A stretch of DNA of 64,000 nt from Amyelois transitella. Lineage: Eukaryota; Arthropoda; Insecta; Lepidoptera; Pyralidae. The DNA lies in contig NC_083506.1 in NCBI RefSeq assembly GCF_032362555.1, forward strand, positions 9,843,501-9,907,500. Reading direction: 5' to 3'. A program made the position numbers and the translations under genes. The notes beneath the pieces are model-generated. The model did no database searches and was not told the origin of the DNA. It was given only the letters and a program-made list of their open reading frames with translations. Positions 1 to 64,000 of this stretch are shown here, piece by piece. Within the stretch, counting starts at the first letter, position 1. Every line of letters starts with the position of its first letter.

Positions 1-3000
1 CAGTGTGTGCCTTTTTAGCATGCTGCGTGTCTATTGCAGCATATGCTCAGGGAGGTATAGGTAAGTTTACAATTGTTAAAAGTATTGTATTTAATTAATT
101 CTTATGTAAAATATCACATACATAGTTACATACCTGTCTGGAGCCAACTCCGAGCATCTAACAGTTCGGAATTCCACGGAAAAAGGTACATGACATTCTA
201 GCAGTCATACCAAACCTGACCTGGACCTCATGGCCCGAAGCATAGCTTACTATGCTTATAATATCCAATATTTTCTTCATAAATAAATTTATTATATATA
301 ATAATAAATCCTGTTTGTCTCAAAACCAACTTGAAATATACAGGTAGTATTGATAGTATATACATATATTTAAGCTGATTGACCGATAAGCGTACCATTA
401 TGTATTGGTAAGTATAGGTACTCATTTAAAACAGATAAAATAAGAAGTAGTATTACTGCTCTCACAAAATAGTGGTATTACCTTAGTCTGTTTCGTTCTT
501 TGTACAGAGCGTGCGAAATGAGATAAGGAAGCTGAAAGGTAATCCTTGTTTCGACGTGATGTAAGCAACGTCAAAGCTTATTTAAATAATAAAAATTATG
601 CAGTACGAGTATTAATGAATACCGCACCCATTATTCGTAAAATAAGTATTCTTTAAGAGAGTTTCATGATGATAAGAGAACATTGTTAGATAACATACTT
701 CTTCTATCTCCTGATTCTGTCTTTTAATTGCGTTTCCCCGCTTAAGGCCGTAACTGGGTCTTACGCCGGAGTAAAATGCCTGTAAAATATTTTCATAAAG
801 GACACTTACTTACAGTATCTCCTAAGAAACAAGGAAGTATCTGTAAGATCATCGGTAGATTTTGTAGCAAATCAAGAATGGGTGCGCTGTCAGAGTAAGC
901 AAACGCGAGAGCAGCGGACGAGTTGCCATGATTCGGCTCGTATACCCGGAAGGTTGGTAGAGCCAGGGTAGTGGTGGGATAGATACTCACTTCTACATAT
1001 TAAGAGAGAATTCTCAGAACACCCTCTTACCTGTTACAGACGCGACATTCGGCCTGCCGTGGTACGTGAAGGCGTACTGGTTCAGCTTCAACGCAGCAGT
1101 TCCGATCGCGTTCTTCATTACAGCGTTCTACTACGCCTTCTTATCTTCTATGGGTAAGGAATATAGGCAGGACACATACTTTCTCATGAATAATACATAC
1201 ACAGTACATACATAACTATGACAGAGCCAACAGTCTTAAAAAAAACTTAAAGTCTGCGTTGATGGAATTGAGACACAAATTGAGTCATTTTGATTGCTAT
1301 CTTTGATTATAAAAGCACGCAGATAGTAATGTGCCTTTTTTAATTTGCTTGGAGCCTGTGAGATTTGTCTTTTCTAGAAATGTAGTAGATATTCATCATT
1401 GCTGTGTAACTTTGCTCGTGTGGCAAGCTCATTATGCAGCAGGGGATAACTACACGCTGATAGAAGAGGCTTCTTTTTTTAAAGCTATGTCACTTCGAGC
1501 ATTTTTCAAAAGAGTTTTGAGGTTTAAAAAAAGGTTAGATCCTAAAGGTTAAAGTCTATTTCTGCTACCTTTGTTATTATTTTGCAATTAACAAATCTTT
1601 AAAATTACATTCTTGGTTCTGTTTTTATTAAAAGGTTTAAAAAAAAGTGAATTAATCTAGGTATTAAATGAATTCCGTGTTTGCAGTATTGTATATTTTA
1701 CTCTATAATGCATATATTTCAAATTATATGGATGCACTTCAAGTTTGGGGTAAAATTTTCACACAAAATCTCTCTCTTTTCCTTGATATAACAATAATAT
1801 TCATATGATTATATGATATCTACTTAATTGAAAATTGAATGATTAAAGTGAATTATGCAAAAAAAATATTTGAGATAATATTCATAACTTATGATTAGAC
1901 AGTTTTTATATGGTTGATTTTGTTATGATGATACTAATTCTGATAACGAAATACTTAAAAGGTAGATAAATAATCGAATCGCAATTTCTGAATACAGAGG
2001 AAAACCCATATTTTTAACCATTTTCCTAATATTTTTTTAAGTATATAAGATACGAAACAAATTCTTATTATTTCTTATAATTTACTCGCCTACACTGTGT
2101 CTCTTACGAATTGCTTTTATTTTATCCTAGACTAGCTGACCCGGCAAACACTGTTTTGCCAATTTTTTTTATATATTATTACGGAACCCTATTTTTTTCC
2201 AAAATATAATATAGTCTATGTTACTCGTGGATAATGTAGCTTTCGAATGGTGAAAGAATTTTTAAAATCGGTCCAGTAGTTTTTGAGCCTATTCAATACA
2301 ACCAAACAAACAAAGTTTTCCTCTTTATAATATTAGTGTAGATGTAGATTAGTGTAGATAAAGACAATAAAAAAAGTAGACAGTGAACTGATAGAGTGAC
2401 AGTGACTGTAGTCTCCGCCAACCCCTTCGGGAAAGAGGCGTAATTGTATGTATTAATGTATGTATGTATAAACAAAATCTTTAACTTTCTCCACTTTTTC
2501 TTCTTTATCTCTGGTTATCTCTGGTCCAAAAAAAGAGACTTTCTGTCTCTTCTCTGTAACTGTCATGTTAATTCTATATTTTTATCTAACATAAGTTACA
2601 ATTATAATTTCCAGGGGAGGAGTTCGCAATTAACCAAGTTCTGGACTTGTTTATCCACGGGATAAACTCCGTCCTGATGATGTGTCTGTTGCTCACAGCT
2701 CAACACCCCTCCCTTATTTTGCACTTCTACCAACCTATTAGCGTTACTCTGGTCTACTTGGTCTTCGGCATCATCTACTATTTCGCTGGAGGGACTAACC
2801 CGTAAGTTAAAATAAATTACCCTTTTATACTTCAATCTCTGCACTACTACATGCGAGTCAATGGGTGGCAGGTTTTTAACCGAAGCAACTCCCATTTGAC
2901 CGCAACATCTGCTGGGATAACTAACCCATATTAGATCATGATTGTACGCGTCAAGATGCCTGAATATACGGGTTTCTTCACGATATTTTTGCCTATCTTT

Positions 3001-3422
3001 AACGCATCGATTAGTAATGAGGTATTTGATTCTGTGCGTTAGCATATTTTTTACACAAGAAGTATAAGTCTATGGTCTCATAAACTACTGCGCTGGAAGG
3101 ATCAACCAATAACTCAAAAGATCCTGTTTGCATTGTATTCATCACCAACTTCTTAGAGTTTTTTAATGAAGTATTAATTTATTCTCCTTTCATTTCCTGG
3201 CACAGATAATTTATTATGATTTTTATACGTTACAGGAACGGAGACCCATGGATCTACCCAAACATTGACTGGAGGGATCCCGGCCCCGCTACTGGCATGG
3301 TGTTCGCGTCAGCAGCAATGATAATCATCATCCACCTCCTTGTCGTCCTCATATCCCTGGCTAGAGACTGGTTCTCAAAGCGGTACATAAGGGACTCCAG
3401 AACAATGTCTTTTAACTCATAG
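1..3422 (+). CDS. Rolling stone-like membrane protein, copy A (5' end outside window)
   Basis: Member of the rolling stone (rost) family, multi-pass membrane proteins first known from Drosophila myoblast fusion. Coding exons read as 3-60 (end of a first exon), 1040-1153, 2615-2801 and 3236-3422 (stop TAG), with GT-AG borders and intron phases 1, 1 and 2 that join without a stop. The visible 181 residues show the family landmarks: LPWYVKAYW at the start of exon 2, NSVLMM and LHFYQP in exon 3, YYFAGG at its end, and WIYPNIDWR followed by a hydrophobic segment and a short basic tail in the last exon. The N-terminal part lies upstream of base 1. Copies B and C downstream share the same plan, so this is the first visible member of a tandem array. 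The family call is firm; the role in this insect is not known, and none of the copies can be called the true rost orthologue from this window. Confidence 0.85.
2129..2345 (+). repeat. Dispersed repeat, non-LTR-like 3' end (intron of rost A)
   Basis: Begins near 'ctagctgacccggcaaac' and ends near 'tataatattagtgtagat', a tail that recurs in lepidopteran genomes. It sits in the intron before exon 3 of rost copy A. No coding content is left. Recognised by pattern memory, not by a library search. Confidence 0.5.
2390..2475 (+). repeat. RT-LINE 3' tail fragment
   Basis: Short copy of the unit ending 'gggaaagaggcgt' plus TGTA repeats. The same terminal text is seen at 20330-20395, in reverse at 33840-33990, and weakly at 62868-62965. 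Only the last tens of bases of the retroelement remain. Confidence 0.55.
2860..3060 (+). repeat. Dispersed repeat fragment (intron of rost A)
   Basis: Contains a degraded form of the text seen at 21135-21225: an atcatgattgtacg-like stretch, then 'cgggtttcttcacgatat'. This looks like a worn 3' end of a non-LTR element. Low sequence conservation makes the borders uncertain. Confidence 0.35.
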
Positions 3423-4025
3423 GAAAAACAATATTGTGATCATATGCTCTCTAAGATAAGTTATTGATTAAACGTAAAATATGCCATTGTTATTTTCCCA
3501 TTAAGCTTTTGTTCTAAGAACAAGCTTAGTTCTCATAACGTACCTATCCCTTTCCTTTTGTTCTCTGTTAAAAACAATTATTATTGTCAGCCGACGTTTC
3601 TTGCCTCCTGACTATATAGGATGTAACCAGAGAAATCAGAATAATATTAATTCTTTGTATACGTCCCTTTTGAAATAGCGAGCTGATTTGATCAGGTTCC
3701 TTATCCAGCATACGCTAGCAGCTCCTTGTAACGCCAACAGGTTCATATTTGCAACTTCAAAACTGTTTTACTTAAAGACAATACGGTATGTCAAGCATCC
3801 TATCTTTATAATCTATTTAATATATAGATTATTTAAAAAAAAATAACAATAAAATTGAATAACCGGTACTCCACACCTCGTGGTGAGTCATCACGAAATT
3901 TGGCATGATTCAAATATACCTACATATAGGTCGGTCAAAAGATAACAAACGATATAGAATATTGGCAGCTGATACGTTATTGATAAGGTATTGGTGTGTA
4001 AAGTAGTAAGCGCGGTATAATCACT
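3423..4025. other. Intergenic spacer between rost copies A and B
   Basis: No coding potential seen. It must hold the 3'UTR of copy A and the promoter of copy B, including the GATA-like sites at 3941-3990. Confidence 0.6.
3941..3990 (+). promoter_or_regulatory. GATA-like sites upstream of rost copy B
   Basis: GATAACAA starts at 3941, and a second GATA core (TGATAAGG) lies at 3981-3988, within 90 bp of the copy B ATG. These fit the WGATAR consensus of GATA transcription factors. The same GATAACAA word stands 129 bp before the ATG of copy C. Binding is inferred only; no clear TATA box was seen. Confidence 0.3.
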
Positions 4026-7000
4026 ATGAGCGGTATAAAAAAGTATTTCAAAGAGCAGTGTCAGCTGCGAATGTGTGGCTTGGAGCATGCCAACCCGACC
4101 GAATTCTATCTGAGTGTTTGGCAGACCAACAGATCAGCTACTCCTTTATTTATTTTGCGCCTGATCTTGTTTCTCGGTTCCCTCGGCATTGTGTTAGCAT
4201 CGTCTATCTTGTACATCCAGAGCGGTATATACAGGTTCTGGTTTATCTATTTGACACATTGGGGCATCACCATCAATGTTGTGACCACAGGATTCGCTAC
4301 GGCAGTATCGGCGAGATCTTTCTTCTATGGACCTAACAGTAAGTGCAATTTACATTTTGAAAATGGAACTGTTGTCATCGCATATTTTTATTTCACTACG
4401 CGGAAGCCGGAAAGGAATTTTACTACTCCTACTGCACTACTGTCTATATGCGTTTTGCATAACCATAACGATGGAGGAGTCTTGCTACAGCTGAAGCGAT
4501 AAAAACTTATGAAAATAAAAGATTTGAAGGCGGCAAATGTTTGCCTATTTTCCATTTATATTTACCTTATTTCCTTTCAAATAAATAATTTACTGTTGAA
4601 AGATATCTAAAAGTAAAAACCATATAAGTATCTATAGTTTTCTTTGGACAAAAAATAATTTCCTAAAAATAAAACATCTTATCCCGGGCACTTTACATAT
4701 CCTGTTAGCTCACTACAATGTATGATTTGACTGGCACCTGCCTACTCTCAATTTGTTTTTTAAACAGGAACCAAACACCAGCTGCCATGGTACATGAAAA
4801 CCTACTGGATATTATACAACATTGCGGCGCCATTGGCTTTCCTCATCACGCTTTTCTACTGGACGGTCTTGTTTGAAGGTATGTCAAAATTTACAGGATC
4901 TTATATGCCTTTGACTTATGTTTTGATCACGATTTATTTAATTTATAAACTTAAACTAACTCAATGTACCTACTCAATAGGCCCAAGAGATCATGAATTA
5001 ATAAGTTATATAGGTTCCTACTAATAGTTCAAAAAAAGTTCAAAGTTCTCTTTGATGGGATGCAAAAAATAAAGTTCTACCCTTGGTAGGTATACCTGAT
5101 GGTTTTTAAACGTTACTCAAATTTTCCGACAACGTTTTCAAAAGGAATAATAAAGAAGTCAAAATAAGTAACCTATGTACTTACCAAAGATTAATATGAA
5201 TTTCCATAGAAACTTAAATTTTCTAGAAATTGGCAGGTGTTAAAATTAAAAAGCTAAATATTATAAATAGGACTACCGACTATTTTATCATTAGGTATAG
5301 TATGCGAATATTGTTTAGAAATACATGCTAACCTTGCGTTTAATATTTGGGTGATGAAAAACCACTCCTACCCATCTTTATTATTTAAAAATAAAGGATT
5401 TTATTTTATTTTATCAGGATTACAGACGTCAGGTATGGAATAATATTTCATCGTATAAAACAGGTAGGATTGATTGTATTGGGGTTATTATGTCTCCGCC
5501 TTCTAACCGAATCTGCATCGAGACTAATACCTACCACTCGTAATATTGCCGAAAAAATAATAATGACTAAGTTATACGTATACGTATACTATACATACTA
5601 TAAATACTAAATTATGTACGTATATAACAATAAAACGTCTTCACTAGACCCTATAGAATGATCATAGACAGTTTAGAATAGTTTACATAGTTAGAGAATT
5701 AGAACGTGTAAAAATTAATATTTTCATTCTAATAAATTGGTGCATGTCAATGCACACAAGTCTTTGCCTTGACACATTTTTTGCATTCTATATAGTTAAG
5801 TAGAAAACGCGTGAAGAGCCAACAAACAAATAACCTTACTTTCGCATTTATAGTTGGGATATATTAGTTGGGATAGTATGGGTTTATCATACACTAGTCT
5901 AAGTATCAGATGAACGTTTTTTTAAATACCAAATTACTTACATATTAAATGTAGGTAAGGTTTCATTTGGAATTTGATTGGTATATAACATGAGCATTGC
6001 ATTGCATCCTGTTGAAGCCGGGCGTAGAGAATAAACAACCAAAGCCTAAATTTCTTAAATCAAAGACACGTTGAAACAATTATGTATACATTTTAGCTGG
6101 GGTTCAAGAGGAACTGAACTATGGGCTCGACATAGCGGTCCACGGGCTCAATTCTTTGGTGATGCTGCTTTTGGTGATGACGTCAGCTCAGCCCACGAGG
6201 CTGCTCCACTTGTACCAGCCCGTCCTCTTCGCACTGCTGTACTTCTTGTTCACGCTCATCTTCTACTTGGCCGGAGGCGTTGATATGTGAGTTTATGTGC
6301 ATTTGATATGTGCATTTAGGATGAATAAGAGTTTGAGTATAACATATAACTACTTACTATAAGATAAGAAGAACCAATGTAGCCATTTCAATGTTATTCT
6401 ATTGCAAATCTCACTTCAATACACAAGCCTTTATATTATCTCGTGGTGGCGGTTTAAGAACACTAGATACTTTTTATGTTAAAACTTGACCATTTGACGG
6501 GACTTCACTCACATGGAAATTTCCAGAAATAAAATAGACTTTCGCTCCTGAGACTATCTATTTTTACATTTCCACAAATCAGTTTTTGAGTTTACACTCT
6601 GCAAACGAAAATACTGTAGGTAAATACAAAATCTTGTTTTTTCATATTATTACTGTGGGTTATATAGGGTAGCATCTAGAAAGTTTATGGAAGTAGTAGA
6701 GATACCTACTATGAATGTAGGTATAAGAACTAAAATCTTAACTTGTTATGTAGGAAATTTATACATCATCCAATATTCTATTGTTTATCCATTATATCTC
6801 AATCGTCGTCGGCAGGTGCATTGTAATTTATTTCTCGCGATCATGTACCTATTTATGACTAAGCGATAAACGCTTATGCTCTGCTTTGTTAAAAAATTAC
6901 ACGCGATCTAACAGTTCAGCAGCAACTTCCTAATGCGCACTTCAAAATACATAGCATAAATACGATCATTATAACAGTAGGGTTTATAAATGCCGTGTGG

Positions 7001-7775
7001 TTCCCGGCTCGTGAAAATAGAACCACATCTCTTTGCCATGGATGTCGACAAGGCTACTAATAGGCACACTCATCTCGTGCAGCTTATGCTAATCAATATT
7101 CCCTAAAACAAAAAAGAACCTACAATGGTTACGAACGTCAAACGGGAGTCGCTTCGTGTAAAAACCTGACTAACAATATTGGATCATGATCAAAAGGCGC
7201 ACCGTAAGCTTCTCTCCAGGGAGGTGGGGGATTTAACTGGGATCAACGCCAGCTAGGAAGGATCATTATTACGGAGCTAAGATGTAAGGAAATTAGGAAT
7301 TCATTATTTTATTTTATCAGGTGTAGGTAAGTAGGTTCTACTTTACTACTTTATCAAGTAGCTCTTTGTTCACCAAGCAAAGGCATCAATTTCAAAGTTA
7401 ACAAAGGCGCCTCCGTTCGCTTGAAGTGGGTTTGTTTAAGATAATTTTTTTTCGAGATGATTCTAAAACATTATTCGAAATGTCATTTGAGCAATCAACA
7501 CGCTAGAATAATCTAAAACTTAGAGTAATATTTATTATATTGATTACAGGCATCAGAACCCATTCGTGTACTACGTATTGGACTGGCGACGTCCAGGGCT
7601 GACGATCGGAGTGGGAGTACTGACGGGAGTCCTGTTGGTTATCCTGTACTTCCTCACTATCGGCTTCACCCTTGGCAGGGACGCAATTGCCAACAAACTC
7701 ATCGAGCCGTCGGTTTACGTGAAAGAAGAGGTGCCATTGAGGCAACCCACTGACAGAACACAAACTAGTGTCTAG
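4026..7775 (+). CDS. Rolling stone-like membrane protein, copy B
   Basis: Complete rolling stone family gene. Exons 4026-4338, 4768-4878, 6097-6286 and 7550-7775 (stop TAG) give 279 residues; intron phases are 1, 1 and 2, identical to copies A and C. The start is the first ATG of the open frame and begins MSGIKKYFKEQ, followed by a conserved soluble stretch (EFYLSVWQ) and then hydrophobic segments. Family motifs are present: FWFIYLTHWG in exon 1, LPWYMKTYW in exon 2, LHLYQP and FYLAGG in exon 3, and NPFVYYVLDWR in exon 4. The C-terminal tail is charged (YVKEEVPLRQ) and presumably cytoplasmic. The gene begins 603 bp after copy A ends. A GATAACAA motif lies 85 bp before the ATG. The function is inferred only from family membership (cell-surface, possibly cell fusion or adhesion). 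Confidence 0.9.
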
Positions 7776-8127
7776 TGTTGACCAGCGAAGAGTAGTTTGT
7801 ACTAACCTGCCAATGTTCTATTGGTCAGGAAATTGTCTGTCAACATATCTGGGATTTTTTTGCCTTACTACACTTTCAAAAGATTTCAGCTGAGCCGCCA
7901 TTGTAGATATTTTGAAAATTCCTTTCAATTTATAGTAAGTGTTTGCAGTCTTTTTAAGTTCTGCTTTGTATGTTTTTATGTAAGTCAACTATTTATTAAA
8001 AACCGTTAACTATTATAATGTTCCAGTATTTTACCTTAGCAATAAATTATATAGTTAAACATGAGTATTTCGTACTTATAAATCCTCTCTCATCTTTCCT
8101 TTGTATCTTTTTTGCACCCTCTGCTCT

Positions 8128-8176
8128 GCTGAGAATTGGGCTCCGAACTTCTGAAGTTCGGAGCCCAATTCTCAGC
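8128..8176. repeat. Perfect palindrome, 24-bp arms, 1-base centre
   Basis: Left arm 8128-8151 is the exact reverse complement of 8153-8176, with a single T between them. There is no flanking target duplication and no coding content. It is one of seven such foldbacks in the window. Confidence 0.95.
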
Positions 8177-8904
8177 CTGATTCCTCTCAAAATTCAAAAT
8201 TTTTATTCATTATTATAGGATACTTACTATATATCGCTTAATAATTGTCGTATGGTTTAACAAATTATGGTATAACTCTAAAATGTAGATTACTATACTT
8301 ACAATCTACATGCATATTATTATATGATATATTATAATCAAGTCCGTTAAAATGAAGTTTATTTTAAAGAAAAGAACATCTAAAAAAAGTACACGCGCAT
8401 GTACAATGATTTTATATATATTCTGTAGGGTTTATACGAGTAGGTAGCTAAAGTACCTTATATTTCTCCATTACGACGATAGTAATTATTGGAAAATCCA
8501 TTCTGATCTTGGAATCTCATGACCGTGAGGAATGAAGGTATGTAAGTAGATAAACATATATTTCTTACAGAATTGTCATGTTCGGTTTATTTTTTTAATT
8601 CATTTTTTTATGTTCTCAATATTTTATACATGAGCATTTAATTCCGTAATTGTAGTACAAAGACGCTACTTATTTCAATAGAAATCTCTTCCAATAGACC
8701 CATGAGAGGAGGGATGAATATTTTATTATTTCTTAAATAAGCGTTATATAAAACCTTAGAGTACTCCACTTAATTATAAATATTTAAACTCTCATTGGAG
8801 CTCACAGTTTTAAAAACATTACTTATTGTGCTTTATGGAGGTTCTGTCAGAGGATGGCTAAGAGTAGATACTTAAAGCCTACTTAATGTATATCTACTGA
8901 TATT

Positions 8905-9190
8905 ATAAAGCTGATGAGTTTGTTTGTTTGTTTGTTTGTTTGAACGCACTAATCTGAGGAACTACTGGTTCAAATTGAAAAAATCTTTTTGTGTTGAATA
9001 GACCATTTATCGAGGAAGGCTTTAGGCTATATTGTTATATAGCCTGCCGTAATGTTTCACGCTGCAACTTTAAGGAGCGAAGAAGTAATGGAAAATGTGA
9101 AAAAAATCGGGGAAAATTATTCATGCTTGAGGGTTTCAATGATGCCTAAATTAACTATTCCACGCGGACGAAGTCGCGGGCACAGCTAGT
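8905..9190 (+). repeat. Dispersed lepidopteran repeat
   Basis: Starts near 'actgatattataaagctgat' with a TTTG run and ends near 'ggacgaagtcgcgggcacag'. A second copy with the same internal text (aactactggtt, gtgttgaatagaccattta, ggggaaaattattcatg) lies at 26858-27236. Probably a non-autonomous element or LINE tail; the class is not determined. Confidence 0.65.
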
Positions 9191-10455
9191 TATAAATAAT
9201 TATGTCAATGAACACCGGGCGGGGTCTATGCTTTCCTCTTTTTGTCATTTATTAACTGATGGTGACTTTGTGAAACGTCACGGCCATATTGTAATGATGG
9301 ATGTTCCTGTTTGTAAACAAGGCGTAAAAAGAAGTTAAACATAGGAAAGTGATTTAATTATAAATAAAAACTGCAAACTTTATATTAATATTATATGCCT
9401 ATACAAAATATGTGTATTTTAAGCATAAGTGATTTAACTACCCTTTGATGCTGTTAGCTGTTGGTATAAAATGCTTCATAGGTACTTCTTTTGAAGTTGA
9501 TTGAGAATAAAGAAAGCATCAATATAAATTTCGTGATCGTGATCTTGGAGAAAAATTTACAATCATAATGGTTTTTACAGACTACTTCGTGTAAGTACTC
9601 ACCTTAGTCTTGAGCAAAGGGATATAATTTAGTCTTTATAAATAAACTAAGTACCTCGTATGTCTTCGATGTTTTCCTACGTGCGAACGTACCTATTAAT
9701 GCTTATTTACGTTTATATTAAATATAATATGGTGGAAAACTCCAAGTTACAACGAACCACGTGATGGTATGTCCCGCAAACAATATGTTTAATGCAATTA
9801 AATAGCCCAGAAATCAGTAAGTTGCATATGTTGTAAATGCAAGGTAACAAGATAGATTTTTCTCTTCCCGCTTATCCTCGCAAATTGCGATCACCTATCA
9901 ACTCTCGCCAGTCGTCTGCTCCGAAGGTTTTACAAAATTATCTGACAGAAAATATTTGTATGATCAACTCAACCTACAACGCGTTCAAGTGTAGGGTAGA
10001 CCTAATTCCCCTATCTTTATCGCCCCGTTAGTTTTTACTTTTATTTACTGTAATTACTGGCTTCGTTAATTGTACAGCAACGAAATTCTCTTGCTGCTAA
10101 ACCTGTTTATAAGTAATTACATAAGCTAAGTTGGCAATGTTTGCGTAAGTTTGGTTATTGCTCGCGGCGCCGCCTGCACTTCAAGACGCACAGTTTGGAA
10201 CGCTGCTGCTGCGCGCGCGCCGGACTACAGACTCGCGCGCACTCCTCGTACTCCTCGTAACTTAAAATAAATTATTCCTTCTCTTACCAATAAATTGTAA
10301 GAACAATGAAATTACTAACATAAACTATTAAATAAGTGTACTTATACAAAACTCAAGTAACCATAAAATTGCCCAAACGATACACAAGTAGATATTTATC
10401 TCTTCCAAAATAAACAGCCAGTTATTGTGTCCAATTTAATAGATTAAACTAGATA

Positions 10456-10483
10456 TTGATAATGTGAGTCTCACCGATAACAA
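10456..10483 (+). promoter_or_regulatory. GATA-like sites upstream of rost copy C
   Basis: Two GATA cores lie here: ATTGATAATG around 10456-10464 and GATAACAA at 10476-10483. The latter word is shared with the upstream region of copy B. A TCAGT initiator-like sequence follows at about 10569. All is inference from motif matches. Confidence 0.3.
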
Positions 10484-10604
10484 GTGATCCGATACTCTCA
10501 CTATCCTTCATTCCTCGGTGCAGCGTTGCGAAAGACTTATCTCCCTCTATCGAATATCACCAAATTTAATCAGTGTCGTGGGAATTTAGTGAGTGTTCGG
10601 TAAA

Positions 10605-13600
10605 ATGGTGAAATGTTATAGGAAGACAATATCGTTGTCTGAAGCGTGGGTTTCTTCGAGCGAGAGGTTGAGTGATTTTTACGCGTCGTCATGGCAACGG
10701 GGAGATTCTCCGGTGCCGCTGTTGGTGGTGCGACTGGCGTTGGTGACGGCGGCCATCGCCGTGCTGTGCTGGTCCCTGGTGGAAGGCTGGAACGTCCGCT
10801 GGCTGCTGTTCCTCACCAACTGGGGCCTCCTGCTCGTCACTATGATGCTTCTCAGCGGGGTGCTGGTTTCATTTGTGGCAGTGTGCAAAACGTCTTCCGG
10901 TGAGTAAATATTCTTTATTTATTTATTAATTTTCCAAATTTAAAATAACCATTAAGTAAATTATTTAATTTTATAAGTAAACGTAAATTTATAATTGAAA
11001 TTGAAAGCATAATAGGTGAACATAACTTTTAAACCGATTTTTGCTACCGTGTGGACTCCCGAAATATCATCATCCTTACCAAATCATCATTACCTATGCC
11101 TACCTGTATGTAGTGTAGTGTAGGTAGCTCAAATTTTAAAGAAATCTGTTCAATGACAATACGTTGGTAAATAAAAAAGTATAACAAGAGAAGCTGGCTC
11201 CTGGAATAAAGCCTCGCATTTTTGTACAACAATTTATTTACAAACCTAAAAATGTAGGAACTTCACAAATAAGGTGCCTACCTACTAATTAGTAATTGTT
11301 CTATCTTTGGAAGCGCACAGAAGTCACGTCTCTTTATAAAGACGATAACATAATGTTTACATGTGGTTCGCTCGTTCTAAAGGGTCATTATTAGTTAGAT
11401 TTTATTGTAATGCCTACAAATTGTTATTTCTTAGCAGTAACATGACCCAAATACAGATTAAATAAAACTAAAGATTGACACTCCATCAACCGTAATTATT
11501 TTAATCTTCCAATCTCTACCTTCTCCCTGCTAGGACATCAAATCAACATTCCCCAAGAAACCAAACATAATTAATTTCCCAATATCTGAATAATCTGAAG
11601 AGCCATATTGTTCCCGACACCAATAAAAAAAAGAATAAAACCACTCAATCTCATTCCGATGGATGTCGTAAAAGGCGACTAAGGAATAGCCATATAAACT
11701 TGGGATTCCTTTTTATAGGCGACTAGCTAGCAACATCAACAGATAATTTTCACCAATCCCAGAATTTTCTACGTAACATGTAGGTACTTACTTGGTTATC
11801 GGAACAGCACCTAAGCAATAATACTTGTAAGTGAATAACGTATTAAGATAATGTTTCTTTTTTTTTCTTCATGTCGAGGCCATGAGCGAAATGACATTAA
11901 TTTAAATTCATATCTAAAAATAAGTGAGAATGCTGAAGTAGAAAAGCCATAGAGGCAACTAGTGGAAACTCAAGTATGGAAGATATTGTAGATAACAAAT
12001 TCATATTTATTTGTGTAGGCAAAATTAAATTTAAACTTATACATTTTGCAAAGTAGCTACTTTCCTTATTCTACTGGAGGGTTGCCATTTTCGAGCCAAT
12101 CCATTTGGTTAGGATTTGGTTCAACCACTACAAGAATCACTTAACTCCACAGAGACAGACACCAGTTAGCTTTGAATAAGTATCTTCTCTTAATAATAAT
12201 ATAAGAAAAAAGACTAGAATCTACCTGTATCTATCAATCTATCTGTGACTAGTGGAATGGCAGGAGACAAAACCAATTCTAGAAGACGTAAAAAGTGGGA
12301 AAAGGTGACGATGAAGTATGTACCTATCTATATCTATTGTATGTATGTAAACTCTTTATTGCACATAAAAAGAATATAACAAATTACGAAACAAGTCATT
12401 GGATTTAGAAGACTTAGTACAATGGCGGACTTATCCTAATTGTGAATTCTTCCAACAATTAAAATATAGAGGAAAGTAACCAAATATGGGCTACCATTTT
12501 GTATTTGCCTCAAAAATAAAAAACTATTAAAAAATTAACCATTTATTGTGGTCAAAATAATCACACATACATTTTTAAAGAGCTAAGTAACAATCATATG
12601 TTCTTAATATTATTATATATTATTATCTTGAGCATTAAACAAAATATCAAAATAGATTCTAAATATGGAACAGGTACTTAAATATGGGCTACTAATAGAA
12701 ACTTAATATGTCTTCTACGAAAATAACAATTATAAATATTTACCTTATAAGAGATCAAATTACTTTGGTAGATGGAAGAAATCACATAATTTACTTACAA
12801 AAATCACATATCCAAGTGTCAAACTCTGGCCCAGCACAGTCATTATGTGCCCAGAGCTGACACATTAAACATCTTACCCACAGTTCTCCTGCCTCGTTTT
12901 CGGAAAAAAATTCCTGACGCTGCATCGGCAGTATCAGGAGCCTCTCTTCCTATAGGGGCATCTGGTTCACTATCTGAATCAAATTGGACATATTCTTCAC
13001 TTACACTTTCTTCTTTGGTCTTGGCTTTCTTATTTCCTAAACTTCTTTTCTTTTGCTTGGGTTTCTTATCTTTTGTTTTATTTTCTTTTTCAATTTTCTT
13101 CCTATTTGTTGCAATAAGGTCATTTTTATATGGAGACAAAGTTATGACCGAAGCCACAGCAGCCCATATTTAGGACCATAGTAATAGCCCATATTCGGAA
13201 TTCTTAACTAAAATAAATTTGATCTTGTTCTTTACAAATCATATATAGCAAGCAATAAATCGATCGAAAATCATAAAATTAAACTTATATTTTGCAATAA
13301 AACACATGGTTACAGTATTAAGACCTAATTTTCTTTGATTAAACAACACATTGATACGTACCTCAGAAAACTTTTCGACAGCAGCAACACAAAAACAGCT
13401 GACAATGGCGACAGCTCGCGCGCGATTGACGAGAGTGAGTGAGTGCGATGTAAAAGCGAATGAATGCGATGGACGATCGTCGTTTGTTGTGTCATTCGAC
13501 TGTAGGTTTTCGAGAATTGTTACTAGCCCATATTAAAGCACTAGCCCACATTTAGTTACTTTCCAAGGAAAATCTTTAAAATAATACTATAATTTTGTTC

Positions 13601-16254
13601 TTTCCCATAACTGTTTCCACCTTGTTATATCCACTTTATTCTTGTTCCTATAACATTTTGGATCCTAATTGACAATTAGGTATCACACAAATTCACTTTG
13701 AAATCTAGACCATCGTCCAGTTAAGCCGTTTTAGTAAATGTTACGTCTGAAAAAATATTGCCAAGATAGTTTCAAATATAAAAGATGTTATGAAAATCCA
13801 CAGAAAGAATGTACCTACATATCTCCAGGATAAATAATGCGCCTTGAATAATCCCACCTTTTTCCCGGCAGCATAGACTAAATTTTTCATGTGTCTCCAC
13901 TTTTGACTACTATAACCTCCTTCTATTATCTTTCTAGCCAAATGTTGCTTTGAGTATTATCTAAGTACGAGTACCTATCTATTATAATATAGAAATGGAC
14001 ATAAATTAGATATGCAATCCGGTGGCCACAACAAAACGAGTTTGTTAACGGTGATTTATCCACACTATCAATTAAGAGAAAACTTTGTATATATTTTTCA
14101 AACATTTTCTAACAGCTTTGCAAAAACTGAAACATACAACTGGTTTAAGGAAGATAAGCCTCTCACCTAGGTAAAAATAAAAATATTTTAAACCCTCATT
14201 ACATAGATAGTTTTTGATTTGATTCACTTGTAGGCGGCTGATTCAGCGGAAATCAGACTTCTTCCTTAACAGGGACAAAACACTACAACAACAAACAAAA
14301 ATTAGAAAATGTAGGTACTTCTATATCTACGTGTAAACAAAAATACATGTTCTGATCATTGACCTTGAATCATGAATGGATCCAGTCGCTATAAACGCAG
14401 TGCACCTGTTATTGTAGATGCAACCTGCACGCGATGCGACACACACAATGACGAGGATAAAGAAAAGCAACCTTAAAGATTACAAGAAGAATAGTCATAT
14501 TGATGATTGTTTGTGTTTGTATTTTTGTAAGTTTGAACTCAAGTTTACACTGGACAGATTTTTAATGAAATTTGATTTTTAAAGATTAATGTATAATATT
14601 ATATTTTTCAATTCAAATGTATCCTATTAACTTAAATCCACGCAACTTAAAACAGAACACCTATTTGTTTTGCTTTTTTTCATTCACCAACATCTTCTCT
14701 TCGATATGCTATTATTACAGTATCATTATAAGAACTATTAGTACTAGGTATCATCATAAGAAACAGTTATTAATTAATGGACAATCAATGGAAATGATAA
14801 ACACCGGAAATGGCTAAACACAGCGGAGAACTGCCTCTCATTGATATGTCATATGGGCAGTACTCACGTACTTACTTTAAGCTGCAAATTTGCTATTCAA
14901 CTCGAGAAATTCTGTGGCAACCGTCCGGCGTAGACGGCCCGGGCCGCTGGCCCACTTCGACGAAACGGTGACCACGGCACCGTGACGTAATAACTTACAA
15001 CACATGTAAATAAGCCGTATGCCATAATCACGACAGCCGGTCCATTAAAAATGACCCTCGCCTTATTTATGTGCCAGACACAGTGAACCGTTGCCTATCC
15101 TTTGCCTTCAGCTATTATCTCTCTTTGCGTTTCTTTTAATGGTTTTCTATCGATTTCGAAAGTATGTTGGATCGTAGTTGCTTGAATGTACGGTTTCGCT
15201 CGCCTTAATGTTTCCTCCTGTTTAGTTTCAGAAACATCAGAGGTCCCGTGGTACGTCAGCATGTATTGGCTGTTGTTCAACATTGCCGTCAGCGTGTCCT
15301 TGCTCATCACAGCGCTCTATTGGATCCTTTTGTACGATCCAGGTAAAATGCTAGCATCCATACTTTCATTAAATCTTATTATTGTTTTTAAAATTGAGAA
15401 TTAAATATCAAAACATTCCTTTAAATAAAGTTTCACGGCGTTTCATATTGCCCTGGTTAGGTACCTTCTCAGAATTATTTACTTCCCGAAGTTGCAGGAA
15501 AACCATGATTCTCTGTTCCAGATATGGCAGATATTGAGCCGCGTATGTTCTGGCTGGACGTCGCGACCCACGGAATCAACTCTTGCCTCGCGATAGCTGA
15601 AGTTGTAGCGTCACGCACCCCTGTACGAATACTGCACTTTTATCAGCCCCTTGGCGTAGGGATTTGGTACGCTGTGTTCACCGCCATTTACTACGCAGCA
15701 GGAGGCACTGATGGGTGAGTTTTTTAAACGTTTTATATAGCCATAATCTAGATGATTTGACAGGATTACCTCCCAGTTTAACAAAGAGCAACTGACGTCT
15801 GATCTTCATAAACCAGTGTCAGAAGGCTAAGCCAAGCCTGTGTCGGCGGGCCGTAGACACACACAACGCACATAAAAAACGTTGGTTCAAACATCTAAGA
15901 CTCTTTCCAGCTCTGATGGCCCAGTGTAGGTAGGTCTTCCATATGTAAAGAAAATAAGGGAGATCTTTGCACGTGCTGGATACTATTGGAAATATATATT
16001 TAACTGTTGAACCTTTTCTGATTACAATGTATTTTTTTTTCAGAGCGGGTTCCCCATTTATCTACGCAGTGCTGGACTGGCGGTATGGCTGGCGAACAAC
16101 CGCCCTCGTCGCATCCTCATTGGCTGGCCTTATCGTCGTCTACGCAGTGCTGTGGCTACTCGCTCTTTGCCGGGATAAGATCTCCTTGGACCTTATTCGA
16201 ACCGTCAGCCACGACTTGCCAATAGTACCCGATTCTCTTTCGAGAATAGTATGA
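10605..16254 (+). CDS. Rolling stone-like membrane protein, copy C
   Basis: Third complete rost-family gene. Exons 10605-10899, 15232-15342, 15522-15714 and 16044-16254 (stop TGA) encode 269 residues; phases 1, 1 and 2 match copies A and B, and exon 2 has the same 111-bp length as in copy B. The open frame extends four codons upstream but only from a GTG, so the ATG at 10605 is taken as the start (MVKCYRKT). Family motifs: RWLLFLTNWG in exon 1, VPWYVSMYW in exon 2, NSCLAIAE, LHFYQP and YYAAGG in exon 3, SPFIYAVLDWR in exon 4, followed by a hydrophobic segment and the tail RDKISLDLI. Intron 1 is about 4.3 kb and contains a broken pogo/Tigger-type element. A candidate poly(A) signal lies at 16878. 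Confidence 0.9.
11610..11745 (+). repeat. SINE-like 250-bp repeat, left half
   Basis: Carries 'gttcccgacaccaat', an AAAGAATA run, 'gatggatgtcgtaaaaggcg' and 'aacttgggattcctttt', the same order as the left halves at 33133-33276 and 56241. Located in intron 1 of rost copy C. Confidence 0.65.
12471..13564. mobile_element. Internally deleted pogo/Tigger-type DNA element
   Basis: The ends are imperfect 24-bp inverted repeats at 12471-12494 and 13541-13564 (core AAATATGGGCTA). Inside is only the tail of a transposase on the minus strand, so the DDE core has been lost. The terminal core motif occurs six times inside the element, near 12482, 12681, 13163, 13187, 13524 and 13542. The target duplication is not clear. 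The element lies in intron 1 of rost copy C. Confidence 0.65.
12757..13160 (-). pseudogene. Transposase C-terminal remnant with PHD-like zinc motif
   Basis: Reading the minus strand from about 13160, a Lys-rich linker (KKIEKENKTKDKKPKQKKR) and an acidic stretch (SVSEEYVQFDSDSEPD) lead to a frameshifted Cys/His tail: WVRCLMCQLWAHNDC, then WICDFC. Pogo/Tigger-like transposases of insects often end in such a PHD-like finger. The frame breaks near 12900, where the basic run RKRGRRT stops matching, so this is a dead fragment. No catalytic residues remain. Confidence 0.6.
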
Positions 16255-16877
16255 CGAATGGAATTGAATCACAAAATCAGCGCCCGCGCCGATTAAATAT
16301 ATTTTATGACGTGACGAATATTTCAATAAGATGTGATATTGTTCCCACATTATCCACATGATAGTCCAATTTTTGCATTTCATCAAAAACTTAAAGTAGT
16401 ACGTGTATTCGACTAGGTACTAAATTCTCAATTACAAAACATCATTTCACCCTCAACCAGACAGTATTAAGATTCTCTCTAGCAGCTTAGCTCTTATTTT
16501 GTAATAAACCATAAATTTAACTTTAGTTTCACCTTATAAGTGCACAATTTGGAAACCAAAAATCTATATATTCGTGCCAATTTTGTTTCCATTAGGTATT
16601 TTAATTTATGTAAATGCGTGATAATAATGTTTATAATCAATTTTCTTTTATATGTAGTAATAAGAAACTTTTCCATCAATTTCTAAGTTTAAAAGAGAAA
16701 TTGCTTAATAATGTGAAAGGTTTATTATAATTTCTTAGGTACTTAAACCTCTTGTATATACGTATATACATTTATGGTTTGTTAATTAAATAAGATGTAC
16801 ATATTAACTTTAATTATGTAATATAACAATGTTGCTTTTTATTTAGTTCTCTTTGAACAAATATTGTAAGATGGAGA

Positions 16878-16883
16878 AATAAA
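16878..16883 (+). terminator. Candidate poly(A) signal of rost copy C
   Basis: AATAAA on the plus strand, about 620 bp after the copy C stop codon. It faces a minus-strand signal 26 bp away at 16909-16914. Position and motif only. Confidence 0.45.
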
Positions 16884-16908
16884 AAACAAGATATAGTAAT
16901 TCAGAACA

Positions 16909-16914
16909 TTTATT
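16909..16914 (-). terminator. Candidate poly(A) signal of the zinc-finger gene
   Basis: TTTATT on the plus strand (AATAAA on the minus strand). If used, the zinc-finger transcript would have a 3'UTR of about 4.2 kb and would overlap or abut the end of rost copy C. Other AATAAA words lie closer to the stop, so this choice is uncertain. Confidence 0.3.
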
Positions 16915-19900
16915 TTATATTATAATGCATTCAAACACAAAGCAATCAATTACAGTATGATTAATAACAAACTAAATAATAACTATGATATGTGATTAAA
17001 GTATGACTTATTGTGTCTGTCTGTAGCGAGTCGACACGTACGTTAACGTTCTATTATCAGAAAGTATTAAACAAAACAAATAGCAACAACTAAAATAAAG
17101 TTCATTTATAAAAATAATTTTGAAATACGTCTACCATAAGGTATATTATAATTTTAACAAAACAATATCATGATTATATTTTGGACAACAGTCTCAAAAA
17201 ATAAGCCAACTTACAATTAGTTTTTATATCCAAAAATATATTTCTTATGTACACAGATACAGCTAAATCGTAAACTAGATCAGGTGTCGCGGTCTGAGCC
17301 TTGCCTTGAAATGAAGGTGTGTCGCACGCTTCCTTCTATCGCTTTGAGACCCTCTGTTAGCTGGTGGTACCAATAGTGTGAAAAATCTGTCATTAAGACC
17401 TTTATTTGTCATTAAGTCAAGAAGACCGAAAGGGTCAGATCGTGCAATGGTAAAAAATATGGTTCTTGTAATGTAATTTAGACCACTTATGGATTCTGGT
17501 ATCTGAAAAGCATATTACGGCTCGTTTTTGTCCGTAAAATTATGATAGAGATAAAGGATAATTGAAGAATCACATCTTAGCAAACCCATCTTAACATACT
17601 TACATATACTAGTCAGGCTAACTTACAACATGGGAATTTCCATTGTACATTTGTTATATTATAAGTATGATATCACAATCATGAGAAATTATGCTACAAT
17701 GTCAATTCAATAGTCCTAAGTTTAAAAGGCATTTCCAGAGATCATTTCCACGATACCATTCACGGGGCATCAATAGTTGTTTCATCTCACGAATCTGTGC
17801 GACATTTGTTTTAAAAACTATGAATGTTTGTGTTATTATAAACTTGGATGGGGGTACAAAATTTTTTCGAGCTCATTCGCGCTTCGGAAAGCACGTTAAG
17901 CTATTGGTCCCGACTGTCATCACTAGAAGGCAGTCATAAAGCCCGATCAGATACATTTTGGCCGCATGAAAACTCAGTGCCGCTCATTAAACACACGATA
18001 AAAAAGCAATATGTATAATAGGCATAGAAAATTAAATGGATTTCGTGAAATGGAACACCTATTTCATAGCTCACAGCTAGCCTTTAAGAAATGGTATCAC
18101 TGCTTACTAACCAAGCAAAGACTATCCTAGCGTTTCGTGGACGAATATCACATTTGTTTAAAAACAAAATGAATTGACTCGTCTGTAATAAATGAAGCGA
18201 CAGATTAAATTCCATATTAATGTTAAAAATTAGATACCTTCTACGTTTTCCAGGTGTAGCGTGTGTAAAGTCTTATTCATCTAAAAAAATATGAAACTTA
18301 TGTTGTTAACTATTGAGTTGGATTCTTAGCAGAAATGAAATTTGTGAATCTTCCATAAATATTTTAGTGAAATTTAAAAGAGAATTTTAAATATGCATCC
18401 ACGAAACGCCACATACTTACAAATACACACTTTACATCAATTAAATATTACAACATATATCTTATTCCATATTTGTAACTTGTTACACATTACAGTACCT
18501 TAACGCTAAAGCGTCTCGATAGACCTAATAACAGTATCATATATTAGGATATTAGCTAAAATTATTTTAAACCCCTGTTCTTATTGTTTGCAACGGTAAC
18601 GTTCAATGAAACAAAATATATTGATTTAGTATGTCGTGTACCTCTATAATGAGATATAAAAAGAAAAATTTCAATAAGTTTAATATAAAAGCCGAACACG
18701 CAATATATAATAAATTCAGTTATTTTCACGTAACCACGACTATAACTCGTGACCACACGTCGTGATAAATATTCACCTACTTTTTTTAAACAATGTTGTA
18801 AAATACGCATAAAATTCACTAGGACAAGGAGGATTAGGCACATTTGGGACATAAGTAATAAATATGTTTTTAAGAATTTTAAGTTACAAAAAAACTACGT
18901 TATCCGCTAAAGATCACAAATACTTAATTATTACACTTAAAAACGCATAGTTATATTGTAAGGTTAGGTATACCAAACAAATCATTTGGAATGGTATAAT
19001 AAGTATACATGAATGTACAAAACTACTGTGGTATTATATGCTTGATAATAATTTAGTTAATTTGCATTCTTAATATGTTTCATTATTTTAACCTTTTCGC
19101 TCAAAGATGTGTTTTACGATTGTGCGTGTGTTCTATAATCTTCATAACTTTTTGTTGCCACATAAAAGTATACCATCTTTCGCAAGCGCTTATATAGGTA
19201 AGCTATATTTCTATAAGATAATATACAGATACGCGGGCAACCTAAACCCATTCAAATACTCAAACACTTGCCTTGCACGAGAGCTTAAGGCACGTCACTT
19301 AGTTCAAAGTCATACATAATTTTATGTAGTTTATACACGTATTGCAATTTTTTTATACCAAAACACACAAAATAAAATTCATATTTTTTGGAAGCCAAAA
19401 GCATCACACTCAGTGACAAATTGCCTTTCATGCGAAAGTTATAGTATTGCACCGTAAAAAATTCAATTCTTTTAATTTTTTTTATTTTTTAAGGCAGTGG
19501 TAAATCCTCGCCCGAAATAAAATCTTAAGTCAATTCAGTCATAAAGTTAAAAATTATAAATTTTTGCATATACATACCTTCTGCTAAAAAATAAAATAAG
19601 CTGGTACTACACATCAAAGCATTACAACCAGGTTAACACTACTAAAACTTACTTTTGTGATGGATTTTTCTTTTAATTGATGCACAAAGGCACGTCTCAT
19701 TTTTGGTAATAAGTGCTAGTAAAGAGGGGGACAAAATATATTTTGTGGACCGTCGAGTTCGATGTGCAATGATTTTTGGCAATTAGATAAATTACATTAT
19801 TTTAAGTCCCTGTACAAAGTTTTAGTAACAAAACAACAGTGTTTTGTAAAAAAGAAACACGGTATTTTAATAAATAATTTTCAAATAATTTAAAGGTGCC

Positions 19901-21078
19901 GGACGTATTCAACCTCTTAAAGATTAAGTCAATTACCTAACGATTTAGTTACAGTGAATAGAATCACTTATTTTATATTTATATTTTCAAATAGAAGTTT
20001 TTTCAAATTAATTCACGAATAATGTATTTTTGCGTGATAAGGGAATGTTGTGATGTGAAAGAAGATGTAGTTACAGGAATAGAAAAGGGTATGTTAAGAT
20101 GGTTCGGTCATGTGGAGAGGATGAATGAAAGCAGGTTGACTAAGCAGATATACAAGGAGAGTGTGGAGGGAAAGGTCGGAGTGGGAAGACCTAGACGAAC
20201 GTATCTTGATCAAATTAAGGACGTCCTGGTAAAGGGTCAGGTCAAAAGTACCCGAAACCGCCGAGCTTGTATGAAGAGAGTTATGAATGTGGACGAAGCG
20301 AAAGAAGTATGCAGAGATCGTGGCAAGTGGAAAGAGGTAGTCTCTGCCTACCCCTCCGGGAAAGAGGCGTGATTTTATGTATGTATGTATGTATAATGTA
20401 TTTTTCATTGTTTCTCAATTTACATATAAAGTTTATGTATTTACTAAGGTTTATTTTATGTGACCCCACCACCTACCCATCCACTGCCTCATTCTTGAAT
20501 TCGACGGTCCCATAATAAATATATTTGCCAAAGTCTCGTTTACTTCTTTAGATGCAAATAATCGGAATCAATGTCAAACCACAATCGGACTTCCATTGCA
20601 GTCATGATGTGAATATCAAGGATTATTGGCACAGCATAATTTTACTAACACCACAATGTTCATTTTCTCTCAATTCTAACAACTAATAATTTTACAGTAA
20701 AATACATCACTTAGCACTGACTTGTACAATACAAACTTCATATTAATTACAAAATATATTGTCGTCCATGTCTCATTTATGTGCTTAATAAGGAAAGGCA
20801 ATACAAAATGGCCGTTCGACAGGTTTTTCATAGAAACGAAATTACAATGGATAGCTAAGTGATGTTTACTGTAAAAAATATTATTTATCCCTATATTATT
20901 GGATGTATCTAACTACATATGGTCTTGATCTAAAAAGAGTTTAAAGTGACATACAAGACTGAACATTGAACACCAATTAAGTAATGATATTAGAACCTAT
21001 GACTATTGCTCATAAAGATATCTAAGATTAGGTAGAAAAGATTCAGCTTCATTACCCTTGTAGTTCTAAGGTCGTCAA
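16915..21078 (-). other. Non-coding stretch, possible long 3'UTR of the zinc-finger gene
   Basis: Very AT-rich, without a credible gene. It contains a LINE fragment (20035-20395). The only other notable part is a less AT-rich patch at about 17280-17400. Because no gene intervenes before rost copy C ends, it is plausibly the zinc-finger 3'UTR or plain intergenic DNA. Confidence 0.35.
20035..20395 (+). mobile_element. Non-LTR retrotransposon 3' fragment (end of reverse transcriptase)
   Basis: An open frame here reads MLRWFGHVERM, then KVGVGRPRRTYLDQI and a tail PSGKEA, the usual C-terminus of lepidopteran LINE reverse transcriptases, and ends in ATGT repeats. It is a 5'-truncated copy: no RT core or endonuclease is present. 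A closely related piece lies reversed at 33838-33990. Confidence 0.8.
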
Positions 21079-24000
21079 TTATTGCCAAACTGTGAACATC
21101 ATTTCTTCCTGTAAAGAAAATAATAATTGTTGCATTTGAAGGTAAACCTGACCAGTATTGGGTCGATCATGGTTACACATCCATTTTCCTGAATGTGCAG
21201 GTTTCCTCACAATGTTTTTTTATAAAAGATATATACTATGCCGCCAAAAAGGGGAACATATTATTGTATGTTATTTTTAATTATAGAGTACAATTTCCGA
21301 CATTTATAATAAAGATTACGTTAAGCATATTAGCAATAAGCAAAAAATTACATTCCTTTTGATTGTTTAGTGGAGTTTCCACTCCTTAACATCATATGGA
21401 AAATATTTTAAAATATCAATATAACTGGTAGGTATACATTGAAATTATCATGTTCATTAGAGAAAATGTTTAAGAAATAGTAATAGATGATTACCTGCAT
21501 GAGATCGATGTGCGGATGCTCGAGTAGCCCCAAGCCGAGCTCGTCTCCTGCGCTCTCAGGCTCCGCGCTCTCCACGGCGCCGCCCATTTGTCTGGACAAC
21601 ACCATAAACATGTTAAAACAATTTTAGAAACGATTGAATACTAACTCTTACAATATTGCAAAACTATTTATCGCTCCAAAATCTTTTTTTCATATAACAA
21701 TAATTTCAAAACTATTAGTTGTTAGTTGTGTGTATAATTTTTTTTTTATATAATTATCGTGACGTTATTTTAAAAGCCTACCTGTAAATAGAAATGTCTA
21801 ACTCTTAAAATTAAAAACATAGAAATTCCCGTAAAAAAATGGCTTTTTGGCGACAACAACGAATTCTGTAAAGTACATTGTAAAACTGCACCTGTGTGAG
21901 TAGCATAAAGTCAGCGTTAACAGGTGTTCCTCTCCAAATATCCGAACCAATGCCTTTTTGTCATTTCACTCTGCTTCTGCAGCGTCTTTAATTTTAATAT
22001 CAGTATGGCATATCATTGTCAATTATTGTAGGTAAGAGCTTCAGTGGTCCAAGATAATGATGGTACGAATAATACTTACACACTGTCCTCGTTTATCAGT
22101 ACGTTTCCGTGCAGGAAGAGATCACTGCGGACTGTGTAAATGTTGCTCTCCGACCCCTCTGGCTGTTCCGTCTGAAATATCATTATTGCATTAACTTTAA
22201 TCGACGTTTCTGCTGTGAAAAAGTAACAGATTGTAATTTTACTGATTGCTGCTCTTATTGTGTGGGCAATTATTGTGAAGATACCTGCACATTTAGGCAA
22301 CTGGATGTATGTGTTGAGTTCCCCTGCAAATGTTGCGGAGGTGGACTTGAGGGGCTTTGTGTAAAAACCAGAATCGTAGTCAAAGATGCACCTTGGCCTA
22401 TTGCGAATGACAGACCTGCTAGTTTGGCCAACATTAGGGTAAAAAGATAAAGGTAACACCTTGTATTGTTGAGTTTGGGGGTATATACTTGGTGACTTGC
22501 TTAACAGGATGTGACCTTTTTTGGTGACATTCTGTGAACCATTAGCGTCTATTATACGGAGTCTCTTTTTCGTGAGATCCCTATGAGAAGCCAACCTAAA
22601 CTCAGGCTTATCGGACGTAAATTTAAACTGGACAGGCTACCAAAGAGCTTTTGTCCAGTTTTCGTTAGTGGGACGCCTTGTACCTGTGCCTGTACCCCTA
22701 CCTCTTGAGAAGTGGAGACGCAACCATTAGTAGCGAACCAAATAAATGAGGAAAAAAAGGGGCAGTAAATCTCACAGTGATGTCGTCGTCGGTCTGATAA
22801 TGCACGGCGAGCGGCCACGGGCAGTGCGTGCGCGCGGCGCGGCTGCCGGCCGCAGACTGCGCCACGCCCCACTCCTCGCCCCCCGCGCACCCCGCCGCCG
22901 CCAGCACGCTGTCCGACACTCCTGTCTCCACCCCCTCTTCTAAATCGACCGATTTCGCTTCCATATCTTGCGGATCCGTCGCGTCTTCTTTGCTTTCTAC
23001 GGTCTGTGGAGACAAAAAATATTTTTGTGTCTTCATTCCAGTAGAAGGTGTGGAAGTGGAAGAGAAATGACATGTTGAAACCGTACTTCGTTAGTTACCA
23101 CACCCTAATGGGTGTAATTCTATTCTCTTATATTCTAATGAATATAAGAGAATAGAATTCATCACATTTTCGACTGCTGTGTTGACCTTTAACTTAACGG
23201 GAAAAAGTTTTCAGCAAAGTTTAACCAATAAGGTATCTTACATTGAAAATAAATCAAATAAATATCGAGTATCTAATAATGAATTACCAGGAACATGTAA
23301 TCCAGGCTGTTGTCCACAACATCAGACTGAGAGGGGACACTCTCTTCAGAAACGTGAGCGCTGCCTATATGCGCTTCTAAGGCGTCCGGCTCTTCAAATA
23401 CCTGCCCGCATTCTGGGAACAAAAGAAAAATTTAATGAATAAAGTATTAACTGGAAACATGGAAAAACATCAATATTGGTAAGCATTGATTCAATGACCG
23501 AGGTCAATGGAGAAACATCAAAATGTTTCATTCTGGCATAATTTGAAAGAGATGGAAAGAAAAACATGGAGTTAATTATTCATTTCTGATATTTATTGTT
23601 TCCAGCTGGGTAACGTTAGTAATATGTCGAATGGATGAGTGTCAGAAACCTGTCACAATTTGAATCTCAATTCTATCATTAAGCCAAATAGCTGAATGTG
23701 GCCATTCAGTCCTTTCAAGACTGTTGGCTCTGTCTACCCCGCAAGGGATATAGACGTGAACATATGTATGTGTGTCAGTTTAGTCCAGCAGTTGATATGT
23801 CAGTCAATCAGTGTTCTCTTTCATATATTAAGATTAAATAAATCTGTGTGAAGTGAGTGGAATGTGGTTTACCTGACGGCGGTCACGCGATCTGATTGTG
23901 CGTCCTCTAGACCCGGCAGTTTGGGCTGTAAATGTCAATCAGTATTATGTGTGTCTGTGTGGTTTAATCATATGTTTACCTGCGTGCGGAGAAGCGATCA

Positions 24001-27000
24001 GGTTGTGCGGTTTGGGCGCGTGTTGGCGGGCGGCGTGGTCGCGCAGGTGCTCGCGGCGGAGGAAGGCGCGGCCGCACGTGCCGCACGCGTGCCGCCGGAG
24101 CCCCGTGTGGCGCCGCGCGTGCCGCTCCAGCTTGCTGGCCGAGCGGAACGACGCGCCACAGTTCTGAATTCAAAAATATTGTCTATGCTTTACAAATGTT
24201 TTGGGTGGATTTTACATAGGAACGGTTAACTTTTTTGCTCTCACTAGACATCTAAATCAAAATGTAACATATGAATTATTTTATTACTCTCAAGATATTT
24301 TTGGAAAATTTTGAACAATTAAGACATCTACACTACTCGCATAACTCGTGTACAGTGTCCCGTGTACTGACCGGATACAGACAGGGGTAGGGCTTGTCCC
24401 CGGTGTGCGCGCGGGCGTGCTCGCGCAGGCGGCAGGGCTGCGAGAACACGCGGCCGCAGCCGGGCCAGCCGCACGCCAGCGACGCGGCCGCGCGCGCCCG
24501 CGGCGAGTGCGACCGCGCGTGCGCACGCAAACCCGTCGCCCAGAAGAACTGACGGCCGCATTGCTCGCATCTGCAATTTTTTATTAAACAACTATAAATC
24601 ACACATTTTACTCCAAGGCTGTTTAGTGAATCACGTATAAAAACGTCATGTATATACATATATTATATGAAAATCACACCAAAGCCCCGTTTAGGCACAG
24701 TGTGGCATCGTAGTTTACTACAAAGCCGCATGCCACGCATGACGCACGTTGTAGCAAGGACCAAGTTACCTGGAGACCCATGGAACATGCTGCAAACTGA
24801 CGCAAGCTCTATCAAGATAGGATGGAATTTTATGCGGTATTTTTGTTACTGATTTTCAGTTCTACTGTTATGTGGGACATGTGTGTGGCTTATATCAGAC
24901 CCTACTATGACAAGTCATTAATAGTATGATTTTTTGTGACAAGATACTTTCTCAAAGATATTATATTTTTTACATCCAAGACCCAGGACAATCACAGAAA
25001 GTTCGTTTCTTATTTTGCCCATCATGATTGTAGCTTTAAATTTTTTATTAATATGCAAAATGTGTTGACTGAACTGGTTGCCTTAGTGTAAAACAGTGCA
25101 GAACTACATTTTTATACGAAATGGAGGAGTAACGTATGTGCAAGTCGACGCCTATGTATTGTAATATCAAGACCAAAACATATCAACACAAAAGGTGACA
25201 TGTTTATAAAATAAAATAGTAGATGCTTTCTTGTTCGTTTTTGGTGTAACTGAACAAGAGTACCTATATCAGAAAACCTATTCACCTGTAAGCAGCATCT
25301 TCAATGGTGTGATCTTCTTTCAGATGTTTCAATAATTGCTCACGTATCAGGTATATTTTCCCACAACTCTGTTCGGTACCATCGGCATTTATTTTCTTCA
25401 CTGGACACTCTGACGTCACTTGCCGTGGGACTCGGGTAGTTCCATCTTTGTTATGAACATTTTTATGCTTCTGCCATGTTTGTTCACTTCTGAATTCCTT
25501 ATTGCAATCAGGTATATCACACTAGAAACAATTAAGCAGAATTAATGTGGTTATCATTTTGAACAGTTGCATTTAAAACAGAATTTTAAATTTAATTTGG
25601 AATGATAATAGGAAATGTTACATTGCAATCAGGGTCCAAGACTAACTAAGTTCGTTTTTGCCAATAAAAATGTTACTGGAAAGCCTCAAGAGGATAATGT
25701 TAATAAGTTGAATTAAGAAAGAAAAGGTATTTTATGGCATTCTTCTTCATCTTACCTTAAATTTTTTTGGTCGAATGGTGTACTTCTGAATTAATTCCTG
25801 AACAGGCACTACTGCAGAAGTCTGCTCCTGTGTTTCTGATAGTGACTTTTTACTTGAAGTGGTTATGGCGGACATAGGCACCATGCTTGTAATGAGATCA
25901 TCGCTTTGCTCGCCATATATAGCATTTTTATGAGATTCACCATCTGAGGATATAAATTGAAATAAGCATTCAGTAACTGAACAAACATTTTAACAATTGT
26001 GTTAATGATTTGAAACAAAGGTTTACAGTTATTATTATTAAAATATAATGTTCATAAATTTACCCTGCTAACTTTGAAAAGAGAAATACTTACCTATAAT
26101 TAAGAAAGATTGCATCTCCTGTTTGGGGTCTAATTTAAACAACATTAAATTCTGAAACAAAAATAAAAGAAAATATTCGTATTTTACTCTAATGTATATC
26201 ATGTCTGCATAACTTGTGATGTGAGTATTTATTTTGTAGGTAACACAGTGTTCATTGATTATTAAAAAAGTGAAATCATTTACCAATTGTCAATTTTGAC
26301 TAAAAAATTTGCTGCACTTGTTGCTTAAGTTTCAGTTGTCACAGCCCATTATACCCATTACAGGAAAATAATAATTCTCTGGTTGGTTGCTTGGTGAAGC
26401 CATAAGTTTACCAATACTTAAATGTGATTTTTGTAGAGAGAATATATTATTTTAATGAAAGTATTAGCACCACACAGTTATTTGCACATGGTGGAGAGTG
26501 CAACTGCATTCCCAGCAAAAATGACAGAAAGAAATTTTTACAAATGTATTTAAAAGAAAACCAACCTGTCCATTTTGTCCACTGTTAAAGAATGACTCTA
26601 CATTGACTGTTGATTGCACAGAATTTTCTTCACCATCTAAAAATAAAAAAAATATTTAAACATATACATTATTTTGTACAAAAGATCATAACTATTCTAT
26701 TTGTTCTATAGTTATTCCTACATAATTCATAATTAAGTACATAAATGATATAAATATGATAAATAAATTAATATGATATACTAAAGGAATTTATTTCATA
26801 GTATATTTATAAAATTCATCAAATATCTACATGTGAACCAGCCTGCACATGAAATCTATACTAATATTATAAAGCTGAAAAGTTTGTTTGTTTGAACGCG
26901 CTAATCTCAGGAACTACTGGTTTGAATTGAAAAATTATTTCTGTGTTGAATAGACCATTTATTGAGAAAGACTTTAGGCTGGCGCTTTGGAAGCGGTAGT

Positions 27001-27671
27001 AGTTATAATTAGATTTAAGTTATGTGACGTCAATAAGTGATACCTTGTATCCAATTTTGAAAATAAATCTATTTTATTCTATTCTATGCTATATAATAAC
27101 ATCACGCTGAAACTATAAGGAGCAAAGAAATAATGGAAAATGTGGAAAAAAACGGGGAAAATTATTCATCCTTGAGGGCTTCAATGATACCCAAAATAAC
27201 TTTTCCACCCGGACGAAGTCACGGGCACATTTAGTAAATAATAAAAAATAAACAATAAGAAAATTTCCACTTACAATTTACCATGTTCACTAGCAAACCA
27301 CTCCCATTAAAACCTTGACTACTGTTTTGCTTTGGATTAATCTTAGAATTATTTTCCATCTGCCCATATAAAAGTGTATTCTCTACATTAAAGCTTTGTG
27401 TGGATTCTTTATCATCAGTTTCGGATGGATTCCCACATTCTCCAGCCATATTTTCTAGTTGTAGATCTTCAAAAATTGTACCTCTTAATGTTGCATTAGT
27501 TACATCAGGTATTGTGATAGGAGATCCTATTGAATGAGATTCATTCAATGTCTCAGACAATCGCACTGGTGTCTTTGGTTTTCTCCTGAGTATATTTGGT
27601 TTCTGAAATTTTTTCTTGTTACTATTCCTTTCTTGCGAGACAAACATTGTGGTTATAAAGGTACTAGTCAT
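21079..27671 (-). CDS. Multi-exon C2H2 zinc-finger protein
   Basis: Probable nuclear DNA-binding regulator. Twelve coding exons join in frame to 634 residues: 27671-27275, 26636-26566, 26151-26094, 25943-25756, 25521-25286, 24570-24372, 24163-23980, 23412-23288, 23003-22776, 22171-22080, 21591-21495 and 21108-21079. The first ATG follows an in-frame stop once the 5' exon (ending 27898) is joined. Residues 1-238 are Ser/Asn/Gln-rich and look disordered. From residue 239 there are six C2H2 fingers: CDIPDCNKEF..., one with a long Cys-Cys loop, CEQCGRQFF..., CGWPGCGRVF... with linker HTGDKPY, CLYPNCGASF... and CGTCGRAFL.... A degenerate seventh (ECGQVFEEPDALEAHIGSAH) lacks its first Cys. An acidic region follows, and a 30-bp last exon reads EEMMFTVWQ. 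Finger exons are strongly GC-rich against AT-rich introns. I do not recognise an orthologue; the TFIIIA/ZXD-like CxxxxC spacing is only a resemblance. Confidence 0.85.
21135..21225 (+). repeat. Dispersed non-LTR-like repeat fragment
   Basis: Contains 'gatcatggttacacatcc' and 'gtgcaggtttcctcacaatg', text common at 3' ends of lepidopteran non-LTR copies. It sits in the last intron of the zinc-finger gene. Confidence 0.5.
23116..23159. repeat. Perfect foldback, 20-bp arms, 4-base loop
   Basis: Arms 23116-23135 and 23140-23159 are exact reverse complements around TAAT. It lies in an intron of the zinc-finger gene. Confidence 0.95.
23641..23775 (+). repeat. SINE-like 250-bp repeat, right half
   Basis: Carries 'aatctcaattctatcattaa', then 'gactgttggctctgtctacc', 'gcaagggatatagacgtga' and a short TGTG tail. 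Same order as the right halves at 33425-33555 and 56241-56497. In an intron of the zinc-finger gene, opposite in orientation to it. Confidence 0.75.
26858..27236 (+). repeat. Dispersed lepidopteran repeat with a nested insertion
   Basis: Second copy of the unit at 8905-9190 (internal text 'aactactggtttgaattg', ends near 'cggacgaagtcacgggcac'). It is interrupted at about 26981-27088 by another retroelement tail that starts 'ggcgctttggaagcggtag' and ends in TTCTA repeats. The whole lies in intron 2 of the zinc-finger gene. Confidence 0.65.
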
Positions 27672-27897
27672 TTGATGGAGCGCCTGCAAATCCAAAATCA
27701 AAGGTTGGTATAAGTAGTTACCAGCTAGAAAGATGTTTCAGATTAACTGTTATTGCACTGTACAATTTGCATAGGTATTTTGAAATTTGAAGAGATAGAA
27801 TATGACTGATCCCATTAATTACCTACATTCTGAAAGCAACAAGATTTTGTCATTTCAATGTTTTCCCTCCAGATACCATTAAATTGATACTACTTAC

Positions 27898-28030
27898 CTT
27901 GGTCACGCCTTAGTCATTGTTCCTTCACAGATTAGTCAACTAATATTATTTATACTCTGTTTAGAGTAGGATACTATCTTGTTACGACTTTATTGCTTAG
28001 ATTAGACTGCGTCTGTTCTGCAAAAAGTCG
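27898..28030 (-). promoter_or_regulatory. 5' non-coding exon of the zinc-finger gene with a short uORF
   Basis: A consensus donor (AAG|GTAAGT) ends an exon at 27898, and splicing it to the acceptor at 27683 gives a leader with stops in the main frame. The leader carries a five-codon uORF at 27903-27917 (MTKA then stop). The upstream limit at about 28030 is a guess. A MITE lies just beyond, at 28157. Confidence 0.5.
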
Positions 28031-28156
28031 ACAACAAAAAGAGAAAAGTTAATAAAACGATATTCGCCATCGCGGATGACAATGAAATGAATTAGAATGA
28101 CTGTCAATGACATTATGACAACGACAGGAATGACAAGACGAACTAACAGTTTTTAA

Positions 28157-28498
28157 GACAAGGCTTACACGATCAGTTTGGCATCAGTTCAGTCCATCAA
28201 ATTGCTCAAAATGATAGGACTAGCGGACTAATGGTCCAGAATGACAAATTCAAATATTTGATATATTTAGTATCATTATAATGAATGACAACAGACTGAT
28301 GCCAGACTGAACGTGTAAGCACTCAAATCATTCTCGTGTCAGTCACAGTCATTGACAACAGAATGATAAAAAAATATTTCAAATATCAGACTTTTGTCAT
28401 TCCGGACCATTAGTCCACCAGTCAATCGCTTGGACTATAACTCTACCATCAATCTGAGCAAACTAAACTGACGCCAAACTGATCGTGTAACCCTTGTC
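28157..28498. mobile_element. 342-bp MITE with TAA target duplication (PIF/Harbinger-like)
   Basis: Inverted termini start GACAAGG and carry the shared word TACACGATCAGTTTGGC; both ends are flanked by TAA (28154-28156 and 28499-28501). A 3-bp TWA duplication is typical of PIF/Harbinger elements. A second right-hand end with the same motif lies at about 28580-28629, also followed by TAA, so a related or nested copy is present. No transposase. Confidence 0.65.
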
Positions 28499-28653
28499 TA
28501 ACATAAGTTTTATCAGTCTTAGATTGAGCGTGTAATAACAGTATTTCTCATCCCTTACTCTGGCATCAATCTTAGCTGGACCAAACTGACGGACTAAACT
28601 GACGCTAAACTGATCGTGTAAACCTTGCCTAACAACGTATTTTTTATTCTTGT

Positions 28654-28715
28654 GAAAAGGCAAAAAACTGTAGTTGCCAAGGTATTCCTTGGAAACTACA
28701 GATTTTTGCCTTTTC
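28654..28715. repeat. Foldback, 29-bp arms with two mismatches, 4-base loop
   Basis: Arms 28654-28682 and 28687-28715 pair except at two positions, with loop TATT. It follows directly after the MITE cluster but does not match its termini. Confidence 0.9.
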
Positions 28716-30654
28716 AGGTCGGGAGCACTTTAATTTTTTACTAAATAAATATCTCAAAAACTATGACCGATTTTGATGCCCCTGGCCCCACGAATTTAAA
28801 AATTCAACTCACAGATTTTACATAAACTTTTACATTTCTTCAAAATCAGTGCCGTTATGGATACACCTAGATCTCATCGGCCACCGTCTTCTTAGACCAT
28901 GCATAAATTCATAAAATCCCTCCCCTGAGATCCTGGTGTACGACTTGTAAACAAGTCGTCATCGCAATAAACTAAATAGAAATACTATGACAACGCTATG
29001 GTCGACACAGCAGGCCAGAAAAATATGTAATATGAAAAATAATATGTCCCAATATAGTATCTCTATTTAGTTTGTGGTCCCGATGCACAGCAGACAACAA
29101 GAAAAATCTTTAGACATTTTATACTCTTACATATCTGTTAGGAGATAAACTATCTGTGAGCACAACTCCACTCACAACTTCTTGTGGGACACTTGACACT
29201 GTAGCGGGAGCGATATATTCGGCTCAACCGCCACTAAAGGAAAGGTCTTACGCAAAGCTAGGTGTTATGCTTGAGGAAGAGCGTCTCCGACAATGTGTCG
29301 AAGGTTGTATAATATGCTCCAATCCGTGAAATCTTTGGTTGCGCGATTTAGACTTTTCGCTGTTTTTGCCTGATAAAGTTGCGTGATTTTATTTTGTGAC
29401 TTGTGGCGTATAGATGTCTGTGGCTACAAGTGAAGCGCAAAGACTCCTCCATTTAGTTCTTCAGAGTGTTGCACTGACTCTTTCTCTCAGTTGGATGGAT
29501 TACTGTGCTTTACGTTACAACGCTATCAGCCCATGCATCTAAGATTCTAGCAAAATCAGATAATGACATTGAATATTTAAAAACGCGCATACAATATTTT
29601 GATGAATTGGAGCGTAACTACAATAACTATAGGCTATTTGACTGTATTAAAAATATACATTTCTTTTATGTCATCAGTCTTAATATTATTTTTTTGGAGC
29701 GATTTGTAATAACGCGAGATAAAAATATTGCATTATTTAAACAAAATCCGTCTCAGAAAATTAGGTTTTTATATGCAGCTGTCACGTGACTATAAACGAA
29801 CGTGATTGGCTATTTCTATTATGACGTCAATTATCCATAAACAGACTGTGGATCGTACCGTTCCTTAGTGTTAGCTATTATTTTTCAAGATTTTATAAGT
29901 GTATGATCGCTCAGGATTACTCAGATAACATAGGTATTTAATAATGGAAACCAATTCCGCGAAAGCTAACAGTCGAAACCTACCAAAAGTGGACGCAATA
30001 ATGGTTGGAAGAAGAAATCTGGATTGTCTTCTTCAATCCAGACAATCCAGATTTCTATGCTGCCGAACTGAGGAATGTGAAAACATCAATGTAAGTATAT
30101 CTTGGTAACCACTGATCTTAGATCATGATCTGAAACCACTTCTTGCGAATATTCAAATCCATCAGCATAGAAAAAAACAGTTTCGTAGGTGATTTTATTG
30201 TTGTATTAGTGCATTGAGGCACTGCACAACATTTATAGGTCTTAATTTTAATAATTTTCACACATATGACGTGGCACAAGTTAAATAAAACAAGAGAAAA
30301 TCAAAACTTTTCGAAACACCAACAAGCTTTGTATGATATTTACACGAAATTTACGTCACTGCATGCCATGGCCGCCATATTGCTAAAAGTCGCGTTTTGG
30401 CGGCATATTTAAATATTGCATTTTCTTTTTCGATTTTTTAATAAAATAGCTGTAATAAAGGCAGAAAAGTATTTTTGTAGGGCTCCTTATAAACAAATAA
30501 ATACCCTAAGATAGTTTTTAGAACTTTGTCAAATAGCCTATAGAATGATAAAAGTACAATAGCATTAAAGTAGCCATAGGTTATGTAAACCAAAACGACT
30601 TTTAGTTATGGGATAGTATAAATAAAAGTGATGCACTTAAACATTTAAGTATTT
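28716..30654. other. Unassigned region with degraded repeat-like text
   Basis: No supportable gene. At 29943 a short frame METNSAKANSRNLPKVDAIM runs into a foldback at 30013-30056 and then loses frame, while NPDFYAAELRN appears in another frame. It looks like a broken coding fragment. A CRE-like TGACGTCA lies near 29822. A block at about 29320-29440 resembles 47050-47230 and may be a dispersed repeat. Confidence 0.35.
30013..30056. repeat. Perfect foldback, 16-bp arms, 12-base loop
   Basis: Arms 30013-30028 and 30041-30056 are exact reverse complements. It interrupts a short open frame that starts at 29943. Confidence 0.85.
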
Positions 30655-30660
30655 TTTATT
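30655..30660 (-). terminator. Candidate poly(A) signal of the Myb-like gene
   Basis: TTTATT on the plus strand, beginning seven bases beyond the stop codon on the minus strand. The 3'UTR would be very short. Confidence 0.45.
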
Positions 30661-30666
30661 ATATTA

Positions 30667-32676
30667 CTAAGTTTTTTCTTTTACAGCCAAGGAATTAGTG
30701 CTTGTTCCACTTTCATTATTAAACATTGCTGGTGTTAGATCCCCATTTTTATCTAAAATTAGTTTCTTCAAAACTCTATCATAATGATGACTATATTTTA
30801 CTAAATTGTAAAAGCCATGTTCTAAAACCTCTTCCAAAGGAACTTTTAAATATTTTTTGAAACCCCTTATTCCTCGACAGGCGACTCTGTACAAAAAATG
30901 ATGTGTATAGCCATCTGGGAACTTCTGCCGCAACTCTTTCCAACGAATATCACTCCATACCTTATATGAAGACTTTTTTAACCTTAAATATTAAATAATA
31001 AAAATTATTTACTTGCATGAGCATTTTCAGCCATAAATAAGATATGGGCAACAGCATACCTAACTACCCAAATTCACCCCTATTACTGTGCCATAGAGTT
31101 CCGTACAGGGTAGTATATTATACCACCCTGTACGGTTTATTATACTTTCTTATTATACTTACTTTTTATATATTTTTTTCCTCAGCTTTCTCAAACTAAC
31201 ACTATCTTGTACAAAAAGTTGAACATGGAGGTTAGTGTTCCAAAATTGTTGTAAATATATGTAGTGCTGATCCATATCTTCTTCAAGTTTTAACCATACT
31301 TCTTTTTCAAATTTTCTATTTTTTAATTCTTCAAGAGGAAGATTGGTGTATTGCATCAACTGTCTTACAAATTTTGTGGCTAATGGTAGTGTCCACTTAA
31401 TTCTTGGCTTTTTCACTTTCTCACCTAAAATAATACATAATATACTAGCTTAGGCAGGTCTTCGCCCCTGTGATAATTTCCAGGAAAATAAGTATATGTT
31501 ACTCCTGCAGGTCTATTCTATTTCTGTGAAAATTTGGTCAAAATCAGTCCAGTAATTTTTTATTTAATTGCTTACAAACAAAAATACAAATCTTCTTTCT
31601 TTTTAAATATTAGTATGGATCAAAAAGCTTTACAAATTAACATGGTTTGATTATATTCAGCCTCCTCTGTTTTAGATTTTATGTGACTCAAAATTTTTGT
31701 GTTTATGACTAACTATACAATAAAATACTATATATTTACCACAACTATTTATATGGAGTTTTTTATATAACCCTCTTGGTTCACGACTGAGAACCATAGA
31801 ACATGTTGTTACAGCATTCCGAGGTTCATGTTGGAAGCATATTTCCATTATTTTCTCCTCTTCACGGGAATATGAGCCTTTCACAGGTGCTCCATAGTAT
31901 GTCACAATATGTCTATAAACTTGATAGAGATTCCTTTGTAATCCACGAGCCAAATATGCTGTTACAAAATACCGTACCTTTTCTTCAGGTGCACTACAAT
32001 TGATACCTTTGTTTCTCCATCTAGCTAAGCATAAAGGTTTATCAGGTACTTTGAATTTCTGAAAAAATAATATATATAAACTTGCTTATCTATTTTTAAA
32101 AACCAAATAACCAATGATAGTATTGCAAAAAAGAAAAAATAACACACCTTTACAAATTTGTGCCAATTTTTATTCACCTTGTTTATTTCATCAGATGTAA
32201 AGCTGCCTGTTTCAAATGTCTCTTCATAATCTTGGTCTACATTTAAAGGTCTTGTTAAGCTTTTGGACATTTGATACCATGGTCGATTCCAATATATTTC
32301 TTTATCTTTCAGTTTATCCACTAACAACTAAAAAATTGTAAACATTAAAACAACGTATCAGTCAAAAAAGCAAAAAATAAATTTTATCTCCACTCTGACT
32401 CTAAAAGTGAGTGTTGGAGCCTTTTCCAGAGGAAGCTAAAGCAGGATACTATTTTCCAATCAAAATTTACTAAAAGCGAAAACAACATGCAATCTTTACA
32501 CAAACCTCCATGTATATTTCATCTTCCTCATTGAGCGTTATTAAATATTGACGAATCTTTTCCATAGCTGATGGATCATTAGAATCCATACCTTTAACTT
32601 CTTCGTATAATTGATCAATCATCTTTTCGAAAGTGTCGTAGGTGTAGGTTTCGAAAGTGTGTATCTTTCCTAACAT
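30667..32676 (-). CDS. Myb/SANT-like nuclear protein, DMTF1/TTF1-type
   Basis: Five exons, 32676-32506, 32327-32148, 32058-31740, 31424-31163 and 30982-30667 (stop TAG), join in phases 0, 0, 1 and 2 to 415 residues starting MLGKIHTFET. Residues from about 90 to 220 follow the layout of the N-terminal Myb repeats of DMTF1 and TTF1: FTSDEINKVNKNWHKF, a spacer with APEEKVRYF, ARGLQRNLYQVYRHI, KGSYSREEEKIM, then SMVLSREPRGLYKKL. This architecture marks DNA-binding proteins that act in cell-cycle transcription or rDNA termination; the alignment was done from memory. Later parts (WTLPLATKFVRQLM; YKVWSDIRWKELRQKF) could be further diverged Myb repeats. The acceptor of the last exon (30982) was chosen because it alone keeps phase. 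Upstream 300 bp hold no obvious TATA box. Confidence 0.7.
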
Positions 32677-33132
32677 TAAAAAATAATTGCCGGCATGATT
32701 TTACTCTGCGATAGGTTAGAATCTACTCCACAAGTCCACAAAACAAACGTGCTATGCATGCAGGATACAGCAATAGCTTGCTGTTGTTTTAAAAAGTGAA
32801 ATTTCAAACTATAACAGCAATCAAATAAAAGTATAAGTAATTTCTAAATTATTTACAGACACTTCCTAAACACTACAAAACACTTAGGTATTTTTTTTCG
32901 AAACAAAACAAATTTGGAAAAAGTTCCTTCTTTGACAATTTTGTTTGACTTGACATTGACACTACAGAGAGTGACTGACTTTTATTACAGTTAGAAATTC
33001 AGCTTATGATTACATAACGCTACAAGTAATATTAACGGTTACAGACTTGTTAACGTTAATTAAAAGAAACGAAAGGGGCCATGGCTAGGCAACAACGCTT
33101 TGGTTTCGATATTTATAACGTAAATAGTTTCA

Positions 33133-33555
33133 TGTGGTTCCCGGCAAAGGCGTGTGGTTCCCGGCACCAATAAAAAAAGAATAGGACCATTCCATCTCGT
33201 TCCCATGGATGTCGTAAAAGGTGACTCAAGGGATAGGCTTATGAACTTGGGATTCTTCTTTTAGGCGATGGGCTAGTGTGGTGATATGCAACCTCCACAT
33301 TAGCTTTGACACCTTTTATCATAAAACGAACATTTCAGTTCTGTCACATGTTCAAAGTCATACTGTATAATTTTATTGAATAAAGCCATATTTACTGAGA
33401 AATGGTTAGTTATTCTACAGCTAGCAACCTGTCACTATTTGAATCTCATTTCCATCATAAAACCAAACAGTTGAACGTTGCCTATTACTCTTTTCAAGAC
33501 TGTTGGCTCTGTCTACCCCGCAAGGGATATAGACATGATTATGTGTATGTGTGTG
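33133..33555 (+). repeat. SINE-like 250-bp repeat split by an LTR
   Basis: Left half at 33133-33276 (gtggttcccggcaccaat, atggatgtcgtaaaaggtga) and right half at 33425-33555 (gcaacctgtcactatttgaa, accccgcaagggatatagac) are separated by a 143-bp insertion with a GCTAG duplication. Removing the insertion and one GCTAG restores the order seen at 56241-56497. Confidence 0.8.
33277..33419 (+). mobile_element. Solo LTR, 143 bp, GCTAG target duplication
   Basis: Starts TGTGG and ends CTACA, with GCTAG at 33272-33276 and again at 33420-33424. TG...CA ends with a 5-bp duplication are diagnostic of LTR-element integration. An AATAAA lies inside, near 33379. The strand is assigned from that signal only. 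No internal region remains, so it is a recombination product. Confidence 0.75.
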
Positions 33556-33837
33556 TAAATAGTTTCGACATTCTTAACGTTAATTGGTAACGTTATTTAA
33601 AATCGCTTTATAACGATATAAGATTACATTACAGATATCACGACTATAACGGTATCATTAAGTCATAACTTTTCAAAAATATCTATATTTACCGTTATTT
33701 AGTATTCATTTGGTAATATCTCACAACTTTTAGTATTCATTTGGTAATATCTCACAACGAGGTAGTAAAACTATCAAATATGTCTCCTTTTGATAAATTG
33801 ATATCGCATATCGTAACGACTTTAGGGCATTATTCCA

Positions 33838-33990
33838 CACATACATACATAAAATCACGCCTCTTTCCCGGAGGGGTAGGCAGAGACTACCTCTTCCCAC
33901 TTGCCACGATCTCTGCATACTTCCTTCGCTTCATCCACATTCATAACTCTCTTCATGCAAGCTCGGCGGTTTCGGGTACTTCCGAAATAT
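33838..33990 (-). mobile_element. RT-LINE 3' tail fragment, reversed
   Basis: Read on the minus strand it ends in the same text as 20270-20395, including cgggaaagaggcgtgattt and a TGTA tail. Severely 5'-truncated. Confidence 0.75.
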
Positions 33991-34099
33991 TCCAAATATT
34001 CCATTACGAAACACACATTATTCCAATACGAAAATAAAATAAACTATGTAGAAATGACAGATAGGTTACAGAAAAATCGTTGTCAGAGTTGCTCCTAAG

Positions 34100-34716
34100 C
34101 AGTGTTGCCGTTTTAGCGACTTTGTCACTAGATCTAGCGGAATTTTTATGTATTTAGCGACTTATTTTTTCACTTTAGTCGTTAAAAAATAATTGGCGAT
34201 AATTTGCGTAACATAAAAGCCGCTGCTTTTATGTTACGCAAATTTTGAAAATTTTAATGGCAACACTGTGTGACGACAAACAAAAAAAAAGAACCAATCA
34301 TCTGAGACTGACGACAAGTTCTCGGGAATACACCAATCTATGACTGACGGCAAAGAAAAAGAACCAATCACGTGATACTGACGACGATTTCGCGGGAATC
34401 GCATTGAATGATGTTTTACAAATGATTGCGTCTCTCACTCGCTCCTATTGATGCAACCGTATGTCTATTTCATTTTAATTATATGTTGTTCATTCGTAAA
34501 TTTTTAGTTTTTGATAATTTTTATTAATTTCCTTTAATTTTTAATAAAAAGTGTTTGATTCTATAAATATGCTTTTATTTACAATTAATATTTTACTTTA
34601 TTTAAGTTTTTAATTTTAGCGACTTCTAGCGATTATTTTTTGCACAGTTTTTTTCATATCTGGCGACATTTCTACAGAAGTCTGGAGACTTATTTTTTTC
34701 TTAAACGGCAACACTG
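34100..34716. mobile_element. 617-bp hAT-type MITE with perfect 8-bp target duplication
   Basis: Inverted termini CAGTGTTGCCG / CGGCAACACTG at 34100-34110 and 34706-34716 are flanked by CTCCTAAG on both sides (34092-34099 and 34717-34724). An 8-bp duplication and CAGTG...CACTG ends are typical of hAT elements. The interior is AT-rich, has two related blocks around 'aaagaaccaatca' and a perfect 20-bp-arm foldback, but no transposase. Confidence 0.88.
34201..34244. repeat. Perfect foldback, 20-bp arms, 4-base loop
   Basis: Arms 34201-34220 and 34225-34244 are exact reverse complements around CGCT. It is internal to the hAT-type MITE. Confidence 0.95.
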
Positions 34717-35282
34717 CTCCTAAGCCTAATGTTTGTTACATAGTAGCAACATAGTAGGTAGTATATCTCTCTATTTAGTTTGTGGTTTGAGTTTAAATTG
34801 AGAGACAACGTTGTGTCAACGATCTGTGACTTATTTCTAAAGTGAGATACCTATACAGACAGATTCAAAACAAAGAGTATACCTAATATTCACTGCGAAC
34901 TACATCAAAATATAAAGTGAGTATGTACTAGCAGCTTATATAGCTCATAATGTAAATGTAGTTATTAAATTAAACAAATGAGCAAAATCCATGATCACAA
35001 CTGTTATATGTAAATAAGTACGTAACACAGATTTAAAAACATTACTTGAAGGTAAGTAAGTACGCAGGTACGCCACCTTACACCTGTGAAAAAAGCTTTT
35101 ACTGGAAGGTATTTCTTTGTTTATTTTTTCTCACAATTCTTACGTTGTCTTTGTTCAGGGGTTTCCCTCACGGTCCCAGCCTAACAAACAAAACGAGTGT
35201 TTATCTTGTTGTTCTTGGTTTCATTTCTTAATTTTTTTGTAGGGGAGGGAATGCATGTTCAATTCTGCAATAAATTGTAAAA

Positions 35283-36081
35283 ATGTTGAAAAATCCTAGG
35301 CAAATAGAAGAAGACTTGGATAGTGACAATGAGTTACCAAGTAGGTTAAAAATTATACTTATTTACTGCCTAGCTTTTGCGGAGGGGATTTACTTCAGTG
35401 ACAATATAAAAAAACTTTTTTTTTCCTTAAATTTTTTAAGTGGATGATGTTTATATTGTTGGATGCATTATATGTTTAAAAATGCAAATTATTGGCCCCG
35501 GAGACCCAGGAGGATATGTTTGTTAAAACATATCCTCAGTTTGAGACAGGAGAGGATATGTTTGTTAAAAGTATCTACATTATGCTACACCGTCAAATTA
35601 AAAAGCCATTACATTTTCAGATGATTACATTGAAGAAACTCCAGACATTCCAGCCTATAAAAATGATAGACGCTTTGATGTTATCCATTTCCCATGGGTT
35701 CAAAAGTTTCTCAAGAAAAATATTGAGAAATCAACAGAGGCTTGGAAACCGTATCTCTACTCCACCATAAATGAAAGAACTATATTGAAAAAAACAAATG
35801 AACTAAAATGTGGTGAAAAATTACTTGTCACAGAAGGTGTGCTTACACAAGGTGATATACTTTGTTTGAAATGTATAGAAAGCTCTTGTTCCGACTCTAC
35901 ACTACTGTGGCTGGTCAATTTCTTCATTTATAAAGATCTACAATCTAACTTTGACTTTCTAAAAACATGCTTAGTTGGAAGATTTGGAAAATTATATGAT
36001 ATTTCATTAGACACATGTTCTAAGGTACACAATTTTGAGATACTAATAGAAAATGAAATGAAGAAAGAAAATAATATCTAA
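35283..36081 (+). CDS. Small two-exon protein of unknown function
   Basis: I do not recognise this protein. Exon 1 (35283-35340, MLKNPRQIEEDLDSDNELP) joins in phase 1 to exon 2 (35621-36081, starting DYIEETPDIPAY and ending in TAA) giving 172 residues. The N-terminus is acidic. The body mixes charged and hydrophobic stretches (FPWVQKFLKK, WKPYLYSTINERTILKK, STLLWLVNFFIY) without an obvious signal peptide, transmembrane anchor or zinc motif; there are five spread cysteines in the second half. The intron is 280 bp and holds a direct and inverted repeat of 'aggatatgtttgttaaaa'. Its stop lies 92 bp from that of the phosphatase gene on the other strand. An additional upstream non-coding exon is possible. 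Confidence 0.7.
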
Positions 36082-36173
36082 ATGACAACATGATTGGCAA
36101 ATTAAACACATAACAACTTTTATATCATACTGTATTATTAAAAAAGCAGTAAATAATATAATATGTTTTAGTA

Positions 36174-38868
36174 TTATTTATCAGTTTCCTTTTCAATATG
36201 TTCCAGGAATCCTTTAGAGCATCTCAATGATTGCTGGTAACACTTTTCAAATCCCTTTGAATCACTGTCCTGAAAAAAAAATCCTAACATTAACAACATA
36301 GAACATAAAATTTTATGTACAGTACATTAACCTACCCAAATTCACTGCAAATTTGCAGGGCAAACTTGATATGTGGTTGACTGTATAAACTAAAACTCTG
36401 TAGGTACTTAACCTTTAAGTACCGACGTGCATTTTTTGTAACGTTAGTACCGATGTGAGGCCTGAGAGGCCGCGCATATTATATTGATTTTTTAAAGAAA
36501 TGTATGAGTTAAATATTTGTCCTGGCATTATGATGAAAAATTAAGGGTTTAAAGAAAATACAAGTAAAGAAAGATAATACTTTATTTATTATTGAAAGAA
36601 AAAACACTAAAATAATACTTGGCATGAATTTTGGCAAAAAAATAGGTTGTTAGACACAAAAATTCATTAAACTAAAAATACTCCTATTAAAATAAATAAT
36701 AATACTATTTTTTACTAACGACTTATAAAACTAAGAAAAAAAATATTGTAGGAACATAAACCTTCTGAAAAAAAAACTGTCCACAGTCCAACTACACATT
36801 AATTTTAAGCACAGTCTGGGCACACTTGTTTCGCGCACTGCAAACAAACGTGTTTTCTGCACGAATAGCATCCATAGGTCGACTTTCTTTGGGGTTTAGG
36901 TTGGCATGACAGACAAGTCTTTCGTGTTTTGACTAATTACCAAAATTCGGAAAAAAATTGTCATAGGCCAGCGTCTTGAACGGCGGCTGCAAGTATACAC
37001 AGAGCATTTCTTATCTATTTCATCTACAGCCCATTTTGTAGAATTACAAAAATGTATTATTTCAGGTTTTCCTGAGTCGGTGTTTGTCCCTTCATTGTGA
37101 TGCATTGATGAAGCTAAAATGACAACTTTTCCTTTTTTGGATTAATTGGATTGACGTGAACCAATTGTCACACATTATATTTTTTGTTACTGCCATGTAA
37201 TGGTTTACTCAAACGGATTACCGCCTGCGTAGGAACTAAAAGCTGTCTTTCTTCATCAGTTAGTGTTTCTCCATATGAATTTTTCCCACTATACACATAA
37301 CAATTATAGAAATAACCATTTTGCGCATCACACAAGCACATCAGTTTTAGTCCGTTTTATGCGGGGTTCTTTGCATGTATATAATCAAAAATGACTAGCA
37401 ATCCCCCAAATAAGATCTCTTTGAATTCTGTAAATCTGTCGCACAACTATTTCGTTTACTGCCGGAAGTCCCTGGTGTAGCCATAGTTCATAATATCAGT
37501 GAAAATAACAGTTAACTTTAACAAAAAATTAAACAAAAAACTTACGTAAGTACCGACGTGAGGCCTGAGAGGCCGCGTCGGAATTTCAAAGCCTAATAAC
37601 TCACCAAATACGCGCGCGACGACAACCCTTCCTGTTTTGATGTCAACGTGGACACTGACCATGCAGCTACTTAAGAGCAGGGATCGATGTTGTGCGGGGA
37701 AAGAGGTAAACTAGCAAGTTTAATACCTGCCGGGGCCTCTGAGACCGCACGTCGGTACTTAAAGGTTAATACCATTATTTAAAAAAGTACTATAGAAGCA
37801 GTGGAAAACAACTTTTACATACATAGTAAGGATCCCTTATAATCCGTTCTCCCTGAGGATCAAAGTCACCAAACAGAAGTAATTTAGCTTTGCAGTCTTT
37901 GGGTGCTCTTTTATTAAGATCCTTCATATTCGATTCATCCATGCCAAATATGTAATCATAGTGCTGGAAATCATCTGTGACTATCTGTTAGAATAAAGAG
38001 AAATAGTGTTACATATAATTCACAGGTGAATAAAATAGAGGTGTGAAAAAAGGGGAGATAAAATATAAACAACACCTATAGACAGTTTTCTATACATCTT
38101 TTTCCATAAAATATACAATGGAGACTTGGCTCTTACCAAATTAAAAAAAACCCTAAATTGTATGTCAGTTAACAAGTACGTACAAACATTATGTATCATT
38201 TCAAATTGCAAAAGCTTACTAAACGAAAGAATAAGTGTAACAACAGAGAGATTAGTGTAGAAATGGAACCCAAAAAATTGGGTAATTTATGATAAGCACA
38301 AAATCTATCACTCACCTGCCTAGCATGGTTACTATAAGGGACATTATGTTTCTTCATAGTATCCAGGGCTCTCCAATCAGGCGGATTCCCAACATGCCAG
38401 CCACCAATTGCTGCACTGTCTATTTCCCACTTATCCCCTAAACCCATTTCATTTACAGTTTTTTGAAATACACCTTCAGCTATTGGGGATCTACAAATAT
38501 TACCTGAAAATGCATAGAAATTCTAATTTATGCTCTATGAGCTGCATTGTACTTGTTACACTCGGACCTATGATAATGGAAAAATAATTTTCACAAAAAA
38601 GGAATACCACAGTTTAAGTATAGGAATCTGCTATGCTTTCAGAACCCAAGGACAATAGATAGAATGTTTGTTATGTTGTGTAAACTAAGTGGAACTACCT
38701 ACTGTAAAAAATATATATATCATACTAATATTATAAATGTGAAAGTGTGTTCTTTGTCGCAATTTCATAACAAAACCTCTGAAACTATCTCTATGTTGTA
38801 TTGTATTCATTATGTTTAATAAACGTACCTAGACAAATAAAGAGAGCTTTTTTCTTATCACTCGACAT
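36174..38868 (-). CDS. Low molecular weight protein tyrosine phosphatase
   Basis: Cytosolic phosphatase hydrolysing phosphotyrosine (ACP1/LMW-PTP family). Exons 38868-38829, 38503-38316, 37984-37823 and 36269-36174 (stop TAA) join in phases 1, 0 and 0 to 161 residues, the usual family size. The catalytic loop spans the first junction: C12-L-G-N-I-C-R18-S, with C12 as nucleophile and R18 binding phosphate. The general acid is D127 in DPYY, a motif whose tyrosines are known regulatory sites. The middle shows WEIDSAAIGGWHVGNPPDWRA and the C-terminus GFEKCYQQSLRCSKGFL, both standard. All key residues are intact. Intron 3 (36270-37822) hosts a degenerate piggyBac, which leaves splice sites untouched. 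Confidence 0.95.
36412..37765. mobile_element. Degenerate piggyBac-family transposon
   Basis: TTAA target sites flank both ends (36408-36411 and 37766-37769). Inverted termini begin CCTTTAAGTACCGACGTGC and match for 19 bp. Variants of the terminal word (GTACCGACGTGAGGCCT) recur internally near 36448 and 37547. At 1354 bp it is shorter than an autonomous element, and its transposase is broken. It is inserted in intron 3 of the LMW-PTP gene. Confidence 0.9.
36790..37400 (-). pseudogene. piggyBac transposase remnant
   Basis: Read on the minus strand, fragments in different frames follow the order of piggyBac transposases: NGYFYNCYVYSGKNSYGE, then VPTQAVIRLSKPLHGSN, then GKPEIIHFCNSTKWAVDEID, CSVYTCSRRSRRWPM, and finally a Cys-rich tail around 36810-36900. 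Stops and frameshifts separate the pieces and the N-terminal half is missing, so it cannot encode an active enzyme. Confidence 0.8.
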
Positions 38869-41860
38869 ATTCTTGGCCTGCTGATAAGATTTTTAATTTG
38901 ATTGATTGGAAAATTAAAACAATAACGATTAGGTAGGAACCTAGCTCGAACCTATTACTAAAAAAATATCGTAAATTGTTCGCAATAAGTAGTGCAAAAT
39001 AGAATAAACTTAAATCACAGATATTATTACGTGACTCGATTAAATCAAGAAGATGTTGAATATTATGGAATAATTATGAATAGTACATTCACACAGGAAA
39101 TATTAGGAATTTTATAATCATCTGACTGACTATTCAGCCTGACTGACATTTGCTTGCTGACGTAACCAAGACAAGACGTGACGAGTATCTTTTTTTTCTT
39201 TTGACGTGACAACGTCTTATAATTCAATTGAGCCGGCTGCACGCACGAAAAAACACAATCGGCCTTCGCGTTCGGCAGGGTATACCTTCTTCTCTATATA
39301 CATACAAATCTATTAAACAAATGAAAAAAAATTTTCTTTTGAAAAATGCTACCATTCCATCAGTATTTTCTTAAGACGTTGTCACGTTCAATTATCGTCA
39401 GTAAACCGACTTTACAGATAACCGATTTTTTTATACCGCTAATAGACTATCCGATATTAAGAATGTCTTTGTAATACTAATAGTGTTTTATAAGTTAGAC
39501 TCTGAATTACAACTGCAAGACCATGTTGAATATTAAAATAAGAGTTAGACCGTTCCGATTAGTCGACGCTCGTGTCTGTAGGGAGTGGACGTCTCCGTGC
39601 GCACACATGTATGTATATACATACATCAGTGTCGATTTCTCTAAGATGGCACGTAATATTTAAGCACTATAACTTTTATGCATTAAATAAAATGTAAAAA
39701 TTTGTATACTTACAACCTTATTATTTAGAAATAGGTACATGCATGCATTTTATCTGTCACGAACGCAACTCGCGATTGTAGTCGCGGCCGAGGCGAGCGA
39801 TGCGATTCTGCCAGCGCATGCGTAGCCCATACAAATTCACTGTGGCACTGTGAATAGCGCACTACCCTCTCTATTCACAGTGCTACGCTACAGTGCCACT
39901 ACTTCTTCATTGGCACTACCTAACGATTTTTTGAATGTTTTTCACGATAGTGTAGATTTGTGATAGTGTTTGTTACGTTTTCTATCTTTCGATTGATTTA
40001 ATTGACGTTTTAATTAGTAATTAGTTAATAATAGACATGAAAATATCAGTTATTTCATACATAACTGAAAATGTCAAATGAAATTTCTTTTTTGCGAACT
40101 TAACATTTATAACAAAAGCTGGAGCCACCCCAATTATAGGTAAATACCAGGAATTGCCACTGACATACATGTGCTTATTATTGTATACGCATAGGTACAT
40201 TAATAATCATGTAATGCAAAATTATAAGTATTATAAATGGTGTGCTCCAAAAAAAGCAGATAATTTTGCTCGTCTTGATTTATAAACACATACATACAAT
40301 TATATAATCACATCTTTGTCCCTCACGGGGTAGACAGAGCTAACTGTCCCGAAACAAAATTAAAGTCCACGTTCAACTGTTGTTTTACTGTATGACTTAG
40401 TGATAAAATTCAAATATTGACAGGTTGCTAGCCCATCGCTAAAAAGAATCCCAGGTTTAGTAGCCTATCCCTTAGTCGACTCTTATGGCATCCATGGAAA
40501 AGACATTGAGTGGTCCTATTCTAACGTGTTAAGAACCTCACGGCGAAGTACAGGTGATCACCTACGTCGATAGAGCGTGCAACTGAGCAAGCGTTCGTTT
40601 TTCAGACTATAGTAATAAACGAGAAGTCTAGTTAAACTCTCAGAAAGTCTTAATATCGCTTGCTGAATAACGAACCGTGTAATAGGGATCTTAGTTTTAG
40701 CAATTAAACTTCTCCTTGAGCTTATATTTTGCTAGTGTCGAGTTTAGACAGTTAAAATTAAGAATTATACCTACTTGTGTAATAGCTGTTCCGTGGGTGC
40801 TTTACTTCGCCCTTTCTTGGTAGGTAGGTACTTTTTGGGAGCTATTAAAAAAATTGTCAGTAATACAAAATAAATATAACAAAATTGATTGAAAACAAAT
40901 ATTTAATTTTAAATGCAATGTCGTGTGACGAATAGTTTTGTACTATAGGCCAACAAAAAAGAGAGAAATGCTTACTTCCCCTCAACAGTCCAACAACATA
41001 CCTAGCCTAAAAATTACATTACCGCCTTTCTACCACTACTATATACATCGATATTACAGTGTTTGTGTTTCAGTGTTACACGGAGGGTTTGTATGACCCC
41101 TCCCCCCCAAGTATTTTTTTTTGCCGGAAGCCCCCCATTTTTTATATGAATTTTTGAAAGCTTTAAGCTAATTGCACTAAACAAAACGCAATATTTTCGG
41201 TTTGTCATTGTAAACTGTGTTAATTTAGTATTACATAATTAGTTTGTCTATTAAACATGTACAATACATTAATTAATATTATTTTAGCACTAAAAATATA
41301 GTCAAAAACTTTGCTTAAAAGTAAAAACAAAAAAGACACTTAACTATGAACAGAACGCAATCCGCCGTTTTGTTAATGTGCTACTGTCATCTTATCTACT
41401 GACTTCGAAAGTAGCTGTCGATAAACGGACAGCAGGGGGTGCAGGGGCAGCCCCCCGGCACGGGGGGGTCGATAGGTTTTTTTTTTTTACACCACACCCA
41501 GGGGGAGTTTATTGCAGTAACACTCTGTAAGGGTACAGAGACATTTTAAGACGCTATTATATACAGTATATGTGATAAACTAAATCTTAACTTAATTCTT
41601 CACCTAGTCTGCTTCTTTGTAATACAATGGTGGATTATTAGTCATTTACTTATGAAATACAACTTTATACATAACATATTTTTCTTTATCAATTATCTAA
41701 GTTCCTATTTGCAACATTTACTAACATTATTTTCTTACTTGAGTCATTTTTTATATATTTATAACAATTATTACTACGTATTCACATTCTGTCACGTCTT
41801 TGTTATTTTACCTAATTTTGTGGTTACTGCTAAATATTTTCTTAATCAAATTCGTTTGTA
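38869..41860. other. Intergenic region upstream of the phosphatase gene
   Basis: Phosphatase promoter side, then unassigned DNA. Noted contents: an imperfect inverted repeat at about 39835-39890 (ggcactgtgaatag paired with ctattcacagtgct), a reversed SINE-like copy (40288-40545), and poly-C/poly-G patches at about 41095-41110 and 41430-41475. No gene supported. Confidence 0.5.
40288..40545 (-). repeat. SINE-like 250-bp repeat, reversed
   Basis: Reverse-oriented copy: begins near 'ttatataatcacatctttgt', contains 'ggttgctagcccatcgct' and 'cctatcccttagtcgact', ends near the reverse of the 'gttcccggcacc' start. Diverged. Confidence 0.7.
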
Positions 41861-42613
41861 CCGTCAATGTGCCTTACTTGATACTGCAGGTTAACTTGAT
41901 ACAAATAACTGGTTTTTTCGAACGCACCCATATTTTTTTACACATGGTAACATTACTGCTGGCAAGTGTCATGGCGACAGGAGAAAAGTGTGTGCAAGAT
42001 AAATAATAACTAAAGTAAGTCTTTTCAAGCCTATTTTATGAATAATTAGAGTTGAAAGTTTTCACAATAAATTGTTAAGTTCTGTGGTTCATAAAACTTC
42101 ACATGTTACTCGATCTGTGTTGATCTTTGTCAAAATCTGGTCTTTGCATAACCTAACCTTACTATTTAGCTACAAACTATCAAAGGTTTCGTGAATTTTA
42201 AGTTAAAACGACGGCTTGTGTGCCACTCCAAATGAAAATATTTCGAAGTGGTTGTAATTTGATACATTTGTTTCATGTTATCTACTGTCTCATGTTACCT
42301 ACTGTTTCAAGTTACCAACTGTCTCAAGTTATTTACTATGTCTCAAAATGGCTTAATAATTGTTAAAACTTTCTTTTTAATTAAAAGCTCGTTTTGCGGC
42401 CATTTTTTTCTGTCAAAAATTTAATATTTCAATGAAATCATAGAAACCATAGATTCATGTAAACTTGTTGTCAAGTATTTTAAATATAATATGAATGTGA
42501 ACGAAAAGGATTTTTTTTGCGATTAATGGATAATCTTTTCATAAAAATAACAATGGTGTAAAATGTTCTATTCTTATTAATCAATCCTATAAAAATTATC
42601 TTTTGATGTATGT

Positions 42614-42660
42614 CACAGATATAATAACATTACATTTAATGTAATGTTTTTATATCTGTG
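42614..42660. repeat. Foldback, 22-bp arms, one mismatch, 3-base loop
   Basis: Arms 42614-42635 and 42639-42660 pair with one mismatch around TTA. It lies inside the pogo-like element, 139 bp before the transposase ATG. Confidence 0.9.
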
Positions 42661-42798
42661 GTGTATGTAATGAATTTTCATGTCTACTATGGTTTTGAAG
42701 ATTTCAATGGAAGGGTAAAATAATTGACAAGAAAATTTGCCAAGAAAGACAATTATCTTGGGCTTACCTAAATCTTCATTTCGATTTTTTGACAGAAC

Positions 42799-45165
42799 AT
42801 GGGAAAGTATCGAAAGAAAATTGGGTCACGGCCATACCGTAACTACTCCAATGAAGCGGTTGAAAATGCAGTGGCTTCAGTGCGAAAAGGTATGTCGATT
42901 AGAAAAGCTGCAGAAAAATATAATGTTCCACCAGCCACTGTACAGAGAAAAGTGCGTTGTAAGCATATGAATAAAGTTGGAAGACCCACAGTTTTTTCAA
43001 ATGAAGATGAAAATATAATTGTAGAAGCCTTAATTCTTTGCGGGAAATGGGGATTTCCTATAACAGCCTTTGACTTGACGCTTATTGTGAAGCAATACCT
43101 TGACACGAAGGGAAAGACAGAACCTAGATTTAAGAACAATTTGCCAGGAAGATTTTGGTTGAAAGGATTTTTAGACCGAAACAAACATGAAATTTCGTAC
43201 AAGTTTTGTGAAAACATTAAAAGAGCAAGAGCTGCTGTTAATCCTGAAATGATATCTGATTATTTTGATAATCTAATGATTAGCTTGGAGGGAGTAAAAC
43301 CAGAAGCAATTGTGAATTTTGATGAAACTAACTTTACCGACGACCCTGGAAAAACAAAAGTATTAGTAAGAAGAGGTTTCAAAAGTCCAAAAAATATCAT
43401 TGACGCTTCGAAATCGAGCACATCGGTTATGTTTGCAGGATCAGCATCAGGAGCTTTATTACCAATATATGTCGTATATAAGGCTGAGCACCTTTACGAT
43501 TCTTGGTTGAGAGGAGGGCCAGCTAATACATTCTACAATCGAACAAGAAGCGGTTGGTTTGACAGTACAACGTTTGAAGACTGGTTTTTCAAAGTGGTTG
43601 TACCTTATTTCAGTTCGGTAGGTGAAGGTCCGAAAGCAATACTAGGAGATAACCTGGCAAGTCATCTGTCTGTAAAGGTTATACAAAAATGTGCGGAATC
43701 AGATATTCGTTTCATATTTCTCCCTGCAAATAGTTCACACTTAACCCAACCGCTTGATGTCGCTTACTTCCGTCCACTTAAAGCAATATGGCGAAAAACC
43801 TTATTAGAATGGAAGCAGAAAACCAGGGGCTGCATTCCCAAAGATCAGTTTCCGCGACTTTTAAAACGATCGTTAGATCAACTGTTGACATCTTCAGAGA
43901 ATTTAAAGTCAGGGTTTCGTGCAGCTGGGATTTGCCCTCTCAACAAACAAACAGTTCTGGCCAAGCTTCCCGTTGAAACTCCAGAAAATAACAGCACATC
44001 TAAAGAATGGGCGAGTGCATTCGAAAGTTTTTTAAAAGAAAGTCGTCTTAATACATCAGCTCCTCTTAAAGTGAGAAAGAAAAAATTGCAAGCTTCGGCA
44101 GGTCAAAGCCTTACAGTCTCCGATATTACAAATCCTTCAAATACTCAAAATATTGAAGAAGTAGACGTGGGAATTTGTGATGCAGAAGAAGATTATTTAG
44201 AAGTAAACATAGATTCAGATCCATTATTTACGCAACCGAAAACAGCACGTGAAGAAGACACGGATACTACAGTTTCTAGCAATTATTCTGTACATGATAC
44301 ATCTGATAGTGATAATATATCTGAATTACAAGATTTCGATAATTTGATAGAAAAAACCACAACCCAATCAAATATCATTCCTAACATTAAATTAAAACAA
44401 CAAAGAAAACATGTATATTTAGATTCTGAAGATCAAGAAAATATATTTTTCCAGCCAAGAGTCTCTAAATCACGAGAAAAATCAAAAGGTGAAGAGGACA
44501 TAATTTCGCAATCAAAAATATCTAAATCAGTACAGAAACTGTCTTCTTCCACAAAAGATCAAAATAATGTAATTACTCAGCCAGAAGTATTTGCATCACC
44601 ACAGGAACCATTATCTTCCACTAATCAAGACGACATTATTACGCTACCAAAAGTATATGAACCAGAACAGCAACCATCTACCTCTAAATCTATTGATATA
44701 AAACGCAAACCTAAAGATCAAAACGATATAACTTCGCAGCCAAAAGTATTTAAATCAACACAGCAACCATCATCCTCCAAATCTGCTAAAATGAAACTGA
44801 AACAAATTTTAAGTGAAACCAAGAATGAACATATAGAAACCGAACCTACTTCTGAAGTATCTGTAAAAATGTATGACTTTGTAAAAATTCACTTAATATA
44901 TGATGGCTTTAAAAATAAACCAATGGTAAAAGAGTTCTTTGCTCAGATAACTGAAATATTAAATGAGAATGAGTATTCCTGTAAGTTTTTGAGAAAAAGC
45001 ACAAATAAAGGAATTTATGTATTTCCCCCTGTTGATGATATTATGACTGTTGACTCTCAAAAAATTATATCAGTTGTTAAGCCAGTATTGTTGAAAAGAG
45101 GTCGTTACAGTTTCAATGTAAATGTAAGTAATATAAAGCCAAATCTTATTATTAATGAAGACTGA
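42799..45165 (+). CDS. Pogo-like (HTH plus DDE) transposase with repetitive C-terminal tail
   Basis: Transposase of 788 residues in one open frame from ATG 42799. Residues about 15-60 form a psq/CENP-B type HTH (NEAVENAVASVRKGMSIRKAAEKY is the recognisable region, with the next lines RKVRCKH). A second DNA-binding segment follows (NEDENIIVEALILCGKWGFP...GRFWLKGFLDRN). The DDE domain shows D175 in NFDETNF, D284 in GDNLASH and D320 in SSHLTQPLDVAYF, with 35 residues between the last two; all three acidic residues are present. The tail after about 400 is acidic and Ser-rich and holds diverged tandem units of about 30-35 residues around DQNDITSQPKVFKS, then a conserved-looking end (KMYDFVKIHLIYDGFKNKP). 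No stop or frameshift interrupts it, so it could be active. A splice acceptor-like TTGACAG just before the ATG hints at a leader intron. Confidence 0.92.
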   Translation: MGKYRKKIGSRPYRNYSNEAVENAVASVRKGMSIRKAAEKYNVPPATVQRKVRCKHMNKVGRPTVFSNEDENIIVEALILCGKWGFPITAFDLTLIVKQYLDTKGKTEPRFKNNLPGRFWLKGFLDRNKHEISYKFCENIKRARAAVNPEMISDYFDNLMISLEGVKPEAIVNFDETNFTDDPGKTKVLVRRGFKSPKNIIDASKSSTSVMFAGSASGALLPIYVVYKAEHLYDSWLRGGPANTFYNRTRSGWFDSTTFEDWFFKVVVPYFSSVGEGPKAILGDNLASHLSVKVIQKCAESDIRFIFLPANSSHLTQPLDVAYFRPLKAIWRKTLLEWKQKTRGCIPKDQFPRLLKRSLDQLLTSSENLKSGFRAAGICPLNKQTVLAKLPVETPENNSTSKEWASAFESFLKESRLNTSAPLKVRKKKLQASAGQSLTVSDITNPSNTQNIEEVDVGICDAEEDYLEVNIDSDPLFTQPKTAREEDTDTTVSSNYSVHDTSDSDNISELQDFDNLIEKTTTQSNIIPNIKLKQQRKHVYLDSEDQENIFFQPRVSKSREKSKGEEDIISQSKISKSVQKLSSSTKDQNNVITQPEVFASPQEPLSSTNQDDIITLPKVYEPEQQPSTSKSIDIKRKPKDQNDITSQPKVFKSTQQPSSSKSAKMKLKQILSETKNEHIETEPTSEVSVKMYDFVKIHLIYDGFKNKPMVKEFFAQITEILNENEYSCKFLRKSTNKGIYVFPPVDDIMTVDSQKIISVVKPVLLKRGRYSFNVNVSNIKPNLIINED

Positions 45166-45927
45166 TTGAAATTTTAAGACTGAAGAATATTGTTTATTAG
45201 TTGTAAGTTCAAGTACTCACTTAAGTGTTGTCAATTTGATACATGCAGTCAACTTGAAACGTCTCATTTTAGAAACTGATTTATCTGATTATTTTTGTAA
45301 TGTTTAATTATTGTAATGATTAGCTTATAAAGCTACCAAAAACGTGTATTATTTTTTTAGTTACTATAGTACCCACTATATATGAAAATATTGGAGTATG
45401 ATTGTTATAAGTTTTTGAGTTATGTAAGATTAAATTCTTGTTTCATTATTTTCTCCTTATTTTACTTTAGAAAAGTATTTCTATTTGTTTTCACTGCATT
45501 GCCAAATAAGCGAACAACGTTGATTTAAACTGATTGTAATGAATATTAATAAAAATTGAGCTATACGGAACTTGTTTCATTTTTGGTACTTAAAATTTAG
45601 TGCAGCTGCCCAAAAAAAAAATTTTCAGTTGGTCATGTAGTTTTTGAATTTTTTTACTGTCTCAAGTATTCATTTAAATTCTATTCATGATACTTTCATA
45701 TGTTTTGTGTGGTGTATCAATTATGGCACTTCATGATGGTAACATGAGACAGCAAAAATAAAAAAAATAAAAAATCTGTGATGTACCTATGGGCTTGGGG
45801 AAGCATTTTTTGGATAAAAAAGGTACAGACTATATTATAGATGTGAATACTGTCACTATTCGTTGACACAGTAAAAGTTTATAAACACCTGAATTCCAAA
45901 ACTGTCTCAAGTAAGGCGCTATGACGG

Positions 45928-47932
45928 TACTTTTTTATTATTAATGAGCATGATTTGCAATTTCTTAGTCATCGGCTTAATATTTATCAAGTATTTATTT
46001 TACAGCTGTCATTTGTTAAATTTCTACCGTCATTGATGATCATTCGGTTTAGATAAACAATTATCGAGTCAAAAGTTTTAAAAACAGGTACCTATATACT
46101 TATAACTACTTAATACTAAATCACCCAATTAAAATCCCTTATATATAATTATACTATTTAAACATACTATTGCACTTTATGTGTCTTCGCGTCAGCAAAT
46201 ATAAAATATTTTCTGGTGCGGAGCCACCTGTGCATTATCATGTGAGCCGAGTCTTGTTTTCCGGTGCTTGATCCTATTCAGATCTTGAGGGTTCCCGGAG
46301 GGTTGCAGCGACACAGAACACTTTACTACACAAATTTATTTGATTTTATTTAATTTTCACAATAATTTTTATTTTTTGCAATATTTTTCCGCGGAGCGCA
46401 CCGGAAAACGTCCGCACTCTACGCGTGCTCGAAGCAGACTCGGGGTCGGTAGGTTAGGCTGGTGTAAACCAGGGCCGGTCGGGCGGCGGAAACGGGATTC
46501 CGCTGCCTGGCGACACGGCCCTGGGTTGAAGGCGCGCTTGTGCCAGGCGCGCCCTCCCCTAGCGGGTAGAATTGAAGACCGACGGGTCACCCCGCTGGCC
46601 GCTCCGTGAAGAGCGGCCGAGCCGAGGCCGCCGTGGAAGCGGCCGCCGCGTCAGGAATATGAGCGAGGGCAGCTCACACACCTGGCAACAAGCGGTAGGC
46701 GATGGCACCGTGTGGTTTTAGTGGGTTCAAGCCCCACATAACCCGTCCGGCTTCCCGTAGCCGGCCGGGTAGACGAAGGTCTTTCCACACGTAAAAAAAA
46801 AAAAAAAAAGGCTGGTGTAAACCACCAAAGCGGAGCGAGCGAAGCGAGCGGAGCGTTCAAACAAAAAAGCCTAGTATAGGTTAGGTTAGGTTTAACTCCC
46901 CTTCACCCCTTTCATCCCTTCTTACTTTCCCCCCCCCTTGCCCATCTGGCGGTTAATGACCTTTAGCACACTTTTTATATGAAAACTTTAAAAATTCGTA
47001 AAAAAAAACTATAGGCTTCCGGCAAGGGAGGGGGGGGAGTTACCCCCTCCCTCGTGAAATCTTTGAAATCGCGTCTTAGATTCTTTGCTGCTATTAGTTG
47101 AGCGCGTCAATTTCTTCGCGATGATTGACAATTGTTGTGTGGTTTGATGTTGTGACGAGTGGCGTAGAGATGTCGCCACAAACCCTTATGCCATACAACT
47201 ACAACTGAATGGGGCTTTTCAGTCCTGGCTTTTGTTTATCCCGTATAGAAAAAAACGTAAATAAGTATTTTATGTTAAAAATAAGGTGAAAATTGGAGCG
47301 TTCAAGAGTACTTATAATTATGAAATCAAGTGTTTATTTTGTGCATTTCTTTTCCACTTATTCATTCCCCTGTAAAAAAAAAATTTAAATCCAAATATTT
47401 TTATTCTAGGGTTTAGTGGACAGGATTCCCTATGTTAAAAAAGAAATTCCTTCCTGATATTTGTTATGTTATTACGATTAAAGTCAACTTAACATTTAAA
47501 AATCACCAGTGAATTTTTACGTTTTAGTTTTTTATTTTATCTTTTAATAAAATTTATTAAAGGTTTATTTTGAAAAGGCTAAAGTGCTTTCCGTTCATAG
47601 TGGGAATGGGATTGTTTAAAAACTGGGAACACTTCGAAATGTTAGAAGCTTAGAAGTCAGAAAATCTGAGTCTGTATATCTGTGGTCTGAGTCTTTGGAC
47701 ATTATACATATTTGTCTATGGTCTAAGTATGTAGGTATGTACATGTGTGTAAATAAACATTAGAATTTTTCTTGATTTATCTTTATCGCTTTTCATGACG
47801 TATTTAAGCATGGAAACAATGTTGGTGGGAACGAAGACAAAGTCCAAGTAAGACAATCTTAGGTGCCGGCTGCAAAATTTTTAAAGTGTTCTGTCGGCAG
47901 CAAGTAGAAAAATATCCAAGAAGTTAAAAATT
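45928..47932. other. Spacer between the pogo-like element and LDAH
   Basis: No gene seen. Contains the retroposed segment at 46472-46808 in a GC-rich island, a C-run and G-run pair at about 46930 and 47025, and a block at 47050-47230 resembling 29320-29440. The final 200 bp should hold the LDAH promoter. Confidence 0.5.
46472..46808 (+). mobile_element. Retroposed GC-rich element with poly(A) tail and 16-bp target duplication
   Basis: A run of A ends the segment, and AGGCTGGTGTAAACCA flanks it at 46456-46471 and 46809-46824. A long duplication plus 3' poly(A) is the mark of LINE-driven retroposition. The 337-bp body is GC-rich and includes a B-box-like GGGTTCAAGCCCC near the 3' end, which would fit a SINE, but a LINE 3' end is equally possible. 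No long coding frame. Confidence 0.75.
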
Positions 47933-49066
47933 ATGTATTCTGAAGTTATTAAAACCGTTAACTCTGTTCCAACTCGTATTTTGACATGGGGAAATCCTTT
48001 GGAAAGTGACCAAGGCGAAGTTATAGTGTGTATATCCGGGAACCCCGGATTACCAGACTTTTATATTGAATTTGCATCAGAGTTACATAAATTGACTGGA
48101 TTACCAATGTGTGTTATTGGTAGGTATTCTTTTTTTCATTATATATTATAATACTAAATAATACTATTGTACCTAACCTTTTATCCAGCTGTTCTCGCTC
48201 ATGTAGGAGAAGACATTGACACAATAAGACAGATAGTTTCAGATAATATTGCACTAGCGTTGGTGTTAAACTACTTGGTTTTTGGTAAAATAATGAAAAA
48301 TATAATATTTGGGTTTGCACACTAATTTATCACCATTTTTATTTCAGGTCAAGCTGGTCATGATTGTGTAACTAATCAGCAGGCTTGCGTTTTGAAAAAT
48401 AATAAGCATTTATTCTCCCTTCAAGGTCAAGTAGAACATAAGTTAAACTTTATCAATGAATGTATTGATAATAATTGCCATATACATCTCATAGGTCATT
48501 CAATAGGAACATGGATGATTATTGAAATGCTGAACAGGCATTCTGAACTGATTAATAAAATATTATCCATAAATTTACTATTTCCGACAATTCAAAGAAT
48601 GGCATTGGCACCCAATGGAAAATACATTACAAATGTTTTGTCTAGGATTCATATATTGCTAATGTTTTTTATCAATATAATTCATATTCTGCCCGAAGCA
48701 GTTCGTTCTTTCTTTATTAATTTATATATTAATTGGAATAAGCTGCCGCCATCATATAATAGTAGAATAAAAAAGTTTTTAAGTCCAACTAGCTTTGAGA
48801 AGATGTTGTTTTTAAGTTATGATGAAATGGCAAGGGTTACAGACATAAATAGAAGTGGCATTGATAAAATAAAACATCTGACAAACGTTATATACAGTGA
48901 TAGAGATGGCTGGGCACCAGTTAGCTATATGGAAGATTTAAAGCCATTTCAGCCTCCTCTGCAAATGAAACTTGTCAGTGTGGATCATGCATTTGTTTTA
49001 AAATCATCTGAACAAGTTGCAAGTATGACTGAAGGTTTTATCAAGAGTAAAAAATTAAAGCATTAA
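47933..49066 (+). CDS. LDAH: Lipid droplet-associated hydrolase
   Basis: Alpha/beta hydrolase of the LDAH (C2orf43) family, proteins found on lipid droplets and linked to sterol ester turnover. Exon 1 (47933-48119) joins in phase 1 to exon 2 (48348-49066, stop TAA) for 301 residues. Seen in sequence: the family start GEVIVCISGNPGLPDFYIEF, GQAGHD at the junction, and the nucleophile elbow GHSIG with S114. A C-terminal YSDRDGWAP supplies the likely Asp and VDHAF the His. The lid region between is hydrophobic (LLMFFINIIHILPE) as expected for droplet anchoring. A poly(A) signal sits just after the stop. The start ATG is the first in frame; the length agrees with the family at about 300-325 residues. 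Confidence 0.93.
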
Positions 49067-49072
49067 GTATTA

Positions 49073-49078
49073 AATAAA
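49073..49078 (+). terminator. Candidate poly(A) signal of LDAH
   Basis: AATAAA begins seven bases after the LDAH stop codon. This would give a very short 3'UTR; other signals follow downstream. Confidence 0.45.
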
Positions 49079-52000
49079 AATACATCTAATGGGGGTATTT
49101 GGAAAATATTACTTTTTGCATTTATAAATTAAATTTTTTAATAGAATTTAAATATTGCACCCCATCAATCATAAAGCCATTTATTGCTGGCAAGGCACAA
49201 GCAAAGAATGAAATGGTTTTTTACTATGAGTATGTACACCCATTTATATTTAAAATAGAGGTTTACCCACTCTCTCAGTCGTGAACAATTTTGGGATTAT
49301 TTTACAAGTTAAATTATTATGCATTTTGGTGATAAGCTGTATGTTAGGACACATCTGTATTAGGTACTTAGAGGTGCTAGGAGCTTAGTTATATGTATAT
49401 GGGTACTTAGTGTAGCTGTAGCAAAAATAAAATAAAGGGCATGGACCTGCATACTAGTTGCTAGGTTCACCTATCACCTTTGATAATACCAATCATTTAA
49501 TATCAAAAGATGGGCAGCTTCAAACACCTGATTACAATATTGCTACCTACAAAGTAAAAAAGTTTTATCTCTTGCCTATTGTTGTTCAAATATTTCATCC
49601 TTTCTAAAATCAAGTTATTAAAGCATACTTGGCAATAAAATTTGTTTAACTTATTACAAAGAGTAAACAAGAAAAGATTTTTGTATCAGTCAACCTAGCG
49701 AAAGAAAAAGGCTTTTAAAGATATGTGCACTTTAATTTATTAAAAATTATGTTACATGTTATATTTAGAAATATTATTATACATTATCTATACGAGCCAC
49801 CAATAACAAGGTGGGGTCACTGTATGAAAATAAGGGTTAGTTGGTGTGTAAACTTTAACAAACATGCTTTCCATACTGTGATCATCGTAGTTGTCCCACA
49901 CAGGTTATAGATGGCTTGCATTGATACCAATACAACGAAAACTTATACTTTCAATCATACAATTAACTGAAATAAGTACATACAAGGAAAACAAAGGAGC
50001 GAGTATTTCGGGTATTATAATTTATTAAATATATATAATGGCACGTGTACGGCAGTAGTATAATATAATGTGCCTTATTGTTTATTTGTTTATGTGGCCA
50101 TAAGTAAAAAGCTTTAAAGTAATTCTGAGTTTTATTTAAATAAAATAAAATCCTCTAATCTCCAATATATCATAAATTGTTTATGTAGTAAATTAAAACA
50201 AAAACTCATTTTAAAAATAAAAATATTTGAATTAAATGTTTCCATATAAATGAAGGAAAAATAAAATTTAAGAGCTGCAATCAGTAACGAATTCTCATCA
50301 CTACTTTGTAACGTTTGAAGTCTATTCATGTTTAAGTAAATATTTAAATGTGTCTTTGGTAGAACTATGTGTATATCAGATAGTAATACTTGTATTTTTA
50401 AGCTAATACTCCATAGAAATAGAAAATAAATAATAATGATTTTTTTACTAGCATAACATAACATCACCATACTAGTGATTAAACCAATTGTGTGGTTGTG
50501 TCCGATGAATAATTTCTCTAAAATAATTCTGCAGGCCTTCCAATTTATCAGTAACAGAACATCATATTTGGTCTGGAATCAACTTTAGCTGTTTTACATA
50601 ATATAATCTACATTATTGTTGATAAAACTTCCCCAAAATCAATCTCTCTGCTAAAAATTAACGTAGCACAAAACAATACAAAATATTTTTTTCTAACGAA
50701 CGAACTTATTATGTGCCTTGAACAGGATGTGATGTAGGTACTGTAAAAAAGTGAGATTCAATGTAGAACATACCAAACATTACAGATGGTTATCAAGGGT
50801 CATAGAAATTTTAGTATAAAATATTATTTATAAAATCAGTCATTTCATATTTATAATCTGGCCTGAAGAAAGCCTGAAATCATATTTTAATTACTCTATA
50901 ATGTATGCATTCACAACCTCTGCAAGGCCCATATAATAATTAATTAAAAATAAGATTATATTTTAATAACATGCAAACAAAATTTATCAAAATAACTATA
51001 AACATATAGGTATTATAACGATAAAACAGCACGTTTTATCTGCAGTTGGTTGCACTATTAAATGGGATTTATTTATTTTTACTGAACTTGTAGATTCTTC
51101 TAGAACTCCATTCCAACCTTAGAAATCAGAATAACATAAGACAATAGAAGTGCGGTATTGAACCCGTGCAAATGACGTTAAATACATTTTCTTAAGATGC
51201 AAAACATGCCACATTCACAAGTAACACATTTATTCATCCATTATTCTGAATTCTATGATTTCAACACCTAGGATTTTTCTTAAATGAAGAGTAAGAATTT
51301 AGATACCAAAGTTCGCAATATTGAATCTTAATCTTGCGAATAAATATCTTCAGACATTAATGTAATCAATACGCTTGGCTGTTGTTCTTCAGAAATTTCT
51401 GAATAAGATTCAATTTAACATGTTGAACTCCCTCCTGTGATCCCTTAACAATAATAAATGCATAAATGAGACAACGTAAAGAACTTAAAACATGAACATA
51501 AAGGTACATTTACAAATTTCATTAAATAAAATTTGATATCAGAAAATATATTGAACACACACTAAATGAAATAGTCATTGAAAAGTCAATTTTTGTTTTA
51601 TTTCTCAGTTCCAGCAAGATAACACGTTAATAATTTTATGAAGGTATGTAGTAGGTATATTTTCATAAATACAGTGAATAACATGTTTGTTACATTATTG
51701 CATAAATACGAAACAAACAAACAGAGGTACAATAGATATAATTATTTGTAACAATATCTATGTCGCAGCTGTGTGGTTAAAATAGCTGTAAAATAATGAA
51801 CCCGTTAAAATATACTAATGCAATATGATAGCGAATTTTCAGTCAGCTGTTGTGTTGAAAGCTATGATTGCTCTAATGATTTTACTATAATGCTAGCTGT
51901 TTAATTAAACAGCTTTTAACCACATTTAGCAGCGACATCCTTACATTTCAGCAGAATAAGTCTGGAAAAAATGTACTCGTAATTGAATATTAGAAAAAAA

Positions 52001-53609
52001 AAACAATGTACGTAGCACAACATTACACAAAGTTTATGTGGTTTAATTTAATTTTGAGCATAAGGCTACCGCTTTTACAGTTGCATGATATTTGTTGTAA
52101 TCTTGATAGTGTAACACATGCAAGCCCTTAGTTGAGTTGTTGGAAACTGAGGATATAGATAGAATCATGACGTTCGCCTCCATCTTCAGGCTTTCCAGCC
52201 AGGAGACAGGGGCAAGACACACGGGAGGCAGTAGCGCGGAATAGTGGCAGAGGGACTTAGTGGCCTTTGGGATTTCAAATATCGCAGCGACTCTGTTAAT
52301 ATCTGTCTTAGTAGTCTCAATACAATTTTTATTTTTCTGTTTATCAGTCTACTATATTATTTAATCACCATCGGAAGATACCCAAGAAGAATTTTGAAGC
52401 ATTTTTATATTTTTGATTCAAATAAATATAATCCACTACCATCTTCCCACTGCTCCCAAAAAGGTTGAAAAATTATATTCAAGAACGGGGACGACCGCTA
52501 AATTGTTGCGTTGCGGTAGCCTTTTATATATAAATTACAGGAAGACAAAAGACTAGCAACATTATCGAAACAAAGGTTCATATTTTGATTTCAAGAATAT
52601 TTTTAAATATTACATAACCAATGCATAGCGCAACGCGTTAGTAGGTACCCATTGAATTTAAGTATAGGCACAGTGCTCACATAATTCTCGCCCATACAGA
52701 GGGAAGCAATCCAAAAAATAAAAAACACAAGAGTATGAAGTTTTGCGATTTATCTATCGGACAAATTTTTATCCGCCTCTTGAAAAGCTACCTCTTGTGA
52801 CCTAAATTGCTTCCTCCTGTTTGTACGGCCCTTAATACACTGACAGTCAAATTGTTTCGAACTACAGTAATGAAAATAGAGATTAGGAGCCACAATGAGA
52901 TTTTGAAGGTTTTGTTTTTATACAACTGGACGTAATTCAATATTACATAACAGGGGCTCTTTCCTAATGGAATGTTATAGGGTGCTATTCACTTACTTCG
53001 TTCATACCATTTATTTATATCTGATTATGGTAACAGCTATAATTTGTGATAATTTCATAGCATTATATTTTTACGACTCTAACTATATATGTACAATGCC
53101 TGGAAGATAATTTTGAAAAACAGCAATTTCAGGTTACTAGTACAACTGAATGATTTCACATTATTAAATTGTGCGTAAATTCATAACAATGTGTAATATG
53201 TAAAACAGAATCTTTTAAAATATAATCCGGGTTTAAATATAATAATGTTTAGATATATGTTATCATTACAATGGAAATAATAATACCTAACTCGACATTC
53301 GTATTTATGCACAACCTCCTGAAGTAAAATATAATTACAATGCAAAACCTTTTACGATCATGCTCCATCATCATAATATTACATACATATCCCTTTACAA
53401 TAATTGAATATGATACAATTATAATTTTGAAACCTTATTACTAAAGGGATACAAAATTCACAATAATAATACTCGTACATCAAAAGGGACAACACACAAT
53501 CATACACAGGTTATAAATCGTCATCCCGTCCAACGGTCGACCGGACGACACGAAACTTTATCTATATTTCTAATCGTCCCGTTTAGCTCCAATCGAGACC
53601 GCGGCAACT
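49079..53609 (-). other. AT-rich non-coding stretch, possible 3'UTR of ABHD17
   Basis: 4.5 kb with no credible gene on either strand. It lies directly downstream of the ABHD17 extension frame, so part may be its 3'UTR. A 175-bp inverted-repeat unit lies at 51762-51936. A less AT-rich patch at about 52160-52260 has a short minus-strand open frame that I could not connect to anything. Confidence 0.4.
51762..51936. repeat. Short element with inverted ends GTCGC...GCGAC
   Basis: The first and last roughly 28 bases are imperfect reverse complements sharing TTTTAACCACA. It could be a small MITE or a structured RNA segment. No clear target duplication. Confidence 0.45.
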
Positions 53610-54841
53610 TCAACACGTAGTCTCTAGCAGCGGATCTGCTACCTTTTTTACGCCATCTATATCCACTGAGGAACATATAATTTTTTGGGAAGCGGACTTA
53701 TAGGGGCGACGCGGGCGATCATCGTCATCCGAGAGAGCCCGGGGCGAGGGTCGCGGCGCGAGGCGGGCCGGCGACGGGCGCGGCGAGCGCGCCTCGCACG
53801 TGCACTGCGCGCCCAGCGAGCCGCCCGCCGCGCGCGCCGCCCGCGCCGCCCGCCGGCACTCGCAGCTCTCGAGGCCGCACGTCTCGCACCCCACGGCCGC
53901 CCGCCGCTCCAGCTTCCCGCGTTTGAAAGTCGCGCTCTCGCGTCGTGTTTCCGATTCGCCGCTCGGCTCGCAGCCCTCCTCTCTTGTCGCGTTGCGGTCG
54001 CGATGAGTTTCCGTAGCGGATCGAGCCGTCGGATTTTTTACCCAAGGATCGAGGGATTGGCGAGCGGATTTAGAGCGCCCGGAGGCACTTTCGAGGTCGA
54101 TTTCGCTCATCTTCCGCCAAGGGTTTCCCGACAGGGTTGCAGCTTCGCTCATCCCGCGGTCTCGGAGACGCGGCCGCGCCTGTGCCGTGTCGTCGGTGTC
54201 GCGGCGATCTAGGCCGTGCAGCGAGGCGTCGGGCGAGGAGCGCTCGCTGCGCACGGCGCGCGGCACCACAGCAATGGGGAGATGCGAGGGCGAAGGCGCA
54301 GGTTCGACTGTGGGCCGCTCGGAGTGCGAGCGAGCGCGCGGCACGTGCGCGCGGCTGGCGGGAGTCACGTCACTCAGTGATCGTAGGTGTATACGACGCC
54401 GGACGCCCACTGGGGAATCCGTATCGGTAACGTTGATGCTGATGTTATGAGCGACGGGCTTCGGACTTTTATTATCTTTAGATCCGACATCATTATTGTC
54501 TACACACTTATCGTTCTCTTTAAAATTACGTGGGCTGACAGAACTGTTCGTATTAGCAGAATTTTTGTTGGGGCCGGCCCGGCTGGGCCCGGCCCCCGCT
54601 AGCTAGAGGAGTCTTTCTGTTGCTGAACTTGAAGTGCCAGAACTCAATGTCGAAGCAGGGTTTTGGTCGTCACCTAAACAAAATATGAATGTAAAATAAT
54701 GTAAAAAGAACATATGTGCCTAACATATGTTTTGTTTTATAAAAAGTCAACCACACTTAAAGTACCTACAAAGTACATATATTATAGTACTATAAAAACA
54801 AGCTCACCTTGAGTAGTCTGGCCAGTGGCCGGCAGTCTTTG
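53610..54841 (-). CDS. In-frame 3' extension of ABHD17 (candidate readthrough product)
   Basis: Beyond the ABHD17 TGA, the same frame continues for 34 codons: 54841-54808, then, across a GT-AG intron with consensus ends, 54673-54606 (peptide ends GTSSSATERLL). A TAG at 54605-54603 is followed directly by CTAG. From 54602 the same frame is open for 330 codons to TGA at 53612-53610. This part is Ser/Arg/Pro-rich and GC-rich amid AT-rich DNA, with a Cys cluster CETCGLESCEC and CTC, and ends VDIDGVKKVADPLLETTC. Its first ATG is 151 codons in (54152), which argues against independent initiation. An alternative acceptor 8 bases further (after CTAGCTAG) would remove the TAG and keep frame. Coding status is inferred from length, frame continuity and composition only; it may be plain 3'UTR or belong to another isoform. 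Confidence 0.5.
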
Positions 54842-57652
54842 TCAGTTGAGCAATTCTACTGAAACAAATCGCTTCAGCCTTTCTAGGTATTGGTTAAAGA
54901 GTTCGACATCATTATGTCCGGCACCCTGAAAAACATAACAAATTATAATAATAACACACACAAATTCCATCATTGAGATTCAGTAATTAAGTTTAGTAAA
55001 CGCTTACTTATCATTGAAGGCAAGAAAAGCAGCTGGCACATATAATCATTTGTCATGGTGTTATTGAATAAGAAATATGATGCTTACCTCTACCCATAAG
55101 GGCTCCACAGCGCGCGGACAGCGTTCGTATATTGCTAGTCCATGTGAGAAGTCAATCACCTCATCTTCAGTGCCATGAATAACAAGGACTGGAGAGGTCA
55201 CTTTGGGAATTTTGTCAATACTGTAACATCATAAAATACTTGCATTAGATTTGTAAGTAGGTATAATAAACAATCTATTGCCTGCAATTGTTTGCCGTAA
55301 AAGTTCACTGACAATCTTTCTTCCCCTCTTTTAACCCCTTCGCCCCTTTTTTGCCAATGTTCTTCCTCAGGGTTATCTCTATCTCTCTAATACCACATTT
55401 CATCAAAACCGGTGCAGTAGTTTAAAATTAAAAGCATAACAGACAGAGTCACTTTCACATTTATAATATAATAGTAAGTAGATTGCCTTTACATTTATCA
55501 GCTTCTGCCTTCATTAAACAAAGTTTGGGGTACTGTACCTAAACACATATAGGCAGATTGCATCAAGGATCTTCTAAAGTGAGAATAATAAAAGGGTAAT
55601 AGCTAGAGTATATTACAAGAATAAACTTAAACTAAAAGATTTTGAGAATGCTAAAAATTTTAATTTAAGCAAATAATAAAACTTACATAAATTGATATTG
55701 TATACACTGAAAGTGAACAATCAAATTTTATGTACAGACACAATACGGCTGACTAAGTAACTAGGGCTAAGTTGTTATATGTAAAGTGAAAGCATAACAA
55801 CCACTGAATTAAAGTAGTAAAAAAACATGTATTACAGGTATATTATCCATGTAAGTACATAAGAAATGTTAATGCAGGATATTATAACACAAACTCGTAA
55901 GGTAATGAACACAAACTTGTAATTAGGAAGAGTTTTGGCCCTAGCTGTAGGACTACACAATAGGTTGAGATTTTTATACTAACTTTCTCTTCCTACTTTT
56001 AATAAGGTCTTTTTTATATGGGACTGATAATGCCATATATTCATAGTTGTTTTTTGGAAATGATGTCAGCATGCTTAAAAACACATAATTATATTGAAAA
56101 ATCATTGCAAAAATCTGAGAAATAGGTCAAAAATCATAGCAAAAATCTGAGAAATAGGTCAACAGATAGAATCATTTTTGAAACTATGAATAAACTTTAA
56201 CAGCATGTTAGGGAATATATTTTCTAGTATTTTATATTTTAGTGCCAAGTGGTTCCCAGCACCAATATAAAAAAGAATAGGACATCTCCATCTATATTCC
56301 ATGGATGATATAAAAAGAGACTAAGGGATAGGTTTATAAACTTGGGATTCTTCTTTTAGGTGATGGACTAGCAACCTGGCAAAATTTGAATCTTAATTCT
56401 ATCATTAAGCCTAACAGCTGAACATGGCCTATTAGTCTTTCAAGAGCTCTGGCTCTGTCTACACCCCAAGGGATATAGACATGATTATATGAATGAATTT
56501 AAGGTATTTATAAAATAATAGTTCATACATAAATCTTATTGATCAGTTCACCTCACTGAACTTGTTGAATATTCTTGTTAAACTTTATAACAAGTAACCA
56601 GAATAAAAAAAAACTTCTTATTGAAAAGTGGGACACTTCAGTTATTTCAAAAGACATGGTGTGATTCCATTTCTACATGTAAGGTGGGTTCAATGCAATT
56701 ATCAAAAATAAATTACATGATAAGCATTGTAAAGGAAGGCTCTAATTTGATAACAAGTCTGGTCAAAACATAACACAGTGATAAAACAGAGTGAATTGTA
56801 AATGACTCATGATAATGAGTGATAAATACGCATGAATTATTCGTAATTGAGCACTGATTTATATGCTACATGAACTTCACTGTAGAAATAGATGTCAATG
56901 TAAAGAGAATTTGATTAATGAATTAAAAACATAGTTATTTTAGAAAACTATGTACTTATTTCTATGAAATTAGTTAGATGATGTCAGTTGTTTATAACCA
57001 CATACCTTGGAAAGGCATCGAAGAACCATGTCCTCTTGGTGTTGGGAAACGCGACTCTCATGCCAGACATTAGAGGAGAGTGCAGCACCACAGCACCCAC
57101 TTCATACCGAGCAGCCAGGTCCACAGTGGGAACTGTTCCAATGCTCTGTCCATACAGGATTATATTCTCTGGGCTGATGCCATAACGAGTGCGTAACGCT
57201 TGCCAGGCAGCGTCTATATCCGCGTATAAATTCTTTTCTGATGGCTTTCCACCACTTACACCATAGCCAGAGTAATCATAGCTGAATATATTACAGTTTA
57301 TCCTAGTTCCTAAACCTAAGTAAAAACTACTCATTTGTCCGAGATCTACGGCATTTCCATGAGAAAACAATATCGTAAAGCGAGCGTTAGGGCTGCAACG
57401 AACAAAGAGACAAGCGATTCTGTTGCCTCTCGATGTTCTGGAGTAGAAACCCTCGATGTTCTCTTTTTCCCTTTCGGAATACTGCCATTCTGCTCTTTCG
57501 GTGAGGGTCAGCGAAAACTTGGATCCCGTTTCGTCGGGTGTGAATGCATACGTGGGTTCAGGAGGCAGGAACGCTAACTTAGCCGCAATTTTCCCCGGGC
57601 ATGGCGGACAACAAAATAGGCAACATAGTTCACTGAAACTTAACCCGTTCAT
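54842..57652 (-). CDS. ABHD17-type palmitoyl-protein depalmitoylase
   Basis: Serine hydrolase that removes palmitate from membrane proteins such as Ras and PSD-95 in vertebrates. Exons 57652-57006, 55220-55088 and 54925-54842 (TGA) join in phases 2 and 0 to 287 residues, the normal ABHD17A/B/C length. The N-terminal Cys cluster ([13 protein letters not shown]) is the palmitoylated membrane anchor. [11 protein letters not shown] is the oxyanion region. The catalytic triad is S170 in YGQSIG, D235 in [10 protein letters not shown] and H264 in [26 protein letters not shown] is the usual family block. Only one start is plausible ([11 protein letters not shown]). The third exon runs past the TGA to a donor at 54808, so an intron follows the stop, an arrangement that normally triggers nonsense-mediated decay concern only if more than about 50 bases away; here it is 34. 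See the in-frame extension at 53610-54841. Confidence 0.95.
55221..57005 (-). other. Intron 1 of ABHD17
   Basis: 1785-bp phase-2 intron. It contains a full-length SINE-like copy (56241-56497) and a worn repeat tail at about 55360-55480. Nothing else recognised. Confidence 0.8.
56241..56497 (+). repeat. SINE-like repeat, full-length copy
   Basis: Left half (agtggttcccagcaccaat, AAAGAATAGGA, ggattcttcttttaggtgat) and right half (aatcttaattctatcattaa, agctctggctctgtctacac, gggatatagacatgatta) are contiguous here. This copy serves as the model for the split or partial ones. Confidence 0.8.
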
Positions 57653-60074
57653 GTTGAAAACGTGTAATTAACCACAAGAAAACTATTGGACACTGGCCAT
57701 TACAAAATTACAACTCACAAATAACTGGTCATAGCGAAAATAAAAGAATTTCACAAAATTGACAGTTCGTCAACATATCACTCGGCCATGACGGATTTTA
57801 GTGTTGTGCTTTGCTTCTACTAGGTAGGTAGATAACATTAATATCGTAAATTATCGATGTGATCGTCTTGAAATAAAAACTATTTATAAGTTTTGGAACA
57901 CCTATAAACGTTATTATATATTAAATAAAAGCGAGTAAAATCGGAAGGGGTAAAATGCTGCGTTATGAAATATCAGAAATAGTTCATTCATCGACGTTTT
58001 CTTAAATCAAAAAACCGATCGAGTGCGTCTCGAGCCATTCGCAAAACCGCGGGCAGACATTTCGAAATTATCATGTTTATTATGGAACCCCTTAAAACGG
58101 ATAGACTTAAATAACACTAAATCAATTTAGATAAATTTGGCACAAATAAATAAGACCTTAAAAAGTAGCCAGGCCACTTTTAGACCCTAAATACACAGAC
58201 TTTCTTTGTTAGAAAATGGTAAAATACATGCGGATACTACTAAATAATAATACCGACCTACTTGACATAAAGCCTACCTAGCTGTGAATGATAGTTTCTA
58301 AGTCCAATTTTCCACTCGAATGGTACCTATGGCTACCACTACCGTGGTCGTAGTCAAGTCAAGCTCGGATATGTACGACCGTCGTCAACAGTGCCTTAAA
58401 AAGTGTAAATTTTATTGTTCTATTTATGATAATTTATAATAAAACCCAACTTCTGTACCTATACTTATAGAGCTTGTAATAAAAACAGGTATTATTTTGT
58501 GTAAGTCATTTTATTTATAAAATCTTTTCGTATAAAAAGTATTTAACAGAGATCGTTACATACAGATAGGAATATTAATTAATGTTTATATATTTATTAC
58601 ACTATATAAAAAAATATTAGTGCAATAAGTAAATCAGCACAAATCTGCCTTGCTTAATATGGGCTGATCGACCGTATGGTCGAATAAGGCATGGATATTC
58701 TTAATTTACATGTCAATTTGAAAGTATACGCTTATAATTAAGTGAGTAGAAGTATTAAAATGTATTTTTTAATTGTATTAGTAAGTATTGAAGTACTTTT
58801 GGGATAGTGGATAATGTTCTGCTATTTTTAAAATTCTTTGACCTATAATATACTTTTTTAAAGTAAATTAGCAACAATAAATAACAAAACAATCATTTTG
58901 TTAACACAACCAAGAAACATTCATAAAGCACAATCTTAAAAATGCGTTGGAACCTAATAATAAAAGTTCAGTTCACTATAGTGCAAATGCTAGAAGCGAT
59001 AAAAAATATACAAAGGTATTTTCTTCGAATAGATTTAAAATTTAGAAAACAATTTAAATATAGGTACAAGTTTAGTTACCTATAAACTATTTCTATAAAA
59101 TTTAAAATAACCTGCAATAAATAATAGCTTGACATAGACACGAAATATTTTCAAACAAGATAGAAACAGTTTGACTTCTACATCACAGTACAAAAGAATA
59201 ACAGATATTATTTTGTGACTATTGTGACGTCGTGCCGCAGCGGTCTTCCCAGCGCCTCACTTCAGAGCCCGGAAGCCTTATATAAGTCGATAGCGGCGGC
59301 TGCTTGCTGGAACTCGTATCTATTGCTAAACCCACACTCTTAAATATTGTACAACTAGTCCCAGCAAAGGTTGTAGTTATTCCATGTATTTTCAAATTAT
59401 CTCTCATCACTCTTACCTGCGACGTTTTACCTAATCGTCACAGTGGCGCCCAACGTGGGTCAACGTCACACTTTATTCGATAAATCAATAGAGAATCATT
59501 TGGTTCGAATTACTTTATCCATGTATTGATGACTCTATAGTTTCCGGGTGACATTAGTTCAATGCTAACCTGCGTTGCTGTGAGGCCAAACAGCGGGCGG
59601 CAGTTCCTAATAATGTGAAGGTAGTGTACGTTCAACTGAATATGATTATCCAATATGGTCAGGTTTAAAAATTATATTAAGGTACAATAAAGATTATTTG
59701 CATTTGTATTTGATACCGACATATTATGTCTCTTCGTACCTGACGTAGGTTAGCAGGGTCATGGAGGTCAACTTAAGTAGCTCAACTATAATTACCTGTC
59801 GATCTCAAATAATTGTTATGTAAGTAAGGACAATGGGCCCTCTGTATAGAGCAAAACGCAACGTGAATATATTAATTAAGGAACATAATTAGTTTTTAAT
59901 TGTCATTAATTGTAATTTGGTAAATAGTCTTTGTCTTAATAAAATTGAGCTCCTTATTTTAGGGAATCAGAAATCATATGAAGGAGAGCTGCACAACTTA
60001 CATAACCCTGACCATGTCAAGTTAAGATAATTAGTAAAAAAATCATTATCATTATGTAGTTCAATTTTGGTCGA
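57653..60074. other. Intergenic region between ABHD17 and the F-box/WD40 gene
   Basis: First part is the ABHD17 promoter side. Then AT-rich DNA with no gene. The LTR remnant at 59223-59459 is the only feature identified. Confidence 0.55.
59223..59459 (+). mobile_element. LTR plus primer binding site remnant
   Basis: The LTR spans 59223-59442, with perfect inverted ends TGTGACG / CGTCACA and a TATA-type box (TTATATAAG) near 59278. One base later comes TGGCGCCCAACGTGGG (59444-59459), the form of a tRNA primer binding site. No gag or pol frame follows and no second LTR was seen, so this is the 5' end of a truncated or decayed LTR retrotransposon. Family not assigned. Confidence 0.75.
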
Positions 60075-63000
60075 TCACGGTTCTGTACTTGTGAATCTGT
60101 CAATTGGGATCCAAAACTCTAGGGCGGAATCGCAGGTCCCAACCACCAATATGTCATTGAGGTACCGCATCTGAAAAAGTTTTAAAGGAATTTGAAATGT
60201 TTTGTTTGTCCCTTGTTATTTTTATCTACCTCGAGAAGCCTGGCGAAATTACTATATAGGTTTCAGACAAAAACTTAAAATAACGTAAGGTCAATTAAAA
60301 AGATATTATGATGACTAAAACAATTTTTACATAATAAATACCTATATAAAGACAAATTACACAGATTGAGTTAGCCTCGAAGTAAGTTCGAGTCTTGTGT
60401 TACGAGATACTAACTCAACGATACTATATTTTATAATAAATACTGAGATAGATAAACATCCAAAACCCAGGCCAATCAGAAAAAGTTATTTTCTCATCAT
60501 GCCCTATACATGGCTTTTGAATTCATTATATTGAACCCTGGGTAAATCGCAACATGTTGGAAATTCTTCGACCTTTGCTCTCTCAAGTCCGCAGTCAGCC
60601 AGACAGAAATGGTGAAAATACAGTATGCCACACGTGCTAATGTTCACTATATACATACGATCACGTCATCATCCCTTATGGGGTAGACAGAGTTTACAGT
60701 CCCGCAAAGATTGATAGGCCATGTTCAGCTTTATAGTGGAATGGAGATTCAAATAGTGACAGGTTGCTAGCCTATCGCCTAAAAGAAGAATCCAAAGTTT
60801 AATAGCCTAAGGAATAGTCACCATTTACGACATCTATGAGTAAAAGACCCTATTCTAAAGTGCCGGAAACTACACGGCATATTAATGTATCCAAGCTAAA
60901 ATTAATTACCTGAGTGACATCACTTGTGGTAGCCTTGATTGAAGCAAATTCTTGAGGTGGATAACAGTTATACAAAAACTTGATTTCTCCTCTGTCCGAG
61001 CATAAAACCATTGTTCCCTGACTTTGATAGCAACTAGTTATCTTACTAGAGGGCCTGATAATAGGCGGCTCGGGCCAGATCTCGTGAGATTTCAGGTAAA
61101 CATGATCTTCAGGGTTAATCAAGTGAACGCACCCTTTTGAATCACCAACATACATTGCAGTTGGGCACCAGCTAATGCAAACTGGGTAAGCTTTATCTGT
61201 AGGTATTTTAATATCATTTTTTAGTAGTTTTCCAGCTACTTTGTCCCAGATAGCAAGTGTTTTGTCCTCACTCACTGAAGCTACCATGTTGTTGTAAGTA
61301 TGTAACGCTAACACAGGACCTCTGTGGGGTTTATAAGAACTGATCGGACTAGGCCCTACTCTGAGATCAAAAGATAATACTTTCTTAGAATATAATCCCG
61401 CCATTACTATGTTGCCTTCGGAGACAACTGATAATGCTGACATACCACATCTGTAAGTAATATTACAAACAATGATAACATTATGAAATGAGAATGCATA
61501 AAATGTATAATCTTAAACCAAGGATCTGGTCTGGGTATAGGAATAGGAAAATTGACGTACCAGCACTTTCACCACAAAAACTGATAAGTTTCCATACTCA
61601 CTGGAACGTTTCCAAACATGCAAAGCCAGCTTCTAAATCCCAAGCTTTCACTGTGTTGTCCCATGAGGCAGAGAATATCTTTGTGGCTGCTTCCATATTG
61701 TCTGCGGCCAGATCCCACACCCAACCAGAGTGAGAATCATACCTAATGTGCCTTGGTCTTACATCTGTCACTATGTTGCAATATTCATTTTCAACAGAAG
61801 GTTTGACATCTTGAACTCTCCACAAAGCAATTCCGCGGTCCCTCCCACCCGACACACATATTTCAGCATTCTAAAAAAGTTACAGGAGCGTAAAAAGTTA
61901 ACAGGGACTTGAGCAAATATGGCATATAGATAGAGATCAAGCAAATGTTTTTAACCTGATGTTGTGATTCAATTTGCCAAATCAAGTGTGATAAAAATAA
62001 GTATGTAAAGTTAGATATGATTCAGACCTCATGATCATAACTGATCTCATATTTAATAATTTACGTAATGTATTTGATACGCTGAAAAAATATGGCAGAG
62101 CTACTCAGGGAAGCTCTGCCTGAATAATCATTTGAGATTTTGTATTTACTCACATTTACTAGGAGAACAGTATCTACAGAGGCAAAATGCACATCTTTTA
62201 CAGCTATATGTTTCATGGTTTGTTCTACATTGGCCCACTTCTTTCTCTCTATATCCATTTCTACACATATGTCCTCCCAGTTTACTTCAACTTCCTCCCA
62301 CAATCGTAGGTGGGGAAGTGGGGGGAAGGCCCCTTTTGCTTTGCTGTGAATCCAGTTTTTCCAAAGGTGTTCATCAGCCAATATGTCATCAAACCTCTTG
62401 CATACTTTACTAAGGGTATTTCTCAGAAAATGGGGGTCCAGAAATGAGCATATATTCAGAATTATCTGCAATAAATATATATATTTCTTTATTTTCAGAT
62501 AACTATGATCCATAAAAATATATGTACAAGAGACTTAAAATAATTATGTTAGTACTTACTCTAACTTTTTATCTAACTTAAAAAAATAAAAAAAATATTT
62601 GCCTGTTTGAGAGATGATATAGTTGACTTAACAAAATATTATATAAGCTATATTTGCTGTTTATCTAATCACTAAATTATTCTTCACTTCTTATTAATTT
62701 AAAGAAACAACTAATATAACAAATGAAACAAAAGATTATAGTACCCCAGCCCCATGCTAAATCGGCAATTTACTTGGCTATACCTTAGATGATAAAACGA
62801 AAAAAAATGTCTATAATATAATTATACCTACCTAGCCTTCATGAAATTAAGAGCCTTTATGAAAAAGATGAGATGTGGATGAAGCGAAAGAAGTACGCAG
62901 ATCGTGGCAAGTGAAAAAATGAAGTCTCAGTCTACCGGGTGGCTCGAAAGAGGGATGATTTTATGTGTTTACGTTTTAATCGGTGGATGGCTATTGATTT

Positions 63001-64000
63001 TCTATAATTTAAAAAAGAACTGTTGCATGGACTCGAGCGCGTCAGATATTAATATGGTATGGATCATATTAATATCTGACGCGCTCGAGTTTTTTTAAAA
63101 TGCTTAGGTTTTTTTTAAATGCCATCATGTCATGTGCAAAAAAATATCTATCTTGACATACTCTAGCGCGTCAGATTAAAATATATGTGGTTCATCTGTA
63201 TGCCTTCTATATACGTGACGACATAAGGGCTCGTACCGACCAACCGACGACAAGCGGCTGGTGGCACGGTGCACACTGAACCGTTTAATTACACACGTTC
63301 GATCCAGTCTGTCCAAGTTGGTTAGATGTGGGTCGGACAAAGCCAGCGGCACACTGCACGAGCCCTATGCATACCATTATCTGAAGGGATTCGCTTAATC
63401 TTATATACCTATACTAGCTGTTGCCTGAAACTCTATTGGCGTTTTATTGGAAATAGGAAGGTTAAGGTTAATAAATTTACTCTAATTCATCAAAATAAAT
63501 TTCAATGAAATTAGGCATTACATAAGATATAATTTGGATTAACTAAATACTTTATAACTTTTCATGCTGCACTTTTTGGTAATAAAATGGGAGTTGTAGC
63601 CAGTTTGGGTAATCAAGTATAAGGCCCAACCTGTTACTGCCTTCACCACTTGTGGAGGAACTTTTTCTAGATTCTAATCTATACTATTCTATTCATCAGG
63701 TTTTTTTACTAATCTGATCAGAGCATCCTCATATATGAATATGTATATGGGGCCAATTTTATTTAACCAGGTACAAATATTCTCCCTGTATATTAATCTG
63801 CAATGCTTTAGTAAATCCTGAAATACCCTGTTGGGCTACCCTACTACTGTTTGTTTACTAAATAATTGATGTTTATTTATTCAAGACCAAGATTCTTCTG
63901 GTCTTTTCTGGTTTGGTTACACTAAAATTCCCTGATAAGATAAATGTTAAAAGAAGGAGTGATTTACCTCAACTGGCATATTTAAAAGGGCACAGTCCAA
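60075..64000 (-). CDS. F-box/WD40 protein, FBXW9-like (5' end outside window)
   Basis: Likely substrate receptor of an SCF (SKP1-CUL1-F-box) ubiquitin ligase. Exons on the minus strand: 64000-63968 (partial, ending ALLNMPVE), 62465-62154, 61870-61602, 61450-60910 and 60170-60075 (TGA). Phases 0, 0, 2 and 0 keep one frame. The F-box spans the first junction: MPVE then IILNICSFLDPHFLRNTLSKVCKRF. After it come ADEHLWKNW and a linker, then WD40 blades: ICVSGGRDRGIALW, IFSASWDNTVKAWDLEAG, VMAGLYSKKVLSFDLR, VASVSEDKTLAIWDK, AMYVGDSKGCVHLI, MVLCSDRGEIKFL and ILVVGTCDSALEFW. That is seven or so, enough for a propeller. The order matches FBXW9. About 416 residues are visible; the N-terminus lies beyond the window. 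Intron 1 (62466-63967) carries repeats. Confidence 0.88.
60651..60881 (-). repeat. SINE-like repeat, reversed
   Basis: Reverse-oriented copy: 'cccttatggggtagacagag', 'gacaggttgctagcctatcg', 'cctattctaaagtgccgg'. It sits in the last intron of the F-box/WD40 gene and, like that gene, is on the minus strand. Confidence 0.75.
62868..62965 (+). repeat. RT-LINE 3' tail fragment
   Basis: Carries 'gatgtggatgaagcgaaag', 'cagatcgtggcaagtg' and 'gggatgattttatgtg', diverged from 20285-20380. In intron 1 of the F-box/WD40 gene. Confidence 0.65.
63031..63090. repeat. Perfect foldback, 26-bp arms, 8-base loop
   Basis: Arms 63031-63056 and 63065-63090 are exact reverse complements. A third partial copy of the arm (ctagcgcgtcagatt) occurs at about 63163-63178. 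In intron 1 of the F-box/WD40 gene. Confidence 0.95.
63226..63366. repeat. Small inverted-repeat element
   Basis: Ends AGGGCTCGT / ACGAGCCCT, with a second inverted pairing inside (agcggctggtgg, gccagcggc, gcacactg). About 140 bp; MITE-like, with no transposase and no clear target duplication. Confidence 0.45.

Follow-up and report, generated by a model that had tools for sequence, protein, structure and literature searches.

Abundant stop codon readthrough is documented best in flies and mosquitoes. The available excerpts of a comparative survey list 35 double-readthrough candidates in Anopheles gambiae, of which 13 have their stops side by side (PMC5100048), and a second partly available study describes long fly readthrough extensions as tending toward disorder and lacking Pfam domains (PMC4999894). 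CARNBA has been reported as a readthrough motif 3' of the stop, and, in a mammalian test in the OPRL1 context, UAG before CUAG gave about 3 times less readthrough than UGA (PMC4132726, in excerpt). RNA structure can also contribute: in Drosophila dfr, a stem-loop after a UAG, extending from +9/+10 to +58/+59, raises readthrough, which drops when the stem-loop is displaced by 3, 6, or 9 bases; the accompanying screen required stem-loops of at least 35 bases (PMC13170385, in excerpt).

We analyzed a 64,000-nucleotide window of the Amyelois transitella genome (NC_083506.1), in which all features described below lie on the minus strand unless stated otherwise. The gene encodes a hydrolase that, in line with the original prediction, we take to be ABHD17. 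Coding exon 1 (57006..57652) starts with the ATG at 57652 and carries the N-terminal Cys cluster (Cys 10, 11, 14, 15, and 18) and the nucleophile Ser170 within GQSIG. Coding exon 2 (55088..55220, donor phase 0) contributes Asp235, and exon 3 (54808..54925) contributes His264, the first stop, and 34 bases past it, ending in the phase-1 donor CAAG/GTGAGC. The spliced exons comprise 287 codons up to the first stop, presumably the usual end of animal ABHD17 proteins. The protein matches Pfam Hydrolase_4 (1.5e-13), and a PDB search returned distant hydrolases only. It combines the alpha/beta-hydrolase domain, the complete triad, and the Cys cluster, the features by which depalmitoylases of this type are recognized. 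His264 corresponds to His285 of Caenorhabditis elegans AHO-3, whose catalytic triad, including this residue, is essential according to the available text (PMC3506735).

The first stop codon, TGA at 54842..54844, is followed by CAAAGA (54836..54841). From there the frame remains open for 34 codons, which read QRLPATGQTTQGDDQNPASTLSSGTSSSATERLL on the spliced minus strand, across a phase-keeping, phase-1 intron (54674..54807) whose donor CAAG/GTGAGC and acceptor TTTGTTTAG/GTG score 5.4 bits each in a model built from 20 introns. The second part of this stretch (54606..54673), which taken alone lacks a significant coding signal, leads to the second stop, TAG at 54603..54605, followed by CTAGCG, with CTAG at 54599..54602 directly 3' of the stop. 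After the TAG, the same frame stays open for 330 codons (53613..54602), our candidate readthrough tail, until a final TGA (53610..53612), past which it closes again after 8 and 15 codons. An AATAAA at 53010..53015 is a possible polyadenylation signal of a long mRNA. Reading the spliced minus-strand exons thus confirmed the succession described in the original prediction, namely the ABHD17 TGA, 34 open codons over a phase-keeping intron, TAG-CTAG, and 330 further open codons.

Both stops lie in leaky contexts, each with a C at +4 (TGA-C and TAG-C). The hexamer after the first stop, CAAAGA, fits CARNBA, which follows only 19 of 2282 TGA triplets on both strands of the window; CTAG follows 6 of 1796 TAG triplets in the same search space. 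We noticed nothing unusual in the structure downstream of the first TGA (z 0.58). The TAG is followed by a hairpin (54570..54596) paired from +10 to +36, counting the T of TAG as +1, with a predicted stability of -26.6 kcal/mol. In 38-base folds, no other of the 1795 TAG triplets in the window is followed by a structure as stable as this hairpin, which ranks fourth among 8185 stop triplets and was equaled by 3 of 200 shuffles (z -2.7); with folds of 50, 80, and 104 bases it stands out less (z -2.0, -1.9, and -1.9). Its G+C content is 93%, compared with 49% and 38% in the flanks. The stem starts at about +10, as in dfr, and its 27 bases fall below the minimum length of the Drosophila screen. 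The contexts of the two stops, CARNBA for one and CUAG plus a hairpin for the other, are therefore stronger than originally noted, and readthrough is the best-supported route into the tail.

The 330-codon frame is probably coding, as judged from its openness and three-base periodicity. It contains 0 stops, whereas the other forward frames contain 12 and 15 and the reverse frames 6, 3, and 12. It stayed open in 0 of 2000 dinucleotide shuffles with 200-base blocks and in a fraction of 0.0006 of 5000 such shuffles with 150-base blocks. Three-base periodicity was significant over the whole tail (P 0.0025, 2000 shuffles) and over codons 1-150 (P 0.001, 2000 shuffles), and not significant over codons 151-330 alone (P 0.27). 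Across the entire tail, frame 0 ranked first of six by a position-preference score (z of 3.3 with one training set and 2.8 with another); this score failed its positive control on ABHD17 exon 1 (z 0.3). Codon log-odds trained on kinase and homeobox matches, with stops penalized, put frame 0 narrowly first for the whole tail (0.014 vs -0.035 for the runner-up among six frames) and favored it in only 3 of the 6 windows, each of 55 codons. The earlier description of the tail as coding-like thus held with respect to its openness, the shuffles, and the periodicity; the codon log-odds and codons 151-330 were weak or mixed. For the 34 inter-stop codons, codon log-odds and shuffles revealed no coding signal, and the stretch stayed open in a fraction of 0.353 of 5000 shuffles, which is not significant. 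By chance alone, ABHD17 and the tail would share a frame in 1 of 3 cases.

The alternative that survives best, albeit an unlikely one, is that the tail is untranslated, a G+C-rich 3'UTR or regulatory DNA open in one frame by chance. G+C is very high at every codon position, and at position 2 it reaches 0.60, whereas none of 41 sampled kinase and homeobox ORFs of more than 200 codons exceeds 0.50, so part of the tail's coding signal could stem from G+C-rich non-coding DNA. The opposite strand of the region also holds long open frames, of 180 and 147 codons, and the mixed log-odds and the lack of significant periodicity in codons 151-330 would fit such DNA as well. Openness in at most 0.0006 of shuffles and the overall periodicity argue against this explanation, as does the G+C content, which drops from 0.64 in the 500-base window on one side of 53500, about 110 bases beyond the final stop, to 0.26 in the window on the other. 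A lack of Pfam domains and a tendency to disorder, as predicted for the tail, are also typical of the long fly extensions (PMC4999894).

Arg, Ser, Ala, and Pro abound in the extension, which also has a Cys cluster. A single-sequence AlphaFold2 model, with a mean pLDDT of 44 and a single helix, is compatible with disorder and uninformative in itself; the proposal of a disordered tail fits composition and fold. We found no relatives of the tail other than its own copy in its own genome, PDB, Pfam, viral contigs, and prokaryote genome contigs, collections in which an insect orthologue would hardly turn up, so that the misses say little.

Nearly as well placed, and likewise improbable, is alternative splicing. 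A minor isoform might link the phase-0 end of exon 2, or a weak exon 3 donor ahead of the TGA, to the acceptor after CTCCTCTAG (exon from 54602), which would remove both stops and allow conventional translation of the tail; another in-frame option is to splice exon 1 (phase 2) onto the phase-2 acceptor at 54534. Such joins preserve the tail frame, with acceptor phases modeled and donor phases partly assigned by hand, and exon 2 has one believable internal donor besides its normal one (55159, 3.3). We scored these sites with a model of 20 introns of the same genome, which were placed by frame, by the profile gap, and by iterating a model that started from an insect consensus; for L067, L072, and the first L063 intron the placement departs from the profile gap and is doubtful, and L075 was left out. 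Calibrating acceptors ranged from 0.2 to 10.4 and donors from -1.8 to 7.8 (n = 20 each). The acceptors that bypass the TAG, 54602 (-4.3) and 54598 (-5.1), and the acceptor 54534 (-0.5) all score below every calibrating acceptor, and the four exon 3 donors ahead of the TGA (54924, -2.0; 54907, -11.8; 54865, -13.2; 54859, -3.4) below every calibrating donor. The acceptor offered earlier as a way past TAGCTAG is thus present, with its exon starting at 54598 rather than 54597, and its score makes it unconvincing. Joins from exon 1 or 2 would moreover drop His264. Exon scans covering 60840 to 54680 on the minus strand returned only ABHD17 exons 1 and 2 and exon-1 fragments; the strict scan missed exon 2 (acceptor 1.8 against a threshold of 2), which a relaxed scan recovered. 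The scans are blind to exon 3, which contains the TGA, and partner exons that bear a TGA or have weak sites could escape them.

It is a good deal less probable that one or both stops are recent, having arisen in this individual by nonsense mutation, as a polymorphism, or through misassembly, in a lineage whose ABHD17 C terminus is normally longer. A single assembly is compatible with this idea, but it needs two separate stops, each of which happens to lie in a recognized leaky context, one of them ahead of the strongest post-TAG hairpin in the window. The first stop also sits at what is presumably the usual animal ABHD17 end.

We consider it more improbable still that the tail is a second cistron translated from an internal ATG or a non-ATG start. 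The first ATG of the tail is codon 151 (54152); it has a G at -3 (GCGGGATGA), and the frame from it onward is open where 5.1 stops are expected (P 0.003). However, the 150 tail codons upstream of this ATG are open as well, against 4.4 expected stops (P 0.007), and show the clearer periodicity (P 0.001 vs 0.27), so translation should enter from upstream; codons 76-150 taken alone stay open in half of the shuffles (0.487).

Decoding of the UGA as selenocysteine can be practically dismissed, for although the first stop is a UGA, Rfam gave no match in 52900-54950 at E values up to 5, 0 of 20 genome tRNA-Sec matches pass the 47-bit cut-off (best 46.9), two loci covering 3 of the 20 are tRNA-Ser(UGA) by ARAGORN, sequenced Lepidoptera are reported in the available text to be without selenoproteins (PMC2500217), and the UAG would be left unexplained. 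The Rfam scan, the tRNA-Sec search, and ARAGORN accordingly did not supply the SECIS element and tRNA-Sec that membership in the selenoprotein class calls for.

On the sequence evidence, none of splicing, an internal start, an antisense gene, or selenocysteine explains the locus better, and we favor readthrough of both ABHD17 stops, in this one genome, as the probable explanation. ABHD17 would be part of a long spliced transcript with its 3' end near 53010; the exons and good splice sites are present in the DNA, from which we infer the mRNA. Most ribosomes would halt at the TGA and release the 287-residue enzyme. A small share might decode the UGA with a near-cognate tRNA, aided by the following C and CARNBA, and stop at the UAG after about 322 residues. 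Some could also pass the UAG, aided by CUAG and the stable hairpin from +10, and end at 53612 after about 653 residues. With the extension added, the catalytic triad would stay whole, and a small share of the enzyme could gain interaction or lipidation sites and perhaps the changed targeting suggested originally. Little product is expected from two leaky stops in succession.

More tentatively, the two stops may be separately tuned, UGA by CARNBA and UAG by CUAG with a hairpin at the dfr spacing, such that one mRNA would give three graded depalmitoylase forms of about 287, 322, and 653 residues, and the disordered tail of the longest form would exceed the enzyme in size; we hold this stronger reading to be possible rather than probable. 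If true, a moth gene with two differing leaky contexts would offer a clean natural experiment on the joint effect of stop identity, hexamer, and hairpin, and a palmitate-removing enzyme would have its C terminus set at translation, possibly a new layer of control over membrane signaling proteins. We found no published report of ABHD17 readthrough in the literature searched.

Compared with the ABHD17/FAM108/AHO-3 depalmitoylases, the moth protein has in common the N-terminal Cys cluster, the alpha/beta-hydrolase domain, and the Ser-Asp-His triad; it differs in its candidate long extension, of which the excerpts available make no mention for insects (PMC3506735, PMC8523714). The AHO-3 paper states that its alignment omits the C-terminal part of the Schistosoma homologue (PMC3506735). 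With the mammalian readthrough genes OPRL1, OPRK1, MAPK10, and AQP4, as given in the available text, ABHD17 shares CUAG right after a stop, although that stop is UGA in the mammalian genes and UAG in the moth (PMC4132726). The second stop resembles Drosophila dfr in the UAG, the C at +4, and a stem from about +10. In the dfr excerpts, +4 to +9 read CAAUCA and the stem-loop reaches +58/+59, whereas the moth has CUAGCG and a 27-base hairpin; dfr readthrough was demonstrated with reporters and in flies, whereas the moth element is a prediction from sequence (PMC13170385).

Double readthrough is already known in insects, and ABHD17 would be a new, long member. Like the double-readthrough genes of Anopheles and Drosophila, as described in the survey excerpts, it has two in-frame stops, C at +4, and sequence beyond that looks coding by most measures of its 330-codon part; those genes were called from many-species alignments, and the moth case from one genome (PMC5100048). 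What sets moth ABHD17 apart from these cases is its 330-codon last stretch and the intron between its stops.

An intact ABHD17 gene lies on the minus strand and encodes 287 residues of a depalmitoylase in coding exons 1 (57652-57006), 2 (55220-55088), and 3 (54925-54808). The product has a Pfam alpha/beta-hydrolase match (Hydrolase_4, 1.5e-13), a Ser170-Asp235-His264 triad, and an N-terminal Cys cluster. Its first stop, TGA (54844-54842), is followed by 34 in-frame codons, interrupted by a phase-1 intron (54807-54674), and by a TAG in the same frame (54605-54603), past which the ABHD17 frame stays open for 330 codons up to a final TGA (53612-53610). The original prediction had described this order of TGA, 34 codons across a phase-preserving intron, TAG, and 330 open codons, and read on the minus strand it is correct; its sole error was an alternative-acceptor coordinate that is one base off. 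AATAAA at 53015 (minus strand) is a possible end of a long mRNA. Another AATAAA (54468-54473) lies within the 330-codon frame and, if used, would yield an ABHD17 mRNA ending there without the final stop; the bases downstream of it are neither T- nor GT-rich.

The 330-codon frame, or tail, is probably coding. It holds 0 stops, compared with 12 and 15 in the other forward frames and 6, 3, and 12 in the reverse frames. Local dinucleotide shuffling left it open in none of 2000 shuffles (200-base blocks) and in a fraction of 0.0006 of 5000 (150-base blocks), and its codon-position base composition differs beyond shuffles (P = 0.0025, 2000 shuffles). A position-preference score, for which G+C-rich ORFs of the same genome served as the training set, placed the ABHD17 frame first of the six across the tail as a whole (z = 3.3); we give this result little weight because ABHD17 exon 1 reached only z = 0.3. 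Counted against coding were the periodicity of codons 151-330 alone, which was not significant (P = 0.27); the codon log-odds, which put this frame narrowly ahead over the whole tail and favored it in just three of six 55-codon windows; and a second-position G+C of 0.60, the highest value being 0.50 among 41 ORFs of >200 codons sampled from kinase and homeobox genes only. On contig C9 of this probable moth genome (G000), many homeodomain matches are packed together at about 3.63-4.82 Mb, as would be expected for a Hox cluster plus extra lepidopteran Shx genes.

Translation most likely enters the tail from upstream, because the 150 codons ahead of its first ATG (codon 151, at 54152) lack any stop where 4.4 would be expected (P = 0.007) and show clearer periodicity than the remainder (P = 0.001). 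Openness had P = 0.024 in the first 75 codons and P = 0.487 in the next 75; the tail from the ATG onward is likewise open against expectation (P = 0.003). Scans for coding-like exons from 60840 to 54680 returned nothing beyond ABHD17 exons 1 and 2 and fragments inside exon 1, leaving ABHD17 as the sole visible partner of the tail. Upstream on the same strand, F-box- and WD-repeat-like exons were recognized by eye at 60850-62534. On the plus strand, a 790-codon open frame (42793-45165) looks by eye like a pogo/Tigger-type transposase, and one with a GHSIG motif (48326-49066) resembles, also by eye, a lipid-droplet-associated hydrolase, which would make it a second alpha/beta hydrolase close to ABHD17.

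Splicing that bypasses both stops is possible but poorly supported. Donor and acceptor models were derived from 20 introns whose positions were inferred between neighboring kinase-domain exons in this genome. The intron that retains both stops scored 5.4 at donor and acceptor alike. Acceptors directly past TAG (54602; -4.3), past TAGCTAG (54598; -5.1), and, as the best deeper in the tail, at 54534 (-0.5) were all under the range of the 20 acceptors used for calibration (0.2 to 10.4), and the four exon 3 donors before the TGA (-2.0, -11.8, -13.2, and -3.4) were all under the 20 calibrating donors (-1.8 to 7.8). Exon 2 contains one believable internal donor (55159; 3.3), for which the 20-intron model found no good acceptor partner. 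A transcript that skips exon 3 would lack the codon for His264, which corresponds to His285 of Caenorhabditis elegans AHO-3, a member of the triad found essential there (PMC3506735). A recent nonsense change or an assembly error is conceivable, one genome having been examined, but requires two stops to land by chance in leaky contexts. Selenocysteine at the UGA is unlikely; the best tRNA-Sec match fell barely short of the 47-bit cut-off, with 46.9, but is called tRNA-Ser by ARAGORN.

Readthrough of both stops is the reading that we prefer. The hexamer after the first TGA, CAAAGA, matches CARNBA, a readthrough stimulator in yeast (PMC4132726). CARNBA follows 19 of the 2282 TGA triplets in the window, and CTAG, adjacent to the second stop, follows 6 of 1796 TAG triplets, frequencies that are not formal P values because the motifs were chosen after seeing the sequence. 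Four mammalian readthrough genes are characterized by CUAG next to their UGA, and replacing the UGA with UAG lowered readthrough about 3-fold (PMC4132726).

Directly 3' of TAG-CTAGCG lies a predicted 27-base hairpin (54596-54570, minus strand; -26.6 kcal/mol). Compared with shuffles, the 38-base fold gave z = -2.7 (3 of 200 as good), and longer folds gave -2.0 (50 bases), -1.9 (80), and -1.9 (104). In 38-base folds across both strands, no structure downstream of the 1795 TAG triplets is more stable, and the hairpin comes fourth when all 8185 stop triplets are compared. A ranking of 1722 50-base windows along the spliced 3' part puts it 64th; of the local minima printed, the better ones are 730 to 791 bases past the TAG, in a very G+C-rich region. 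The hairpin stretch is 93% G+C and its flanks 49% and 38%. Nothing unusual was seen in the structure after the first TGA (shuffle z = 0.58). Elsewhere, near-perfect inverted repeats at 8130-8174 and around 31139, possibly miniature transposable elements, form hairpins of about -27 kcal/mol.

Under double readthrough, most ribosomes would terminate at the UGA, a small share would read on to the UAG, and fewer still would reach the final UGA. Since conserved Drosophila extensions have a median readthrough rate of 5.2% (PMC3840789), two stops of average leakiness would leave the doubly extended protein at well under 1%; the UAG signal may exceed the average. The tail has 63% disorder-promoting residues, falls on the disordered side of the charge-hydropathy rule, and gave a mean pLDDT of 44 in a single-sequence model. 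In its predicted disorder it resembles long fly readthrough extensions, which are described as disordered, lacking Pfam domains, and carrying many short interaction motifs (PMC4999894). Six of its 10 Cys residues fall within residues 239 to 269; an extra lipidation or metal-binding site in the tail is our guess.

Double readthrough itself is established, with 35 candidates reported in Anopheles gambiae (PMC5100048) and one predicted and one unpredicted case in Drosophila ribosome profiling (PMC3840789). The article text searched yielded no report of ABHD17 readthrough. The ABHD17 case is notable for the length of its second extension, the intron between its stops, and an element like that of Drosophila dfr, where a stem-loop from +9/+10 to +58/+59 stimulates readthrough of a UAG and has a weaker effect when moved 3, 6, or 9 bases (PMC13170385). 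The ABHD17 hairpin likewise follows a UAG and pairs from +10 to +36; its 27 bases fall short of the 35-base rule that the dfr study used in its screen (PMC13170385).
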